The notes under the pieces: model-generated
The model's input: only the letters and a program-made list of their open reading frames with translations
Told to the model about the DNA's origin: nothing
Databases searched by the model: none
In this document: positions 1-64,000 of the stretch, piece after piece
How positions within the stretch are numbered: position 1 is the stretch's first letter
Layout of the letters: every line of letters begins with the position of its first letter
Made by a program: the position numbers and the translations under genes
Assembly: GCF_007970465.1 (NCBI RefSeq)
Contig: NZ_CP042429.1
Coordinates: 558,001-622,000, forward strand
Length of the DNA: 64,000 bases
Reading direction: 5' to 3'
Origin: Corynebacterium nuruki S6-4
Lineage (GTDB): Bacteria > Actinomycetota > Actinomycetes > Mycobacteriales > Mycobacteriaceae

Positions 1-129
1 ACCGGCGGCACCAAGCCCGCCACCCTCGAGACCGGCGCCGAGATCCAGGTTCCGCTGTTCCTCGAGACCGGCAACGTCGTCAAGGTGGACACCCGCTCCG
101 GCGAGTACCTCTCCCGCGTCAACAACTAG
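1..129 (+). CDS. efp: Elongation factor P, C-terminal fragment
   Basis: The window opens inside this gene; the last 42 residues and a TAG stop are present. The visible part ([15 protein letters not shown], then [16 protein letters not shown]) is the typical C-terminal OB-fold end of EF-P. EF-P binds between the P and E sites of the ribosome and relieves stalling at polyproline. Only 19 bases separate it from nusB, so the two are probably co-transcribed, as in many actinobacteria. The start lies outside the window. Confidence 0.93.
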
Positions 130-148
130 AGGACGCCGGACACCCGCA

Positions 149-769
149 ATGACAGACGAGAAGAAGAACCACCGCCGCCACGGCAGCCGGTACAAGGCGC
201 GCCGCCGTGCGGTGGACATGCTCTTCGAGGCGGAGTTCCGCGACATCGACCCCGTCGAGATCGTGACGGACCGCGTGGAGCTGTCCCGCGACCCGGCGAA
301 CCAGGTCAACCCGGTGCCGGAGTACACCGGAACCATCGTCCGGGGGGTCGCCACGGCCCTCGACGGGATCGATGACGCCATCGCACGTCACCTCAGCAGC
401 GAGTGGTCGCTCGACCGCCTGCCCGCGGTGGACCGTGCGGTGCTCCGGGTCTCGGCCTGGGAGATCCTCCACAACGACGATGTCCCGGTGAAGGTCGCGG
501 TCTCCGAGGGGATCGGCCTGGCGGGGGAGTACTCCCACGACAAGGCGCCGGGCTACGTCAACGCCGTGCTCGACGGCATCGCCCGCGACAAGGGAATCGC
601 CGACCGGGAGGCCGCCGACGCCGCAGCCGCCGCCGAGCAGGCCGCGGCCCGTGCCGAGGCCGACGCCCGGACCGAGGACCTCATCGAGGGCGTCCTCGGT
701 GACGTGGCCGGCGAGGCCGACCACAAGGCCACCGACAGCGCCGCCGACGAGGCCGCTCCGGAGGAGTGA
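149..769 (+). CDS. nusB: Transcription antitermination factor NusB
   Basis: NusB, with S10 (NusE), binds boxA RNA in rRNA operons and helps processive antitermination. Residues about 5-150 match the helical NusB fold: [22 protein letters not shown] at the start and [28 protein letters not shown] and [12 protein letters not shown] further in. At 206 aa it is longer than the usual 140-160 aa. The extra ~55 residues are an Ala/Asp/Glu-rich, probably disordered acidic tail. It follows efp by 19 bases and is followed by a strong stem-loop, so efp-nusB looks like the end of a transcript. The ATG start gives the conserved N-terminus. Confidence 0.93.
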
Positions 770-787
770 CCGGCTCCGGCCGGTACC

Positions 788-825
788 GCCCGCCCCACCA
801 GGTCGCAGGACCGGGTGGGGCGGGC
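788..825 (+). terminator. Stem-loop after nusB
   Basis: Perfect 12-base inverted repeat GCCCGCCCCACC (788-799) and GGTGGGGCGGGC (814-825) with a 14-base loop. No strong T-run follows, as is common in high-GC actinobacteria. The position, 18 bases after the nusB stop and before the pyr promoter, fits a terminator. Confidence 0.7.
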
Positions 826-877
826 ATCTGTATGCCGGTGTCACCGGGGGGACCACGGCCGCGGCCCACCCCCGTGC

Positions 878-883
878 TAATAT
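878..883 (+). promoter_or_regulatory. -10 element of the pyr operon promoter
   Basis: The hexamer TAATAT matches the sigma-A -10 consensus. A start site near 890 would give a leader of about 74 bases before pyrR. No convincing -35 box was recognised. Confidence 0.5.
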
Positions 884-930
884 CGTCGTCGGACAAGGAC
901 CGGTTCACCGCCGGTCCGGCCACCTTTAAC

Positions 931-958
931 GATCCGTCCAGAGAGGCGGGGAAGGAGG
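931..958 (+). promoter_or_regulatory. PyrR-binding-loop-like leader element and pyrR ribosome binding site
   Basis: The leader contains TCCAGAGAGG (937-946), the core of the PyrR RNA binding loop known from Bacillus and mycobacterial pyr leaders. CC/GG pairs flank the purine-rich loop. The Shine-Dalgarno GGAAGGAGG (950-958) follows directly, 5 bases before the pyrR ATG. In mycobacteria PyrR binding at such a site represses translation; the same mechanism is inferred here from the adjacency. There is no attenuator-like terminator between this loop and pyrR. Confidence 0.6.
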
Positions 959-963
959 TCACG

Positions 964-1542
964 ATGAGTACGGAGCATGCCGACGACAGCGCGGTGTCCC
1001 TCATGGACACCGACGACGTCGGACGCACGGTCGCCCGCATCGCGCACCAGATCATCGAGAAGACGGCGCTCGACGCGCCCGGCGCCGACCGGGTCGTCCT
1101 GCTGGGGATCCCGTCGGGGGGAGTGCCGCTGGCGGCGCGTCTCGCCGCGAAGATCGGGGAGTTCAGCGGAGTCTCCGTCTTCCACGGGGCCCTCGACATC
1201 ACGCTCTACCGGGACGATCTCGAGAAGACCCCGCACCGGGCACTGAAGCCCACCACCGTGCCGCGCGAGGGCATCGACGGCACCACCGTCATCCTCGTCG
1301 ACGACGTGCTCTACTCGGGCCGCACCATCCGTGCCGCCCTCGACGCACTGCGGGACATCGGCCGCGCCCACGTCACCCAGCTCGCCGTCCTCGTCGACCG
1401 GGGCCACCGCGAACTGCCGATCCGCGCCGACTACGTCGGCAAGAACATCCCGACCTCCACCACCGAAGACGTCGAGGTGACCCTCGCCGAGATCGACGGC
1501 GCGGACGGCGTCCGGCTGGTCCGGGAAGGAGACCACGCATGA
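964..1542 (+). CDS. pyrR: Bifunctional pyr regulatory protein / uracil phosphoribosyltransferase
   Basis: PyrR is a type I phosphoribosyltransferase homologue that binds pyr leader RNA when UMP/UTP is high. It often also has uracil phosphoribosyltransferase activity. The PRPP-binding signature [18 protein letters not shown] is intact near residue 100-120, and the protein has the usual ~190 residues. The ATG at 964 is chosen because it is preceded by GGAAGGAGG at 5 bases and gives the family's N-terminal length; the frame is open further upstream. Its stop overlaps the pyrB start (ATGA-type overlap), making it the first gene of the pyrimidine operon. Confidence 0.95.
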
Positions 1543-2507
1543 AGCACCTGCTGAGCATCGGTGACCTCGACGCCACCGAGATCACCGGCCTGATGGACGA
1601 GGCCGACCGGTTCGCCGAGACGCTGCGCGACCGTGAGATCAAGAAGCTGCCCACCCTGCGGGGCCGCACCGTCTTCACCCTGTTCTACGAGAACTCGACC
1701 CGCACCCGCTCCAGCTTCGAGACCGCCGGCAAGTGGATGAGCGCGGACGTCATCAACATCTCCGCCTCCTCCTCGTCCGTGAAGAAGGGGGAGTCGCTCA
1801 AGGACACGGCCCTGACCCTGCGCGCGGTCGGCGCCGACGCGATCATCATGCGGCACCCCTCCTCCGGCGCGGCCCGCCAGGTCGCGAACTGGGTGGGGCA
1901 GGGGCCCGACGGCATCAGCGTCCTCAACGCCGGTGACGGTGCCCACGAGCACCCCACCCAGGCACTGCTGGACGCGGTCACCCTGCGCAACCGCCTCGGC
2001 GACCTCGCCGGTGCGAAGATCGTCATCGTCGGCGACATCCTGCATTCCCGGGTCGCCCGGTCGAACGCACTGCTGCTCACCGCCCTGGGCGCGCACGTCA
2101 CCTTCGTCGCCCCGCCGACGCTGCTGCCGGTCGGCATCGACCACTGGCTGAACCCGAACGGCGCCCCCGGCACGGTCACGACCGGCACCGACTTCGACGC
2201 GGCGCTCGACGGCGCGGACGCGGTGATGATGCTGCGGGTCCAGGCCGAACGCATGAACGGCGGCTTCTTCCCCTCGCACCGGGAGTACGCGGCACGCTAC
2301 GGCCTGTCCGAGGCGCGGGCCGGCCGGCTGCCGGAACACGCGGTGATCATGCACCCCGGCCCGATGCTGCGCGGCATGGAGATCAGCGACGCGGTGGCGG
2401 ACGCCCCCAACGCGGTGGTCCTCCAGCAGGTCAGTGCCGGGGTCCACGTCCGTATGGCGGCCCTGTTCACCCTGCTGGTCGGAGCGGAAGGAAGCGTCAC
2501 AGAATGA
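1539..2507 (+). CDS. pyrB: Aspartate carbamoyltransferase catalytic subunit
   Basis: Catalyses carbamoyl phosphate + L-aspartate to N-carbamoyl-L-aspartate, the committed step of UMP synthesis. The carbamoyl-phosphate binding motif [13 protein letters not shown] (about residues 50-62) and the [11 protein letters not shown] segment (about 135) are present. Length (322 aa) is normal for the catalytic chain. No pyrI regulatory subunit gene is seen, as usual in actinobacteria. It overlaps both pyrR and pyrC by 4 bases, suggesting translational coupling in the operon. Confidence 0.97.
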
Positions 2508-3868
2508 ACCAGGAGAACAACGTGAACGACTACCCGGTGACCGGGACGCTGCACGCCCCCGCCGAGGGTGAGGTGCTGCTGCGCGGCGTCCTGCTCTACG
2601 GCGACGGTGACCCCTCCGACGTGCTGGTGCGCGACGGTGTGATCGCGGAGATCGGCGCCGCCGGCACGCTGACCGCCGACGCGGCCGAGGTCCTCGACCT
2701 CGACGGCCAGGTGCTGCTGCCCGGCCTGGTGGACATGCACGTCCACCTGCGGGAACCGGGCCGGGAGGACACGGAGACCATCGCCTCCGGCTCGGCCGCG
2801 GCCGCCCGCGGCGGCTTCACCGCCGTGTTCACCATGGCGAACACCCAGCCGGTGACCGACAACCCCGCCGTCGCCGAGATGGTGTGGCTCAAGGGCCAGC
2901 AGACCAACCTGTGCGACGTCCACCCGGTCGGCTCGATCAGCGCGGGCCTCAAGGGTGCCGAGCTCACCGAGTTCGGCATGATGGCGGCGTCCGAGGCGAA
3001 GGTCCGGATGTTCTCCGACGACGGGAAATGCGTCGCCGACCCGCGGCTGATGCGCCGCGCCGTCGAGTACTCGAAGGGGCTCGACGTCCTCCTCGCGCAG
3101 CACTGCGAGGAACCGCGCCTCACCGAGGGCGCCGTCGCCCACGAGGGCGAGGTCGCCGCCCGCCTCGGACTGCGCGGCTGGCCGCGGGTCGCCGAGGAAT
3201 CCATCGTGATCCGGGACGCCCTGCTCGCCCGCGACTACGGCGGCCGGGTGCACATCTGCCACGCCTCCACCGAGGGGACCGTGGAACTGCTGCGCTGGGC
3301 GAAGGACCACGACATCCCGCTGACCGCGGAGGTCACCCCGCACCACCTCGTCCTCACCGACGGGAAGCTGGAGAGCTACGACGGGAACTTCCGCGTCAAC
3401 CCGCCGCTGCGGGAGGAGCGGGACACCCTCGCCCTGCGCGCGGCACTGCTCGACGGCACCATCGACTGCGTGGCCACCGACCACGCCCCGCACGGCTCCG
3501 AGGAGAAGTGCTGCGAGTTCGACCACGCCCGCCCGGGCATGCTCGGCCTGGAGACGTCGCTGGCGCTGGTCGCCCGCACGTTCGCCGGTGCCGACGGCAC
3601 GGTGGACTGGCGCTTCGTCGCGAAGGTCATGTCGGAGCGACCGGCGCAGATCACGAAGCTGCCGGGGCACGGCCGTCCGCTGGCGGTCGGCGAACCGGCG
3701 AACCTGTGTGTGGTGGACACCCGCCGCACCTGGACCGCCCACGGCGCGGACCTGGCATCGAAGGCCTCCAACACCCCGTACGAGGGTGAGGAGATGCCGG
3801 TGAAGGTCTCCACCACGCTGCTGCGCGGCAGGGTCACCTGCCGCGACGGCGAGGCGGTGACGGAGTAA
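2504..3868 (+). CDS. pyrC: Dihydroorotase
   Basis: Cyclises N-carbamoyl-aspartate to dihydroorotate. This is a class I dihydroorotase of the amidohydrolase superfamily: metal-binding [10 protein letters not shown] near residue 78, later metal His residues in QHCEE and VHICHAS, and the catalytic Asp in ATDHAPHG near residue 325. The ATG at 2504 overlaps the pyrB stop. A GTG six codons later (2522) is a possible alternative start. 454 aa is slightly long because of an N-terminal extension before the TIM barrel. Confidence 0.96.
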
Positions 3869-5062
3869 ATGACGACTACGAGAGAGAAGAGCACTTCCGT
3901 GAGTTCCACCCGAACCACCGACCGGATCCCTGCGGCACTCGTCCTCGGCGACGGACGTGTGTTCCGTGGCCGGGCGTTCGGTGCGACCGGCACCACCCTG
4001 GGCGAGGCCGTGTTCAGCACGGCGATGACCGGCTACCAGGAGACGATGACCGACCCGTCCTACGACCGTCAGATCGTCGTCGCCACCGCCCCGCAGATCG
4101 GCAACACCGGCTGGAACGACGAGGACGGCGAGTCCCGCGGCGACCGCATCTGGGTCGCCGGCCTGGTCATCCGCGACCTGTCCCGCACGGTCTCCAACTG
4201 GCGCGCCGCCCGGTCGCTGCCGGAGGAGATGGCGTCCCAGGGCGTCATCGGCATCCAGGGTGTGGACACCCGCGCCATCGTCCGCCACCTGCGCGACAAG
4301 GGGTCGGTCAAGGCCGGCATCTTCTCCGGGGACGCCGCCGACCGCCCGGTCGACGACCTCGTCGCCGAGGTCAACGGCCAGGCCGACATGAAGGGCGCCG
4401 ACCTCGCCGCCAACGTCTCCACCGACGAGACCTACATCGTCGAGCCCTCCGGTGAGTTCGCCGGGAAGGACCCCCGGTTCACCGTGCTGGCCTACGACAT
4501 GGGCATCAAGACCAACACGCCCCGCAACTTCGCCGCCCGCGGCATCCGCACCGTCGTCGTGCCCGCCGGCTCGCCGGTCACCCCGCTGCTCGAGCAGTAC
4601 AAGCCGGACGGTGTCTTCGTCTCCAACGGCCCCGGCGACCCCGCCACCGCCGACGACATGGTCGAGCAGGTCCGCACCGTGCTGGGGAAGAAGATCCCCT
4701 TCTTCGGCATCTGCTTCGGCAACCAGATCCTCGGCCGCGCGCTCGGCATGGAGACCTACAAGCTGAAGTTCGGCCACCGCGGCATCAACGTGCCGGTCAT
4801 CAACCACCTCACCGGGGTCATCGACATCACGGCCCAGAACCACGGCTTCGCTCTGCGGGGACGCGCCGGTGAGCCGTTCGAGACCGACTTCGGCACCGCC
4901 CAGGTCACCCACACCTGCCTCAACGACGACTGTGTGGAAGGTGTCGCCCTCGACGACGGCATGGCCTTCTCCGTCCAGTACCACCCGGAGGCCGCCGCCG
5001 GCCCCCATGACGCCAACCCGCTGTTCGACCAGTTCATCGAGCTGATGGAGGGAAACAACTAA
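3869..5062 (+). CDS. carA: Carbamoyl-phosphate synthase small (glutaminase) subunit
   Basis: Hydrolyses glutamine and passes ammonia to CarB for carbamoyl phosphate, used for both pyrimidines and arginine. An N-terminal small-subunit domain (LGEAVFSTAMTGYQETMTDPSY) is followed by a class I glutamine amidotransferase with nucleophile FFGICFGNQILG (about residue 275) and VQYHPEAAAGPHD carrying the His/Glu. The ATG begins directly after the pyrC stop. A GTG at 3899 would give a shorter N-terminus and cannot be excluded. Length 397 aa is normal. Confidence 0.96.
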   Translation: MTTTREKSTSVSSTRTTDRIPAALVLGDGRVFRGRAFGATGTTLGEAVFSTAMTGYQETMTDPSYDRQIVVATAPQIGNTGWNDEDGESRGDRIWVAGLVIRDLSRTVSNWRAARSLPEEMASQGVIGIQGVDTRAIVRHLRDKGSVKAGIFSGDAADRPVDDLVAEVNGQADMKGADLAANVSTDETYIVEPSGEFAGKDPRFTVLAYDMGIKTNTPRNFAARGIRTVVVPAGSPVTPLLEQYKPDGVFVSNGPGDPATADDMVEQVRTVLGKKIPFFGICFGNQILGRALGMETYKLKFGHRGINVPVINHLTGVIDITAQNHGFALRGRAGEPFETDFGTAQVTHTCLNDDCVEGVALDDGMAFSVQYHPEAAAGPHDANPLFDQFIELMEGNN

Positions 5063-8393
<3,331 letters not shown>

Positions 8394-8407
<14 letters not shown>

Positions 8408-9248
8408 TCCGGGCACCTTCGGTGACCGCTTCCTCGCGCGCTCGGCCCGCTACGGGCGGCTGTGTGTGGGGATGGACCCGCACGCGGGCATCCTCGCCGA
8501 CTGGGGCCTGACCGTCGACGTCGCGGGACTGCGCGAGTTCTCGCGGATCTGTGTCGAGGCGTTCCGGGAGACCGCCTGCGTCGTGAAGCCGCAGGTCGCG
8601 TTCTACGAGGCCTTCGGGTCGGCGGGGTTCGCGGTCCTGGAGGAGTCGATCGCGGCGCTGCGTGCCGCGGGCGTGCTCGTCATCGCGGACGCCAAGCGCG
8701 GTGACATCGGGTCGACGATGGCCGGTTACGCCCGCGCCTGGCTCGACGACGGTTCCCCGCTGTGCGCGGACGCCGTGACGGTGTCCCCGTACCTGGGCCT
8801 GTCCTCGCTGGACCCGGTGGTGGAGCTCGGGGAGCGGACCGGTCGGGGCGTCATCGCCCTGGCCGCCACCTCGAACCCGTCGGGGCCGCAGTTCCAGACC
8901 CTCGACGCCGGTACCGGCGTGAGCGTGGCGCAGACCGTCGTGGACTGGGCGGCCGCGGGTAACGCGGCCCGGGTCGCCGCCGGTGGCGCCGGGAATCTCG
9001 GTGTCGTGGTCGGCGCGACGGTCGTCGATCCGCCCCGGCTGGACGCAGTCGGCGGCATGGTGCTCATGCCCGGTGTCGGCGCCCAGGGCGCGACCGGGGC
9101 GGACGCCGACCGGATCGCCGGCGCGGCGGCCCGCCATGCCTGCCCCAACATGTCGCGGTCGGTGCTCGCGGCAGGTCCGGATGTGGGGTCGCTGGCGGCC
9201 GCCGTCCGGGCGTCCGGCGCGGAGTTCCCGCAGGTGGCCGGGGCGTAG
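8394..9248 (+). CDS. pyrF: Orotidine 5'-phosphate decarboxylase
   Basis: Decarboxylates OMP to UMP, the last step of the pathway. It is the longer type 2 family common in actinobacteria (284 aa): [10 protein letters not shown] at the start, catalytic [11 protein letters not shown] near residue 100, and a C-terminal [21 protein letters not shown] phosphate-binding segment. The ATG lies within the end of carB, so translation is probably coupled. It closes the pyr operon; pyrD is not in this window. Confidence 0.96.
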
Positions 9249-9262
9249 GACCCGCCCCGGTA

Positions 9263-9405
9263 TTCGACAACCGCAGGTGGTGGCGCTACACTTGCCTCCG
9301 TTGTTTCTCGGTGGGACCGGCGGAAACGCCGGAATCTCCGGGAGCGAAGCAGTACTGTGCGGTAACGTACATCCCAATATTCGACGACTACATACGGAGG
9401 AACCC
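9263..9405 (+). promoter_or_regulatory. mihF promoter and leader
   Basis: A -35-like TTCGAC (9263-9268) lies 18 bases before a -10 TACACT (9287-9292), predicting a leader of about 105 bases. The leader contains a perfect hairpin CCGGCG-GAAA-CGCCGG (9317-9332) capped by a GNRA tetraloop. The ribosome binding site ACGGAGGA ends about 5 bases before the GTG at 9406. The role of the hairpin is unknown. Confidence 0.5.
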
Positions 9406-9726
9406 GTGGCCCTTCCCCAGCTGACCCCGGAGCAGCGTGCAGAAGCCCTCAAGAAGGCTGCCGAGGCCCGCAAGGCCCGTGCCGAGCTCAAGGACAAGCT
9501 GAAGCGTGGCGGTACCGACCTCAAGCAGGTCCTGGCCGACGCTGACAGTGATCCGATCATCGGCAAGATGAAGGTCTCCGCCCTCCTCGAGGCTCTGCCG
9601 AAGGTCGGCAAGGTCAAGGCCCAGGAGATCATGACTGAGCTGGAGATCGCCCCGACCCGTCGTCTGCGTGGTCTCGGCGACCGCCAGCGTCGTGCCCTGC
9701 TGGAGCGTTTCGGTTACGAGGCGTAG
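9406..9726 (+). CDS. mihF: Mycobacterial-type integration host factor
   Basis: A small basic nucleoid-associated protein of the actinobacterial mIHF family, unrelated to enterobacterial IHF. It bends and compacts DNA and supports phage integration and global transcription. Visible features are a long N-terminal helix rich in Ala/Lys/Arg, then a helix-two-turn-helix region ([21 protein letters not shown]) and [19 protein letters not shown] at the C-terminus. The GTG at 9406 is chosen from the SD sequence and the conserved [12 protein letters not shown] start (106 aa). The position just before gmk-rpoZ is conserved in actinobacteria. Confidence 0.93.
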
Positions 9727-9731
9727 TTCTG

Positions 9732-10325
9732 GTGGCAACGGATGCCAGCACGACCGGAACCGGGGAGGGGACGCCCCGTCTCGTCGTCCTCGCCGGTCCG
9801 TCCGCCGTCGGGAAGTCGACGGTCGTCCAGGGACTGAAGGACTCGGTCCCTGACCTGTTCTTCAGCGTCTCGATGACCACCCGGGACCCCCGTCCCGGTG
9901 AGGTCGACGGCCGTGACTACCATTACGTGTCAGAGGCCGAATTCCGGCAGGCCATCGACGACGGTCAGATGCTCGAATGGGCCGAGATCCACGGTGGGCT
10001 CCAGCTGTCGGGGACGCCCCGGCAGCCCGTCGAGAACGCTCTCGCCGCCGGACGCCCGGTCCTGGTCGAGGTCGACCTCGCGGGTGCCCGCAACGTCAAG
10101 CAGTTGCTGCCGCAGGCGGTGACCGTCTTCCTCGCCCCGCCGACCTGGGAGGATCTCGTCTCCCGGCTCACCGGCCGTGGGACCGAGAGTGACGAGGTCA
10201 TCCGGCGTCGGTTGGAGACCGCCCACGAGGAGCTCGCCAGCAAGGACGAGTTCGACCGGGTCGTCGTCAACCGGGACGTGGACACGGCGGTCGGTGAGAT
10301 CGCCGATATCCTGCTCGGCCGGTAG
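9732..10325 (+). CDS. gmk: Guanylate kinase
   Basis: Phosphorylates GMP to GDP with ATP. The P-loop GPSAVGKST is near residue 20, followed by the GMP-binding segment ([23 protein letters not shown]) and a lid region with Arg residues ([17 protein letters not shown]). Length 197 aa is typical. The GTG start lies 5 bases after the mihF stop, so both are likely on one mRNA. Confidence 0.96.
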
Positions 10326-10361
10326 TACGAACATTCCCCTTCGATTTACAGAGGTGCACCA

Positions 10362-10661
10362 GTGGACACCCAGTCCGACCAGGACGTCATCGACGTCAAC
10401 GACAACTCGCGGGTCTTCGACCAGCCGATCGGCATCACCAACCCGCCCATCGACGACCTCCTCACGAAGGTCTCGTCGAAGTATGCTCTGGTGATCTTCG
10501 CCGCGAAGCGGGCCCGCCAGATCAACAACTACTTCCAGAACGTGGGCGAGGGCGTCTTCGAGTTCGTCGGCCCCCTGGTGACCCCGGAGCCGAAGGAGAA
10601 GCCGCTGTCGATCGCCCTGCGCGAGATCGACGCCGACCTCCTGGAGCACACCGAGGGCTAG
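10362..10661 (+). CDS. rpoZ: DNA-directed RNA polymerase omega subunit
   Basis: Small subunit that assists beta-prime folding and RNA polymerase assembly. Conserved [29 protein letters not shown] in the first half is the omega core; the C-terminal segment ([16 protein letters not shown]) is the actinobacterial type. It starts at a GTG after an AGAGGTG-like SD and follows gmk by 36 bases. A strong terminator closes the unit after it. Confidence 0.95.
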
Positions 10662-10678
10662 TCACCCCGGCGCACGTC

Positions 10679-10729
10679 ACGACCGCCCAGGGGTGGTTCT
10701 GCTGGTCAGAACCGCCCCTGGGCGGTCGT
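10679..10729 (+). terminator. Strong terminator after rpoZ
   Basis: Inverted repeat of 22 bases per arm (10679-10700 and 10708-10729), pairing along its whole length with one G-T wobble and a 7-base loop. It lies 17 bases after the rpoZ stop and ends about 20 bases before the coaBC -10. No long T-run follows. Confidence 0.85.
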
Positions 10730-10750
10730 CGTGTCCGTGCCCCGCTCGGC

Positions 10751-10756
10751 TAGGAT
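10751..10756 (+). promoter_or_regulatory. -10 element for a leaderless coaBC mRNA
   Basis: TAGGAT lies 8 bases before the coaBC GTG, so transcription should start at or next to the start codon. No SD sequence fits in between. Confidence 0.5.
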
Positions 10757-10764
10757 GGTCCACC

Positions 10765-12030
10765 GTGAATGACGTGAGCGAAAGCCTGAAGATCCTCGTC
10801 GGCGTCGGCGGGGGTATCGCCGCCTACAAGGCGTGTGCCCTCATCCGGAGTTTCACGAAGGCCGGGCATGACGTCCACGTCATCCCGACCCCCTCGGCCC
10901 TGCAGTTCGTCGGTACCGCGACGTTCGAGGCCCTGTCGGGCAACCCGGTCTCCACCACGGTCTTCGACGCGGTCGACGAGGTGCAGCACGTCCGGCTGGG
11001 GCAGGAGGCCGATCTCGTGGTGATCGCCCCGGCCACCGCCGACCTCATGGCCCGGCTGGCCCAGGGGCGGGCCGATGACCTGCTCACCGCCAGTTGTCTC
11101 GTGGCGACCTGTCCGGTGGTGCTGGCCCCGGCGATGCACACCGAGATGTGGCAGAACCCGGCGACGCGGGCGAACGTGGAGACCCTGCGCGGCCGCGGCA
11201 CCGTCGTACTGGAACCGGCCTCCGGACGCCTCACCGGTCCCGACTCGGGCCCGGGCCGGCTGCCGGAGCCGGAGCACATCGCGTCGCTGGCGCTGGCGGC
11301 GGTGGACCGGTTCGGGATCTTCCGCCGCTCGTTGGCGGGCCGTCGCATCCTCGTCACCGCCGGCGGCACCCATGAGCAGCTCGACCCGGTGCGCTTCCTC
11401 GGCAACGCCTCCTCGGGCCGGCAGGGGTACGCGCTGGCGGACATCGCCACCCAGCGCGGCGCCCAGGTGGAGCTGGTCGCCGCGCACACCGTCGAGCTGC
11501 CCACCCCGTCGGGGGCGACTGTCACCCGGGTCAGCACCGCCCTGGAGCTGCAGGAGGCGGTGGCGGCCCTCGCTCCGTCGGTGGATGCCGTGGTCATGGC
11601 CGCCGCCGTCGCGGACGTCCGGCCGGCCTCGAAGGCCGCCGCGAAGATGAAGAAGGGCGGTTCCGACGACCTGTCGACGCTGGCGCTGACGGAGAACCCG
11701 GACATCCTGCGCGGGCTCGTCGAGGCCCGCCGCACCGGTGATCTGCCGGAGGACCTGCTCATCGCCGGCTTCGCGGCGGAGACCGGGGACGCCGACCACA
11801 CCCCGCTGGACCTTGCCCGGGCGAAGCTGCGGCGCAAGGGCTGTGACCTGCTGATGTGCAACCAGGTGGGGGAAGGGGTGGTGTTCGGGCAGCCGGACAG
11901 TGCAGGATGGCTCCTGGTACCCGGCGACCAGGCGGGCCATGAGGAGGTCCGGGAGGTCCCGGCATCCTCGAAGCTCGTCGTCGCCTCGCACATCCTCGAC
12001 GCGCTCGAGGAGCTTTTCCCGGCGTCCTGA
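10765..12030 (+). CDS. coaBC: Bifunctional phosphopantothenoylcysteine decarboxylase / phosphopantothenate-cysteine ligase
   Basis: Carries out two steps of coenzyme A synthesis: CTP-dependent joining of 4'-phosphopantothenate with cysteine (CoaB), then FMN-dependent decarboxylation (CoaC). The N-terminal flavoprotein domain shows [12 protein letters not shown] and the PAMHTEMW motif (usually PxMNxxMW). The C-terminal CoaB domain starts at [33 protein letters not shown], near residue 190. The GTG at 10765 gives the conserved start and sits 8 bases after a -10 hexamer; the frame is open upstream through the terminator, which argues against a longer protein. Confidence 0.95.
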
Positions 12031-12065
12031 GGACCCCGGCGCCCCCATTGGCAGACCGCTTGGTC

Positions 12066-12071
12066 TAATAT
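12066..12071 (+). promoter_or_regulatory. -10 element of the metK promoter
   Basis: TAATAT, followed by a leader of about 40 bases ending in a CAGGAAG ribosome binding site (12098-12104). The leader is too short for a SAM riboswitch. Confidence 0.5.
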
Positions 12072-12115
12072 GGTGCAGTCTATCCGATCCACCCCGACAG
12101 GAAGTGACCACGACA

Positions 12116-13345
<1,230 letters not shown>

Positions 13346-13347
13346 CG

Positions 13348-15390
13348 GTGGATCTCCCGGTGGCACGGGTGCTCCCGCTGACGGGGGTGCCCCATCTGGA
13401 CCGGCTGTTCGACTACGCGGTCACCGACGAGCTGGACGCCACCGCGCAGCCGGGGGTGCGGGTACGCATCCGCTTCGCCGGCCGTCTGGTCGACGGGATC
13501 CTGGTGGAACGCCGTCGCCGCACCGACCACCAGGGGAAACTTTCTGACCTCCAGCGCGTCATCAGCCCGGAACGGGTCGTGCCACCGCAGCTGTGGGAGC
13601 TGGTCAACCGGCTGGCCGACCGCTACGCCGGCGTCCGGCCGGACATCATCCGCTCCTGCGTCCCGTCCCGGCACGCCAGTGCGGAGAAGGCGGGGCTGTT
13701 CGGCGACGGCCGCTCCTGGGAGGAGCTCTACGGGGCGTTGGAGTCCCCGGCCGACCTGGCGACGGCCGCCCGGGAGGCGGCGCTGGACAACTGGTCGGCC
13801 TACCGCCACGCCGACAGTCTGCTGGGTGCTGTCCTGGCGGGGCGGGGACCGCGGGCGTCCTGGTTGTGGACGCCGGGGGAGGACTGGCCGACCCGCATCG
13901 CCGAACTGGCCGCCGCCGTGGCCTGGGACGGTGGCGGGGTGCTCCTCGTCGCCCCCAACCAGCGGGAGGTCGACCGGATCACCGGCGCCCTGCGACGGTT
14001 CCTGTCCGCCGCCCAGATCACCGAACTGACCGCGGCGGTCGGCCCGCAGGCCCGCTACCGGCGCTACCTCTCGGTGCTGGCGGGCCAGGGCCGGGTCGTG
14101 GTGGGCACCCGGTCGGCGGCCACCGCCCCGGTCGCAGACCTGCGGCTGATCATGCTCGTCGGCGAATCCGACGAGTCCCTGGTGGATCCGCGCGCCCCCT
14201 ACATCCACGCCCGCGAGGTGCTCCGGATGCGCGCGGAGGCCGAGGGCCCCGCGTTCGTCGTCGGCGGCGCGCACCGGTCCGCCGAGGTGCAGTCCTGGGT
14301 GGCGGAGGGGTTTCTGCCGACCCTGCGCGCCGACCCGGCGGTGCTGCACGAACGCATGCCGTGGATCCACGGCCTCGACGACATCTTCGACGCCCACGCC
14401 TCGTTCACCCGGCTGCCCACCGCCGGGTTCAAGGCGGTCCGCCGGGCGCTGGACGCCGACCTCCCGGCCCTGGTCCAGGTGCCCCGGCGCGGCTACGCCC
14501 CGGCGGTGGCGTGCTCGTCGTGCCGCACCCCGGCCCGGTGCCGTCGGTGCAACGGCCCGCTGGAGATCCCCGCCGCCGGCCCCGGGGAGACCGCTGCGGC
14601 GCCCCGGTGCCGCTGGTGCGGGGCGATCGAGGGGCACTTCACCTGTACCAGCTGCGGTGGTCATGCCCTGCGGATGACGGTCGTCGGCTCGGACCGTACG
14701 GCCGAGGAACTGGGCCGGGCCTTCCCCGGGGTGCCGGTGACAGTCTCCGGCGGGGCACAGGTGCACCCCACCGTCGCCGCGGGGGCGCGGCTGGTGGTGG
14801 CGACGACCGGTGCGGAGCCGGTGGCGGAATCCGGCTACGGTGCGGCGGTGGTCCTCGACCCGTGGCTGTCGCTGAACCGGCCGGATCTGCGGGCCACGGA
14901 GAATGCGGTGGCCCGCTGGATGGACCTGGCCTGCCTCGTCGTGCCACGGGCGCAGGGCGGTGAGCTGCTGGTCGTCTCCGCCCCGGATGTCTCGGCGGTC
15001 CAGGACCTCATCCGGTGGGACCCGGAGGGTTCGGCGGCCCGGGAGCTGGCGAACCGGGCGGAGGCGCATTTCCCGCCGGCGGTCGTGCTCGTCGCCGTCG
15101 ACGGGACCTCGGCGACCCTCGGTGAGCTGCGGGAGGCCTGGGAGGGCCGGCCCGGGGCGGCGGAGCTGGGTGTGGAGTTCCTCGGCCCGGTGGAGCTGCC
15201 GCCCGGGGTCCGGTTGCCCGCCGGTCTGGGCGAGCAGGAGGCGGGGCAGGCGCGGCGGCTGATCCTGCGCGCTCCCGGCGACCGGGCGGAGCGCCTCGGC
15301 GCCACACTGCGGGAGGCGCAGGCGGTGCGGTCGGGTCGCCGGCAGTCGGGCCCGCTGCGGGTGGTCGTCGACCCCGTCCGGGTCGGGTGA
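13348..15390 (+). CDS. priA: Primosomal protein N' PriA, helicase-degenerate actinobacterial type
   Basis: PriA recognises stalled forks and reloads the replisome. The N-terminal 3'-DNA-binding domain (VARVLPLTGVPHLDRLFDYAV) and the zinc-binding Cys cluster (CSSCRTPARCRRC, then CRWCG and CTSCGG, about residues 389-435) are present. The helicase core is not: no Walker A GxGKT is found where expected, and the DEEH box position reads GESDES. This matches known actinobacterial PriA proteins described as lacking helicase motifs, so a structural role is likely. The GTG at 13348 is 2 bases after the metK stop; 680 aa. Confidence 0.88.
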   Translation: MDLPVARVLPLTGVPHLDRLFDYAVTDELDATAQPGVRVRIRFAGRLVDGILVERRRRTDHQGKLSDLQRVISPERVVPPQLWELVNRLADRYAGVRPDIIRSCVPSRHASAEKAGLFGDGRSWEELYGALESPADLATAAREAALDNWSAYRHADSLLGAVLAGRGPRASWLWTPGEDWPTRIAELAAAVAWDGGGVLLVAPNQREVDRITGALRRFLSAAQITELTAAVGPQARYRRYLSVLAGQGRVVVGTRSAATAPVADLRLIMLVGESDESLVDPRAPYIHAREVLRMRAEAEGPAFVVGGAHRSAEVQSWVAEGFLPTLRADPAVLHERMPWIHGLDDIFDAHASFTRLPTAGFKAVRRALDADLPALVQVPRRGYAPAVACSSCRTPARCRRCNGPLEIPAAGPGETAAAPRCRWCGAIEGHFTCTSCGGHALRMTVVGSDRTAEELGRAFPGVPVTVSGGAQVHPTVAAGARLVVATTGAEPVAESGYGAAVVLDPWLSLNRPDLRATENAVARWMDLACLVVPRAQGGELLVVSAPDVSAVQDLIRWDPEGSAARELANRAEAHFPPAVVLVAVDGTSATLGELREAWEGRPGAAELGVEFLGPVELPPGVRLPAGLGEQEAGQARRLILRAPGDRAERLGATLREAQAVRSGRRQSGPLRVVVDPVRVG

Positions 15391-15400
15391 CCCGCTGGGC

Positions 15401-15406
15401 TAGACT
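15401..15406 (+). promoter_or_regulatory. -10 element for a leaderless def mRNA
   Basis: TAGACT lies 8 bases before the def ATG, and no SD is present between them. Confidence 0.45.
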
Positions 15407-15414
15407 GGGCGGTC

Positions 15415-15915
15415 ATGACTGCCCTTGATATCCGCCTGTTCGGCGACCCGGTGCTGCGCACCGTCGCCGACGAGGTCACCGACCCGTCCGACCCGACTCT
15501 GCGCACCCTCGTCAGCGACATGTTCGAGACGATGGACGCCGCCGGCGGGGTGGGTCTGGCGGCGAACCAGGTGGGGGTGACCCGCCGGGTCTTCGTCTAC
15601 GACTGCCACGGCGACCGGGGCCACATCGTCAACCCGGTGTGGAGCGCGGTCGGCGGGGAGACGCAGACCGGCCGGGAGGGCTGCCTGTCGGTCCCGGAGG
15701 TCGGCGGCGACGTCACCCGGGCGCAGTCGGTGCACGTCACCGGAGTCACCGTCGACGGTGAGCCGGTGGACCGGGAGGTCAGCGGGCTGCTGGCCCGGTG
15801 CGTCCAGCACGAGACCGATCACCTCGACGGGGTGATGTTCTTCCAGCGGATGGCCGCGGACGACCGCCGTACGGTCATGTCCGGTATCCGGGAAAGTGAG
15901 TGGTTCAACCGATGA
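15415..15915 (+). CDS. def: Peptide deformylase
   Basis: Removes the formyl group from nascent N-terminal methionine. All three family motifs are intact: GVGLAANQVG (motif 1), EGCLSVP with the metal-binding Cys (motif 2) and QHETDHLDG with both metal His and the catalytic Glu (motif 3). Length 166 aa is normal. The stop overlaps the fmt start (ATGA), which couples the enzyme that removes formyl groups to the one that adds them. Confidence 0.97.
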   Translation: MTALDIRLFGDPVLRTVADEVTDPSDPTLRTLVSDMFETMDAAGGVGLAANQVGVTRRVFVYDCHGDRGHIVNPVWSAVGGETQTGREGCLSVPEVGGDVTRAQSVHVTGVTVDGEPVDREVSGLLARCVQHETDHLDGVMFFQRMAADDRRTVMSGIRESEWFNR

Positions 15916-16913
15916 GGATCCTGTTCGCCGGCACGCCGGAGCCGGCCGCCGTCACCCTGCAGTACCTGCTTGAGGACTCGCCGCACGAGGTGGTGGCGGT
16001 GCTCACCCAGCCGGACGCGAAGCGGGGCCGGGGCCGGACCCTGCACCCCTCCGCCGTCGCCGAGGTCGCCGAGGCGGCCGGGGTGCCGGTCCACAAGTGG
16101 CCGTCGTTGAAGGCGTCCGCCGAGGACGCCGAGGAGGTCCGCGCCGCACTGCGCGCCTATGCGGCGGACGGCGTGACGGCGGTGGCGGTCGTCGCCTACG
16201 GCCAGATCCTCCCGGCCGACGTGCTCGACGTGTTCGACGAGGGGTGGGTCAACCTGCACTTCTCGCTGCTGCCGCGGTGGCGCGGGGCGGCCCCGGTGCA
16301 GGCCGCGATCGCCGCGGGCGACGAGGTCACCGGGGCCACGACCTTCCGCATCGTCCCGGAGCTGGACGCCGGCCCGGTACTCGGTGAGGTCGAGGAGGCG
16401 ATCGGCCAGGAGGACACCGCCGACGACCTGCTGACCCGGCTGACCTACGCCGGTCGGGAACTGCTCGCGGACACGCTCACCGGACTGGAGACCGGCCGGG
16501 TCACCGGGACCGAACAGCCGGCGGAGGGGATGACGTACGCGGCGAAGATCACGCCGGCGGACGCCCGGGTCGACTGGGCCCGTCCCGCCGCCGAGATCCA
16601 GCGGGTCACGCGCGCCCACACCCCGGCGCCGGGGGCGTGGACCACGCTGGCCGGGGACCGGTACAAGCTCGGTCTGCTCCTGCCGGTCGACGACTATGAC
16701 GGGCTGGCCGTCGGTGAGGTCGTCGCCGGGAAGTCCCGGGTCCTCGTCGGGACCGGCGACGGCGTCCTGCAGATCACCCGGATCCAGCCGCCGGGGAAGA
16801 AGATGATGGCCGCGGCCGACTGGGCGCGCGGCCAGGGCGACCTGTTCGCCGGCGAGGTCCGTTTCGACACGGCTGGCACGACCGGCAGGACTGACACAGA
16901 GGGAGAGAACTGA
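15912..16913 (+). CDS. fmt: Methionyl-tRNA formyltransferase
   Basis: Transfers a formyl group from 10-formyl-THF to initiator Met-tRNA. The N-terminal formyltransferase domain starts MRILFAGTPEPAAVTLQYLL and contains the catalytic NLHFSLLPRWRGAAPVQAAI near residue 113; the C-terminal OB-like tRNA-binding domain begins about residue 210. Length 333 aa. The ATG at 15912 is chosen over a GTG four codons upstream because it gives the conserved start. It overlaps rsmB by one base. Confidence 0.97.
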   Translation: MRILFAGTPEPAAVTLQYLLEDSPHEVVAVLTQPDAKRGRGRTLHPSAVAEVAEAAGVPVHKWPSLKASAEDAEEVRAALRAYAADGVTAVAVVAYGQILPADVLDVFDEGWVNLHFSLLPRWRGAAPVQAAIAAGDEVTGATTFRIVPELDAGPVLGEVEEAIGQEDTADDLLTRLTYAGRELLADTLTGLETGRVTGTEQPAEGMTYAAKITPADARVDWARPAAEIQRVTRAHTPAPGAWTTLAGDRYKLGLLLPVDDYDGLAVGEVVAGKSRVLVGTGDGVLQITRIQPPGKKMMAAADWARGQGDLFAGEVRFDTAGTTGRTDTEGEN

Positions 16914-18481
16914 TGGGTGGCTTCCGGGCACGGTCGGAGTCCGCACGCGAGACGGGGCAGGCACGCAGCACCCCGCGCGGCGGGAAAAAGAACGGCGGGC
17001 AGAACGGCGGCGACGGCGGTTACCGGCGGCGCAGTGAGTCGCACCGCCGCGAACATGCGCAGGCCACCCGCCGGACCGGGTCGGGTGACCGGGTCCGCGA
17101 CATCGTGTTCGGCGTCCTGCGGCAGGTCAGTGAGAAGGGGGCGTTCGCCAACATCGCCCTGCCTGCCGCGCTGCGCGAGCAGAAGGTCCACGGGCGGGAC
17201 GCCGCCTTCGCCACCGAACTCACCTACGGCACGCTGCGTGCCCGCGGGCTGCTTGACGCGGTCATCGCGTCCGCCGCGGGGCGTCCGGTGAACAAGATCG
17301 ACGCGGTGGTCCTCGACGCGCTGCGGCTGGGCACCTACGAGATCCTGCGCACCCGGGTGGAGGACCACGCCGCGGTGAACACCACCGTCGAACTGGTCAA
17401 GGCCAACGGGGAGGGGAAGGCCGCCGGTTTCGCCAACGGTGTGCTGCGTACCGTCACCCGCACCCCCGCCGCGACCTGGGTCGACCGGGTCACCGCGGGG
17501 ATCAGCGATCCGGTGGCGCAGCTGGCCCTGCGGACCGCGCACCCGGCCTGGATCGCCGAGGCCTTCAACGAGGCGCTGGGCGGTACCCCGGAGCAGCCGG
17601 CCGCGGAACTCGCCGCGGCGTTGGCCGCCGATGACGCCCGCCCGCTGGTGCACCTCGCCGCCCGGCCCGGCCAGATCACCGCCGAGGAGCTCGCCCTGGT
17701 CACCGGTGGGGAGGAGGGCCGCTGGTCCCCGTACGCCGTGTACCTGCCCGAGGGCGACCCCGGGCAGCTGGAGCCGGTGAAGGAGCAGCTCGCCGGCGTG
17801 CAGGACGAGGGGTCCCAGCTCATCGCCCTGGCGCTGCTGCGGGCCCGGGTCGACGACGACCACGGCCGCTGGCTGGACCTGTGTTCGGGCCCGGGCGGCA
17901 AGACCGCCTTCATCGCCTCCTGGGCGATGGGGACCGCGGTCACCGGCGGTGCCGCAACGGTGGACGCGGTGGAGCCGGCGGAGCACCGGGCGACGCTGGT
18001 GCGCAATGCCACACACGGGCTGCCGGTCCGCGTGCATGTCGGTGACGGTCGCAAGCCCGCCGGCATCGACGGGCTGGACATCCCGGCCGCCGGCTTCGAC
18101 CGGGTGCTCGTCGATGCGCCGTGCACCGGTCTGGGTGCCCTGCGGCGGCGTCCGGAGGCGCGCTGGCGCAAGTCGCCGGAGGATGTCACCGAGCTCGTCA
18201 GCCTGCAGCGTGATCTGCTGCGCTCGGCGGTCGGGGTCACCCGCCCCGGCGGGATCGTCGTCTACTCGACCTGTTCGCCGCACCCGGCGGAGACCAGCGG
18301 GGTGGTCCGCTCCATCGCGGCGGAGACCGGTGCGGTGATCGAGGACGCCACGGCACTGTTCCCGGAGTTCGACGGGGCCGCACCGGAGGAGTCGCTGGAT
18401 TCGGCGCCGTTCGTGCAGCTGTGGCCGCACCGGCACGGGACCGACGCGATGTTCTTCGCGGTGCTGCGGGTCCCGGCGTAG
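16913..18481 (+). CDS. rsmB: 16S rRNA (cytosine-967-C5)-methyltransferase RsmB
   Basis: SAM-dependent m5C methyltransferase of the NOL1/NOP2/Sun family. A 55-60 residue basic, low-complexity N-terminal extension precedes a NusB-like RNA-binding domain (VRDIVFGVLRQVSEKGAFANIAL to about residue 210). The Rossmann domain shows WLDLCSGPGGKTAFIA, the PCTGLGALRRRPEARW motif IV cysteine and the catalytic YSTCSPHPAET motif VI. The ATG at 16913 overlaps the fmt stop. 522 aa is long for the family because of the extension. Confidence 0.93.
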   Translation: MGGFRARSESARETGQARSTPRGGKKNGGQNGGDGGYRRRSESHRREHAQATRRTGSGDRVRDIVFGVLRQVSEKGAFANIALPAALREQKVHGRDAAFATELTYGTLRARGLLDAVIASAAGRPVNKIDAVVLDALRLGTYEILRTRVEDHAAVNTTVELVKANGEGKAAGFANGVLRTVTRTPAATWVDRVTAGISDPVAQLALRTAHPAWIAEAFNEALGGTPEQPAAELAAALAADDARPLVHLAARPGQITAEELALVTGGEEGRWSPYAVYLPEGDPGQLEPVKEQLAGVQDEGSQLIALALLRARVDDDHGRWLDLCSGPGGKTAFIASWAMGTAVTGGAATVDAVEPAEHRATLVRNATHGLPVRVHVGDGRKPAGIDGLDIPAAGFDRVLVDAPCTGLGALRRRPEARWRKSPEDVTELVSLQRDLLRSAVGVTRPGGIVVYSTCSPHPAETSGVVRSIAAETGAVIEDATALFPEFDGAAPEESLDSAPFVQLWPHRHGTDAMFFAVLRVPA

Positions 18482-18515
18482 CGTCCGGCCGCCGGACATG
18501 GTTCACTGGTCAGAC

Positions 18516-19031
18516 ATGGACACTCCCACGACCGGTCCCGCCCAGCGTGCCGTCGTCGACGCGTTCCTCGACGTCGCCGCCGAGATCCTCGACGGGTACG
18601 GCGCGGCCCTGGCGACCTTCGACGATGACACGGTCAACGCCACCCCGGTGCCGGGGACCGTCAACAGTGCCTTCGCCCTCGTCGCCCATGTCCACGGTAT
18701 GGCGGTGTTCTGGGGCGGGTCGTTCATCGCCGGCGAGGACCGGGAGCGGGACCGTGCCGCGGAGTTCCGCGCGACCGGCACGGTGCAGGAGGCCGGTGCC
18801 CTGGTCGCCGAGATCCGGGACCGGCTGCCGGAGTGGGCGGCGGTGGCGATGACCGAGGGCGTCCGGAACCGGTCGGCGAAGGGCACGTCCCGGCCGGACG
18901 CCGCGTTCGTCACCCCGGAGTGGGTGCTCAACCACATGCTCCGGGAGATGGCGCAGCATCTCGGCCACCTGGAGGTGTGCCGGGACGTCGTCCTGGCCGA
19001 ACGCGCTGACCGGGCTGACCGGGCCCGCTGA
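18516..19031 (+). CDS. DinB-superfamily protein (DUF664-like)
   Basis: A four-helix-bundle protein of the DinB / mycothiol-dependent enzyme superfamily, about 171 aa. Candidate metal-ligand histidines are in AHVHGM (about residue 57) and HMLREMAQHLGHLE (about 140), matching the usual His triad. The substrate is unknown; related actinobacterial proteins act as thiol (mycothiol) transferases. The ATG at 18516 is preferred over 18498 because it removes a non-conserved six-residue extension and a -10-like TTCACT lies 8 bases upstream. It sits between rsmB and rpe with short gaps. Confidence 0.7.
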   Translation: MDTPTTGPAQRAVVDAFLDVAAEILDGYGAALATFDDDTVNATPVPGTVNSAFALVAHVHGMAVFWGGSFIAGEDRERDRAAEFRATGTVQEAGALVAEIRDRLPEWAAVAMTEGVRNRSAKGTSRPDAAFVTPEWVLNHMLREMAQHLGHLEVCRDVVLAERADRADRAR

Positions 19032-19040
19032 CCGCCGCGT

Positions 19041-19046
19041 TACGAT
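19041..19046 (+). promoter_or_regulatory. -10 element for a leaderless rpe mRNA
   Basis: TACGAT lies 7 bases before the ATG at 19054. No SD sequence is present. Confidence 0.45.
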
Positions 19047-19053
19047 GGTCCCC

Positions 19054-19731
19054 ATGAGCCGACAGCCCCTGATCGCCCCGTCCATCCTTTCCGCGGACTT
19101 CGCCCACCTCGCCGACGAGATCGCCCGGGTCCCGCGCGCCGACTGGCTGCACATCGACGTCATGGACGCCCACTTCGTGCCGAACCTCAGCTTCGGTCTG
19201 CCGGTCGCCGAAGCGGTCCGGTCGGTGACGGACACCTTCCTCGACGTCCACCTCATGATCGAGGATCCGGCCCGCTGGGCCCCGGACTACGCCGCGTTCG
19301 GCAACGTGACTTTCCACCTCGAGGCGGTCGCCGACGTCGATGCCGCGGTGGCGCTGGCCGCCACGCTGCGTGCCGCGGGGACCCGGGCGGGGGTGTCGGT
19401 GAAGCCGGGGACGCCGGTGGAGCCGCTGCTCGACGAACTCGCCGCCTTCGACACGGTCCTCGTCATGAGCGTGGAGCCGGGCTTCGGCGGGCAGTCGTTC
19501 ATGCCGGAGGTCCTCGACAAGGTCCGTGCCCTGCGTGCCCGGATCGACGAGGAGGGGCTGACCACGGTCGTGGAGATCGACGGCGGCATCACCCCGGAGA
19601 CCGCCGCACCCGCCGCGGCGGCCGGGGTGGATGTCTTCGTCGCCGGGTCCGCGGTCTTCGGTAAGGAGGATCCGGCCGGGCGTATCGAGGAGATCCGTAC
19701 GGCTGCCGCCGCGGCCGGGGACTACCGGTAG
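19054..19731 (+). CDS. rpe: Ribulose-phosphate 3-epimerase
   Basis: Interconverts ribulose 5-phosphate and xylulose 5-phosphate in the pentose phosphate pathway. TIM-barrel signatures: IAPSILSADFAHL, HIDVMDAHFVPNLSFG with metal His/Asp, HLMIEDP, VMSVEPGFGGQSFM and EIDGGI. The second ATG (19054) is chosen because it gives the conserved MSRQPLIAPSIL start and lies 7 bases after a -10 hexamer. It is followed after 2 bases by ribD, linking ribulose 5-phosphate supply to riboflavin synthesis. Confidence 0.96.
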   Translation: MSRQPLIAPSILSADFAHLADEIARVPRADWLHIDVMDAHFVPNLSFGLPVAEAVRSVTDTFLDVHLMIEDPARWAPDYAAFGNVTFHLEAVADVDAAVALAATLRAAGTRAGVSVKPGTPVEPLLDELAAFDTVLVMSVEPGFGGQSFMPEVLDKVRALRARIDEEGLTTVVEIDGGITPETAAPAAAAGVDVFVAGSAVFGKEDPAGRIEEIRTAAAAAGDYR

Positions 19732-19733
19732 CT

Positions 19734-20801
19734 GTGGCGGAACCAGCAGGGGTCTCGGCACTGACTGCAGCACTGCCCGCTGTGCTGCGTGAGGCTGTCG
19801 CCCGGGCGGACGCCGCCGGCCAGGCGGTCCGCGGCACCACCAGTCCCAACCCGCCGGTCGGTGCCGTGATTCTCGATGCCGCCGGGGAGACCGTCGGTGT
19901 CGGGGCGACCAGTCCGGTCGGTGGCCCGCATGCCGAGGTCAATGCCCTGGCCGCGGCGGGGGAGCGGGCGCGGGGTGGCACGGCGGTGGTCACCCTGGAG
20001 CCCTGCAACCACACCGGACGCACCGGGCCGTGCAGTGAGGCGTTGCTCGCCGCCGGGATCGCCGAGGTCGTCTATGTCTTCGCCGACCCGGGTGCCGCCG
20101 CCGGCGGTGGCGGGGACCGGCTGCGCCGGGCCGGGGTGGCGGTGACGGGTCCGCTGGTGACGGCGTCCACCGCTCTGGCCGGGGTTCCGCAGTTCAGTGT
20201 CGAACCGTGGTTGGCGGCCCAGCGGCTCGGTCGGCCGCACGTCACGCTGAAGTACGCGGGCACCCTCGACGGCTTCGCCGCGGCGACCGACGGGACGTCG
20301 CAGTGGATCACCGGGGAGGCCGCCCGGGCGCGTGTCCATCTCGACCGGTCGCGGCGGGACGCCATCCTCGTGGGCGCCGGGACGGTGCGGGCCGATGATC
20401 CGCGGCTGACGGCACGGCGTCCCGACGGCGGGCTCTACGACCATCAGCCGGTGCGGGTCGTCGTCGGCCGGACCGATGTGCCGGCCGGTGCCGCGGTGCT
20501 CCCCGCGCTGCGGTACCGGGATGAGGGGCTGCCGGAGGTGCTGGCGGACCTGTGGGGCAGGGGAGTGGTGGATCTGCTCGTCGAAGGGGGACCGCATGTC
20601 GCCGCCTCCTTCATCGCGGCCGATCTGGTGGACGCGGTGGACGCCTACACCGCCCCGGCACTGCTCGGTGCCGGTATCCCCGTGGTGGCGCCCGGGCCGC
20701 ACGCGTCGACGACGATGGCGGGGATCCGGCGGTTCACGTTGCGTTCGGTGGCGGCGCTGGGCGGGGATGTGGTCAGTGTGGCGGTGCGCGGTCGGTCCTG
20801 A
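19734..20801 (+). CDS. ribD: Bifunctional riboflavin deaminase/reductase RibD
   Basis: Catalyses deamination and then NADPH-dependent reduction of the pyrimidine intermediate in riboflavin synthesis. The N-terminal cytidine-deaminase-like domain has HAEVNAL and PCNHTGRTGPC zinc motifs. The C-terminal reductase domain has LKYAGTLDGFAA, GAGTVRADDPRLT and LLVEGGPHVAASF. 355 aa. The GTG start lies 2 bases after the rpe stop. ribE/ribBA/ribH, which often follow, do not; an HNH gene on its own promoter follows instead. Confidence 0.93.
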   Translation: MAEPAGVSALTAALPAVLREAVARADAAGQAVRGTTSPNPPVGAVILDAAGETVGVGATSPVGGPHAEVNALAAAGERARGGTAVVTLEPCNHTGRTGPCSEALLAAGIAEVVYVFADPGAAAGGGGDRLRRAGVAVTGPLVTASTALAGVPQFSVEPWLAAQRLGRPHVTLKYAGTLDGFAAATDGTSQWITGEAARARVHLDRSRRDAILVGAGTVRADDPRLTARRPDGGLYDHQPVRVVVGRTDVPAGAAVLPALRYRDEGLPEVLADLWGRGVVDLLVEGGPHVAASFIAADLVDAVDAYTAPALLGAGIPVVAPGPHASTTMAGIRRFTLRSVAALGGDVVSVAVRGRS

Positions 20802-20825
20802 GGTCGGCGCTGTGGTCGGTGCTGT
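20802..20825 (+). repeat. Tandem 12-base repeat after ribD
   Basis: GGTCGGCGCTGT followed directly by GGTCGGTGCTGT (one mismatch), immediately after the ribD stop. The rest of the gap to about 21000 shows no gene and no clear hairpin terminator. Confidence 0.5.
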
Positions 20826-21002
20826 GGCCTGTTTGTGACCGGTTCCGGCCTGTCAGTTTCTCAGCTGTCCGGGTGCGGTGCCGGTGCCGTCAGATTCGTG
20901 GTCCGCGACACGCCGGGAACGTGGCGGGACAGGACGCTTTTCCGTCGCCTCCACGGGCAGTTTCCCACGGGACGTGAGAACCTCCGGTGAACTCCACCAG
21001 AA

Positions 21003-21043
21003 TCGAACATATGTATTGTTTCCTGTTCGAATCCGGGTATCCT
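21003..21043 (+). promoter_or_regulatory. Split SOS-box-like half sites and putative promoter of the HNH gene
   Basis: TCGAACA (21003-21009) and TGTTCGA (21024-21030) are the two arms of the corynebacterial/mycobacterial LexA box, but 14 bases apart instead of 2. The left arm continues as TCGAACATATGT, giving about 10 of 14 consensus positions by itself. A possible -35 TTGTTT (21017-21022) and -10 TATCCT (21038-21043) overlap the right arm, so a bound repressor would block transcription of the gene at 21108. LexA control is inferred, not shown. Confidence 0.45.
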
Positions 21044-21107
21044 CGAGGACAGTGCACCACACCGGGGAACAACCGGGAACAACCGGTGTCACAGACAGGA
21101 GGGGACC

Positions 21108-22619
21108 ATGACCACCACACCGCCCACCGGGCCCGACGACGGCGGAATATCCTACAACGCGCTGTCGGCGGAACTCGCCGGGCCGGTCAACCGTGCCGAA
21201 CTGCACCTCGTCAGTTTCCTCACGACCGTCCCGTCTGATGCACAGCTCTCCGTGGCGCAGGCGGTCCGCCGTCGCGGCCCCCGCGAGTGCCGGATGTACG
21301 CCCATGCCGCGGACCTCGCGGTGCGGATGCCGGCACTGTTCGACACTATGGTCGCCGATACGCGCTATTCCGTGGAACACCTCGAGGCGATCTGGAACAG
21401 GATCAACCGGCATGCCCGTGCTCTCGCCCGGGCGGGCCGGGAGATGCCTGCCGAAGTCGACACGCAGGTCGCCGAGGCGGTCCTCGACTGGGTCGCGGAC
21501 CCGGGCCACAGTGTCGGGATCCCGGCGGTCTCCGACGTCACCGATGCGACGCTCGTCCACGTGGCCGAGATCCCCGTCGCCGAGACCGAGGCCACCGAGG
21601 CCAGGTCCGTGGAGCTGAGGAAGAAGGACACCCGACTGATCCTGGAGTGCGGGGACCCGATGGTGGCCGCCGGCCTGTGGGAGACCGTCAGCGATGCGGC
21701 GCTGGCCGTCCGCAAGGAACTGATCGCCGAACAGGAGGCACGGCGGGACGACCTGACCGGGCAGGACGCCACCGGGGAAGACCGGGAGGAGGACTCTCCC
21801 GAGATGGCGGCGGCCCGGCAGACCGTCACCGAGGTCCTCGCCCGGCGTGCCGGCAGTGACGGCGATGCCGCCGATGCCGCCGATGCCGACGGTGACGATG
21901 CCAGCGTTGCCGATGAGGAGTCGATGCCGACCAGGGCCGAGCCGCTGCCCCCTCCGGGGATGGCCCGGTGCCGGGGTGAGGCCGTGCTCGGTATCCTCGG
22001 TGGCCGTCGGAGCCAGCTGAAGGTCACCGTCAACGTCTACACCCCGGCAGGCGGTCCCGAGCCCCGGCCGGACAACGGCGGCCCCGGGCCCGGCCCCGAG
22101 CCTGATCATGAGCCCACCGGCAACGACCCGGCAGGCCCCACGGCCACCACGGCACCCACGGCACCCACCGGCCCCACCGGCCGTGCCGGGTACATCATCG
22201 GCACCGGCTGGGTCTCCCCGGCGACCACGGCCGCACTGGCCGAGACAGCCGACCTGGTCCGGAAGCTTCCCGCCCTCGACGAGATCAGGGACACCTCCTG
22301 CTACCGGTTCACCACCCGGCAACGGGCGGCGGTCATCGGCCGGGATGTCCGGTGCCGGTTCCCCGGCTGTCAGGTCCCGGCCGACCGGTGCGAACTCGAC
22401 CACATCGTCAACTCGCCGTTCACCGACCCGACCAGTCACGGACCGACGGACATCTCCAACTGCGCCTGCCTGTGCCGGACCCACCATGCGTTGAAGACGA
22501 AGAAGGTCTGGCAGGTCTGCACCCCGGACAACGGCGTCACCCTCGCATGGAAGGGACCGGCGGAAGTGGCGGTGACGACCGTGGCGTCCGGACCGGTGTC
22601 CCCGTCGCAGGCGGCCTGA
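21108..22619 (+). CDS. DUF222 / HNH endonuclease (13E12-repeat-like) protein
   Basis: Actinobacterial family with an N-terminal helical DUF222 region (about residues 20-230) and a C-terminal HNH nuclease (about residues 395-470). The HNH part shows CRFPGC, the DH pair in CELDHIV, Asn in DISNCACLC and the final His in CRTHHALK; the Cys pairs probably bind zinc. The middle (about 240-380) is acidic Asp/Ala low complexity followed by Pro/Thr/Ala-rich sequence. The ATG follows AGGAGGGG at 5 bases. In mycobacteria several members are DNA-damage induced; the upstream SOS-like half sites fit that. The biological role is unknown. Confidence 0.85.
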   Translation: MTTTPPTGPDDGGISYNALSAELAGPVNRAELHLVSFLTTVPSDAQLSVAQAVRRRGPRECRMYAHAADLAVRMPALFDTMVADTRYSVEHLEAIWNRINRHARALARAGREMPAEVDTQVAEAVLDWVADPGHSVGIPAVSDVTDATLVHVAEIPVAETEATEARSVELRKKDTRLILECGDPMVAAGLWETVSDAALAVRKELIAEQEARRDDLTGQDATGEDREEDSPEMAAARQTVTEVLARRAGSDGDAADAADADGDDASVADEESMPTRAEPLPPPGMARCRGEAVLGILGGRRSQLKVTVNVYTPAGGPEPRPDNGGPGPGPEPDHEPTGNDPAGPTATTAPTAPTGPTGRAGYIIGTGWVSPATTAALAETADLVRKLPALDEIRDTSCYRFTTRQRAAVIGRDVRCRFPGCQVPADRCELDHIVNSPFTDPTSHGPTDISNCACLCRTHHALKTKKVWQVCTPDNGVTLAWKGPAEVAVTTVASGPVSPSQAA

Positions 22620-22668
22620 CCGGCTGTGACCTACCCCCCGGCAGAACCACCGGCCGCTGTGCCGGCGA

Positions 22669-23457
22669 TCAGCCGTGCCCTGCCTCCAGCGCCCGGGCCC
22701 TGCGCACCTCCAGCGCGGACTCCGCCTTCGTCCGCGGCGGGATCACCCCGCGTTCGGTGAGCCGGTGCAGCAGTGTCGAGGCCTGCGACAGGTAGGAGGC
22801 CTCCTCGGCCTCCGTGGCGGCGCCGTCGGCATGGCTGAGCAGTTTGAGGGCACGGTCGGCGTCCTTCGCCAGCGGGGCGCTGAGCCTGTCGTGGCCGGTG
22901 CGGCGCGCGTTCTGCTCCGCGACGCGCCAGGCCGCCAGCAGGCGCCTGGTCGCCGCGTCATAGTCCTCGACGGCCCCGGGATGCGGGTTCTTCGGCCCAC
23001 CCGGGATATCGCCGGTGCGCAACCGGCTGCAGCGCTCCATCGCGGTGAAGAACTCCTGCGTCTCCGGCAGCGCGTAGTTCCACAGTGCCGGATACGACAG
23101 CAGCATCCGGGGGTCCAGTTCCCATTCGCTGTACTCGGTGAGAACCCGGTCATGGCGGTCGGTGGCGTCGGCCCACAACGCCCTCGCCCGCTCGGCCGGT
23201 GTTTCCGCGGCCTGTGCGCCGGTCGCCGCAGGATGCATCCGGTGCGGGGCCGGCGCGGATTCGGGCTTCCCGATCTCCCGCGCCGCAGTCCACGCGACCA
23301 GCGCGGCGACCAGCACCCCGCCGAGTATCCCGGTGACGGCCCACGGCACCGTCTCACCGACGGACAGGGCGGCCATGACAGCGACGACCGCGACCACCGC
23401 CACGCTGGTGACGGCGGCGGGGACGGGGCTGCGGCGGGTGACCCGCTGGTCGGTCAT
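22669..23457 (-). CDS. Uncharacterised membrane-anchored protein
   Basis: Function not recognised. About 262 aa with two adjacent hydrophobic helices near the N-terminus (about residues 14-32 and 36-58), then a mostly helical, charged soluble region (RARALWADATDRHDRVLTEYSEWELDPRMLL). The ATG at 23457 is chosen because a -10-like TACTCT lies 7 bases upstream in the transcribed direction; the frame is open 24 codons further. It is divergent from the gene at 23514 with 56 bases between starts. The HNH gene converges on it from the left. Confidence 0.7.
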   Translation of the reverse strand: MTDQRVTRRSPVPAAVTSVAVVAVVAVMAALSVGETVPWAVTGILGGVLVAALVAWTAAREIGKPESAPAPHRMHPAATGAQAAETPAERARALWADATDRHDRVLTEYSEWELDPRMLLSYPALWNYALPETQEFFTAMERCSRLRTGDIPGGPKNPHPGAVEDYDAATRRLLAAWRVAEQNARRTGHDRLSAPLAKDADRALKLLSHADGAATEAEEASYLSQASTLLHRLTERGVIPPRTKAESALEVRRARALEAGHG

Positions 23458-23513
23458 GAGGGTAAGAGTACCGTGACCGGCGCCACGGCTGTGACGTGGC
23501 ATACACTGACGGG
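23458..23513. promoter_or_regulatory. Divergent leaderless promoter pair
   Basis: Within 56 bases, TACTCT on the minus strand ends 7 bases before the ATG at 23457 and TACACT on the plus strand (23502-23507) ends 6 bases before the GTG at 23514. Both genes are therefore likely transcribed without leaders from this shared region. Confidence 0.45.
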
Positions 23514-24818
23514 GTGCACAGCAGCTCACGAGGAGTTCCCCCGGCCCTGCCCGCCTTTTTCACGGTCACCGCGGTCATCCTCGCCATGCTCGCGCCCGCG
23601 GCCCCCGCCGGGTCGTGGCAGGTCATCGGCTTCACCCTCGCCGCCGTCGAACTCGCCGCACTGCCGTGGCTGCTGCACGCCGCCGGGCAGCATCCCGGTG
23701 CCGGATCCACCCGCTCCGGCGTCATCACCGCGGCCGTGGTGGGCGTCGTCGTCGGCGGCATCCTGCTGTCCTTCGTCCCGATGTTCCGCACCCTGACCGA
23801 CGATGTCGCCGGCACCGGCACCGGCAGCCCGGGGGACCCCGTCGCCGCCGGGGAGACCGCGGCGGGGGAGCACCGTTTCCAGGAACTCTGGGAGGACACG
23901 CTCCACGCCGTCGAAAACGCCTCGCCCGGCTCCACACAGCGGCTCGACGATGTCCGCATCCAGGGTAACCAGGTGTGGGTGACCTACCTCGATGAGCGCG
24001 GCGCCACCTTCGACATGTACAACATGGGCGGCCGGGGGTGGAACGATCCGTCGCCGGGGATCATCGCCTCGAACCGGCAGAACATCTTCGACGCCGCCGT
24101 GGTCACCGCGGACCTCGACGCGACCGCGGACGCCGTGCTCGAGTCCTCCCGGCCGGTGGCCGACAAGCTGTCGGTCATCGACCTGGAGGTCGGGAAGGCC
24201 GACGGGGACATCGTCGTCGACACCCCCGGCCGGGAGCACGTCGTCGCGGACTCGGGCGAAGCGGTCATCACCGTCGGCCTCGACCCGCTGGCCGATCAGA
24301 ACATCCCGAGCTTCAGTTTCGAGGCGATGGGCGACGGCTCGCAACCCGCGGTGATCGCCGGGCGGGACGACATCGGCGCCAACCACCGCCTCGGGGCGTC
24401 CGCCCTGCAGGCCGCCGGGCAGGATCCCGATACGACCGTGGTGACCGGGTTCACCGTCGACGGCAACCCGCCGTACCCGGACTACTCGGCGCAGGTCGAC
24501 CTGTCGGGCGGCCGGTGGGCCTACCTCAACTGGACGCCGGGCACGTTCGTCCGGCAGCGGGTCGAGTCCGCCGGCGGGGACGATGTACCGACGGGCCTGC
24601 TCTACCGTGATCTCGACATCGCCGGGCTCGACCGGGCGGTGCTGGATGCCCGCACCCGGGGCGGGTACGCCCCCGGTGACTACGGCCGGGACTACGTCTC
24701 CCTGACCTACCGGGATCTGTGGGGTGACGGGGCGGAGGTCACCGTGAAGATCAGCGACGATCCCACGGCGACGGGGATCTACGATGCCGCCGGGGCCTGG
24801 CTGCGTCCGGTCGGCTAG
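23514..24818 (+). CDS. Uncharacterised membrane protein with large extracytoplasmic domain
   Basis: Function not recognised. About 434 aa: three hydrophobic helices in the first ~90 residues (AFFTVTAVILAMLAPAAP; WQVIGFTLAAVELAALPWLL; SGVITAAVVGVVVGGILL), then ~340 residues predicted outside, with two similar-looking segments of alternating beta character (roughly 105-215 and 220-400). The GTG at 23514 is preferred to 23496 because TACACT lies 6 bases before it. It ends only 4 bases from the convergent gene at 24823, inside an 18-base palindrome. Confidence 0.7.
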   Translation: MHSSSRGVPPALPAFFTVTAVILAMLAPAAPAGSWQVIGFTLAAVELAALPWLLHAAGQHPGAGSTRSGVITAAVVGVVVGGILLSFVPMFRTLTDDVAGTGTGSPGDPVAAGETAAGEHRFQELWEDTLHAVENASPGSTQRLDDVRIQGNQVWVTYLDERGATFDMYNMGGRGWNDPSPGIIASNRQNIFDAAVVTADLDATADAVLESSRPVADKLSVIDLEVGKADGDIVVDTPGREHVVADSGEAVITVGLDPLADQNIPSFSFEAMGDGSQPAVIAGRDDIGANHRLGASALQAAGQDPDTTVVTGFTVDGNPPYPDYSAQVDLSGGRWAYLNWTPGTFVRQRVESAGGDDVPTGLLYRDLDIAGLDRAVLDARTRGGYAPGDYGRDYVSLTYRDLWGDGAEVTVKISDDPTATGIYDAAGAWLRPVG

Positions 24819-24829
24819 CCGGCTAGCCG
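24812..24829. repeat. 18-base perfect palindrome holding two convergent stop codons
   Basis: CGGCTAGCCGGCTAGCCG is self-complementary. It contains the TAG stop of the plus-strand gene (24816-24818) and the TAG stop of the minus-strand gene (24823-24825). It could fold as a short bidirectional hairpin, but no T-run follows. Confidence 0.6.
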
Positions 24830-27684
24830 GTGAGCCCGGCGTAGCGCTCGGCCTCCGCCCGCCACCGTGCGGCCTCCGCCGGCTGCCCGAGGTCGTCGTG
24901 GAGGCCCGCCAGGGTGGAGCAGTACGTCGCCGTCGCACCGGGGTCCACCCCGGGCACCGCGACGGCCTGTTCCAGCATCCCGACCGCCGCCGGCAGGTCC
25001 TCCGACCACACCGCGTACCGGGCACCCTGGTTGAACTGGGCGGCGGCATTGTCCGGGTCGCCGCGGTCGACCATGACCGCGGCGATCTCCCGGCAGCCGT
25101 CGAGCGCCTCCGCCAACCGGCCGAAGGTGTACAGCACCCGGTTGAAGGATTCGCGGACGTACACCTGGTCACTGACGGTGAGGGCCCGGTCGAGGTTCTC
25201 CTGCAGGGTGTCGAGTGCGGCCGGGTCCCCGGCCTCGGCCTGCGCCACCGCCACCCGGTCGCGCAGCCGCAGTTCGGCCTGCCGGTCATCGGACAGGGTC
25301 ATCGCCGCCGGCAGCGTGGCGGTCAACTGGTCGACGACCGCCGCATGGTCCCCGGTGCGGGCGGCCAGGTCGGCGAAGTCGTTGACCGCGGCGACCGCCA
25401 ACCCGACCTCACCCTGGTCCAGGGCGATGTCCCGGACCTGCAGCAGTACCCAGCCCGCCGGTTCGGCGGTCGCCGGGCGGGTGGACAGCGCCAGCCCGAG
25501 GGCCAGGGCGGCGTCCAGCTCTGCGCCGCTGAACTCCCCGTCACGCTGCTGCAGCCGGGGGACGAGCAGCGGTTCGAGCACCTCGCGGCACTCGTCGTAC
25601 CGGCCGGCGTAGTTCAGTGCCTCGCCGTGGGCCAGTTCGGCCTCCCGGGTGGGGTAGCCGGCCGCGGCGAGTTCCCGCACCGCCAGCCGCGCCCGTTCCA
25701 CCGCTTCCGGACGCCGCCCCGAGCGGATCAGGGCATCCACGCTGCCCTGGGCGACCCGGGCAGTGACCTCGCGCATCCCCAGGTGAATCAGGTCGGCGAG
25801 CAGCCGGTCGACCACCGGGAAACCGTCCTCGGCACCGGCGCGGGCGGCGGCCTGGGCGAAGAGGATGTCGAGTGCCACGGTCGTCGGCCAGGTCAGTTCC
25901 TCGCGCAGCGCGGTGTACGCGGCGGGCGGATCGGCGAGTTCGCCGAGGGACAGCCGGATGCTGAACCAGTTCACCGCTGCCAGGCCGTGCGCGGCGAGGG
26001 TGCCCGCCGTCCGCAGCCGGGCGATGAGTTCCCGGGTCCGCAGGATCCCCTCCTCGCTCTCCCCGCCGGACGCCACCATGAGCGCGGCGACGAGGTGGCC
26101 GGTCAGTTCCGCCCAGGAATCACTGCCCGGGGTCAGCCGGTCGATTTCCGCCCGCCACCGGTCGAGGTGGTCGGCGGGGATGTCGACGAAGTCCCCGACC
26201 GTGAGGGTGGACAGGAAGTCGGCCTCGGGCCGTCCCTGTGCAGTGAGTTCGGCGAGGTAGGCGGCGTGGACCTGCTGTGCCCCGTCCCGGTCGCCGCTAC
26301 GGTGCCGGAACCGCAGCACGTTGTCGAGGTGGCGGATCTTCGCCGCCGGCGGCAGATCGAGGTCCGGGTCGGCGTAGACCGCGGCGTCCCGCCGGGCACC
26401 GGTGTGCAGGGCGAGGGCGAACCGGTCGGCCCGGTCGGCGTCGGTGGGTTCTGTCGGGGACGCCGGCGCGGTCTGTGCCTTGAGCAGGAGGTTCGTCGAG
26501 CCCAGGTCGAGCGGGATGTCGAGGGTGGTGTGCTCGCGGGCGGTGGCGAGGCGGGTGGTGTAGTTGTCGTTGCCGTTGCGTTCGTCGTAGCGGGCGGCGA
26601 GGTCGGCGGCGGCGGAGGCACAGCGGTCCGCGAGAGCGGCGACAGTGTAGTCTCCGCCGTCGGCACCGTCAGTACCGTCGCCGGCCGGGCCGTAGACCGG
26701 GGCCAGGTCCGCCGCACCCGACCCGGTGACGGCGACGTCGCCGAACCCGGCGCGGTCGGTCGCGGCGAGCAGCACCCAGGCCCCGGTGAGGAACCGGAAC
26801 CGGCTGTCGGTGTCCAGCGGATCGTCGAGCAGGTCCCTCTGGTAGCGCTGGAGCATGCCCAGGCCGAGGGAATGGTTGCCGGTCACCCCGAGGAACTCGA
26901 GGTGGCGTCCGACGGTGCTGAGGTAGAGCAGGCGGGGGTTCACCGAGGCGCTGGTGCGTTGGGCGTAGGCGGCGAGCTCGGGGTCGCCCTCGGTCAGGGC
27001 CGTGAGCATGTAGCCGGCCAGCGCGCCCTCCGGCTCGTTGCGGCAGCCGATGTCACCGGCCTGCAGGATCGCCATGAGACTGTCGCGGGCGGCGGCCGTG
27101 TCCCCGGTGGCGAGGTCGAGGTACATCCGGCCCGCCAACCGGCAGGTGGGGCAGTCGTCGAACGGGTCACGCACCCCGGCCTCCTCATCCGCCTCCACCC
27201 GGGCCTGCAGGGCAAGCGCGGTGGCCGGGTCGCCGTTCAGGACCGCATCCTCGCGGCGGGCGATGTCCACGGCGGTCGCCGGGACACCTGCGGCACGGAA
27301 ATGCTCGTCCATCTGGTCGAGGATCGCCGCCGCCTGCTCCCGCGAGAAGAACACCGAGGAGGTGATGATCTCCACAGCCTCCTTGTACTGCCAGAACAGG
27401 TGCGGGTAGCTGCCGTCGCTCTCACCGGGGAACCGCTGCGGGTCACGGTCGTGCATGGACGCCGCGGCGGAGAAGTGGGTGAGGAAGGAGGGACTGTCGT
27501 CGATGCTGCGGTAGCTGGCGGTCAGGGCCAGCCGCGCCCGGTACTCCGTGTCCTCGTCGCCGGTCTCCCGGGCCAGCGCCAGCGCCTCGTGGAGGACGTC
27601 GCGTTCCTCCTCACTGAACGGCAGGTGGTTGGCACGGTCGAGCAGGTCGGTGGGCGTCATCGCGGGGCCGTCGGGGGAGGTCAT
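24823..27684 (-). CDS. Large helical-repeat (TPR-like) protein
   Basis: A 953-residue soluble protein made almost entirely of paired amphipathic helices rich in Ala/Leu, typical of degenerate tetratricopeptide repeats (for example ALALARETGDEDTEYRARLAL near the start and LAEALDGCREIAAVMVDRGD near the C-terminus). No catalytic motif was found. The ATG at 27684 has a -10-like TATCCT 7 bases upstream; a second in-frame ATG at 27660 is possible. It is transcribed in the same direction as the nuclease and HSP90-like genes behind it, and a role as an interaction partner of the HSP90-like ATPase is a guess from context. Confidence 0.7.
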   Translation of the reverse strand: MTSPDGPAMTPTDLLDRANHLPFSEEERDVLHEALALARETGDEDTEYRARLALTASYRSIDDSPSFLTHFSAAASMHDRDPQRFPGESDGSYPHLFWQYKEAVEIITSSVFFSREQAAAILDQMDEHFRAAGVPATAVDIARREDAVLNGDPATALALQARVEADEEAGVRDPFDDCPTCRLAGRMYLDLATGDTAAARDSLMAILQAGDIGCRNEPEGALAGYMLTALTEGDPELAAYAQRTSASVNPRLLYLSTVGRHLEFLGVTGNHSLGLGMLQRYQRDLLDDPLDTDSRFRFLTGAWVLLAATDRAGFGDVAVTGSGAADLAPVYGPAGDGTDGADGGDYTVAALADRCASAAADLAARYDERNGNDNYTTRLATAREHTTLDIPLDLGSTNLLLKAQTAPASPTEPTDADRADRFALALHTGARRDAAVYADPDLDLPPAAKIRHLDNVLRFRHRSGDRDGAQQVHAAYLAELTAQGRPEADFLSTLTVGDFVDIPADHLDRWRAEIDRLTPGSDSWAELTGHLVAALMVASGGESEEGILRTRELIARLRTAGTLAAHGLAAVNWFSIRLSLGELADPPAAYTALREELTWPTTVALDILFAQAAARAGAEDGFPVVDRLLADLIHLGMREVTARVAQGSVDALIRSGRRPEAVERARLAVRELAAAGYPTREAELAHGEALNYAGRYDECREVLEPLLVPRLQQRDGEFSGAELDAALALGLALSTRPATAEPAGWVLLQVRDIALDQGEVGLAVAAVNDFADLAARTGDHAAVVDQLTATLPAAMTLSDDRQAELRLRDRVAVAQAEAGDPAALDTLQENLDRALTVSDQVYVRESFNRVLYTFGRLAEALDGCREIAAVMVDRGDPDNAAAQFNQGARYAVWSEDLPAAVGMLEQAVAVPGVDPGATATYCSTLAGLHDDLGQPAEAARWRAEAERYAGLTG

Positions 27685-27725
27685 GGGGGAGAGGATACCG
27701 GGCGCCTGCCCCTGGCGATCCTTTT

Positions 27726-28808
27726 CTACCCCGCCAAGGAACGAACGCGCTCCCGAAGCGCGTCGGCGTACTTGTAGATGTCCTCGATAGCTTCGAGGTC
27801 GTGTTGCGTCTCGTTCTTGTCCGCGTCGAAGGTGATGATCCGCGGCACCTTGCGGTCGAACAGCAGCCGGGCGATGGGCTTGCGGTTGTTGTCCTGGAAC
27901 AGGATCGCGCAGTAACTCTTGGCGTCACGCATGGTGATGTCGGTGGCGGGCACCTCAGAGCAGCAGATCGCCCGGATGATGTCGTGGGCCTGGCGCTCCT
28001 CGTCGGTGGTGACGACCCCGCCACCGGGCGTATCCGGTTCCGAGCTCTCGGACACCTGCGCAGCGGCTGGCGCAGCCGGGGTCTCCGGCTCCTCCAGATC
28101 TTGGGCCGAGCGCAGCCGGCGATTGGCTTCGTCGCGCAGGTACTGGCTGGCGGCGGTGGCGGTCAACCGGGTGAACAGTTCCATGTTCGCCGCTATCATC
28201 CGACGGGAGGTCACCTTTGCAGCGAGCAGCTTCACGAAGTCCGAGCTGGGCTCCTTCAGCTCGGAAGCGATGTTCTTGCGCAGCTCGGAGACGTACTTCA
28301 GTTCCTCGGCGTTCGCTGCGATGGTCTCGGAGTCGAACCGGGACTTGGTGCACATCTCCAGGTGGGGGAACAGGCGGGCGTCGACCGAGGAGAGGTCCAG
28401 CGTCATGAACGGCCGCTGGTCCATGCGGTTGGCGGCGTCGAGCTGGGCGTAGAACTGGAACACCTCGCCGTTGGTCAGGATCGCGAACTCGGTGTCGGTG
28501 AGATTGAAGTAGCGGACCAGCTGGCTGGCATGGTTCAGATTCAGCGGCTCGCCGATCTTCTTGCACTCGATCAGGAACCGGAAGTCGTCGCCGGACTTGA
28601 TCGCGAAGTCGACCTTTTCGCCCTTCTTGGTTCCGACGTCAGCGGTGTACTCGGGGATCACTTCGCGGGGGTCGGTGACGTCGTAGCCGAGGACTGTACT
28701 GATGAACGGGATGATGAAGGCGGTCTTGGTCGCTTCTTCGGTCTCGATGATGGGCTTCAGCTCGCGGACCTTGGTGGCGAGGTCGTAGATGGCCTGGTCG
28801 ATGCTCAC
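27726..28808 (-). CDS. Orphan PD-(D/E)XK nuclease, type I restriction HsdR N-terminal-like
   Basis: Residues about 20-130 resemble the N-terminal nuclease domain of type I restriction R subunits: TKTAFIIPFISTVLGYDVTDPREVIPEY, then KGEKVDFAI and FLIECKK, giving a PD-(D/E)XK core (catalytic Asp, then ExK). A Ser/Pro/Glu-rich linker (about 235-270) leads to a second conserved-looking C-terminal domain (AIRAICCSEV region to DIYKYADALRERV). No helicase, methylase or specificity gene is nearby. Codon third positions are less GC-rich than in neighbours, suggesting horizontal gain. GTG start with AGGAGGG 11 bases upstream; 360 aa. Confidence 0.72.
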   Translation of the reverse strand: MSIDQAIYDLATKVRELKPIIETEEATKTAFIIPFISTVLGYDVTDPREVIPEYTADVGTKKGEKVDFAIKSGDDFRFLIECKKIGEPLNLNHASQLVRYFNLTDTEFAILTNGEVFQFYAQLDAANRMDQRPFMTLDLSSVDARLFPHLEMCTKSRFDSETIAANAEELKYVSELRKNIASELKEPSSDFVKLLAAKVTSRRMIAANMELFTRLTATAASQYLRDEANRRLRSAQDLEEPETPAAPAAAQVSESSEPDTPGGGVVTTDEERQAHDIIRAICCSEVPATDITMRDAKSYCAILFQDNNRKPIARLLFDRKVPRIITFDADKNETQHDLEAIEDIYKYADALRERVRSLAG

Positions 28809-28940
28809 GGTGATGTAGACCCTCCTGCGCGGACAATAATGTATGCCTGAAGAATCTACCTGCTTTGTGCCGGGGGACGTACATGGGGCTACCGTTGCTC
28901 CAGATACCCCCGGCCGGGAGTCACCTGCTCCGCGAGATCG

Positions 28941-30854
28941 TCATGCGGTGAAGTCTAGTGACAGCGCCACCAGGTCCGACAGTGAATCGGTGAGCATCGC
29001 CCGCTCCTGTTCCCCCAGCGGGCGGCGTCCGGCGAGCAGGGCCTGGACGTAGAGCAGGCGGACGGTGCGGGAGACCACGGTCGTGTCGCCGGCGTCGGCG
29101 AGCTGCCGGACCAGTGGCGCATTCCAGTTCAGGCACAGCACCGCCAGCGGGCCGGCTCCGTCGTCGGGCTGCTGCGCGGTCAATGACCGGTCGACGGTGG
29201 CGAGGATGTCCGCCCACCGCCCGGTGGCCTCGTCCCGGGCGTCCGACCGGTCGCGTCGTGCCCCGGCCGCCCGGTCGGTGACGAACACCGCCGGGACATC
29301 CGCCGGTTCGAAGACCCGGACCGCCCCACGGACCTGCATCTCCGACAGTGCGCCGGTGACCGCCGTCTCCAGGGCGGTGGTCCGCCCGGCAAGCTCCAAC
29401 GGCGGTACGGCCAGCAGGTCCAGGGAGGCGCGCAGGTCCGCGGTCGTCAACCGGATGTCGTCGTAGAGCCGCGGCAGCAGCCAGGCCAGTTCCGTGTCGT
29501 GGACGTAGCCGCCGTTGATGACCAGCGGGGTTTCCGGGCCGGGCGCGGGCGGGGTGAGTGCGGCGATCTGCCGGAAATCGTCGAGTCCGCGGGCGATCTG
29601 CAGCGGCCGGCCGGAGTCCCGCACGATGTCGACGATGTCGGTCACCGGCAGCCGGCCCTGCGTGGTCTCGAAGGTGAGGAACTGCAGCACCGTGGCCGCC
29701 AGCTCGGCGTCCGAGACGCACAGTGAGCGCAGCGCCAGGTCGTGGACCGCGGTGAACTCGCGGAGCCGCTGCGGGTTCGACCGGCCCAGCTCCAGCAGCC
29801 AGGCCCGGATCCGGCCGGCGATGTGGTCGCGGACGTCGAGCAGGGCGGCGTCCTCCACCAGTGCCTCGCGGGAGGCCGTCGGCGACAGGTCCGTGGAGTT
29901 GATCTCGCACTCGACGAAGAACGCCCAGGACGGCAGCAGCGGCGACGGGCCGTGGTCGACGAGCATCCGGTTGACGTACACACTGTGGTTGCGGGTCATG
30001 TGCGGCGCCTGCGGCTGCGGCAGCACGTAGGCCACGCCCTGCAGCCCGGGGAACTCCGGGCCGGCCAGGTCGATGACGTCGAAGGGGGAGCGGCCCAGCC
30101 GCTCCCGGCCGGCGGCCAGCCGGGTGCGCTTGTCCACGCCCGCCGCGAACACCGGACGCCGCGTCAGGTGCGTGGTCCTGACCCCCTCCACGACAATGTC
30201 GACCGGCAGGTAGCGGCCGTATTCGCCGGCGACCGCCACGACGGCGTCCTCGGTGAGCAGCATGCGCTCGTCGGGGCGTGGGGTGAGGCGGGTGGTCGTG
30301 CCCACCGGCAGGGCGTCGGTCTGCGCGGCGGTGAGTTCGGTCAGCTCGAAGGTGCCGTCGGCGAAGCCGGTCCACTGCACCGCCCGGGTGCCGGGCAGCG
30401 CCGACCGGGAGACCATCGTGATGCCGTCGGCGACCATGAAGCAGCTCAGCAGGCCGATGCCGAACTGGCCGAGCCGGCATTCCCGCTGCAGTCCGAACTC
30501 GTCGCGTTTCGAGGTCCGGCCGACGGTGGTGAGCAGATCCCGGGCCTCGTCGGCGGTCAGGCCAATGCCCGGGTCGGTGAGGGTGAAGGTGGTGCGGGCG
30601 TCCGCGGTGCCGTGGGCCTCGGTCAGCGGCCGGATGCGGATGACGGGGGTGGCGGAATCCGCCGTGCTGTGATCCGCGCTGTCATCCGGGTCGATGTCGC
30701 GCCGGGCGGCGACGGCGTCCACCGCGTTCTGCAGCAGTTCCCGCAGGTACACCCGCGGACCCGAGTACAGGTGACGGCTGAGCAGGTCGACCACCCCGCC
30801 CAGGTCGACCTGGAAATTCTGCTGATTCTGCGGGTCCCCGTTGTCCGTCGGCAT
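28941..30854 (-). CDS. HSP90-family (HtpG-like) ATPase
   Basis: Divergent bacterial HSP90. The GHKL ATPase fold is clear: YLRELLQNAVDAVAARR (catalytic Glu and Asn), LTDPGIGLT (motif with Asp/Gly) and GQFGIGLLSCFMV (lid motif). The middle domain carries NRMLVDHGPSPLLP and TASREALVED. 637 aa, close to HtpG length but with weakly conserved C-terminal half. The ATG at 30854 sits 6 bases after GACAAT. It diverges from the DUF4261 gene. I would not name it htpG because many actinobacteria carry this type besides or instead of canonical HtpG. Confidence 0.82.
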   Translation of the reverse strand: MPTDNGDPQNQQNFQVDLGGVVDLLSRHLYSGPRVYLRELLQNAVDAVAARRDIDPDDSADHSTADSATPVIRIRPLTEAHGTADARTTFTLTDPGIGLTADEARDLLTTVGRTSKRDEFGLQRECRLGQFGIGLLSCFMVADGITMVSRSALPGTRAVQWTGFADGTFELTELTAAQTDALPVGTTTRLTPRPDERMLLTEDAVVAVAGEYGRYLPVDIVVEGVRTTHLTRRPVFAAGVDKRTRLAAGRERLGRSPFDVIDLAGPEFPGLQGVAYVLPQPQAPHMTRNHSVYVNRMLVDHGPSPLLPSWAFFVECEINSTDLSPTASREALVEDAALLDVRDHIAGRIRAWLLELGRSNPQRLREFTAVHDLALRSLCVSDAELAATVLQFLTFETTQGRLPVTDIVDIVRDSGRPLQIARGLDDFRQIAALTPPAPGPETPLVINGGYVHDTELAWLLPRLYDDIRLTTADLRASLDLLAVPPLELAGRTTALETAVTGALSEMQVRGAVRVFEPADVPAVFVTDRAAGARRDRSDARDEATGRWADILATVDRSLTAQQPDDGAGPLAVLCLNWNAPLVRQLADAGDTTVVSRTVRLLYVQALLAGRRPLGEQERAMLTDSLSDLVALSLDFTA

Positions 30855-30912
30855 GGGGTGATTGTCGCACAGGCCGAAATGGGCCGCGGCCGGTCGGGGT
30901 ACCCTCGCCACC
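30855..30912. promoter_or_regulatory. Divergent leaderless promoter pair
   Basis: 58 bases separate the two divergent starts. GACAAT on the minus strand lies 6 bases before the ATG at 30854 and TACCCT on the plus strand (30900-30905) lies 7 bases before the ATG at 30913. Confidence 0.42.
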
Positions 30913-31770
30913 ATGTCCGATGAGAACCCCTCGACCGTGAATCCGCCCACCTGGTCCGCCGAGGACCCCTTCTCCCCGCGTCCCGTGCTCGGGGCGCTGC
31001 TGTACGACGAGCTGCCGACGGTCGAGGCCGTCATCGGCGCCGTGACCACCATCCCCGGTGCCGACGAACTCGGCATCACCGCGACCCCCGTCGAGGGGGA
31101 GGACGGCATCATCGACGTCCGCCTCGGCAAGTTCGGGATCTCCGCCCTGCTGACCGTCATCGACGCGCCCGTGCCCGGCTCCGAAGCCGTCGACAACGCC
31201 CACCAGCTCTACTGCCAGGGCGAGGAGCGCGAGCGGGTGGCCGCACACGCCGGCCAGGTACTCGTCGCCGTGCGCCCCGAGATCGAGGAACGCACCGCCG
31301 ACCAGGTCCGTGACCTGCCGGGACGCCAGCAGCAGCTGGTGTTCAGCCGGGTCCACGGCCTCATGGTCGTCGCACTGACCCGGATGCCGGGGATCGCCGG
31401 CTACTACTCCGGGGACGCCGCAGCGACCTTCGGCACCACCTTCCTGCACCAGGTGGCCGCCGGGGAATTCGGCGCCACCCCGTGGCCGCTGTGGGTCTCC
31501 GCCTGGCTGCAGCCCGGACCGACGGGCGTGTCCGGCTACACCTACGGACTGTGGGCACTGGGCCATCCGGAACTGCAGGTCGAGAACTCGACGATGCCGC
31601 CGGAGGACCTGTTCCTCTACCTCATGGACGTCGCCGCCTACCTCGTGCTCGACGGCGGCAGCTTCGCCGACGGGGAGACCACCGGACGCAGCGAGCGGGA
31701 GAGGTTCACCATCCACGCGGACGCCTGGGTCGTCGACCAGTCTGTTCCGGCGTTCCGTATCGACATGTGA
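30913..31770 (+). CDS. DUF4261 domain-containing protein
   Basis: About 285 aa. The region VVALTRMPGIAGYYSGDAAATFG and the preceding FSRVHGLM (about residues 150-185), with the later SGYTYGLWALGHPELQVENSTMPPEDLFLYLMDVAAYLVLDG, match the DUF4261 family found in many bacteria. Function unknown. No signal peptide. Start ATG at 30913 is chosen from the TACCCT hexamer 7 bases upstream; it shares a divergent promoter region with the HSP90-like gene. Confidence 0.8.
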   Translation: MSDENPSTVNPPTWSAEDPFSPRPVLGALLYDELPTVEAVIGAVTTIPGADELGITATPVEGEDGIIDVRLGKFGISALLTVIDAPVPGSEAVDNAHQLYCQGEERERVAAHAGQVLVAVRPEIEERTADQVRDLPGRQQQLVFSRVHGLMVVALTRMPGIAGYYSGDAAATFGTTFLHQVAAGEFGATPWPLWVSAWLQPGPTGVSGYTYGLWALGHPELQVENSTMPPEDLFLYLMDVAAYLVLDGGSFADGETTGRSERERFTIHADAWVVDQSVPAFRIDM

Positions 31771-31845
31771 GACCGCCGCGGGGGCGCGGCCGGGGCCGGA
31801 ATTGGGGACCGTTGCACGGGGGTGTTGCGGTGGGGGCGGCCGGGC

Positions 31846-31851
31846 TACTGT
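31846..31851 (+). promoter_or_regulatory. Possible -10 element upstream of the lipoprotein gene
   Basis: TACTGT, about 98 bases before the ATG at 31950. No clear -35. The gap between 31771 and 31949 shows no other structure that I can support. Confidence 0.3.
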
Positions 31852-31949
31852 TCATCTCACCCCTGCCACGGGATGCGGGGGCGCGGACGCCGGCAGCGGC
31901 GGACGCCAGGGGAGAGGAACACTGAGGGGAAAGACATGGGGAACCAGGG

Positions 31950-32675
31950 ATGATCGGCCGTGGGAGACGACCCGGCCGGTACCGGCCGACGGTCAGGGCG
32001 ACCGCGGCCGCCACGACAGGAGTCGCACTGCTGGTCAGCGGGTGCGCCGGTGACAGGGACGACCGGGCGACCGGACAGTCGGGCGACGCCGCCGCAGCCG
32101 TGACCGAGGACGGCATCCCGCCGCCGCCCGGGCATGTCGGGCTGTGGTTCGGGACGGAGCCGTGGGGGCCGCTGGACCACCTCGTGTGGGCGTCGCAGCG
32201 CTACATCGGGGACCCGGTCGCGGTACCACCGGTCGGTGACCGGGCGAAGGGGCCAGCGGCGAGGGACCTGCCGGACGTCTGCGACCCGCGGGTCGTGGAC
32301 CGGATGGTGGAGCTGGGGTTGCGGGCAGGGGCGGAACCATCTGCAGGCCACTCGTACAGACAATGCTCGGTGCTGGGAGACTTCGCCGACAAAGGGCTGC
32401 GAGGGGTCCAATTCTATTGGGGCTCGCTGTCGGAGATCAGCATACTTTCCGACAAACGACTAGACGGCGGCCCTGATGAAAGTGGAACAGAGACCCTGGC
32501 AACTGGGCCAATTGCCGAGCAGTTCGGTTGTGTTGGCTTGCGCCGCCCGTTCTCTGAGCACGGCGCAGTCTTCGCCTATTTCGGCACCATTGCCGACTAT
32601 GGCGAATGCAGGGATGTTCGAAAAATTATTCAGATCGTATTCAATACACTAGGGGGAGATCTTGTTCAAATTTGA
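31950..32675 (+). CDS. Lipoprotein, DUF3558-like
   Basis: 241 aa. An Arg-rich N-region and a hydrophobic stretch end in the lipobox LLVSGC, so Cys32 is probably acylated and the protein anchored outside the membrane. Paired cysteines (VCDPRVVDRMVELGLRAG and YRQCSVLGDF, then GCVGLRR and GECRDV) resemble actinobacterial DUF3558-type lipoproteins; this assignment is tentative. Base composition shifts to clearly lower GC from about 32340 to the end. The last 14 bases overlap the next gene, suggesting a coupled pair. Confidence 0.65.
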   Translation: MIGRGRRPGRYRPTVRATAAATTGVALLVSGCAGDRDDRATGQSGDAAAAVTEDGIPPPPGHVGLWFGTEPWGPLDHLVWASQRYIGDPVAVPPVGDRAKGPAARDLPDVCDPRVVDRMVELGLRAGAEPSAGHSYRQCSVLGDFADKGLRGVQFYWGSLSEISILSDKRLDGGPDESGTETLATGPIAEQFGCVGLRRPFSEHGAVFAYFGTIADYGECRDVRKIIQIVFNTLGGDLVQI

Positions 32676-34473
32676 TCTTGAGGCAGTTCGGGAAGTAAGC
32701 GTCATGGTTGGTAACGCTGCCACTCAGTTCGGTGAAACGGGGATGGCATCGGTCGATATCGCCGGCTTCACCACCTCGCCGGCACTCGGTGCGGTCGCCA
32801 GTCAGTACGCCGCCTACCTCGGTGGACATCCGGGGTCGCTGCAGGTCGCCACAGAGGCAGTCACGAAGAACCTCGAGTTCCTCCACACATCGATGACCAG
32901 GCTCGCCGATGCCCTGACGAAACAGGAGGACCTGGCGGAGAAGTGCTTCATCACCGGACCCGGACTCATCGAACTCCCGGACGGTCTCGGGAAATTCGTC
33001 CTGCCGAACAGGACGCACGTCCCGATCCTCGATCTGGGCTACCTGGCACCGGTCGCCGCGACCGAAGCGACAACTCCACTGTCCGCACTCACAGCGATGT
33101 TCGCCGGGTCCGACGGAGCCGTCATCGCCGCCGCGGACGCCTGGACCGAAGCCGGGACCCGCATGACCGGGGTGGTCGATGCGCTGACCTCCGCGGGTTC
33201 ACTCCTCGCCGCGACGACCGAGGGAGAGGCCTTCGACGCGGCCCAGAAAACCATCGCCGAGGTTGCGAAACAGGGCACGGTCATCGCGATGAACTCCACC
33301 GCCATGGGAACGGCGATGGCCGAGCTCGCCCCGATCCGGGCCTCCGCCCATGCCCAGCTGGTCGCGCTCGAAGCGGAGGCTGATTCCCGCAAAGCCGCCA
33401 TCGCCGCCGCCGGGGCCACCAACCCCGCGGCAGCGGCCTCCGCACCGGCGGCCCTGGCCGCGGCGGAGACCCAGACCCAGGCAGAAGTCGCCGCCTTCGT
33501 CTCCTCCTACCTCCAGCCCGCGCTGGACACCGCCCGCCCCCGCGTGACGAATCTCGGTGTGGAGGTCGTGGGACACACCGGCGGCGACACCCTGACCACC
33601 GGAGCGACCCCGACCCTGCCGTCAGAAGAGGTTGCCACACAGGTCGCCGGGGGTGCGACCGCCGCCGGCCAGACCACGGCAGCATCACCACTGACCGCGG
33701 CGTCGCATCCGGCGGGGGCGACGGGCGCACCGACGGCGGCGCCCACCGGGTCACCGGCACCTGCCGGACAGGTGGGACAGGTCGCGACCGCACCCGCCGG
33801 AAGTCCGGTCCCCGCACCGGCTGCCGCGACGACCGGAGACCGCGCAGCAACAGCACTGGTCCCGCCCACCGGTCGGCCCACGCTGACCACAGCCGCCGGG
33901 GCCGCTCCGACGGGGCGTACAGCTGCTATGCCGCCGACGACAGGGCCCGCCGTGCCGGCACGGCCTGCAACGCCTGCCGCAGGACTGGGTGGGGCTGCGG
34001 GCCGTGGCACTACCGGATCCCCGCGGGGGACCGTGGTGCAGCCGCTGCTGCCCCGGTCAGTCAACGGGACCGGCGCGGTACCCGGCACGGGGCAGGGGAC
34101 AGGTGTGGGACGAGGACCGGGGGCAGGCGGGGCGACCGGAGTTCCCGGCGGCGCAGGGGCGCGGCCGTTCGGCGGGCACGGCGGTAACGGTGGATCCGGC
34201 ATCCACGGTGGACTCAGCGGCCCCGGTCCGGTGTCCGGCACCGCGGCCGGTGGTGGAGCAGGTGCCGGAACCCGCGGTGGCGGCGTCCCGATGGGTGGCG
34301 GGATCGGGGGACCGGCCGGCGGCAGGGCCGGGGCCGGACGCACCGACAGGAAACCCGGGGCATCACCGTTCGCGGCGGGACCGAAGACCTCGACGCGGGA
34401 CCTGGTCACCGACTACTTCCGCCGGCAGTTCCTCGGGAAGAAACCGCGGACGGTGAAGAAGGTCATCCGGTGA
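32662..34473 (+). CDS. Large Ala/Gly/Pro/Thr-rich protein, possible secretion substrate
   Basis: 603 aa. Residues 1-310 are Ala-rich helical segments (TQFGETGMASVDIAGF; VATEAVTKNLEFLHTSMTRLADAL) that recall WXG100/PPE-type substrates, but no WXG motif is present. Residues about 320-560 are low complexity: first Thr/Ala/Pro, then Gly-rich. The end is basic (RDLVTDYFRRQFLGKKPRTVKKVIR), which looks like a conserved tail rather than disorder. Start is a TTG with AGGGGGAG upstream, overlapping the lipoprotein gene by 14 bases. No signal peptide is seen. Function is not known; an envelope or type VII-like role is inference only. Confidence 0.6.
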   Translation: MFKFDLEAVREVSVMVGNAATQFGETGMASVDIAGFTTSPALGAVASQYAAYLGGHPGSLQVATEAVTKNLEFLHTSMTRLADALTKQEDLAEKCFITGPGLIELPDGLGKFVLPNRTHVPILDLGYLAPVAATEATTPLSALTAMFAGSDGAVIAAADAWTEAGTRMTGVVDALTSAGSLLAATTEGEAFDAAQKTIAEVAKQGTVIAMNSTAMGTAMAELAPIRASAHAQLVALEAEADSRKAAIAAAGATNPAAAASAPAALAAAETQTQAEVAAFVSSYLQPALDTARPRVTNLGVEVVGHTGGDTLTTGATPTLPSEEVATQVAGGATAAGQTTAASPLTAASHPAGATGAPTAAPTGSPAPAGQVGQVATAPAGSPVPAPAAATTGDRAATALVPPTGRPTLTTAAGAAPTGRTAAMPPTTGPAVPARPATPAAGLGGAAGRGTTGSPRGTVVQPLLPRSVNGTGAVPGTGQGTGVGRGPGAGGATGVPGGAGARPFGGHGGNGGSGIHGGLSGPGPVSGTAAGGGAGAGTRGGGVPMGGGIGGPAGGRAGAGRTDRKPGASPFAAGPKTSTRDLVTDYFRRQFLGKKPRTVKKVIR

Positions 34474-34479
34474 CGGCCT

Positions 34480-34500
34480 CCGACCATCTCTGACGGTCGG
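34480..34500. terminator. Short hairpin between convergent genes
   Basis: CCGACC (34480-34485) and GGTCGG (34495-34500) with a 9-base loop, in the 28-base gap between convergent stops. Weak, no T-run. Confidence 0.35.
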
Positions 34501-34501
34501 C

Positions 34502-35305
34502 TTACGCGCCCTGCCAGACCGTGTCGAACGGGGTGTTCGCCGACACGCGGTGCTCGATACCGCGGGTGACGAAGTCCTTGGCGACGTGGACGGCGGTGGC
34601 GACGTCATTGCCCTTGGCCAGCTCCGCGGTGACGGCCGCGGCGACGGTGCACCCGGCACCGGACACCCGCTGCTCGCCGACCTTCGGGGCGGTGAAGCGG
34701 GTGATCTCGTGACCGTCCCACAGCACGTCGACAGCCTGGTCGCCGGGCAGCTCCACGCCACCCTTGGCCAGCACGTAGGGGACATGCTCACCGATACGCC
34801 GGGCAGCCTCCTCGAGGTCCTCGACGGTGTCGATGCGGTCCATCCCCGACAGGGTCTGGGACTCGAAGACGTTCGGGGTGACGACGGTGGCCAGCGGCAG
34901 GATCTTCTCACGCAGCGCATTGTCGGTGTCGAGTGCGGCCCCGGGCTCCTGGCCCTTGCAGATCAGCACCGGGTCGACGACAAGGTTCTCCCAGGAACGC
35001 TCGGCGAGCTTCGCCGCGACGATGTCGATGGTGGCCGGGGTGCCCAACATGCCGACCTTGGCGGTGTGCATGGCCTCGGGCGAGTGGGTGGCCAGTGCGG
35101 CCTCGAACTGTTCGGCGATGATCTCCGGGTCGACCGGGTGGAAGCGGTGCGCCCATCCGTTGGCCGGGTCGAAGGCGACGATGCAGCTCAGGGCACCGAC
35201 GCCGTAGACGCCGAGCTGCTGGAAGGTCTTGAGATCGACCTGGAAACCGGCGCCACCGGTGGCCTCGGAGCCGGCGATGACGAATGCGATGGGGGGAGTG
35301 GTCAT
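34502..35305 (-). CDS. pdxK: Pyridoxine kinase (ThiD-like ribokinase family)
   Basis: Phosphorylates pyridoxine/pyridoxal (or hydroxymethylpyrimidine) with ATP. ThiD/PdxK signatures: VIAGSEATGGAGFQVDLKTFQQLGVYG at the N-terminus, VDPVLICKGQEPG, ATVVTPNVFESQTLSG and the C-terminal RVSGAGCTVAAAV anion-hole segment with Cys. The CKG segment and LP-ATVVTPN-FE run resemble the ThiD-like pyridoxine kinase of Firmicutes (PdxK) more than true ThiD; hydroxymethylpyrimidine kinase remains the alternative. ATG at 35305 with TAAGAT 6 bases upstream, predicting a leaderless mRNA. Stands alone. Confidence 0.8.
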   Translation of the reverse strand: MTTPPIAFVIAGSEATGGAGFQVDLKTFQQLGVYGVGALSCIVAFDPANGWAHRFHPVDPEIIAEQFEAALATHSPEAMHTAKVGMLGTPATIDIVAAKLAERSWENLVVDPVLICKGQEPGAALDTDNALREKILPLATVVTPNVFESQTLSGMDRIDTVEDLEEAARRIGEHVPYVLAKGGVELPGDQAVDVLWDGHEITRFTAPKVGEQRVSGAGCTVAAAVTAELAKGNDVATAVHVAKDFVTRGIEHRVSANTPFDTVWQGA

Positions 35306-35410
35306 GGGGCAATCTTAGGCGACCGGGTGGGGAACCTGAACGCGGCAGGGCCGACTTCTGACCTGATACGGGGATAACCCCCCGACCTGCGGTGCCGTTC
35401 GCTATACCGG

Positions 35411-35881
35411 TTATGCCGGCAATGCCGGACGCAGCGCCCCGATGATCTGCCCGTCATGCCCGTGGACGATCATGAGCAGACCGTAGTGGTCGATGCTGCT
35501 CACCCCACCGAGCCACTGGTTCTGGCCCGGGCAGGCCATCATGGTGGAGATGAACGGTTCGACATGCGCGACATTGCCGGTGACCGTGTAGGTCGAGCCG
35601 ATGCCGTTGCAGCCGTCGGTGCCGGAGACCCGGCCGTTGTCAAACGTCAGTTCACCGCTACCGCCCGGGTAGAGATCGACCCACCGCCCGGCGAAATCGA
35701 CGTCCGGCAGCGAGGGCAGCGACGACAGCGACGAGGTCGCCCCGTCGGGCAACGCCGGAAGGTCGGGCAGGCCGGGCGCCGCGCCGGCGGTGGGCAGTCC
35801 GGCGAGACCGGCCGCGGTGAGTACGGCGGCGGCGCCGGTGAGAATCCTGCGGGTGAGTCGGGTGCGTGGTGTACGTGTCAT
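35411..35881 (-). CDS. Secreted META-domain protein
   Basis: About 156 aa. An RRILTGAAAVLTAAGLAGLPTAGA signal sequence precedes a META/HslJ-like domain with SGTDGCNGIGSTY and PFISTMMACPGQNQWL, whose two cysteines probably form a disulfide. It is a paralogue of the lipoprotein at 36800 but lacks a lipobox Cys. ATG at 35881 is preferred over the GTG at 35893 because AGGAG lies 11 bases before it and only 1 base before the GTG. Function unknown. Confidence 0.72.
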   Translation of the reverse strand: MTRTPRTRLTRRILTGAAAVLTAAGLAGLPTAGAAPGLPDLPALPDGATSSLSSLPSLPDVDFAGRWVDLYPGGSGELTFDNGRVSGTDGCNGIGSTYTVTGNVAHVEPFISTMMACPGQNQWLGGVSSIDHYGLLMIVHGHDGQIIGALRPALPA

Positions 35882-35975
35882 GGTCTCTGCCACTCCTCAT
35901 GGCGGTCAGGGGCGACCGGCGGTGGCCGCCCTCTCACCCTGTTCGAACGCCGCACACCCCGGCTTCGTTAACGGG

Positions 35976-36803
35976 TCAGCCGAGCGTCCGCTCCAGCACC
36001 TGCGCCACCCCGTCCTCGTCGTTCGACCCGGTGACGGCGTCCGCGATGTCCTTCACTGCGTCATCGGCGTTGGCGACGGCGACACCGTGGCCGGCCCAGG
36101 CGAGCATCTCCCGGTCATTGAGACCGTCACCGAAGGCGAGGACCTCGGACTGCCGCACCCCGAGCCGGGCGCACAGCTGTGCCAGCCCACTGGCCTTGGA
36201 CACGCCGGACGCCATCACCTCGACGAACGGTGCCCCCGACATCGTCATCTCGAAGTCCGCGCCGTCGAGTGTCCCGCTGCCGACCAGGCCGCGGGCGATG
36301 TCGTAGAGGTCCGCGCTGCTGATCGTCGCGTGACGGAAGACGAGTTTCAGGGCGGACGCCCCGGTCACCGTCGCCAGTGACTCGCCGTGCATCGCCGCGG
36401 GGTCGCGTTTGTGGTCGGCGAACGTGGCCAGCTCGGCATATCCCTCCTGGGCGACGAACTGCTCCCCGGCGTCCCGCACCGCCGCATACCGGACGCCGGG
36501 CACGGCCCGGTCGAGGGTGCGGACGAAGCGGCCGATGATCCCGGCGGGGAGTTCGTCGGCGAACAGGAGTTCGCGGGTGGACAGGTGCACGCCGAAGGCG
36601 CCGTTGCTGCACAGCGCCCAGTCCCGGAAGCCGGTCTCCGGCTGCAGGTGCTGCAGTCCCACCGGGTTCCGGGCCGTGGCGGGGACCACGGGGATTCCGG
36701 CTGCCGCGGCGGCGTCGAGTGCCGCCCGGGTCCGTGGACTGACGGTCCCGTCGCCGGTGAGCAGGGTGCGGTCGAGGTCGGTGGCGATGAGGCGGGGGAT
36801 CAC
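35976..36803 (-). CDS. HAD-superfamily (Cof-type) phosphatase
   Basis: 275 aa. Motif I IATDLDRTLLTGDG with the nucleophile Asp, a C2-type cap (about residues 85-190), Lys in SKASGLAQLC and motif IV AFGDGLNDREML. This is the Cof/YidA subfamily of sugar-phosphate or nucleotide phosphatases; the substrate cannot be told. ATG at 36803 overlaps the stop of the upstream META lipoprotein gene, so it is the last gene of a PBP - META lipoprotein - HAD unit. Confidence 0.85.
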   Translation of the reverse strand: MIPRLIATDLDRTLLTGDGTVSPRTRAALDAAAAAGIPVVPATARNPVGLQHLQPETGFRDWALCSNGAFGVHLSTRELLFADELPAGIIGRFVRTLDRAVPGVRYAAVRDAGEQFVAQEGYAELATFADHKRDPAAMHGESLATVTGASALKLVFRHATISSADLYDIARGLVGSGTLDGADFEMTMSGAPFVEVMASGVSKASGLAQLCARLGVRQSEVLAFGDGLNDREMLAWAGHGVAVANADDAVKDIADAVTGSNDEDGVAQVLERTLG

Positions 36804-37354
36804 GCCGGTTCCACCGGTTCGAGGCGGCCGAGTTCGACGCCCTCGGCGCCGGCGTCCGCGCCGTCCCTGACGGCGGCCCGGACGGTGAGGTGGTCGCCGT
36901 CATGGTGGAAGGACTTCGCGGATGTCAGCCAGGCACTCCACGGGCCGGGGCAGGCCATCATGGTGCTGATGAAGCCCTCGACGGTGGCGGTGGAGCCCTC
37001 GCCACCGTCGCCGTCGGTGAGGGTCCAGGTGGATCGCAGGCTGTTGCACCCGTCGGTGCCGGTCACGGTGCCGTCGTCGGCGAAGGTGAGGGCACCGCCG
37101 CCGTCCGGGTCGTGCCAGGTGCCGGTGAAGGCCGCCGGACCGGCGGGGACGACCGGCTGGTCGGGCTGGCCGGGGTGGGACGACTCAGACGGGACAGGTG
37201 CCACAGTGGTCTCCTCCGGGGCGGTCGTCGGTGCCTGACCGGACGCCGTGGCGGTGGCGTCCTGCGTACTGTCCTGCTCGGAGTTCGAGCAGGCGGCGAG
37301 GGTGAGCGCCAGCACCGCGGCGGCGACGCAGGCCGGCATCGTTCGTCGGTTCAT
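36800..37354 (-). CDS. META-domain lipoprotein
   Basis: 184 aa. A signal peptide ends in LTLAAC, a good lipobox, followed by a Thr/Ala/Pro-rich spacer (about residues 22-65) and one META domain with GTDGCNSLRSTW and GFISTMMACPGPWSAWL. The core motifs match the protein at 35411 almost exactly, so the two arose by duplication or share a target. The ATG lies 5 bases after the penicillin-binding protein stop, and the stop overlaps the HAD gene. Confidence 0.78.
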   Translation of the reverse strand: MNRRTMPACVAAAVLALTLAACSNSEQDSTQDATATASGQAPTTAPEETTVAPVPSESSHPGQPDQPVVPAGPAAFTGTWHDPDGGGALTFADDGTVTGTDGCNSLRSTWTLTDGDGGEGSTATVEGFISTMMACPGPWSAWLTSAKSFHHDGDHLTVRAAVRDGADAGAEGVELGRLEPVEPA

Positions 37355-37359
37355 GCCAC

Positions 37360-39060
37360 CTACTCTGCCACTCCCGCGGTGTACTGCGACAGCGCACCGT
37401 CGCGCAGGAAGCGTCCGGAGAGGTCGACGGCGGGCTCGGAGGAATCCGCGCCGGCGATGAAGGTGCAGAAGGCGAGGTCGCCGACCGTGCCGACGAACCA
37501 GCCGTGGGCCGCACCGCCGTCGACCTCCGCCGTGCCGGTCTTGCCTCCCAGACCGGGAATGTCCGACAGGGACCGGGCGGTGCCGGAGGTGACGGTCTCC
37601 CGCATCATCGACCGCAGTTCCTCCACCACCGTCGGATCGAGGGGGTCGGGATGCTGGTCGGAGGTCGTCTTCTGCCCCTGGATGACCGACGGGGTGACCA
37701 TGCGGCCACCGTTGGCGACGGAGGCCTCCATCAGAGCCAGTCCGAACGGGGACGCGACGACCTGGCCCTGGCCGATGGCGGACTCCACCCGGGCCGCCCC
37801 CTGACCGGTCTCCGGCACGGAGCCGGTGACACTGGTCATCCCGGGTGCGGTGAAGTCCACGCCGAGACCCAGCCGGGCGGCGGTGTTCTTCAGGTCGGCC
37901 GGGTCCAGGTCGCGGGAGATCATCGCCTGGGTGGTGTTGCAGGACTGCGCGAAGGCGGTGTGCATCGGGACGTCACCGAGGTCGAAGTCGTGGTCGTTGG
38001 GGATCACGCGCCCGTCAACCTCGGTGCTGGCGGGGCAGGCGACCGTGTCGTCGGGGTGGACGGTGCCCTTGCCGAGTGCGGCGGAGGTGGTGACCGTCTT
38101 GAAGGTCGAGCCGGGCGGGAACAGGCCGGTCATCGCCGGGGTGCCCTGGTCGTCGGCGGCGCCGTTCTGGGCGGCGGCGACCACACCGCCGGTCGAGGGG
38201 GAGATGGCGACGATCGCCGCCGGGCGCTGCTCCGCGTCCAGGGCCCGCTGTGCCGCACCCTGGACGCCGAGATCCATGGTGGTGTGCACCGGGTCGGTCG
38301 TCCCCGGGTCCTTGTGCCCCAGCACGTCCCCGGCCGAGGTGGCGAGAGTCCAGCCGACGGACTTGTCGAGCTGCTGGTCCCAGTAGTCGCGCAGGTCGCC
38401 GTCGAGCGGGGAGCGGGTCTCCCGGCCGGACAGCAGGCGGCCTTCCTCGCGGGTGCTGACACCGGGGATGTCCGCGAGGGCGTCGGCGACCTTCCCGGCG
38501 TCCTCGGGACGCAGCGAGAACAGTGTCACGGCACCGTCGCCCGCATTCCTGATCTGGGAGGCTGCGTCCTGCGTGTCGAAGTCGGGGATCGCGGGGCGGA
38601 CCGCATCGGCCACCGCCTGCAGATCGGCCTCCTTCGTCGCCGAGACGACGGTGACCGGGGTCCAGGACATCTGGGAGGCGTTGCGGATGTCGGTGACCGG
38701 GACATCCCAGGTGCGGTCGTCGGCGTAGGTGACCGTGTCGGAGTCCCCGAGCTGGTCGGAGAACACCGCCGGGGTCCAGGTGACCTTGCCGCCGTCACCG
38801 GTGGTGAGGGTGCCGTCGGTGGTGACCTCGTCGCCGGCGGGGACGGTCCACGTCGCGGTGGTGCTGCCGTCGTCGGCGGACAGGTGCAGGGTCGTGTCCC
38901 CGGTCGAGTCGTCGAGGTCGGCGAGCCACCGGCCGGCGGCGTCCGGATCGGTGGTCTGGTCGGCCGCGGCGGTCCAGTCGCCGTCGTTGACCGCATCGAG
39001 GAACTTGTCGGTGGGGGAGTGCGACCACGGGGCGGAGCAGCCGGCGAGGAGCAGGGCCCC
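37360..39060 (-). CDS. Class B penicillin-binding protein (lipoprotein type), 5' end missing
   Basis: Peptidoglycan transpeptidase. An N-terminal MecA_N/NTF2-like domain (TDKFLDAVNDGDWTAAADQTTDPDAAGRW) is followed by a PBP dimer region and a transpeptidase domain with all three motifs: STFK, SCN and KTGT (GGKTGTAEV). It matches the lipoprotein PBPs of actinobacteria (PbpA-lipo / Pbp2b-like). Just before the mature part only ALLLAGC remains of the signal peptide; codons beyond about 39057 on this strand encode the antisense of the next gene, with no usable start nearby. The gene has therefore lost its start, n-region and promoter, or the assembly is wrong here. Confidence 0.8.
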   Translation of the reverse strand, partial: GALLLAGCSAPWSHSPTDKFLDAVNDGDWTAAADQTTDPDAAGRWLADLDDSTGDTTLHLSADDGSTTATWTVPAGDEVTTDGTLTTGDGGKVTWTPAVFSDQLGDSDTVTYADDRTWDVPVTDIRNASQMSWTPVTVVSATKEADLQAVADAVRPAIPDFDTQDAASQIRNAGDGAVTLFSLRPEDAGKVADALADIPGVSTREEGRLLSGRETRSPLDGDLRDYWDQQLDKSVGWTLATSAGDVLGHKDPGTTDPVHTTMDLGVQGAAQRALDAEQRPAAIVAISPSTGGVVAAAQNGAADDQGTPAMTGLFPPGSTFKTVTTSAALGKGTVHPDDTVACPASTEVDGRVIPNDHDFDLGDVPMHTAFAQSCNTTQAMISRDLDPADLKNTAARLGLGVDFTAPGMTSVTGSVPETGQGAARVESAIGQGQVVASPFGLALMEASVANGGRMVTPSVIQGQKTTSDQHPDPLDPTVVEELRSMMRETVTSGTARSLSDIPGLGGKTGTAEVDGGAAHGWFVGTVGDLAFCTFIAGADSSEPAVDLSGRFLRDGALSQYTAGVAE

Positions 39061-40068
39061 TTCGAGACCGCGTCGATCGGACGCCTCGAGCTCGAGGACG
39101 GCGGGGTGATCGAGGACTGCTGGCTCGCCTACGCCACCGCCGGCGAGCTCAACGCCGACAGGTCGAACGCGATCCTCATCCCCACCTGGTACTCGGGCAC
39201 CCACGGCACGTGGTTCGAGCACTACATCGGGGACGGCCACGCCCTCGACCCGGAAAAATACTTTCTGATCTGCATCAACCAGATCGGCAACGGCATGTCG
39301 GTCTCGCCGTTCAACACCACCGACGACTCCATCGCGATGTCGAAGTTCCCCCACGTGCGGATCGGCGACGACGTCGTCGCCCAGGAACGGCTGCTGCGGG
39401 AGAAGTTCGGCATCGAGACCCTGTTCGCCGTCGTCGGCGGGTCGATGGGCGCCCAGCAGACCTACGAGTGGGCCGTCCGGTTCCCCGACAAGGTGCAGCG
39501 CGCCGCCCCCATCGCCGGCACCGCGAAGAACACCCCGCACGACTTCCTGTTCACCCAGACCCTCAACGAGGCCGTCGAATCCGACCCCGGATTCAACGGC
39601 GGCGAGTACTCCTCGCACACCGAGGTCGCCGACGGGCTGCGCCGGCAGTCGCATCTGTGGGCGACGATGGGCTTCTCCACCGAGTTCTGGAAGCAGGAGG
39701 CCTGGCGGGGGCTCGGGCTGGAGTCGAAGGAGGCGGCCCTGGCCGACTTCCTCGATCCGCTGTTCATGTCCATGGACCCGAACACGCTGCTCAACAACGC
39801 CTGGAAGTGGCAGCGCGGCGACGTCTCCCGCCACACCGACGGCGACCTCGCCGCCGCGCTCGGACGGGTCACCGCCACCATGTTCGTCATGCCCCTCAGC
39901 GAGGACATGTTCTTCCCGGTCCGGGACTGCGCCGCGGAGCAGGCCCTGGTCCCCGGCAGTGAACTGCGCGTCATCGACGAGATCGCAGGTCACCTGGGCC
40001 TGTTCAATCTCAGCGCGACCTACATGCCGCAGATCGACCGGAACCTCACGGAGCTGTTCGCGCGCTAA
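39061..40068 (+). CDS. MetX-like alpha/beta hydrolase, start not intact
   Basis: Homoserine O-acetyltransferase-like alpha/beta hydrolase. Nucleophile elbow VVGGSMGAQQTYEWA (about residue 125), a Ser-His-Asp set with the His in EIAGHLGLF, and PTWYSGTHGTWFEHYIG and NQIGNGMSVSPFNT near the N-terminus. This subfamily is distinct from true MetX, so substrate is uncertain. Family similarity begins at FETASIGRLELEDG, directly where the penicillin-binding protein gene on the other strand begins. The nearest in-frame start before it is a GTG at 39019, which would add 14 residues that are antisense to the PBP signal peptide; a GTG at 39106 would cut the first strand. Confidence 0.75.
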   Translation, partial: FETASIGRLELEDGGVIEDCWLAYATAGELNADRSNAILIPTWYSGTHGTWFEHYIGDGHALDPEKYFLICINQIGNGMSVSPFNTTDDSIAMSKFPHVRIGDDVVAQERLLREKFGIETLFAVVGGSMGAQQTYEWAVRFPDKVQRAAPIAGTAKNTPHDFLFTQTLNEAVESDPGFNGGEYSSHTEVADGLRRQSHLWATMGFSTEFWKQEAWRGLGLESKEAALADFLDPLFMSMDPNTLLNNAWKWQRGDVSRHTDGDLAAALGRVTATMFVMPLSEDMFFPVRDCAAEQALVPGSELRVIDEIAGHLGLFNLSATYMPQIDRNLTELFAR

Positions 40069-40071
40069 CGT
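40066..40071 (+). promoter_or_regulatory. -10 element for a leaderless methyltransferase mRNA
   Basis: TAACGT overlaps the hydrolase TAA stop and lies 7 bases before the GTG at 40079. Confidence 0.4.
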
Positions 40072-40078
40072 GGCCGGT

Positions 40079-40909
40079 GTGACCGACACCTACACCCACG
40101 GCCACGGCGCCGCCGTGCTCGCCAACCACGCCACCCGGACCGCCACAGACTCTCTGGCGGTGGTCCTCCCGTATCTCACCGCCGGCTCCCGGGTCCTCGA
40201 CGTCGGCTGCGGCCCCGGATCGATCACACTGGACCTGGCGGCGATGATCGCCGGTCTCGGCGGCGCGGCGTCCCAGGTGACCGGGGTGGAGAACACGCCG
40301 GAACCGTTGCGTGAGGCCCGTGCGGCCGCCACCTCCCGCGGGATCGCCGCCCGGTTCGTCCCCGGGGACGCCTACCGGCTGCCGTTCCGCGCCGGGGAGT
40401 TCGACGTGGTGGTGGCCCACCAGGTGCTCCAGCATCTCAGCGACCCGGTGGCCGCCCTGTCCGAGATGCTGCGGGTGACCGCCGCCGGCGGCGTGATCGC
40501 GGTGCGGGACGCCGACTACGCGGGCATGTTCTTCTCACCCGCCCCGCCCGGGCTGCGGGAATGGCAGGCCCGCTACCGGGAGATCGCCCACCGCAACGGT
40601 GCCGAGCCGGATGCCGCCCGCCACCTCGTCGGCTGGGCGCTGGCCGCCGGCTGCACACCGGAGCAGTTGACCTTCTCCTGCTCGACCTGGGTGTACACCC
40701 GCAGTGTCGGGGACGCCGCCTGGCTGGCCGGCAGCTGGATCCGGCGGACCGGAGAGGAGCACTACCGTGCCCAGCTCGCCGGACTGCCCGACGTCGGGTC
40801 GGCTGGTGACACGGTCCACCGCATCACCGAAGGGTGGATGGAATGGGCGGAGGACCCGGCGGCGACGTTCGTCATGCCGCACGGTGAGTTGCTGATCCAC
40901 GTCCCCTGA
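40079..40909 (+). CDS. Class I SAM-dependent methyltransferase
   Basis: 276 aa, UbiE/Methyltransferase_11 type. SAM-binding motif I RVLDVGCGPGSITLDLA (about residues 37-53), acidic loop TGVENTPEPL, and GEFDVVVAHQVLQHLSDPVAAL with the post-II/motif III region. The acceptor is unknown; the ~130-residue C-terminal part (WQARYREIAHRNGAEP to WMEWAEDP) is typical of actinobacterial members of unknown substrate. The GTG at 40079 is preferred over the one at 40070 because TAACGT lies 7 bases before it. Confidence 0.85.
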   Translation: MTDTYTHGHGAAVLANHATRTATDSLAVVLPYLTAGSRVLDVGCGPGSITLDLAAMIAGLGGAASQVTGVENTPEPLREARAAATSRGIAARFVPGDAYRLPFRAGEFDVVVAHQVLQHLSDPVAALSEMLRVTAAGGVIAVRDADYAGMFFSPAPPGLREWQARYREIAHRNGAEPDAARHLVGWALAAGCTPEQLTFSCSTWVYTRSVGDAAWLAGSWIRRTGEEHYRAQLAGLPDVGSAGDTVHRITEGWMEWAEDPAATFVMPHGELLIHVP

Positions 40910-40942
40910 GCAGCACTGCTGCTACCTTTCTGTGGAAAAAGG

Positions 40943-40972
40943 GTCACGATCCGGTAACGGGTCTGCTACCGT
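40943..40972 (+). promoter_or_regulatory. Promoter of the GH25 gene with direct repeats
   Basis: -10-like TACCGT (40967-40972) lies 7 bases before the ATG at 40980, predicting a leaderless mRNA. Upstream, GTCACG (40943-40948) and GTAACG (40954-40959) are imperfect direct repeats 11 bases apart, one helical turn. This spacing and sequence recall MtrA-type sites upstream of muralytic genes; MtrA control is a guess. Confidence 0.35.
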
Positions 40973-40979
40973 CGCCGCC

Positions 40980-41744
40980 ATGAGATCCACCTCCACCTCT
41001 CTCACCGCCCTGTCCGTCCTCTCACTCGCCACCGCCGCCTGCCTCACCGCCGCCACACTGCCCGCCGCGGCCGCCGAAGACTCCGCCGGCTCCCTCGGCG
41101 GCGGCGGCGGTGGCACCGTCGCCGGCATCGACGTCTCCAGTCACCAGCACAACGAGTCCCCGGTCTCCGACTGGATCGCCGCCCGTGGCGCCGGCACCGG
41201 CTTCGTGTACGTGAAGGCCACCGAAGGCACCGACTACGTCAACCCGAACTGGATCGGCGACGTCAACCTCGCCCGGACCACCGGCATCCGCGGCGGCAGC
41301 TACCACTACGCCCGTCCCTCGGACGCCCCCGGGGACGCCGCCGCCCAAGCCAACACCTTCGCCACCGCCACCATCGGTTCCCCGGCACCGACCCTGACCC
41401 CCGTCCTCGACCTCGAGGAGAGCGGCGGACTGTCCCCGGAGCAGCTGCAGTCCTGGGTCCGTGACTACCTCAACGTCCTCAAGCTGCGGACCGGACGGGA
41501 CGCGGTGATCTACACGTACCCGAACTTCTGGCGGGACGCGATGGGGGACACCGCCGAATTCTCGGACCACCCGCTGTGGATCGCCGACTACAACGGCGGC
41601 TCCGCCCCGGACCTGCCCGGCGGCTGGGACAACTGGACGATCTGGCAGACCGGCTCCGACGGAACGGTCCCGGGCGTCGAGGGCCCGGTCGACCAGAACG
41701 TCTTCAACGGCGACGCCCAGGGTCTCGACAGAATGCTCGGGTAA
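40980..41744 (+). CDS. Secreted GH25 muramidase (lysozyme)
   Basis: Cleaves the beta-1,4 bond between N-acetylmuramic acid and N-acetylglucosamine in peptidoglycan. A signal peptide (LTALSVLSLATAACLTAATLPAAAAE, cleavage after AAA) and a Gly-rich linker precede a single GH25 domain: GIDVSSHQ with the first Asp, FVYVKATEGTDYVNP, the catalytic LTPVLDLEESGG and PLWIADYNGG near the end. No cell-wall-binding module. 254 aa from the ATG at 40980, which is chosen from the -10 at 7 bases and the start of the signal peptide. Confidence 0.9.
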   Translation: MRSTSTSLTALSVLSLATAACLTAATLPAAAAEDSAGSLGGGGGGTVAGIDVSSHQHNESPVSDWIAARGAGTGFVYVKATEGTDYVNPNWIGDVNLARTTGIRGGSYHYARPSDAPGDAAAQANTFATATIGSPAPTLTPVLDLEESGGLSPEQLQSWVRDYLNVLKLRTGRDAVIYTYPNFWRDAMGDTAEFSDHPLWIADYNGGSAPDLPGGWDNWTIWQTGSDGTVPGVEGPVDQNVFNGDAQGLDRMLG

Positions 41745-41770
41745 CATCGAGGGGTCGAGAATCCCCGATG
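41742..41770 (+). promoter_or_regulatory. -10-like element and small hairpin before the Y/Q-rich membrane protein gene
   Basis: TAACAT (41742-41747) overlaps the muramidase stop. It is followed by a stem CATCG(A)GGGG / CCCCGATG (41745-41754 and 41763-41770) that could end the muramidase transcript or sit in the next leader. Confidence 0.35.
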
Positions 41771-41792
41771 CGACCGAAAGCGAAGTTCCCCG

Positions 41793-42398
41793 ATGAGCAA
41801 CAACTACCCCTACGACAACAACGGGCGTCAGGACGAGACCCGTCAGTACCGTCGGCAGGAGTACGGCCAGGGCTACGACCGCAGCTACGACCAGAACTAC
41901 CGCGACGGGTACCCGCAGCCCCAGTATCAGGAGCAGTACCAGCAGCAGTACCAGGACCAGTACCGGCAGCAGGACAACGGGCCGACACTGCTCGCCGGGA
42001 AGTTCGACCCGAAGAAGGTCGCCGTCAACCTCGTCCTGCTCGGTGTGCTCGCTGCGGTGGTCACCTTCGCCATCGTGCTCATCGTCGACCAGATCATCGC
42101 GCGGATCACCGGGGATCCCGCCCAGGGGCCGGGGCAGGCGGTGATCACCGGGGTCATCGCCGGCATCATCGGCGTCCTCGCCGGCCTGCTCTACGTCCCG
42201 GTCTCCGGGACCGGCAATGAAGGCCTGTTCAATGCGGCGATCGTCGCGCTGACCGTCGCCGCCGCCGTGTTCTACGTCCTGTTCGGCGGGCTGCTCGACA
42301 AGGACTGGACCACGATCCTCACCCTCGCGGCGATCCTGTGCGCCGGGGTCACCGCCTCCGCCGCACCGACCCGGATCGAGGCGGCGCGGGTCCGGTAG
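41793..42398 (+). CDS. Membrane protein with Tyr/Gln-rich N-terminal repeats
   Basis: 201 aa. The first ~60 residues are Tyr/Gln/Asp/Arg-rich with a repeated QYQ(E/Q/D)QY unit (about residues 41-58), predicted disordered. Then four hydrophobic helices follow (about 75-100, 114-137, 145-165 and 172-192) with short loops. No enzyme motif is seen; function unknown. The ATG follows a weak AAGCGAAG SD. The arrangement, a cytoplasmic low-complexity tail on a small multi-helix core, is common in actinobacterial envelope proteins. Confidence 0.7.
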   Translation: MSNNYPYDNNGRQDETRQYRRQEYGQGYDRSYDQNYRDGYPQPQYQEQYQQQYQDQYRQQDNGPTLLAGKFDPKKVAVNLVLLGVLAAVVTFAIVLIVDQIIARITGDPAQGPGQAVITGVIAGIIGVLAGLLYVPVSGTGNEGLFNAAIVALTVAAAVFYVLFGGLLDKDWTTILTLAAILCAGVTASAAPTRIEAARVR

Positions 42399-42449
42399 CA
42401 GGTCCGGCAACAGGGGGCGCAGGCCGGGGGGACCGGTCGGGCCGGGGTG

Positions 42450-42483
42450 TACCATGACGGCATTGCACCGGACTGAAGAAAGG
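42450..42483 (+). promoter_or_regulatory. -10 element and ribosome binding site of the oxygenase gene
   Basis: TACCAT (42450-42455) gives a leader of about 30 bases; GAAAGG (42478-42483) is the SD, 9 bases before the ATG at 42493. An upstream in-frame ATG at 42454 lies inside the -10 and would not be transcribed. Confidence 0.4.
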
Positions 42484-42492
42484 CAACCCTTC

Positions 42493-43503
42493 ATGGCAGT
42501 GACCCCCGACATTCCGCTGATCGATGTCTCCACCTGGCGGTCGTCGGGGCCGGAGGAACGGGCCGTCCTGGCCCGACGGCTGGACCGGGCGATGCAGGAT
42601 TCCGGCTTCTTCATGGTCAGCGGGCACGGGATCGATCCGCAGCTGTCCGCCGACCTGCGCGCCGCGGCGTCCCGGTTCTTCGCCCAGCCGGACGCGGTCA
42701 AGGAACAGTACCGGACGCCGGTCGGCGGTCGCGGGTGGATCCGCACCGGCGACGAGGCCAACGCCTACTACGGTGAGGAGATCGACCCGGACCGGGCCGA
42801 CCTCAAGGAGACGCTCACCTTCGGTCGGGAGCACACCACCGGCGACCCCGCGATCGACGAGGTCTACTTCCGCCCGAACGTCTATCCGGCGGAGGTGCCT
42901 GAGCTGCACGAGCTCGTCCCCGCCTGGATCGGGGCCGCCCGGGCGCTCTACCGGGACCTGCTGGAGATGCTCGCCACCGCACTCGGGCTCGACGAGCAGT
43001 ACTTCGTGGTGCGGGCGGAGAACTCGCCCAACACCTTCAACATCAACCGCTACTCGTCGCTCGGGGTGGTCGGCGCCGCCGGGGAGGACCAGTACCGCAT
43101 CGCGCCGCACACCGACTGGGGGCTGGTGACGATCCTCGACCGCCAGCCCGGCTACGGCGGCCTGCAGGTCCAGACTCTCGACGGGGAGTGGGCGGACGCC
43201 CCCTTCGTCGAGGGCGCGATGACGATCAACATCGCCGACCTGCTCGCCCGCTGGACCGGGGACCGGTGGCGCTCCACGAAACACCGGGTCCTCGCCCCCA
43301 GCGACCGGGCGCCGGGGGAGGAGCTGTACAGCATCATCTGCTTCTGCGAACCCGACATGGACCAGATCGTCGAGCCGCTCGCCCCGCCGGTCGGCGGCGG
43401 CGTCCACTACGACCCGGTGCGTGCGGCCGACTACTTCGACGAGCGGAACGCGGCGGCGAGTGTGGACACCCCCGTCGCCGCCGGTGCCACACTGGAGGTA
43501 TGA
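42493..43503 (+). CDS. 2-oxoglutarate/Fe(II)-dependent oxygenase, isopenicillin N synthase family
   Basis: 336 aa. N-terminal DIOX_N region (IPLIDVSTWRSSGPEERAVLARRLDRAMQDSGFFMVSGHGI) and a C-terminal double-stranded beta helix with the iron ligands: PHTDWGLVTILD (His and Asp) and STKHRVL (second His), followed by an Arg-containing PSDR segment for 2OG. Substrate unknown. The ATG at 42493 is chosen from the SD and the conserved start. The stop overlaps the ATG of the LigD-like gene (ATGA), so the two are translationally coupled, although no functional link is known to me. Confidence 0.88.
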   Translation: MAVTPDIPLIDVSTWRSSGPEERAVLARRLDRAMQDSGFFMVSGHGIDPQLSADLRAAASRFFAQPDAVKEQYRTPVGGRGWIRTGDEANAYYGEEIDPDRADLKETLTFGREHTTGDPAIDEVYFRPNVYPAEVPELHELVPAWIGAARALYRDLLEMLATALGLDEQYFVVRAENSPNTFNINRYSSLGVVGAAGEDQYRIAPHTDWGLVTILDRQPGYGGLQVQTLDGEWADAPFVEGAMTINIADLLARWTGDRWRSTKHRVLAPSDRAPGEELYSIICFCEPDMDQIVEPLAPPVGGGVHYDPVRAADYFDERNAAASVDTPVAAGATLEV

Positions 43504-44789
43504 GCGACCGCGACGACCTCCTGACCGTCGACGTCGCCGGGACACCTGTCCGGGTCACCCACCCGGACAAGGTCATGTACCCGTCGACGGGCACGACGAA
43601 GCGTGACGTCATCGACTACGCCTGCGCGGTGGGGCCCTGGTTCACCGCGCACGCCCACGACCGGCCCGCGGCCCGGCGACGCTGGGTCGACGGCGTCGGC
43701 ACCGCCCGGGACCCCGGCGAATCCTTCTTCGAACGGGACCTGCGCACCGGCGTCGGGGACATGCCCACCCGTGACTACACGCACCGGACGAGGACCGTCA
43801 CCTACCCGCTGGTCAACGACACGGCCACGCTGGTGCGGCTCAGCCAGGCCGATGCCCTGGAGATCCACACCCCGCAGTGGCGGTACGGCCCGCGCGGCGG
43901 GATCCACAATCCCGACCGGGCGGTCTTCGACCTCGACCCCGGGGACGGCGCCGGCCTCGCCGAGTGCAGTGCCGTCGCCCACCTCATCCGGGAGGAACTG
44001 GACCGGCAGGGGGTTGTCACGGTCCCGGTGACGACCGGGAGCCGGGGGATCCACGTCTACGCCGGCCTGTCCGGGCGGCACCGGCCGTCGGTGATCCGGG
44101 ACGGCGTCCACGCCCTCGCCGACCGGCTCGCGGAGGAGCATCCCGACCTGGTGGTCAGTGCGCAGTCGGCGGACCGGACCGGAAAGGTGCTCATCGACTG
44201 GAGCCAGAACGACGGGGTGCGGACCACCTGTGCACCGTACTCCCTGCGCGGACGGCTCCGGCCGACCGTCGCTGCGCCCCGGCGCTGGGAGGAGATCGGT
44301 GACGGGCTGCGCCAGCTGGAGTACCGGCAGGTGCTCGACCGGCTGCTCACCGACGGGGACCCGATGGACGTGCTGCTGACCCCGGGCGACGGCGGGCCGT
44401 CCTTCGTCATCCAGGAACACGATGCCTCCCACCTGCACTGGGACTTCCGGCTGGAGCACGACGGCGTGCTCGTCTCCTGGGCACTGCCGAAGGGGGTGCC
44501 GACCGACACCCGGCACAACCGGCTGGCGGTCCGGACGCCGGACCATCCGCTGAGCTACGGCAGGTTCGAGGGGACGATCGGGGAGGGGAAGGCCGGTGCC
44601 GGGACGGTCCGCATCTGGGATGCGGGCACCTACCGGCTGGACAAGTGGCACGACGACGAGATCTCGGTGACGCTGCACGGTCGGGACGCCGGCGGCCTCG
44701 GCGGCACTCCGGTGGCTGTCACCCTGATCGCCGCAGCCCTGGACGGGGATCCGGACAACTGGTTGCTGCACCGACGTCGGAATGGATGA
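43500..44789 (+). CDS. LigD-like NHEJ protein: polymerase and 3'-phosphoesterase domains, no ligase domain
   Basis: 429 aa. Residues about 10-290 form the archaeo-eukaryotic primase-type polymerase domain of LigD: FDLDPGD holds the metal-binding DxD, with TTGSRGIHVYAGL and VLIDWSQND downstream. Residues about 300-425 form the 3'-phosphoesterase domain: QEHDASHLHWDFRLEHDG, VSWALPKG, YGRFEGTIGEGKAGAGTVRIWDAGTY and WLLHRR. In Mycobacterium LigD an ATP-dependent ligase domain follows; here a TGA ends the gene right after the phosphoesterase domain. It could work with a separate ligase. No ku gene is in this window. Confidence 0.87.
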   Translation: MSDRDDLLTVDVAGTPVRVTHPDKVMYPSTGTTKRDVIDYACAVGPWFTAHAHDRPAARRRWVDGVGTARDPGESFFERDLRTGVGDMPTRDYTHRTRTVTYPLVNDTATLVRLSQADALEIHTPQWRYGPRGGIHNPDRAVFDLDPGDGAGLAECSAVAHLIREELDRQGVVTVPVTTGSRGIHVYAGLSGRHRPSVIRDGVHALADRLAEEHPDLVVSAQSADRTGKVLIDWSQNDGVRTTCAPYSLRGRLRPTVAAPRRWEEIGDGLRQLEYRQVLDRLLTDGDPMDVLLTPGDGGPSFVIQEHDASHLHWDFRLEHDGVLVSWALPKGVPTDTRHNRLAVRTPDHPLSYGRFEGTIGEGKAGAGTVRIWDAGTYRLDKWHDDEISVTLHGRDAGGLGGTPVAVTLIAAALDGDPDNWLLHRRRNG

Positions 44790-44818
44790 CGTATCACCGG
44801 GTGGGGCGTACAGATGGA

Positions 44819-44838
44819 GTAGTTGAACAATCAACTAC
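44819..44838. promoter_or_regulatory. Perfect inverted repeat, candidate operator
   Basis: GTAGTTGA (44819-44826), 4-base spacer ACAA, TCAACTAC (44831-44838). The symmetry and AGTTGA/TCAACT half sites resemble MarR-family operators. It lies 20 bases before the start codon region of the secreted protein gene, between its promoter and its SD. Confidence 0.45.
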
Positions 44839-44857
44839 CAAGACAGGAGCTTTTCCG

Positions 44858-45226
44858 ATGTCCACTCTCCGTACGACCCTGAGCCTCGGCGCCGGCGCCG
44901 TCCTTCTCGCAGCCGGCGCGGCGACCGCGACCGCCGCCGCCGACACCCCCTCCGCCCCCAACTACGGCGGTGGCGCCGTCGTCCCCGGTGGCGGCGACTA
45001 CACCTACCCGGTCCAGCTCGAGGGCCCCACGGTCCACGAGGGGGGGACCACCGCGGCACCGGCACCGACCGCGCCGAACGGCTCGCCGGTCACCGTCCAC
45101 TCCGAGGAAGGCCTGGCCGTCAGCGGTGGTCAGGTGACCTACCCGCGCGAGGGTTACTACCACTGGAGCTTCCAGTCCGAGGACAACTCCTACACCGGCG
45201 TGGTCCTCGTCCGCGTCGTCGCCTGA
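44858..45226 (+). CDS. Small secreted protein
   Basis: 122 aa with a clear signal peptide (TLSLGAGAVLLAAGAATATAAA, cleavage about residue 27). The mature part has a Gly-rich stretch (NYGGGAVVPGGGDY) and then a predicted beta-rich region (PVTVHSEEGLAVSGGQVTYPREGYYHWSFQSEDNSYTGVVLVRVV). No cysteines and no known domain. ATG with GACAGGAGC SD; the frame is open upstream but without a sensible start. The inverted repeat just upstream suggests regulated expression. Confidence 0.7.
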   Translation: MSTLRTTLSLGAGAVLLAAGAATATAAADTPSAPNYGGGAVVPGGGDYTYPVQLEGPTVHEGGTTAAPAPTAPNGSPVTVHSEEGLAVSGGQVTYPREGYYHWSFQSEDNSYTGVVLVRVVA

Positions 45227-45240
45227 CCGGTCACAACCGG

Positions 45241-45546
45241 TCACAACCGGTCGATCGCCTCATCGAGGCGTTCGACCTTGCCGGTGATCTCGCCGGACCT
45301 GCCGGGCCGCAGATCCGCCTTCAGGACCAGTGACACGCGGGGGGAGACTTCGGCGACGGCCTCACAGGCGCGCTTGATCACCGGCATCACCTCGTCCCAG
45401 TCGCCCTCGACCGTGGTGAACATGGAGGAGGTCTCCTGGGGGAGACCCGATTCCCGGATCACCTCCACGGCGCGGGCGACGATGTGGGACATCGAGCCGT
45501 CCGGTTCCGGGGTGGTGGCGGGTGAGATGGAAAACGCGAACAACAT
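45241..45546 (-). CDS. MTH1187/YqgV-family thiamine-binding-type protein
   Basis: 101 aa, UPF0045. The ferredoxin-like fold family is recognisable from FSISPATTPEPDGSMSHIVARAVEVIRESGLPQETSSMFTTVEGDWDEVMPVIKRA. Members bind thiamine or its pyrimidine part and probably act as cytoplasmic thiamine sensors or carriers. The stop of the upstream aminotransferase and this ATG overlap or abut (45546/45547), so this is the second gene of a two-gene minus-strand unit. Confidence 0.85.
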   Translation of the reverse strand: MLFAFSISPATTPEPDGSMSHIVARAVEVIRESGLPQETSSMFTTVEGDWDEVMPVIKRACEAVAEVSPRVSLVLKADLRPGRSGEITGKVERLDEAIDRL

Positions 45547-46680
45547 CTAGAGACCGAGCTTCTCCAGGCCGGCCCGCAGACGCTCGACGGTGCCGTCGAC
45601 GTCCTGCAGCTTGTCGAGACCGAACAGGCCCACCCGGAAGGTGGAGAAGTCCGCGGACTCACCGCACTGCAGCGGGACACCCGAGGCGACCTGGATCCCG
45701 GCCTCCTTGAACTTCGCGCCGGACTTCAGCTCCGGATCGTCGGTGTAGACCACGACCACGCTGGGGGCAGCGCAGTCGTCGGCGGCGATGGAGGCGAAGC
45801 CGTGCTCGGCCAGCAGGGCGCGGACCTTCGTGCCCAGCTCGATCTGCGCGGCACGCAGCTTCTCCAGTCCGTAGTCACGGGCCTCGACCATGAGCTGCGC
45901 GTTGTGGAACAGGCCGTCGGTCGGCAGGGTCGCGTGGTAGGGGGTGCGGCCGGCGCGGTACTCGTCGGCGATGAACAGCCACTTCTTCAGGTCCGCGGCG
46001 AAGCTGGTGGAGGTCGTGGACTCCACGGCCTTACGGCCGGCCTCGCTGAGCATGACGTAACCGGCGCACGGGGTGCCGCTCCAGCCCTTCTGCGGGGCGC
46101 TGATCAGCACGTCGACCCCGTTGTCGGACATCGACAGCCAGGAGGCGCCGGAGGCGACGCAGTCGATGACCAGCAGGCCGCCGACCTCGTGGACGGCCTC
46201 GCCGAGTGCCCGGATGTAGTCGTCGGACAGCTGGATGCCGGCGGCGGTCTCGACATGGGCGGCGATCACGACGGCCGGCTTCTGCTCGCGGATCGCGGCG
46301 GTGACCTCCTCGACGGGGGCGGGCTCCCACGGTGCGGTGGCCCCGGCGCCGGTCTGTGCGGCAGTGAAGACGGTGACGTCGTCGGTGATCTTGCCGGCGT
46401 CGATGATCTGCGACCACCGGTAGGAGAACAGTCCGTTGCGGACGATGAGGGTCTTCTGGTCCGTCACGAGCTGACGGGCCACGGCCTCCATGGCGTAGCT
46501 GCCGCCACCGGGGACGACGGCGGCGTCCGCCGCATCGTAGGTGGTGATGAGGACGTCGAGGAGTTCCTGCATGGAACCGAGGAAACGCTTCGACATGTGG
46601 TTGAGGGAACGGTCGGTGAAGACCACCGAGTATTCCAGCAGTCCGTCGGGATCGATGTCAGCGTGGGGAAGAGTCGTCAT
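45547..46680 (-). CDS. Class V aminotransferase (alanine-glyoxylate / serine-pyruvate type)
   Basis: 377 aa PLP-dependent enzyme. N-terminal FTDRSLNHMSKRFLGSMQELLDVL, cofactor-phosphate region PGGGSYAMEAVARQLV, the Asp that contacts the pyridine nitrogen in VIDCVASGAS and the Schiff-base Lys in ISAPQKGWSGTPCAGY. Substrates not determined. The ATG at 46680 is chosen over an upstream start because the extra 20 residues are not conserved-looking and a CAAAAT hexamer lies 7 bases before it. Two 15-base direct repeats upstream (46728-46763) suggest control by an activator. Confidence 0.85.
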   Translation of the reverse strand: MTTLPHADIDPDGLLEYSVVFTDRSLNHMSKRFLGSMQELLDVLITTYDAADAAVVPGGGSYAMEAVARQLVTDQKTLIVRNGLFSYRWSQIIDAGKITDDVTVFTAAQTGAGATAPWEPAPVEEVTAAIREQKPAVVIAAHVETAAGIQLSDDYIRALGEAVHEVGGLLVIDCVASGASWLSMSDNGVDVLISAPQKGWSGTPCAGYVMLSEAGRKAVESTTSTSFAADLKKWLFIADEYRAGRTPYHATLPTDGLFHNAQLMVEARDYGLEKLRAAQIELGTKVRALLAEHGFASIAADDCAAPSVVVVYTDDPELKSGAKFKEAGIQVASGVPLQCGESADFSTFRVGLFGLDKLQDVDGTVERLRAGLEKLGL

Positions 46681-46727
46681 ACCGGCTATTTTGCCATATG
46701 CCCCCGACGGAATTCCCACCAGACGGT

Positions 46728-46763
46728 GGAAACGTCCCACTCAGCGCCGGATATGTCCCACTC
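46728..46763. repeat. Two 15-base direct repeats upstream of the aminotransferase gene
   Basis: GGAAACGTCCCACTC (46728-46742) and GGATATGTCCCACTC (46749-46763), 13 of 15 identical, start-to-start 21 bases (two helical turns). Relative to the inferred leaderless start at 46680 they lie at about -48 to -83, a usual position for activator sites. Confidence 0.55.
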
Positions 46764-46804
46764 TCTGGAATGCCCGGGCGTGACAGACCGGGCCGGACGC
46801 CGTC

Positions 46805-47335
46805 TCAGGCCGGGGGAGGCGGCAGCTCACCCTCACGGATCACGGTCCCGTCCGCATTGAGCGTGTAGCGGGAGGAGACCAGGCCGGTCGGGTCGGCGTT
46901 CGAGTCGCCGGGCTGCGGGAACCGGTAGTCGACCTGGAGGATGTTGTCCTCGATCCGGAGCACCTGCTGGTTCGGATAGGCGGCCGCGGTGGTCGTGCCG
47001 ATGTAGCGGTCACCGGCGAACAGTGCGACCTGCTGCGGGGAACTTTCGGTACCGCCCGCGGTGTTGATGCGGATCGCGGAGAACGGCAGCCACGGCAGGT
47101 AGGTGGCGGTGTCCGCACCGTCGGTGGTCCACGGGCCGGCCGGTGACGGCGGCGTGAGATCGACGGCCGTCTGGACCGCCGCCTGGTCGTCAGCGGCCAC
47201 CTGTGCAGCTGCCGGGCCAGTCGGATCGGCAGGATCAGCTGTGGTCGTGGCCGTCGTGGCGGCGGCACCTCCGAGCGCGAGGAGTCCTGCGGTGGTGAGT
47301 GCGATGAGCTTCGGATGACGCTGTGTGCGGTACAT
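46805..47335 (-). CDS. LppP/LprE-family secreted protein
   Basis: 176 aa. Signal peptide LIALTTAGLLALGGAAATTAT without a lipobox Cys, so probably secreted or anchored by the uncleaved peptide. The LPWLPFSAIRINTAGGTESSPQQVALFAGDRYIGTTT segment and VDYRFPQPGDSNADPTG match LppP/LprE proteins of mycobacteria and corynebacteria, usually lipoproteins of unknown function. The ATG at 47335 is chosen at the start of the signal peptide; the frame is open far upstream but that is antisense to the DUF952 gene. Confidence 0.75.
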   Translation of the reverse strand: MYRTQRHPKLIALTTAGLLALGGAAATTATTTADPADPTGPAAAQVAADDQAAVQTAVDLTPPSPAGPWTTDGADTATYLPWLPFSAIRINTAGGTESSPQQVALFAGDRYIGTTTAAAYPNQQVLRIEDNILQVDYRFPQPGDSNADPTGLVSSRYTLNADGTVIREGELPPPPA

Positions 47336-47473
47336 GACTTGTCTCCCGTCTGTGGATTCAGTGTCAGTCCTTCCACCGGGGCAACCGGGCCCTGTCAGGG
47401 AGCCGTTACAATGCCCAGCGCATCCCGTAGGTTCGCGACAGGAAATATCCGGCCCGCGCACCGGTCCGGAGGG

Positions 47474-47479
47474 TAGCCT
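47474..47479 (+). promoter_or_regulatory. -10 element for a leaderless DUF952 mRNA
   Basis: TAGCCT lies 6 bases before the ATG at 47486. Confidence 0.4.
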
Positions 47480-47485
47480 GTGCGC

Positions 47486-47830
47486 ATGACGCTCTACCAC
47501 ATCGCCCGGCTGCCGGACTGGCAGGACGCCCTGAAGATCGGGGAGTACCGGGTCTCCACGGCGGGACTGTCCCTGACGCAGGTCGGCTTCATCCACGCAT
47601 CCGCCGCCGACCAGGTCGCGCCCACGGCGGAGCGGTTCTACAAGGACGAGGAGGGTGGCCTCTGCGTCCTGGTCATCGACGACGCCGCGGTACGCCGGGC
47701 CGGGACAGAGATCGTCACCGAGAATGTCGGCGGTGAGCTGTTCCCGCACATCTACGGGCCGCTGCGCACCGCCTGGGTGAGTGAAGTCCGCCCGGCGGCG
47801 TTCACCTCGGACGGCCGGTTCCTGTGGTGA
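47486..47830 (+). CDS. DUF952 family protein
   Basis: 114 aa. LYHIARLPDWQDALKIGEY at the start, GFIHASAADQVAPTAERFY and HIYGPLRTAWVSEV near the end match the DUF952 family. The conserved His residues and Asp suggest a small enzyme, but no reaction is established. ATG at 47486 is preferred over the GTG two codons earlier on the basis of the TAGCCT hexamer. The stop overlaps the GNAT gene. Confidence 0.85.
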   Translation: MTLYHIARLPDWQDALKIGEYRVSTAGLSLTQVGFIHASAADQVAPTAERFYKDEEGGLCVLVIDDAAVRRAGTEIVTENVGGELFPHIYGPLRTAWVSEVRPAAFTSDGRFLW

Positions 47831-48303
47831 CGTCAGCGACGGGGCCCGCCGACCTGCCGGTCCGGCAGGCGCGCCTGTCCGATATCGACGCAATGCAGGC
47901 CGTCGTCACCGCCGCGTACAGCATCTATCTGCCGCGGATGGACACACCGCCGGCGCCGATGACCCATGACCTCACCCCGGATGTCGGGGCCGGCCATGTC
48001 TGGGTCATCGGGGACCCGGTCATCGGACTGATCTGTCTGATCCCGCGTGACGGCGCACTGCTGATCGAGAACGTCGCACTGGCTCCGGAGGCCCAGGGTC
48101 GCGGCGCGGGACGTCGCCTGCTCCGTTTCGCGGAAGACCGTGCCCGCGAACTCGGCAGGAACCGTCTCCGGCTGTACACGAACGAGAAGATGACCGAGAA
48201 CGTGGCACTCTACACGCGGCTCGGATACGCCGAGACCGACCGCCGGACCGACGACGGACACCGGCGCGTGTTCATGGAGAAGGTCCTCGGTGAGCCGACG
48301 TGA
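47827..48303 (+). CDS. GNAT-family N-acetyltransferase
   Basis: 158 aa. Acetyl-CoA-binding motif A ENVALAPEAQGRGAGRRLLRFAEDRARELG (Q-x-x-G-x-G/A type), and motif B LYTNEKMTENVALYTRLGYAETDR near the C-terminus. Substrate unknown. The GTG at 47827 overlaps the DUF952 stop; another GTG immediately precedes it. Likely co-transcribed with DUF952. Confidence 0.85.
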   Translation: MTSATGPADLPVRQARLSDIDAMQAVVTAAYSIYLPRMDTPPAPMTHDLTPDVGAGHVWVIGDPVIGLICLIPRDGALLIENVALAPEAQGRGAGRRLLRFAEDRARELGRNRLRLYTNEKMTENVALYTRLGYAETDRRTDDGHRRVFMEKVLGEPT

Positions 48304-48595
48304 CCGTCGCCGGCGTCCGCGCACGGCGAGGGAGGCCCCTGATGTCCAAAATGTCATAATGTATATTATCGGACAATCGCGGTGAGGTGCACGGACCGTA
48401 CGTCACCCGGCCGCCATCCTGACTGCCGGCCCGGCTGCCGCCTGATCCTGTCGACGTGCCCGACAGGCAGGCTCACTGCGCCGCACATGCCGACCCGGCC
48501 GCCGACCGATTCGCCGTCGGCGGGTACCCGTCGCCTGCAGACGCTCCGGCGACAACGGATATCACGACGTCTCCACCCGGGCCGACCCGACGTCG

Positions 48596-48632
48596 TCGCC
48601 GGAAAACGCCTCCGACCCCGGTTTTCCGGCGA
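48596..48632. repeat. Perfect 12-base hairpin in the gap
   Basis: TCGCCGGAAAAC (48596-48607) and GTTTTCCGGCGA (48621-48632), 13-base loop. The run of T before the closing GC would make it a poor intrinsic terminator on either strand; a structured RNA or protein site is as likely. Confidence 0.55.
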
Positions 48633-48649
48633 TCCGCCGTCAGGACTCA

Positions 48650-48668
48650 AAACGTCAGTGTGACGTTT
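48650..48668. promoter_or_regulatory. Inverted repeat, candidate operator upstream of the DHFR-like gene
   Basis: AAACGTCA (48650-48657), 3-base spacer, TGACGTTT (48661-48668), 56 bases before the ATG at 48724. A -10-like GACGAT (48712-48717) follows, 6 bases before the start, so the repeat sits near the -35 region. Confidence 0.4.
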
Positions 48669-48723
48669 CATTGAGGATTCCCGGGGGTCCCGGCGCCGCA
48701 GATTCCTGTGGGACGATAGGTCC

Positions 48724-49275
48724 ATGCATGTCACCTACGCCACCGCCACCACAGCGAACGGTTTCCTCGCGACCCTCGACGACTCGCTCGCATGGCTCTT
48801 CGCCGTCACCGGCGACACACCCGACCTTGACGCGCTCTACTCCGCGGCCAATGCCGTCGTCATGGGATCCAGCACCTACGAGTGGCTGCTGCGTGACCGC
48901 ACCCTCAACGACGACCCCGACGGCTGGGCCTCCGCGTTCGGAGACACTCCCGTCGTCGTCTTCACCACCCGGGCGCTCCGGGTGCCGGACGGCGCCGATG
49001 TCCGGTTCCTCTCCGGCCCCGTCACCGACAATGTCACCGCACTCCGCAGGATCTCCGGGGACGGGACCGTCTGGGTCCAGGGCGGCGGCGATCTCGCCGG
49101 ACAGTTCCTCGACGCCGACCTGCTCGACGACATCACCCTGCACATCTCCCCTGCTTTCCTTTCCGAAGGAAAGCCCCTGTTCCCACGCAACCTCGCCTCC
49201 GACCGCCTGACGCTCGTCGATGTCCGCCGGACCGGCCAGTTCATCGAGGCGACATGGCAGGTCAGGAACGACTGA
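48724..49275 (+). CDS. Dihydrofolate reductase / RibD C-terminal-domain family protein
   Basis: 183 aa. TYATATTANGFLATLDDSLAWL at the start, VVMGSSTYEWLLR near residue 45 (NADPH-binding part) and VWVQGGGDLAGQFLDADLLDDITLHISPAFLSEGKPLF at the C-terminal half match the YyaP/RibD-C reductase family, which shares the DHFR fold but is rarely true DHFR. Substrate unknown. Its last 14 bases overlap the convergent UvrA-like gene. Confidence 0.85.
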   Translation: MHVTYATATTANGFLATLDDSLAWLFAVTGDTPDLDALYSAANAVVMGSSTYEWLLRDRTLNDDPDGWASAFGDTPVVVFTTRALRVPDGADVRFLSGPVTDNVTALRRISGDGTVWVQGGGDLAGQFLDADLLDDITLHISPAFLSEGKPLFPRNLASDRLTLVDVRRTGQFIEATWQVRND

Positions 49276-51502
49276 GCGCGTCCTGCAGACACCGGCCGGT
49301 CACCGACCGTGCCCCGGCCCGTGCCAGCTCGGCGGGCGTGCCCTCGAAAACGACCCGACCACCGTCCCCGCCGGCACCCGGACCGATATCGATGACATGG
49401 TCGGCATGGGCGATGACCTGCAGGTTGTGCTCGATGAGCACGAGTGTGCCGCCGGCGTCCACAAGGTCGTCGAACAGGTCCAGCAGGCGGCGCACATCGG
49501 TGGCGTGCAGCCCGGTCGTCGGCTCATCCATGATGAGCTGCAACGGTGCGTCCGCGTCGACCCCACCGAGATGTCTGGCCAGGAGCAGTCGCTGACGCTC
49601 ACCGCCGGACAGCCCGTCGAGCGTCCGGCCCACCGCGAGGTAGCCCAGCCCGACCCGGTCGACCCAGCGCAGCCGGGCCGCGTCCTCCGGGCCGAGCAGG
49701 TCCGCAACCTCGGCCGGGCGCAGTGCCTCGACATCGGCGACGGTCCGCCCACCCACCGTCACGGACAAGGCCCTGTCGTTGAACCCGGACCCGCCGCAGG
49801 CCTCACAGGGCGTTCTCGTGTCCTCCAGGAAAGCCAGATCCGTGGTGATCTCCCCGGTGCCGCGGCACTCCGGGCAGGCGCCCTTCGCATTGCGGGAGAA
49901 CCAGGACGCCGACAGGTCACCGGCCGACGCGAACAGCGCCCGGAGCCCGTCGGCCACACCGGTCACCGTCAGCAGCGAGGAACGGCGTCCACCGTGCAGG
50001 GGCTGTTGCCCGACGACGGTGAACCCGGGGTGTTGCGCGGCGAAATCCGTGGTCAGCGAGGACTTCCCGCTTCCTGCCACACCGGTGACGACGGTGAGCA
50101 CGCCGGTCGGCACCGTCACCGTCAGATCCCGGAGATTGTGGCTCCGGGCGTGCTCCACGGTCACCGAACCCGTCGGTGTCCGGATCACCGGCTTGAGCAC
50201 CGGCACCTCGCCCCCGGGCAGCCCGTCGGGTGTGCCGGTGTACATGACCCGACCACCGTCTCCCCCGGCCCCCGGCCCCATGCCGATCACATGGTCCGCC
50301 GAGGCGATGACGGCCGGATGGTGGTCGACGACGAGAACCGTGTTGTGCCGGTCCCGCAGTCCGGTGAGCAACGTGATGAGTCGCTGCACGTCAAAAGGAT
50401 GCAGGCCGGCGGCCGGCTCGTCGAAGACATAGGTCACCTCGGTCAACGGACTGCCCAGGTGGCGCACCATCTTCACCCGCTGGGCCTCACCGCCGGACAA
50501 GGTCGGCGACGGTCGGTCGAGATTCAGGTAACCCAGCCCGACCTCGACCAGGGCGTCCACCCGGCGGGAGATGTCCGCCAGCAGCGGTGCGGCACTCTCC
50601 CCCAGCGATGCCGCCTCATCCACCAGTCCGCGCAGGTCGGCGACAGGGACTGCACTCCACTCCGCAATGGACCGGCCGTCGATGAGACTGCCCCGGGCTG
50701 CCGCATTGACCCGGGCACCGGCGCAGTCCGGGCAGGTCCGGTGATCGACCACGGCCGCCAGCCCCGCGCGCTCTGCGGCGGTGAGCCGGGACGGCGTCCT
50801 GCGCAGGTAGGAATCCTGCAGGCGGGGAAGGATCCCGTCGAAGCGCCGGTGGGCCGGATACCCGGGCAGCGGGTGCTCCAGGCGGAGATCCCGGGCGTGC
50901 AGCAGCACGTCGCGGACCTGTGCCGGCAACTGCGACCAGGGCGTCGACGGATCGCAGAGACCGGAGGTGACCAGGCGCTTCCACCGGTAGGTGCCGGGCG
51001 CGAACGTCGGGAACTGCACCGCACCGGCCGCCAGCGAGAGTGCGGGATCAATCAGCGCGTCCTCGTCGATGACGGAGACGGTCCCCAGCCCCTCACAGGT
51101 CGGGCACATGCCCGCCGGATCGTTGGGCGAGTATGCCGGGGAGAAGCCCGCGGACGGGACGGCGAACCGGGAGAAGAGCATCCGCAGCGGTGTCGAGAGA
51201 TCCACGGCGGTGGCCACCGTCGACCGGACGTTGCCGGTGAACCGGTGCTGGTCGACCACGGTGGTGAAGGTCAGCCCGTCGATCCGGTCGACGTCCGCCG
51301 CCGGGTACTGCGCCAGGCGGGTGCGGACGAAGGACGGGTATCCGGCGGCTGTGGCCCGTTGTGCTTCCGCCGCGACCGTGTCGAAGACCAGTGAGGACTT
51401 CCCTGACCCGGACACCCCGGTGACCACGGTCAGCGTGTGGGCCGGGATCGACACGTCGATGCCCCGCAGGTTGTGGGTCCGGGCGCCGGTGACGGTGATC
51501 AT
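49262..51502 (-). CDS. UvrA-like ABC ATPase (UvrA2 / DrrC type)
   Basis: 746 aa, shorter than UvrA (~950 aa) and lacking a UvrB-interaction region. Two ABC modules: Walker A GVSGSGKSSL and GVAGSGKSSL, signatures LSGGEAQR and LSGGERQR, Walker B VFDEPAAGLHP and IMDEPTTGLHA. Zinc-type Cys pairs CPTCEG, CPDCAG, CPECRG and CEACGG remain. Such proteins bind DNA and in Streptomyces relatives protect against DNA-binding drugs; they do not replace UvrA. The ATG is 7 bases after the mgtE stop, so it may be read through from mgtE. Confidence 0.87.
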   Translation of the reverse strand: MITVTGARTHNLRGIDVSIPAHTLTVVTGVSGSGKSSLVFDTVAAEAQRATAAGYPSFVRTRLAQYPAADVDRIDGLTFTTVVDQHRFTGNVRSTVATAVDLSTPLRMLFSRFAVPSAGFSPAYSPNDPAGMCPTCEGLGTVSVIDEDALIDPALSLAAGAVQFPTFAPGTYRWKRLVTSGLCDPSTPWSQLPAQVRDVLLHARDLRLEHPLPGYPAHRRFDGILPRLQDSYLRRTPSRLTAAERAGLAAVVDHRTCPDCAGARVNAAARGSLIDGRSIAEWSAVPVADLRGLVDEAASLGESAAPLLADISRRVDALVEVGLGYLNLDRPSPTLSGGEAQRVKMVRHLGSPLTEVTYVFDEPAAGLHPFDVQRLITLLTGLRDRHNTVLVVDHHPAVIASADHVIGMGPGAGGDGGRVMYTGTPDGLPGGEVPVLKPVIRTPTGSVTVEHARSHNLRDLTVTVPTGVLTVVTGVAGSGKSSLTTDFAAQHPGFTVVGQQPLHGGRRSSLLTVTGVADGLRALFASAGDLSASWFSRNAKGACPECRGTGEITTDLAFLEDTRTPCEACGGSGFNDRALSVTVGGRTVADVEALRPAEVADLLGPEDAARLRWVDRVGLGYLAVGRTLDGLSGGERQRLLLARHLGGVDADAPLQLIMDEPTTGLHATDVRRLLDLFDDLVDAGGTLVLIEHNLQVIAHADHVIDIGPGAGGDGGRVVFEGTPAELARAGARSVTGRCLQDALSRS

Positions 51503-51509
51503 GGTCGTC

Positions 51510-52811
51510 TCAGAGCATACTGGCGAGGATGACCTGGGCGATGGAGAAGTAGATGATCAGGCCGGTGGCGTCCACCAGGGTGGAGACCATCGGGGTGGAG
51601 AACACCGCCGGGTCCACGCCCAGCTTCTTCGCCGCCAGCGGGAGCATTCCGCCGACCAGGCAGGCCCAGGTGCAGATGCAGGCGATCGTCAGGCTCATCA
51701 CCGCACCGATCCGCGGTTCGTAGATCAGCGCGATGAACGGGAAGATCAGCACACCGAGGAACACGCCGAGCATCAGGCCCACCCGGGCCTCCCGCCACAG
51801 GACCTTGGCGATGTCCCGCGGTCTCACCTCGTCGACCGCCAGGGCACGGACCACCGAGGACGCCGCCTGGGACCCCGCGTTTCCGCCGGTGCCGGTGATC
51901 ATCGGCACGAAGGTCGCCAGGACGACCACCTTCGCCAACGTGTCCTCGAAGAAGCTCATGACGTTGATCGTCAGTACGGCGGTGATGATGAGGACGAGCA
52001 GCCAGGTACCGCGCTTGCGGGCGATGTCGAAGACCGTGGCGGTGAGGTACGGCTGCTCCAGCGGCTCGGAACCACCGGCACGGTAGGCGTCCTCGGTGGC
52101 CTCGTCCTCGAGGATCTCCATCGCGTCATCGACGGTGATCATGCCGAGGAACCGGTTCTCGTCGTCGACGACGGGCAGGGCCAGCAGGTCGGCCTCCTGC
52201 ACCAGGCGGGCCGCCGCCTCCCGGTCGTCGGTGGCGTTGACCGCGTGGGTCTCCTCGTTCATCATCTCGTCGAGCGGGGTGTCCGCCGGAGAGGTCACGA
52301 GCGTCGACAGGTCCACCACGCCGACGAGCCGCCGGGTGTGGTCGGTGACCGCGAGCACCGCGATGTCCCGGTTGCGCAGTTCCCGGCCGCGGAGCTTCTG
52401 CAGGGCGGCCTCCCGCGTCGAATCCGAGGAGATGACGGTCGGCACGGGGGTCATGTAGCGCCCGGCGGACTGGTCCGGATAGCCCAGCAGCGTGGAGGTC
52501 ATCTTCCGACGGTCCTCCGGCAGGCCCGCCAGCATCCGGGCGGCGACCTTCGCCGGCATCTCGTCGAGCAGCCGGGCGCGGTCGTCGTCCGGCAGTTCGA
52601 GCACCAGCTCGGCGGACCGGCCCTCCCGCAGTTCGTCGAGCAGCTCCGCCTGGTGGGCGACATCGAGGTACTCGAAGACCTGGGACGCCCGGTCCTTGTC
52701 CAGCAGGCGGAACAGCACCGCCTGGTCGGTCGTGTCGAGCCGGGACATCTCGTCGGCGATCTCGACGGTGTTCAGTTCGCCGAGGCTGGCGTGCAGTGCA
52801 GTCAGGTCCAC
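51510..52811 (-). CDS. mgtE: Magnesium transporter MgtE
   Basis: Inner-membrane Mg2+ channel gated by cytoplasmic Mg2+. N-terminal helical domain (about residues 1-125), two CBS domains (about 130-250; YMTPVPTVISS and DEMMNEETHAVNATDD), then five hydrophobic helices with the family signature VPMITGTGGNAGSQAASSVVRALA. 433 aa. GTG start. It lies between a 61-residue membrane protein gene and the uvrA-like gene in one direction. No M-box riboswitch was found upstream. Confidence 0.93.
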   Translation of the reverse strand: MDLTALHASLGELNTVEIADEMSRLDTTDQAVLFRLLDKDRASQVFEYLDVAHQAELLDELREGRSAELVLELPDDDRARLLDEMPAKVAARMLAGLPEDRRKMTSTLLGYPDQSAGRYMTPVPTVISSDSTREAALQKLRGRELRNRDIAVLAVTDHTRRLVGVVDLSTLVTSPADTPLDEMMNEETHAVNATDDREAAARLVQEADLLALPVVDDENRFLGMITVDDAMEILEDEATEDAYRAGGSEPLEQPYLTATVFDIARKRGTWLLVLIITAVLTINVMSFFEDTLAKVVVLATFVPMITGTGGNAGSQAASSVVRALAVDEVRPRDIAKVLWREARVGLMLGVFLGVLIFPFIALIYEPRIGAVMSLTIACICTWACLVGGMLPLAAKKLGVDPAVFSTPMVSTLVDATGLIIYFSIAQVILASML

Positions 52812-52817
52812 GGCGGG

Positions 52818-53003
52818 TTACTCCATGTACTTCTCGTCGGTGTAGAGCTTCCAGAGCTGCCAGGCGGTGAGTGCGAGGAACGCCGCACACACCGCGATGA
52901 AGAGATAACCGACCGCCGACCTCAGGAACAGCAGCAGGATGATGAAGGCGATGAGTGCCGCCAGCCGGATCCACCGGGTGACGACCATGACGTTACGGTC
53001 CAC
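52818..53003 (-). CDS. Small membrane protein
   Basis: 61 aa with two hydrophobic helices (about residues 13-31 and 33-50) and a charged C-terminus. GTG start with CTGAGGAGA directly upstream, a good SD. It ends 6 bases before mgtE and is probably translated from the same mRNA; whether it helps MgtE is unknown. Confidence 0.72.
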   Translation of the reverse strand: MDRNVMVVTRWIRLAALIAFIILLLFLRSAVGYLFIAVCAAFLALTAWQLWKLYTDEKYME

Positions 53004-53042
53004 GGATCTCCTCAGGTTGTGTCCCCGCTACCCGGGGTTCCT

Positions 53043-53726
53043 CTACTTCTGCCCGAACACGAGCAACAGGTCGAGGGTACCCTCGTCGGCGATCTGGGAC
53101 GCCACGAAGGTCGGCGAGTTCAGGTCGTAGTCCGCCCGCACGACCGGCAGATTCCCCTCGACGATGACGTTGTCGCCGGTGCGCAGTGCCTTCACATCGG
53201 TCGAGACCGGACGGGTCTTGCCGTGCAGGGTGAGATTGCCGGTGAGCGTGACCTTGCCCGAGGTGCCGTCGTCGGGCAGTGCCGACAGATCGGTCGACTT
53301 CGTCACCTCGAACGACGCCTCCGGGTAGGTGTCGGTCTGCAGGATGTGGTTGCGGACGTTGATGTCCCGCTTCTCGATGTCCGAGCTGATCGACGCGACA
53401 TCGACGGTGATCTTCCCCTCGGTGAGCTTCCCGCCGGTGACGACGAGATCACCGCTCACCCCCTCACCACGTCCGGAGGTGGACTTCCGCTGTCCCGGGA
53501 GCACCTCGTCGAAGGTGTAGCCGACCTGGCTGGTGTTCTTCCCGGAGCCGGGGATGACGTCCCAGTGCCCGTCGACGCCGACACTGGCGGCCTGTCCGGA
53601 ATCATCCGAGATGGACGCGGTCTGCAGTCCGTGGTCACTGAAGAGACGGTAGACCGGTGGCCCGACGAGTCCCAGGGCGAGGGCGACACACGCGATCACG
53701 AACAGCGTGACGAGTCCTTTACGCAT
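53043..53726 (-). CDS. YceI-family secreted/membrane-anchored protein
   Basis: 227 aa. An N-terminal hydrophobic segment (VTLFVIACVALALGLVG) serves as signal anchor, then a YceI-type lipocalin-like domain: VDGHWDVIPGSGKNTSQVGYTFDEVL, DVASISSDIEKRDINVRNHILQTDTYPEASFEVTKSTD and VTLTGNLTLHGKTRPVSTDV. Members bind isoprenoid lipids. ATG at 53726 follows TAGGGT by 6 bases. It may be the first gene of the run yceI - small membrane protein - mgtE - uvrA-like (gaps 39, 6 and 7 bases). Confidence 0.88.
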   Translation of the reverse strand: MRKGLVTLFVIACVALALGLVGPPVYRLFSDHGLQTASISDDSGQAASVGVDGHWDVIPGSGKNTSQVGYTFDEVLPGQRKSTSGRGEGVSGDLVVTGGKLTEGKITVDVASISSDIEKRDINVRNHILQTDTYPEASFEVTKSTDLSALPDDGTSGKVTLTGNLTLHGKTRPVSTDVKALRTGDNVIVEGNLPVVRADYDLNSPTFVASQIADEGTLDLLLVFGQK

Positions 53727-53780
53727 ACCCCCACCCTAACCGTCGGGGGACCGGTCCCCGGCATCGCCCATAACCCGGGG

Positions 53781-54149
53781 TTACCCCTCCCCTGCCCCGT
53801 CTTCGCCGACCCGGCGCCGGATCTTCTCCGCCGTCTTCGCCATCGCCACCAGTTCGGTGCACAGTGCCGCGACCTCGGCGGAGCTCACGGCGTCCGCGTC
53901 CTCGGTGACCGCGGTGCGGATGTCCTCGGCGGCGCAGCGCAGCTCGAACAGTGTGTCGGTGAGCTCCTCGGCGGCCCGGCGGGACAGCACCACGACATCG
54001 GCCGGCAGACCGGTCCCGGACAGCTGCCGGCGCTGTTCGTAGGCCCGCTGCCGGCACGACTGGCTGCAGTACCGGCGGTGCCGGCCCGACCCGGACTGCA
54101 CGATCTCCCGCCCGCACCAGGCGCAACGGTCAGGTTTCCTGGCGGGCAT
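53781..54149 (-). CDS. Small zinc-ribbon protein next to rbpA
   Basis: 122 aa. The N-terminus has CAWCGREIVQSGSGRHRRYC followed by SQSCRQRAYEQRR, a four-Cys zinc-binding motif seen in a conserved actinobacterial protein beside rbpA. The rest is helical, possibly coiled coil. Function unknown. ATG at 54149 has GGAAGGA 7 bases upstream; an upstream start at 54179 would be non-conserved. Divergent from rbpA. Confidence 0.75.
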   Translation of the reverse strand: MPARKPDRCAWCGREIVQSGSGRHRRYCSQSCRQRAYEQRRQLSGTGLPADVVVLSRRAAEELTDTLFELRCAAEDIRTAVTEDADAVSSAEVAALCTELVAMAKTAEKIRRRVGEDGAGEG

Positions 54150-54172
54150 GTGGCAGTCCTTCCGGTTCCGGG

Positions 54173-54178
54173 GTAACA
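54173..54178 (+). promoter_or_regulatory. -10 element of rbpA
   Basis: TAACAT, followed by a leader of about 38 bases with a GGAAGGAAGAGG SD-like run. A TTGACA at 54187-54192 has no properly spaced -10 partner and is probably fortuitous. Confidence 0.35.
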
Positions 54179-54223
54179 TTACAGGGTTGACAGTACGCGA
54201 GGGTACGGAAGGAAGAGGTAACG

Positions 54224-54601
54224 ATGGCAGATCGTGTTCTCCGCGGCAGCCGCATGGGGGCCGTCTCCTATGAGACGGACCGTGACCATGACCTGGCTCC
54301 CCGCCAGATGGCGAAGTACCAGACGGAGTCCGGCGAGGTGTTCGAGGTCCCCTTCGCCGATGACGCCGAACTCCCGAACGAGTGGATGTGCAAGAACGGG
54401 CAGATGGGCAAACTCCTCGAGGGTGAGGGGCAGGACGCCAAGCCCGTCAAGCCGCCGCGCACCCACTGGGACATGCTGCGTGAGCGCCGCTCCCTCGAGG
54501 AGCTCGACGAGCTGCTCGACGAGCGCATCGAGCTGCTGCGCAAGCGCCGCCGCTCGGCGATGAAGCTCATGAAGGAACAGCAGGAGTCCGCAGCCAAGTA
54601 A
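54224..54601 (+). CDS. rbpA: RNA polymerase-binding protein RbpA
   Basis: Actinobacterial transcription activator that binds RNA polymerase and sigma-A/B, stabilises open complexes and lowers rifampicin sensitivity. 125 aa: MADRVLRGSRMGAVSYETDRDHDLAPRQ tail and core, the beta-barrel segment VFEVPFADDAELPNEWMCKNG, then the C-terminal sigma-interaction helix RTHWDMLRERRSLEELDELLDERIELLRKRR. ATG with strong SD. A large bidirectional terminator follows, shared with ppm1. Confidence 0.96.
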   Translation: MADRVLRGSRMGAVSYETDRDHDLAPRQMAKYQTESGEVFEVPFADDAELPNEWMCKNGQMGKLLEGEGQDAKPVKPPRTHWDMLRERRSLEELDELLDERIELLRKRRRSAMKLMKEQQESAAK

Positions 54602-54630
54602 TACCGGCCAGCTGACCCCGGCCGTCACCG

Positions 54631-54680
54631 GAACCCGCCGACCGCCCACCCCTGACCCGGGGTGGGAGGTCGGCGGGTTC
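54631..54680. terminator. Bidirectional terminator between rbpA and ppm1
   Basis: 22-base arms (54631-54652 and 54659-54680) pairing at 21 of 22 positions with a 6-base loop, between two convergent genes. This is one of the strongest stem-loops in the window. Confidence 0.85.
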
Positions 54681-54695
54681 TCCTGTGTCGGCCGT

Positions 54696-55517
54696 CTACC
54701 GGCGGGCCCGACGGTTCTTCCGGGCCTCCCGCACCGTCTGCACGGCCAGGCCGCCGAACGCGGACACGAGATCCCGGACCTGACGGTAGCGGTGCTCCAG
54801 GCCCCACTTCGTCACGACCGCGAGACTGTCCTTGACGAAACTGCCGTCCAGCTTCGACTCGCCGATGACCCGCTCGGTGAAGGTGATCGGCACCTCGCGC
54901 ACGTCGTAGCCCGCGTCGACGGACCGGCGGGCCAGGTCGACCTGGAAGATGTAGCCGGCATTCGACAGCTCGTCGAGCGGGAGTGCCTCCAGCAGCTCCC
55001 GGCGGTACGCCCGGTACCCGGCGGTCATGTCGGACAGGCCGGCGCCGAGTGCGACCGAGATGTAGATGTTGCCCAGCTTCGACAGCAGGTAGCGCTGCCA
55101 CGGCCAGTTGACGGTCTTGCCGCCGCGGATGTAGCGGGAGCCGATGACGAGGTCGGCACCGTTGTCGACCTCCTCGAGCAGCAGGTGGAGCTGCTCGGGG
55201 GCGTGTGAACCGTCGGCGTCCATCTCGCACAGGACGGTGTAGCCGGCGTCCAGCCCCCACTGGAAACCCTTCATGTAGGCGCCGCACAGACCGCCCTTGC
55301 CCTCCCGGTGCAGGACGTTGATGTGCCCGTCGGCGGCGGCGAGCTCGTCGGCGAGCTCACCGGTGCCGTCGGGGCTGTTGTCGTCGACGATGAGGATGTC
55401 CACGCCGTCGGGCAGCGCATCCCGGACCCGTCCGGTGATGAGCGGGAGGTTCTCCAGCTCGTTGAAGGTCGGGATGATGACCAGCGTTCTGTCGCTGGGC
55501 TGTACCGTTGCGCTCAT
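54696..55517 (-). CDS. ppm1: Polyprenol-phosphate mannosyltransferase (Ppm1 catalytic part)
   Basis: GT2 enzyme that makes polyprenyl-phosphate mannose from GDP-mannose, the donor for lipomannan/lipoarabinomannan and protein mannosylation. Signatures: [51 protein letters not shown] with the catalytic Asp, and [12 protein letters not shown]. 273 aa, catalytic domain only. ATG at 55517 overlaps the lnt stop. In Mycobacterium the two domains are fused in one gene; the split lnt-ppm1 arrangement is the corynebacterial one. Confidence 0.92.
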
Positions 55518-57109
55518 TCTCTTCCTCTTCGTGTGGTCTTCCGGAATCTCATCCCGGCGTAGAGGGCGGCGGCCAGCCCTGCGGCTGAGAGGACCCACTC
55601 CCCGACAGCTCCGAGACGTGCGGACAATGTCCTAGTATCCCGCAAAGGTATGTCAGCCTGCAAAAGGCCCTGCCGGAAAATCTCCGTGTCCTGCGTGACA
55701 GCCCCGTCCGGGTCGATCATCGCCGAGACACCGGAGGTGGCGGCGACGGTGACGGCACGATCGTACTCGATGGCCCGCATCCGGTTGATGGCCAGCTGCT
55801 GGTAGGTCATGTCGGTGTGCCCGAAAGTCGCGTTGTTCGTCGGGCTGGCGAACATCGTCGCGCCGTTGTCGACCGCGTCCCGGTAGGCCCCGTCGAAGGA
55901 GACCTCGTAGCAGGTCGCCACGCCCACGACCGGACCGCCGGTGCCCGCGGGGTGCAGGGTGCCGGGGCCGTCACCGGGCTTGTAGTCGCCGGCGAGGTCG
56001 ACGTAACTGCTCACGTGCCGCAGCAGGTCGCGCAGCGGCATGTACTCGCCGAAGGGCTGCAGGAACTTCTTGACGTGCTGCTCCCCCGGGCCGTCGGTCG
56101 GATCCCAGACGACGATGGTGTTGCGGGACCCGACCTCGTCACGGGTGATCGTGCCGACGAGGATGGGGGCCTTGACCGCCTCGGCGGCGGCCTGGATCCG
56201 CGTGTAGGCGTCCGGGTTACGGAACGGGTCGACGTCGGAGGCGTTCTCCGGCCACACCACCAGGTCCGGCCGGGCCCGCGTCCCGGCATCGACCTCGTCG
56301 GCGAGCTGGCGGGTGACCTGCAGGTGGTTGTTGAGCACCGCCTCGCGCTGGGCGTTGAAGTCGAGACCGAGCCGCGGCACATTGCCCTGCACCGCCGCGA
56401 CATTGAGCGTGGGGCTGTCGTCCCCGCTGCGCCACACAGGGCTCACCACGGGGATGATCAGGCCGCCGACCAGGGTGACGACCAGGGCAGCTGCCCCGGT
56501 GATCCACCGGCGGTGGACCAGGAGGGCGATCCCCAGGCCGGCGACGACGACGGCGTAGGCGACCAGTGCCGGGCCGGCCAGGGTGATCCAGTGCGCGAGC
56601 GGGCCACCGACCTGACCCCAGGCGAGCCGGACCCAGCCGAAGCCACCGAAGGGCCAGTTCGCACGGAGCCATTCCACGGCCACGTACCAGGCCGGCACGG
56701 CGAGGAACGGCAGGATCCCGCGGGTCCGCCCACCTGCCGCGGAGGCGGACCGCGACCAGGTCAGCAGGGCGGCGAGTCCCAGCCCGAACAGCAGACTGTA
56801 GAGGGACTCGACGACCGACAGGCCGAACCAGGCGATTGCGCCGACGTACTCACCCACCCAGGGCAGCAGCAGGAGGTAGCAGGTCAGCCCCTGGACCCAG
56901 GACAACCACACCGACCAGCGCCGGGTGGTGCGCGGATCTTTTCCCGCGACGGCCCGGTCAACGGTCCAGAAGAACAGGCCGAAGCCCAGCGGGGCCGCCC
57001 ACCACAGTCCGGTCGGCTGGTAGGAGGCGTACTGCGCGAGTCCGGCGAAGGCGGCGGCCAGGGTGAGGAGGAGGAACCGGCCCACCGTGCGTCGGTCCGG
57101 GCGCCTCAC
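55514..57109 (-). CDS. lnt: Apolipoprotein N-acyltransferase (Lnt / Ppm2)
   Basis: Adds the third acyl chain to the N-terminal Cys of lipoproteins and in corynebacteria helps Ppm1. 531 aa: six or more hydrophobic helices in the first ~220 residues, then a nitrilase domain with the triad Glu in [11 protein letters not shown], Lys in [13 protein letters not shown] and Cys in [17 protein letters not shown] start overlapping the fxsA stop. A hydrophobic helix closes the C-terminus. The window contains several predicted lipoproteins that could be substrates. Confidence 0.93.
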
Positions 57110-57576
57110 TTGTCGCCGAATTCATCGCCGCGGTGGTCGATGACGTCGCCCCAGCCCCCGGTGGCGTCCCCGGGCCTGCCCGAGCCGGGGCCACCGCCGC
57201 CGGGGAACCGCGATCCGAGGGAGACGACCTGCAGGCCGAGGGACTTCCCCACCCGGTGGCCGACGAGGGTCCGCACCGGCGGGATGAGCAGTACCAGTCC
57301 GACGACGAAGGAGGCGATACCGGGCACGACCAGCAGACCCGCGGCGATCATCGTCACCGCGATGTCGGCGACGAAGGCGTCCGTCCGGGCGGAGCTGGAC
57401 CGCTGGCCGGGGCTGCGGCGGCGGACCGCGGCGAGCGCCCGGTGGGCGACAGGCATCCCGACCAGCGGGGTGACCAGGGCGATGAGGACGGCCCATCCGA
57501 ATCCGATCCACTGTCCGAGGACGATGAACACCGCAATCTCGACGACGAGATAGATCAGGGGGAGGGAGAACAGCAT
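57106..57576 (-). CDS. fxsA: FxsA family membrane protein
   Basis: 156 aa. Four hydrophobic helices with the family segments PLIYLVVEIAVFIVLGQWIGF and FVADIAVTMIAAGLLVVPGIASFVVGLVLLIPPVRTLVG, plus a Gly-rich disordered C-terminus. FxsA helps phage exclusion in E. coli and its role here is unknown. ATG at 57576 follows TAGGAT by 6 bases. First gene of the fxsA-lnt-ppm1 chain with overlapping stops and starts. Confidence 0.88.
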   Translation of the reverse strand: MLFSLPLIYLVVEIAVFIVLGQWIGFGWAVLIALVTPLVGMPVAHRALAAVRRRSPGQRSSSARTDAFVADIAVTMIAAGLLVVPGIASFVVGLVLLIPPVRTLVGHRVGKSLGLQVVSLGSRFPGGGGPGSGRPGDATGGWGDVIDHRGDEFGDK

Positions 57577-57620
57577 GCGACCATCCTAGCGGGTCACCGG
57601 GTCCGCTATGATCTCTGCTC
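57577..57620. promoter_or_regulatory. Divergent leaderless promoter pair
   Basis: 44 bases separate the two starts. TAGGAT on the minus strand lies 6 bases before the fxsA ATG; TATGAT on the plus strand (57607-57612) lies 8 bases before the ATG at 57621. Confidence 0.5.
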
Positions 57621-57947
57621 ATGACCAGACTCCGTCGCAGCTCCGTCGCCCTCGCCCTCGCCACCACCACCGCCTTCGCCGGTGCCGCGGCCGTCCCCGC
57701 CGTCGCGGACACCGCAGCGACGTCGGCGCCCGCGGCGGCCACGGTCGCTGAGGCTCCGGCAGCCTCGGCGGATCTGCCGACCGGCAGCGCCACCGGATCC
57801 TCCCCCGCCGCCAACTGCGGCGAGAACGCTCCGGAGGGCGTGACCGGGTCCCTGCAGTGTGCCGCCGCCGTGGGCAGCAGCGCCGGGCTCGCCGCCGTCC
57901 TCTTCGGCGCGCTGCGCACCCTCGTCTACAACATCCTCGGGATCTGA
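57621..57947 (+). CDS. Small secreted protein
   Basis: 108 aa. Signal peptide (RRSSVALALATTTAFAGAAAVPAVA), then an Ala/Ser/Pro-rich stretch, and a C-terminal part with two Cys (ANCGENAPEGVTGSLQCAAAVGSSAGLAAVLFGALRTLVYNILGI) ending in a hydrophobic helix. This resembles small secreted, channel-like or porin-like proteins of corynebacteria, but no family was recognised. Predicted leaderless from TATGAT. Confidence 0.65.
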   Translation: MTRLRRSSVALALATTTAFAGAAAVPAVADTAATSAPAAATVAEAPAASADLPTGSATGSSPAANCGENAPEGVTGSLQCAAAVGSSAGLAAVLFGALRTLVYNILGI

Positions 57948-57963
57948 GCCGGGGTGGCCCGGC
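57948..57963 (+). terminator. Short hairpin after the small secreted protein gene
   Basis: GCCGGG (57948-57953), 4-base loop, CCCGGC (57958-57963), starting right after the stop. A T-run follows only 14 bases later. Confidence 0.35.
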
Positions 57964-57974
57964 CGGGGCGTCCT

Positions 57975-58083
57975 GGTTTTTCACACCTCTCCCCCGGCTC
58001 CGTCAGCTACTCTGCTGACATCGCCGCAGGTCAACGCGTTCCTGCGGTCCGGGTCGTCCCGGCCCGGGTGTGAAAAACCGGGG
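57975..58083. repeat. Cloverleaf-like inverted-repeat element between convergent genes
   Basis: A 13-base outer inverted repeat, GGTTTTTCACACC (57975-57987) with GGTGTGAAAAACC (58067-58079), extends to about 17 pairs if G-T pairs are allowed. Inside are three more perfect stems: GTCAGC/GCTGAC (58002-58007, 58014-58019), CCGCAGG/CCTGCGG (58024-58030, 58041-58047) and CCGGG/CCCGG (58049-58053, 58058-58062). The arrangement is symmetrical between the ends of two convergent genes. It does not fold as tRNA (wrong arms, no CCA-type acceptor or T-loop). Confidence 0.6.
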
Positions 58084-58085
58084 AT

Positions 58086-58817
58086 CTACCGCGGGGCGAG
58101 CCGCCACAGCGCCCGCGGCACCAGCCGCATCACCGTGGCGACCAGCCCCAGTGCCCGCGGCACCCACACATCGGTCCGGCCCCGTTCCAGCGCGGTGACC
58201 ACCGCCTCCGCCACGACCTCCGGCGTCGTCGACAGCGGTGCAGGGTCCATCCCCGTCGTCATCCGGCCGATGACGAATCCGGGTCGCACGACCGTCAACG
58301 TCACCCCGGTACCGCGGAGCGCATCCTGCATGCCCTGGCAGAACCCGTCGAGGCCCGCCTTCGCCGACCCGTAGACGTAGTTCGGACGCCGCACCCGCGC
58401 CCCGGCGATCGACGAGAACGCCACGAGCCGCCCGCTGCCCCGCGCCCTCATCCGGGCCGAGAGTTCGGTGAGCAGCACCGCCTGCGCCGTGAAGTCGGTA
58501 TGCAGGATCCGCGCCACCTCCCCACCGTCGCGTTCGGCCAGATCCTGGTCGCCCAGGACACCGAAGGCGGCGACGGCGGTGTCGACCGCGCCCCGCGACC
58601 AGATATCGTCGAGGACCGCGGCCTGGCCGGCCACGTCCGCGGCATCGAAGAAGACGGTCTCCACGTCGGTCGCACCGGCGGCACGGCAGGCGTCCGCCAG
58701 TCCGTCGAGCGCCTCCGGCCGACGCGCGGCGAGCACGACCGCGTTGCCGGCCGCGAGCCGGGTGACGACCTCGCCGCCGATCTCGCTGGTCGCACCGAAC
58801 AGGGCGATGCGGCTCAT
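58086..58817 (-). CDS. SDR-family oxidoreductase, DprE2-like
   Basis: 243 aa Rossmann dehydrogenase. Cofactor motif LFGATSEIGGEV, catalytic Ser in VAFSSIAGARV and YxxxK in NYVYGSAKAGLDGF. The segment after the active site (LRGTGVTLTVVRPGFVIGRMTTGM) and the C-terminus RVPRALGLVATVMRLVPRALWRLAPR resemble decaprenylphospho-2-ketoribose reductase DprE2, but no dprE1 is nearby, so I do not assign the name. ATG overlaps the stop of the peptidase gene. Confidence 0.8.
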   Translation of the reverse strand: MSRIALFGATSEIGGEVVTRLAAGNAVVLAARRPEALDGLADACRAAGATDVETVFFDAADVAGQAAVLDDIWSRGAVDTAVAAFGVLGDQDLAERDGGEVARILHTDFTAQAVLLTELSARMRARGSGRLVAFSSIAGARVRRPNYVYGSAKAGLDGFCQGMQDALRGTGVTLTVVRPGFVIGRMTTGMDPAPLSTTPEVVAEAVVTALERGRTDVWVPRALGLVATVMRLVPRALWRLAPR

Positions 58818-59950
58818 GCCTGCGCCCCGGTACCGGCGGCGGTCGACACCAGGTCGTGGGTGGTGACATTGAGCGGTTCACAGCCGGACGCCGTGAGTAC
58901 GACGATGTCCTCGATCCGCGCACCCCAGTCACCCGGGACGTAGATGCCCGGCTCGATGGAGAAGGCCATGCCCTCGGCCAGCGGCAGCTCATTGCCCGCG
59001 ATGATGAACGGTTCCTCGTGACCGGACAGGCCGATGCCGTGGCCGGTGCGGTGGGTGTAGTACTCCCCGTAGCCGGCCTCGGCGATCACACCGCGGACGA
59101 CCGCATCGAGTTCCTGGGCGGTGATGCCCGGCTTCGCGGCGTCCAGTCCGGCCTGCTGTGCCTGCTGCAGCACGGCGTAGGCAGCGAGCCGGTCCGCCCG
59201 GTCGTCACCAACCCCGCCGACGACGTAGGTGCGGGTGCAGTCCGAGTGGTAGCCGGTGTCGAGCGTGCCGCCGATGTCGACGACGACGATGTCGCCCTCG
59301 GTGATCACCCGGTCGGAGAAGTCGTGGTGCGGGTCGGCGCCGTGCGGTCCGGACCCGACGATGATGAAGTCCACGACCTCATGCTCGACGAGGATGAGGC
59401 GTTCCAGGTCGTCAGCGACCTCCCGCTCGGTGCGTCCGGCGCGCAGCAGGCCCGGCACCTGCCGGTGCACGGTGTCGATCGCGCGGCCCGCACGGCGCAG
59501 CTCGTCGATCTCGGCGGTGTCCTTGACCATGAACACGTCCCGCAGGACGGCGGTGGCGTTGACCGTGGTCAGGCCGCGGTCCTGCAGCGCGAGCACATGG
59601 TTCGCGGGCATCTCGCCGGAGACCGCGACAGTGGCGCCCTCCGGCAGGTCACCGACGGCGAGGGCGAGGGCGTCCTGCCCGTCGTTCCACGGCACGACGG
59701 TCACCCCGGCCCGGCCGGGGACACCGTCGCGCAGTGCGCCGGCGTCCACCGAGGGCACGATGACGCGCAGGGAGGTCGGGGTGACCACGAGGGCGGAGAA
59801 CCGCTCGTGGGTGTCGAGGTCGCTGGCGAGGAGGAAACGCAGGTCGGCGCCGGGGGTGAGCACGGCCGCGTCGATGTGCTGCCGTGTCAGCAGGTCGGCG
59901 ACGGCGGCCAGCCGGGTGGTGTAGGTCTCGAGGGGGAAAGCGGTTGTCAT
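58814..59950 (-). CDS. M24B-family metallopeptidase (Xaa-Pro peptidase-like)
   Basis: 378 aa. N-terminal creatinase-like domain (about residues 1-130) and a pita-bread catalytic domain with all five metal ligands: Asp in VVVDIGGT, Asp in HSDCTRTYVV, His in HRTGHGIGLSGHEEP, Glu in FSIEPGIYVPG and Glu in ARIEDIVVL. Probably cuts Xaa-Pro dipeptides or N-terminal Xaa-Pro bonds. ATG at 59950 follows TACAGT by 8 bases. Coupled to the SDR gene. Confidence 0.9.
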   Translation of the reverse strand: MTTAFPLETYTTRLAAVADLLTRQHIDAAVLTPGADLRFLLASDLDTHERFSALVVTPTSLRVIVPSVDAGALRDGVPGRAGVTVVPWNDGQDALALAVGDLPEGATVAVSGEMPANHVLALQDRGLTTVNATAVLRDVFMVKDTAEIDELRRAGRAIDTVHRQVPGLLRAGRTEREVADDLERLILVEHEVVDFIIVGSGPHGADPHHDFSDRVITEGDIVVVDIGGTLDTGYHSDCTRTYVVGGVGDDRADRLAAYAVLQQAQQAGLDAAKPGITAQELDAVVRGVIAEAGYGEYYTHRTGHGIGLSGHEEPFIIAGNELPLAEGMAFSIEPGIYVPGDWGARIEDIVVLTASGCEPLNVTTHDLVSTAAGTGAQA

Positions 59951-59981
59951 GGTCCCCCACTGTACGACGTGGGCGGGCCGG

Positions 59982-62672
59982 TCAGCCCGCGGAGGCCCCC
60001 AGCTCCACCACACCGCGGCGGATCGCCGGCACCGCCTTGCGCGAGGCGGCCTTCACCCCGTCCGAGTAACCGGTGTACCGGATCTGCCCGAGCAGGTCGA
60101 TGACCCGGTTGCACCAGCGCACGAAGTCCCCCGGGGTGAGCTCGGCCCCGCTGGCCTCCGCCGCCCGGATGCAGTACTCCAGCGGAGCCCCGGCGGTCCA
60201 CTGGTGCAGGGCGGTGACGAAACCGGTCTGCGGCTCCCGGGTCTGCGGCAGACCGTGCCGCTCCTCGTCACTGGTGAGCTCCCGGTGGATGCGCTGGACC
60301 GCGTTCACCGCGTCCACGAGCGCCTCAGTGGGTACACCGACATCGGAGCGGTCCTCGGGCCGGGTCTCCTTCCGGTTCTCGAAGACGCAGGTCGAGGCGG
60401 CGGCGGCGAGCTCGGCGGGATCGAGACCGTCCCACACACCACGGCGCAGGCACTGGGCGACGAGCAGATCGGACTCGTGGTGGATCCGGGCGAGCTTCTC
60501 CCCCTCCTCGGTCACCACGGCGGTCTCCCGGCCCCCGTCGAGTTCCAGGTAGTCCAGCTCGGCGAGCAGGTCGACGATGTGGTCGAAGGTCGCGGACAGG
60601 GACTCGGAGTCCGGGGTGAGGGCCTGCTCCTCGAGATCGAGGGTGCGACGCGCGGCGACGACGCGCTCGGCCGGGCGGACCAGCTCCTCCCGCTCGGGCA
60701 GGGCGTGCACCGGGTGCATGTGCAGCCGGTCCCGCAGGTCCGCGACCTCCTTCGACCCGCCGCGTGCCTTCGGCCTGATCTTCTTCGGCCGGTCGATGTG
60801 CTGGCGCCGCAGGTTGGCGGCCACCGCCCGGGCCTGCCGCTTCGGGGAGCGTTCCACGCCCCGGCCGAGCCGCATGTGGCCGACCTCGACCGGCACATTG
60901 CCGAAGGCCTCCGAGGACACCGGGCCGCACCAGCCGTCCTCGGTGATGATCCACGGGCGGGGACGCCGCCGGTTCGAGTCGCCGCGGGCGACGACGGCAC
61001 ACACCGGGTTCTTGCCCGTCGGCAGGGCGATGATGTCGCCGACCTGCAGGGAGGCCAGCAGTGCGGCGGTCTCCTTCTCCCGCTCCTCCCCGGCGTTGCG
61101 CCGGGCCTTCCGTTCGGTGACGGACAGTTCCCGGCGCAGCCGCGCGTAGTCGACGATCTCCTCGGGGGTGACGTCGGCGTGGATCTTCTTCAGGGTGCGG
61201 GCCAGGTCCTTCTGCAGTCCGGCGAGGTCGCGGCGGCGCTGGGTGAGCCGGGCGGCCTCCTCCACGACGTGGGCGGCGGTCTGGTACTGGGCGAAGGAGC
61301 GGTCGAGGATCCGCTGCGAATCCTCGTAGCCGCGGGTGCCGATGAGGTTGACGGCCATGTTGTAGCCGGGCCGGAATGTCGAGTCCAGCGGGTAGGTGCG
61401 GGTCTGCGCGAGGTTCGCGACCGCGTACGGGTCGATCCCCGGGCTCCACAGCACGACCGCGTTACCTTCGGTGTCCTTGCCGCGGCGTCCGGCGCGCCCG
61501 GTGAGCTGCGTGTACTGGCCCGGGGTGAGGTCGACGTGCGCCTCCCCGTTGAACTTCACCAGCTTCTCGAGCACCACCGACCGGGCGGGCATGTTGATGC
61601 CCAGGGCGAGGGTCTCGGTGGCGAAGCAGACCTTGAGCAGTCCGCGGGTGAACAGGTCCTCGACGATGTGGCGGAACGCCGGCAGCATGCCGGCGTGGTG
61701 GGCCGCATAGCCGTTGCCCAGGGCCCGGCGCCACTGCCGGAATCCGAGGACGCCCAGGTCCTCGGTGGGGATCTCGTGGACGCCCTCGTCGACGGTGCTG
61801 AGGATCTCGTCGCGTTCGTCGTCGGTGGTCAGTCGGATCCGGTCGACGAGCAGCTGCCGCATCGCCGCATCGCAGCCGTTGCGGGAGAAGATGAAGTAGA
61901 TCGCCGGGAGCATGCCGGCCGCACGCATCCGCATGACGACGTCGGTGCGTTTCGGGCCGCGGCGGCGTCCGGTGTCCTCGGCGTGGCCGGCGGCGTGCAG
62001 CAGGGCGCGGTTGACGTAGCCGGGGTCCGGCCGGTCCTGGTCGGCGAACATCGGAAGCATCTGACTGCCGACCATCATGTACTGGTGCAGCGGCACGGGC
62101 CGGTGGGTGGTGATGATGAGGTCGGTCTGTCCGCGGACGGTGGTGAGCCAGCCGCCGAACTCCTCGGCGTTGCTCACCGTCGCCGACAGGCTGACGAGGA
62201 TGACCGACGGATCGAGGTTGAGGATGACCTCCTCCCACACCGGACCGCGGGACGGGTCGGCGAGGAAGTGCACCTCGTCCATGACGACGTGGGTGAGCCG
62301 GTCGAGCCGGTCGGAGGTCGCGTAGACCATGTTGCGCAGCACCTCGGTCGTCATGACGACGACGGGGGCGTCCCCGTTGATGCTGACGTCGCCGGTGAGC
62401 AGACCGACCTGTTCCTCACCGTAGCGGTCGACGAGGTCGTGGTACTTCTGGTTGCTCAGGGCCTTGATCGGCGTGGTGTAGAAGCAGGCGCCGCCGTCGC
62501 GCAGCGCCTGGTGGACGGCGAATTCCCCCACCACGGTCTTACCGGCGCCGGTGGGGGCGCACACCAGGACGCCCCGGCCCGCCGCGATCGCGCGGGCGGC
62601 CTCGAGCTGGAAGTCGTCGAGGGGGAAGGGGTAGTCGGCGGCGAAGGCCGCGACCGAATCAGAGGATGTCAT
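59982..62672 (-). CDS. helY: DEAD/DEAH-box helicase, HelY/Ski2-like
   Basis: 896 aa superfamily 2 helicase related to eukaryotic Mtr4/Ski2. Motifs: Walker A VCAPTGAGKT, Walker B VVMDEVHFL, motif III LSATVSN, motif IV/V region (IYFIFSRNGCD) and motif VI QLTGRAGRRG. C-terminal winged-helix/arch and ratchet-like parts follow (about residues 450-890). Probably acts on RNA. The ATG at 62672 follows TACGGT by 7 bases. It overlaps the 3' end of tatC by 14 bases; the tat-helY order is conserved in actinobacteria. Confidence 0.9.
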   Translation of the reverse strand: MTSSDSVAAFAADYPFPLDDFQLEAARAIAAGRGVLVCAPTGAGKTVVGEFAVHQALRDGGACFYTTPIKALSNQKYHDLVDRYGEEQVGLLTGDVSINGDAPVVVMTTEVLRNMVYATSDRLDRLTHVVMDEVHFLADPSRGPVWEEVILNLDPSVILVSLSATVSNAEEFGGWLTTVRGQTDLIITTHRPVPLHQYMMVGSQMLPMFADQDRPDPGYVNRALLHAAGHAEDTGRRRGPKRTDVVMRMRAAGMLPAIYFIFSRNGCDAAMRQLLVDRIRLTTDDERDEILSTVDEGVHEIPTEDLGVLGFRQWRRALGNGYAAHHAGMLPAFRHIVEDLFTRGLLKVCFATETLALGINMPARSVVLEKLVKFNGEAHVDLTPGQYTQLTGRAGRRGKDTEGNAVVLWSPGIDPYAVANLAQTRTYPLDSTFRPGYNMAVNLIGTRGYEDSQRILDRSFAQYQTAAHVVEEAARLTQRRRDLAGLQKDLARTLKKIHADVTPEEIVDYARLRRELSVTERKARRNAGEEREKETAALLASLQVGDIIALPTGKNPVCAVVARGDSNRRRPRPWIITEDGWCGPVSSEAFGNVPVEVGHMRLGRGVERSPKRQARAVAANLRRQHIDRPKKIRPKARGGSKEVADLRDRLHMHPVHALPEREELVRPAERVVAARRTLDLEEQALTPDSESLSATFDHIVDLLAELDYLELDGGRETAVVTEEGEKLARIHHESDLLVAQCLRRGVWDGLDPAELAAAASTCVFENRKETRPEDRSDVGVPTEALVDAVNAVQRIHRELTSDEERHGLPQTREPQTGFVTALHQWTAGAPLEYCIRAAEASGAELTPGDFVRWCNRVIDLLGQIRYTGYSDGVKAASRKAVPAIRRGVVELGASAG

Positions 62673-63684
62673 CGCTGCTACCGTAGTCGAACGCCCGGTC
62701 CGGACCGGCGTCGCGGACCGGTGCGGGTGCGGCGACCCGGTCGGTGGTGACCGGCCGTGCACCGCTGACCGGCTGCGCGGCGGCGATCTGTGAGCCCTCG
62801 TCGTCGGCGATCCCGACCGGTGCCCCGTCGGACCCGGACCTGCGTGCCTTCCGCTTGTCGTGGATCCGGGCGATCTGCATGGCGATCTCCATGAGCACGC
62901 ACAGCGTGACCGCGAGTGCGGACATCGAGAACGGGTCCTGGCCGGGGGTGATGACGGCGGCGAAGATGAACAGTCCGACGATGATGTACCGGCGCTTGTT
63001 CTTCATCGCGCTGTAGGGCAGCACCCCGGCGAGGTTCAGCATGACGATGACGAGGGGTACCTCGAAACTCACGCCGAACAGGAGGATGAGGATGAGGACG
63101 AAGTTGAAGTAGTCGGTACCCGTCAGGGCGGCGATCTGCGCCTCACTGCCGATCGAGAGCAGGAACTCGAAGGCGAAGATGAGGACGACGTAGGCGAGCA
63201 CCGCGCCGAGGATGAACAGGGTCGTCGCCGCGGCGACGAAGGTCCGGGTCCAGCGCTTCTCGTTCTTCTTCAGGCCCGGGGTGATGAACCCCCACAGCTG
63301 GCCGAGCCAGACCGGGGCGGAGACGACCAGGCCGACGATGCTGCCGAGCTTGAGCCGGAGGATGAACATCTCGAGCGGCGCGGTCGACAGCAGCCGGCAT
63401 TCCCCGGTCTCGCTGCCGAACCGGAGGTCCGGGTCCAGGGCACAGTAGGGACCCCGGAGGATCTCCCCCAGGCTCGGGACGGGGCCGACGGACACGCCGT
63501 ACCAGATGAAGCCGAGGATCGTGCCGACGAGCATCGCGGCGAGGGCGACGAGCAGTCGCCGCCGGAGTTCCTTGAGATGCTCGATGAGGGCCATCTCGGC
63601 ACCGTTCGCGCGGCGCCGACGACGACCGGAACCCGGCAGGTGTACGTGCCGGGTTCTGTTCTGGGGGTTGTCGGAAGTGGTCAT
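62659..63684 (-). CDS. tatC: Sec-independent protein translocase TatC
   Basis: Receptor for twin-arginine signal peptides. 341 aa with six hydrophobic helices and conserved segments MALIEHLKELRRRLLVAL, RGPYCALDPDLRF, APLEMFILRLKLG, FITPGLKKNEKRW and FGVSFEVPLVIVML. The N-terminus has an Arg-rich extension and the C-terminus a ~60-residue polar tail. ATG preceded by a tatA gene 11 bases away. Confidence 0.95.
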   Translation of the reverse strand: MTTSDNPQNRTRHVHLPGSGRRRRRANGAEMALIEHLKELRRRLLVALAAMLVGTILGFIWYGVSVGPVPSLGEILRGPYCALDPDLRFGSETGECRLLSTAPLEMFILRLKLGSIVGLVVSAPVWLGQLWGFITPGLKKNEKRWTRTFVAAATTLFILGAVLAYVVLIFAFEFLLSIGSEAQIAALTGTDYFNFVLILILLFGVSFEVPLVIVMLNLAGVLPYSAMKNKRRYIIVGLFIFAAVITPGQDPFSMSALAVTLCVLMEIAMQIARIHDKRKARRSGSDGAPVGIADDEGSQIAAAQPVSGARPVTTDRVAAPAPVRDAGPDRAFDYGSSDDIL

Positions 63685-63695
63685 CGCGGTGGGGT

Positions 63696-63947
63696 CTAGG
63701 ACTCCCCGTTCTTCTCCGCAGTGGACTTCGGGGTGGACTTCGTGGCGTCCGTGACCGTGACGGTCACGTCCGGCTCGTCGGCGGCGGGGATTTCCACGGT
63801 CTTGCCGTTCTTGCCGTCCGTCTTGAGCTCATCCATCTCCGACTTGAAGATGCGCATCGACCGTCCGAGGTTCCGGGCCAGCTTCGGCAGCTGGGAGGCG
63901 CCGAGGACCAGCACCACCACGAGGATCACGATGAGCCACTCGTTCAT
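63696..63947 (-). CDS. tatA: Sec-independent protein translocase TatA
   Basis: 83 aa. A single N-terminal helix (MNEWLIVILVVVLVLGASQLPKLARNLGRSMRIFKSEM) followed by an amphipathic helix and a polar, disordered acidic C-terminus. Forms the pore with TatC. SD GGAAAGGTAG lies about 6 bases before the ATG at 63947. Confidence 0.95.
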   Translation of the reverse strand: MNEWLIVILVVVLVLGASQLPKLARNLGRSMRIFKSEMDELKTDGKNGKTVEIPAADEPDVTVTVTDATKSTPKSTAEKNGES

Positions 63948-63953
63948 CGGGTA

Positions 63954-64000
63954 CTACCTTTCCGTCAGTGCGCCGGTCGAGGAGAACCGGCCGTCGGTTG
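63954..64000 (-). CDS. C-terminal end of an upstream gene, probably pafC-like
   Basis: On the minus strand one frame reads TDGRFSSTGALTER and ends in TAG at 63954-63956, overlapping the tatA ribosome binding site. Its third codon positions are nearly all G or C (12 of 14), as expected for a real gene here; the other frames are not. In related genomes a WYL-domain proteasome-associated regulator (pafC) precedes tatA, but only 14 residues are visible, so the name is inference. Confidence 0.4.
   Translation of the reverse strand, partial: TDGRFSSTGALTER

Follow-up and report, generated by a model that had tools for sequence, protein, structure and literature searches.

How two divergent genes can come to stand head to head with practically no DNA between them, and with the 5′ ends of both apparently missing, is the question raised by one locus in the genome of a Corynebacterium. 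The window, by which is meant the whole 64-kb stretch of DNA analysed (G000:C1:558001-622000), belongs to a genome assembled as one contig of 3173955 bases and rated 99.99% complete. An earlier note on this DNA had proposed that sequence is missing where a penicillin-binding protein (PBP) gene and a MetX-like hydrolase gene meet, either through a deletion or through collapse of the assembly. For comparison, both proteins were searched for in each of 242 genomes of the genus, the window's own included (241 others). The features of the locus are as follows.

37360..39057, minus strand: class B penicillin-binding lipoprotein, beheaded (PF00905; STFK, SCN and KTGT; a 96% identical relative has 14 more N-terminal residues)
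39037..39057, minus strand: lipobox stretch ALLLAGC, the final PBP sequence before the junction (from translation)
39202..39204, minus strand: closest upstream in-frame PBP start codon, a GTG within the antisense of the hydrolase (from frame reading)
39052..39057, no strand assigned: junction, the six bases CAGGGC, matched by both the PBP-side and the hydrolase-side alignments
39061..40068, plus strand: MetX-like alpha/beta hydrolase of the PRK07581 subfamily (NF005757, 487.9 bits, cut-off 332; PF00561; residues 15-347 of 5d6o against residues 1-333)
39019..39021, plus strand: in-frame GTG, predicted candidate for a substitute hydrolase start (from frame reading)

The minus-strand gene has what defines a class B PBP, namely a PF00905 transpeptidase domain in which the SxxK (STFK), SxN (SCN) and KTG (KTGT) motifs are all present, and the claim that its catalytic motifs are kept is therefore correct. 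The remaining piece comprises 565 residues and retains the lipobox, while the start codon and the head of the signal peptide are absent. Translation agrees with the earlier note that the protein reads back only to ALLLAGC (39057-39037), beyond which the frame runs through hydrolase antisense. This frame was said to be startless for dozens of codons, and indeed the 49 codons upstream of ALLLAGC contain no ATG, GTG or TTG until GTG 39204 is reached; downstream, the first in-frame start lies 97 codons into the conserved protein. A protein search with the PBP yielded P0121, a protein of 579 residues that is 96% identical across the whole piece, is encoded on a JGI contig of 40058 bases and stands for a cluster of 26 sequences. 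Its 14 additional N-terminal residues, the very ones absent from the window, form a signal-peptide head leading into an identical lipobox, which bears out the reported loss of that head. Whereas P0121 possesses both a start codon and a signal peptide ahead of the lipobox, the window lacks them, its PBP frame being startless for 49 codons, and the PBP encoded there is predicted to be no longer exportable as a lipoprotein. A product initiated at GTG 39204 would begin with 49 antisense-coded residues bearing no evident signal peptide, so that no exported PBP would be expected.

The two PBPs differ at 20 positions, of which, judged against seven outgroups, 7 are derived in the window, 9 are derived in P0121 and 4 are unclear. 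Because the window's PBP has been changing no faster than P0121, there is no sign of long decay, and the event is either recent or an artefact; an old deletion was considered and set aside, given the lack of any window-side excess in relative rate. At E 1e-130 the PBP occurs in 32 of the 242 genomes, and the hydrolase in 23 of 242 at E 1e-100, the window's own genome being counted in both cases; within the genus, both are accessory genes. In two other genomes (G164:C1:191119-192834 and G105:C23:23343-25058), the PBP homologue is interrupted by a single in-frame stop, and given these stops it looks to have been lost repeatedly.

The plus-strand gene passes the model for the PRK07581 subfamily, NF005757, at 487.9 bits against a cut-off of 332, and fails the curated cut-offs for true MetX proteins (158.4 vs 500 for TIGR01392 and 161.5 vs 331 for NF001209). 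The closest solved structure is 5d6o, reported to be an ester hydrolase and not an acetyltransferase; 333 residues align with it (E 3.3e-200), beginning at 5d6o residue 15. The protein thus resembles the PRK07581 subfamily and 5d6o in its score, but differs in that the first 14 native residues are absent from the remaining piece of 335 residues, and its scores stay below the true-MetX cut-offs. A literature search on the hydrolase family turned up nothing about the window's protein. Tandem copies of MetX-like hydrolases, 70% and 60% identical to that of the window, were observed in another genome (G121:C1:2180238-2182441; L143, L153).

Although the hydrolase is plain from 39061, the position given in the earlier note, its homology begins earlier, at about 39041-39052 according to the relative compared. 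The further claim that neither gene retains a start codon stands for the PBP but fails for the hydrolase, since an in-frame GTG is found at 39019-39021, 14 codons before the residue F encoded at 39061, in a frame that is open through the junction. Relatives likewise have 14 residues ahead of this F position, and a start at GTG 39019 would therefore yield a product of native length, 349 residues. Translation from this codon would occur only if a transcript crosses it. The hydrolase is likely to be silent as well, although GTG 39019 leaves it some chance of being translated. Because its frame is open and has a GTG suited to a native-length product, silencing is less certain for the hydrolase than for the PBP. 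A scan of 38700-39500 with the sigma-70 consensus detected no promoter, a result without power, as shuffled controls also gave 0.0 and corynebacterial promoters were not modelled.

The arrangement of the locus in relatives shows that sequence is absent from the window. Both genes occur in ten other genomes, and in five of these they stand head to head. When the interval is defined as the bases between the codons that correspond to the opening residue of each window piece, it measures 212 bases in G258, 203 in G028, 257 in G194, 222 in G030 and 247 in G003. A sixth genome, G134, has the PBP and, in the same place at a distance of 192 bases, a stretch of 92 bases matching the hydrolase start. 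The remaining genomes with both genes were left out of this count because the genes are divergent with about 2.1 kb between them (G075), convergent (G101) or far apart (G121, G164 and G170). In the window only 3 bases lie between the homologous codons, in agreement with the statement that the genes meet within about 4 bases, and the proposed absence of sequence at the junction is upheld by the 192-257 bases in six relatives vs 3. The G134 match (G134:C17:643923-644014) is accompanied by no full-length hydrolase match at E 1e-100, and the gene looks broken or lost there too.

The hydrolase of all five head-to-head relatives has its ATG 42 bases ahead of the homologous residue, and in four of the five the PBP ATG lies 153-201 bases ahead of that same hydrolase residue, the search expression having missed that of G028. 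These positions place both starts in the part that is absent from the window. Furthermore, the genes on either side of the junction are collinear with those of relatives, over alignments extending to 80 kb in G028, 32 kb in G258 and 80 kb in G030. Sequence present in relatives is hence absent between collinear flanks and, as read from its bases, the window is without the start and signal-peptide head of the PBP, the native start of the hydrolase and the upstream region that the two genes share.

A gapless junction in relatives was what the earlier note had set as grounds for abandoning its proposal, and none came to light in the 241 other genomes: a 230-base junction query matched 21 of them at the DNA level (E 1e-5), with no match crossing the junction among the up to 3 candidate places scored per genome. 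The junction is known from one assembly only. Among protein records, residues 1-44 from GTG 39019 retrieved 29 relatives, none exceeding 75% identity across all 44 residues (the best reached 89% over 84% of the query), a result that is not decisive, because clustering conceals sequences of 90% identity or more. Beheaded copies could therefore sit among the 26 sequences behind P0121.

The break itself carries a short shared word. Against G030 and G134, the PBP-side match runs to 39057 and the hydrolase-side match starts at 39052, so that the two overlap in the six bases CAGGGC. The overlap with G258 falls instead at 39041-39049, and there is none with G028, G194 or G003; CAGGGC is thus seen with two of six relatives, and a six-base overlap can arise by chance in GC-rich DNA. 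CAGGGC probably represents the surviving copy of a short direct repeat, the ancestral repeat being deduced from the relatives. Together, these observations make it likely that about 190-254 bases were lost by a recent deletion between short direct repeats, which would silence the PBP and probably the hydrolase. Such an event could have proceeded by slipped mispairing or by single-strand annealing at the short repeat, and would have placed the PBP lipobox codons next to approximately codon 12 of the hydrolase. The lesion is an ordinary one, probably a small deletion beheading two accessory genes. RecA-independent deletions between short direct repeats are reported for E. coli K12 (PMC5426353). 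The loss of a short interval and the short shared word at the break are features in common with those deletions; unlike them, the window's presumed repeat is reconstructed from relatives and is very short, at about six bases.

The alternative that deserves most weight is that the strain itself has an interval of the usual length, about 200 bases, and that this was dropped from the consensus during sequencing or assembly. This would account for the presence of the interval in every other head-to-head pair found, for the intact near relative P0121, and for two genes that are otherwise open, with a PBP decaying no faster than its relative. Yet the genome is a single contig rated 99.99% complete, and no other beheaded gene was seen among the conserved stretches examined, five outlying stretches being outside this check. 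Furthermore, biological deletions are usually marked by a clean loss and by a short word shared at the break. An artefact is accordingly regarded as unlikely, albeit a serious contender, and by judgement, not computation, a real deletion is clearly favoured over it. That the gapless arrangement is instead a normal, evolved gene overlap whose starts have gone unrecognised is hardly credible: the in-frame GTG 39019 does give the hydrolase its native length, but all six other head-to-head cases have 192-257 bases, the ATG codons of relatives lie 42 bases before the homologous point of the hydrolase (five of five) and within the interval for the PBP (four of five), and the PBP frame is startless for 49 codons. 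It is just as improbable, with nothing found in its favour, that the interval was moved by a rearrangement and not lost, since the C. variabile interval with its edges (251 bases) produced only two matches in the window's own genome, at E 0.057, and one site matched a degenerate pattern built on the hydrolase head, vs two for a control pattern. The genome yielded no relocated copy of the interval, though a diverged one might have escaped the search.

Generally poor sequence in the window was also considered as a candidate explanation and rejected, as the PBP was the only beheaded gene seen, with five stretches outside the closer look. In this check, which counted weak matches too, 28 stretches with conservation in three relatives were inspected, and 18 have a start codon between -15 and +5 codons of the first aligned residue. 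Four of the ten outside this range, namely the PBP, 36803-37426, 53802-54446 and 59988-62948, are startless for 20 codons in both directions. The lipoprotein reading frame of 36803-37426 starts at ATG 37354, and both 53802-54446 and 59988-62948 have an ATG further in that is aligned with the protein starts of relatives, the conserved part before the ATG of 53802-54446 being partly antisense to another gene. A fifth stretch outside the range, 49271-51556, has its start 18 codons in. At 53784-54580, part of the conserved minus-strand frame lies antisense to a small gene of the plus strand, presumably encoding an RbpA-like protein, and open antisense frames mislead gene finding there. Separately, about 810 bases lie between divergent conserved stretches at 46674-47486, where G258 has about 20 and G030 about 330, possibly reflecting extra sequence in the window.

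A bolder interpretation of the deletion would treat it as a regulatory switch, by which an accessory beta-lactam target is removed while the hydrolase is freed from its usual control and started at the GTG put in frame by the join, with PBP antisense as its new head. The control in question would act through a GlxR-type site: an exact TGTGA-N6-TCACA, given as the GlxR consensus in PMC7999487, occurs upstream of the hydrolase in three of twelve relatives' loci (G258, G101 and G024; L137, L136 and L036). G258 alone among them carries the PBP head to head with the hydrolase. Among the other nine loci, no such site appears when one mismatch is allowed, and the 64-kb window contains none. A switch of this kind seems improbable.

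The window's PBP presumably resembles mycobacterial PBP-lipo. According to PMC9170245, this class B PBP (MAB_3167c, Rv2864c) is a predicted lipoprotein that is essential in M. abscessus and non-essential in M. tuberculosis (Rv2864c), and its M. smegmatis homologue was knocked out without a growth defect. By analogy, the window's protein would be of the same class B lipoprotein type, whose homologues can be dispensable. It is unlike PBP-lipo in that its start and signal-peptide head are absent and that an open frame of 631 codons in its genome (G000:C1:334394-336118) encodes a further PBP, 39% identical to it. Because of this second PBP, loss of the first would plausibly be tolerated.

The junction makes no long-standing question testable. 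It does, however, set a trap for annotation: measured between stops, the frames that cross the join extend for 909 and 920 codons, and with more than 900 open codons on either strand, gene-finding software may call over-long products, either a 909-residue PBP or an 854-residue hydrolase, which probably do not exist. If the deletion is real, the locus would represent a clean case of one small deletion disabling two divergent genes at once, and both genes would be dispensable in this strain.
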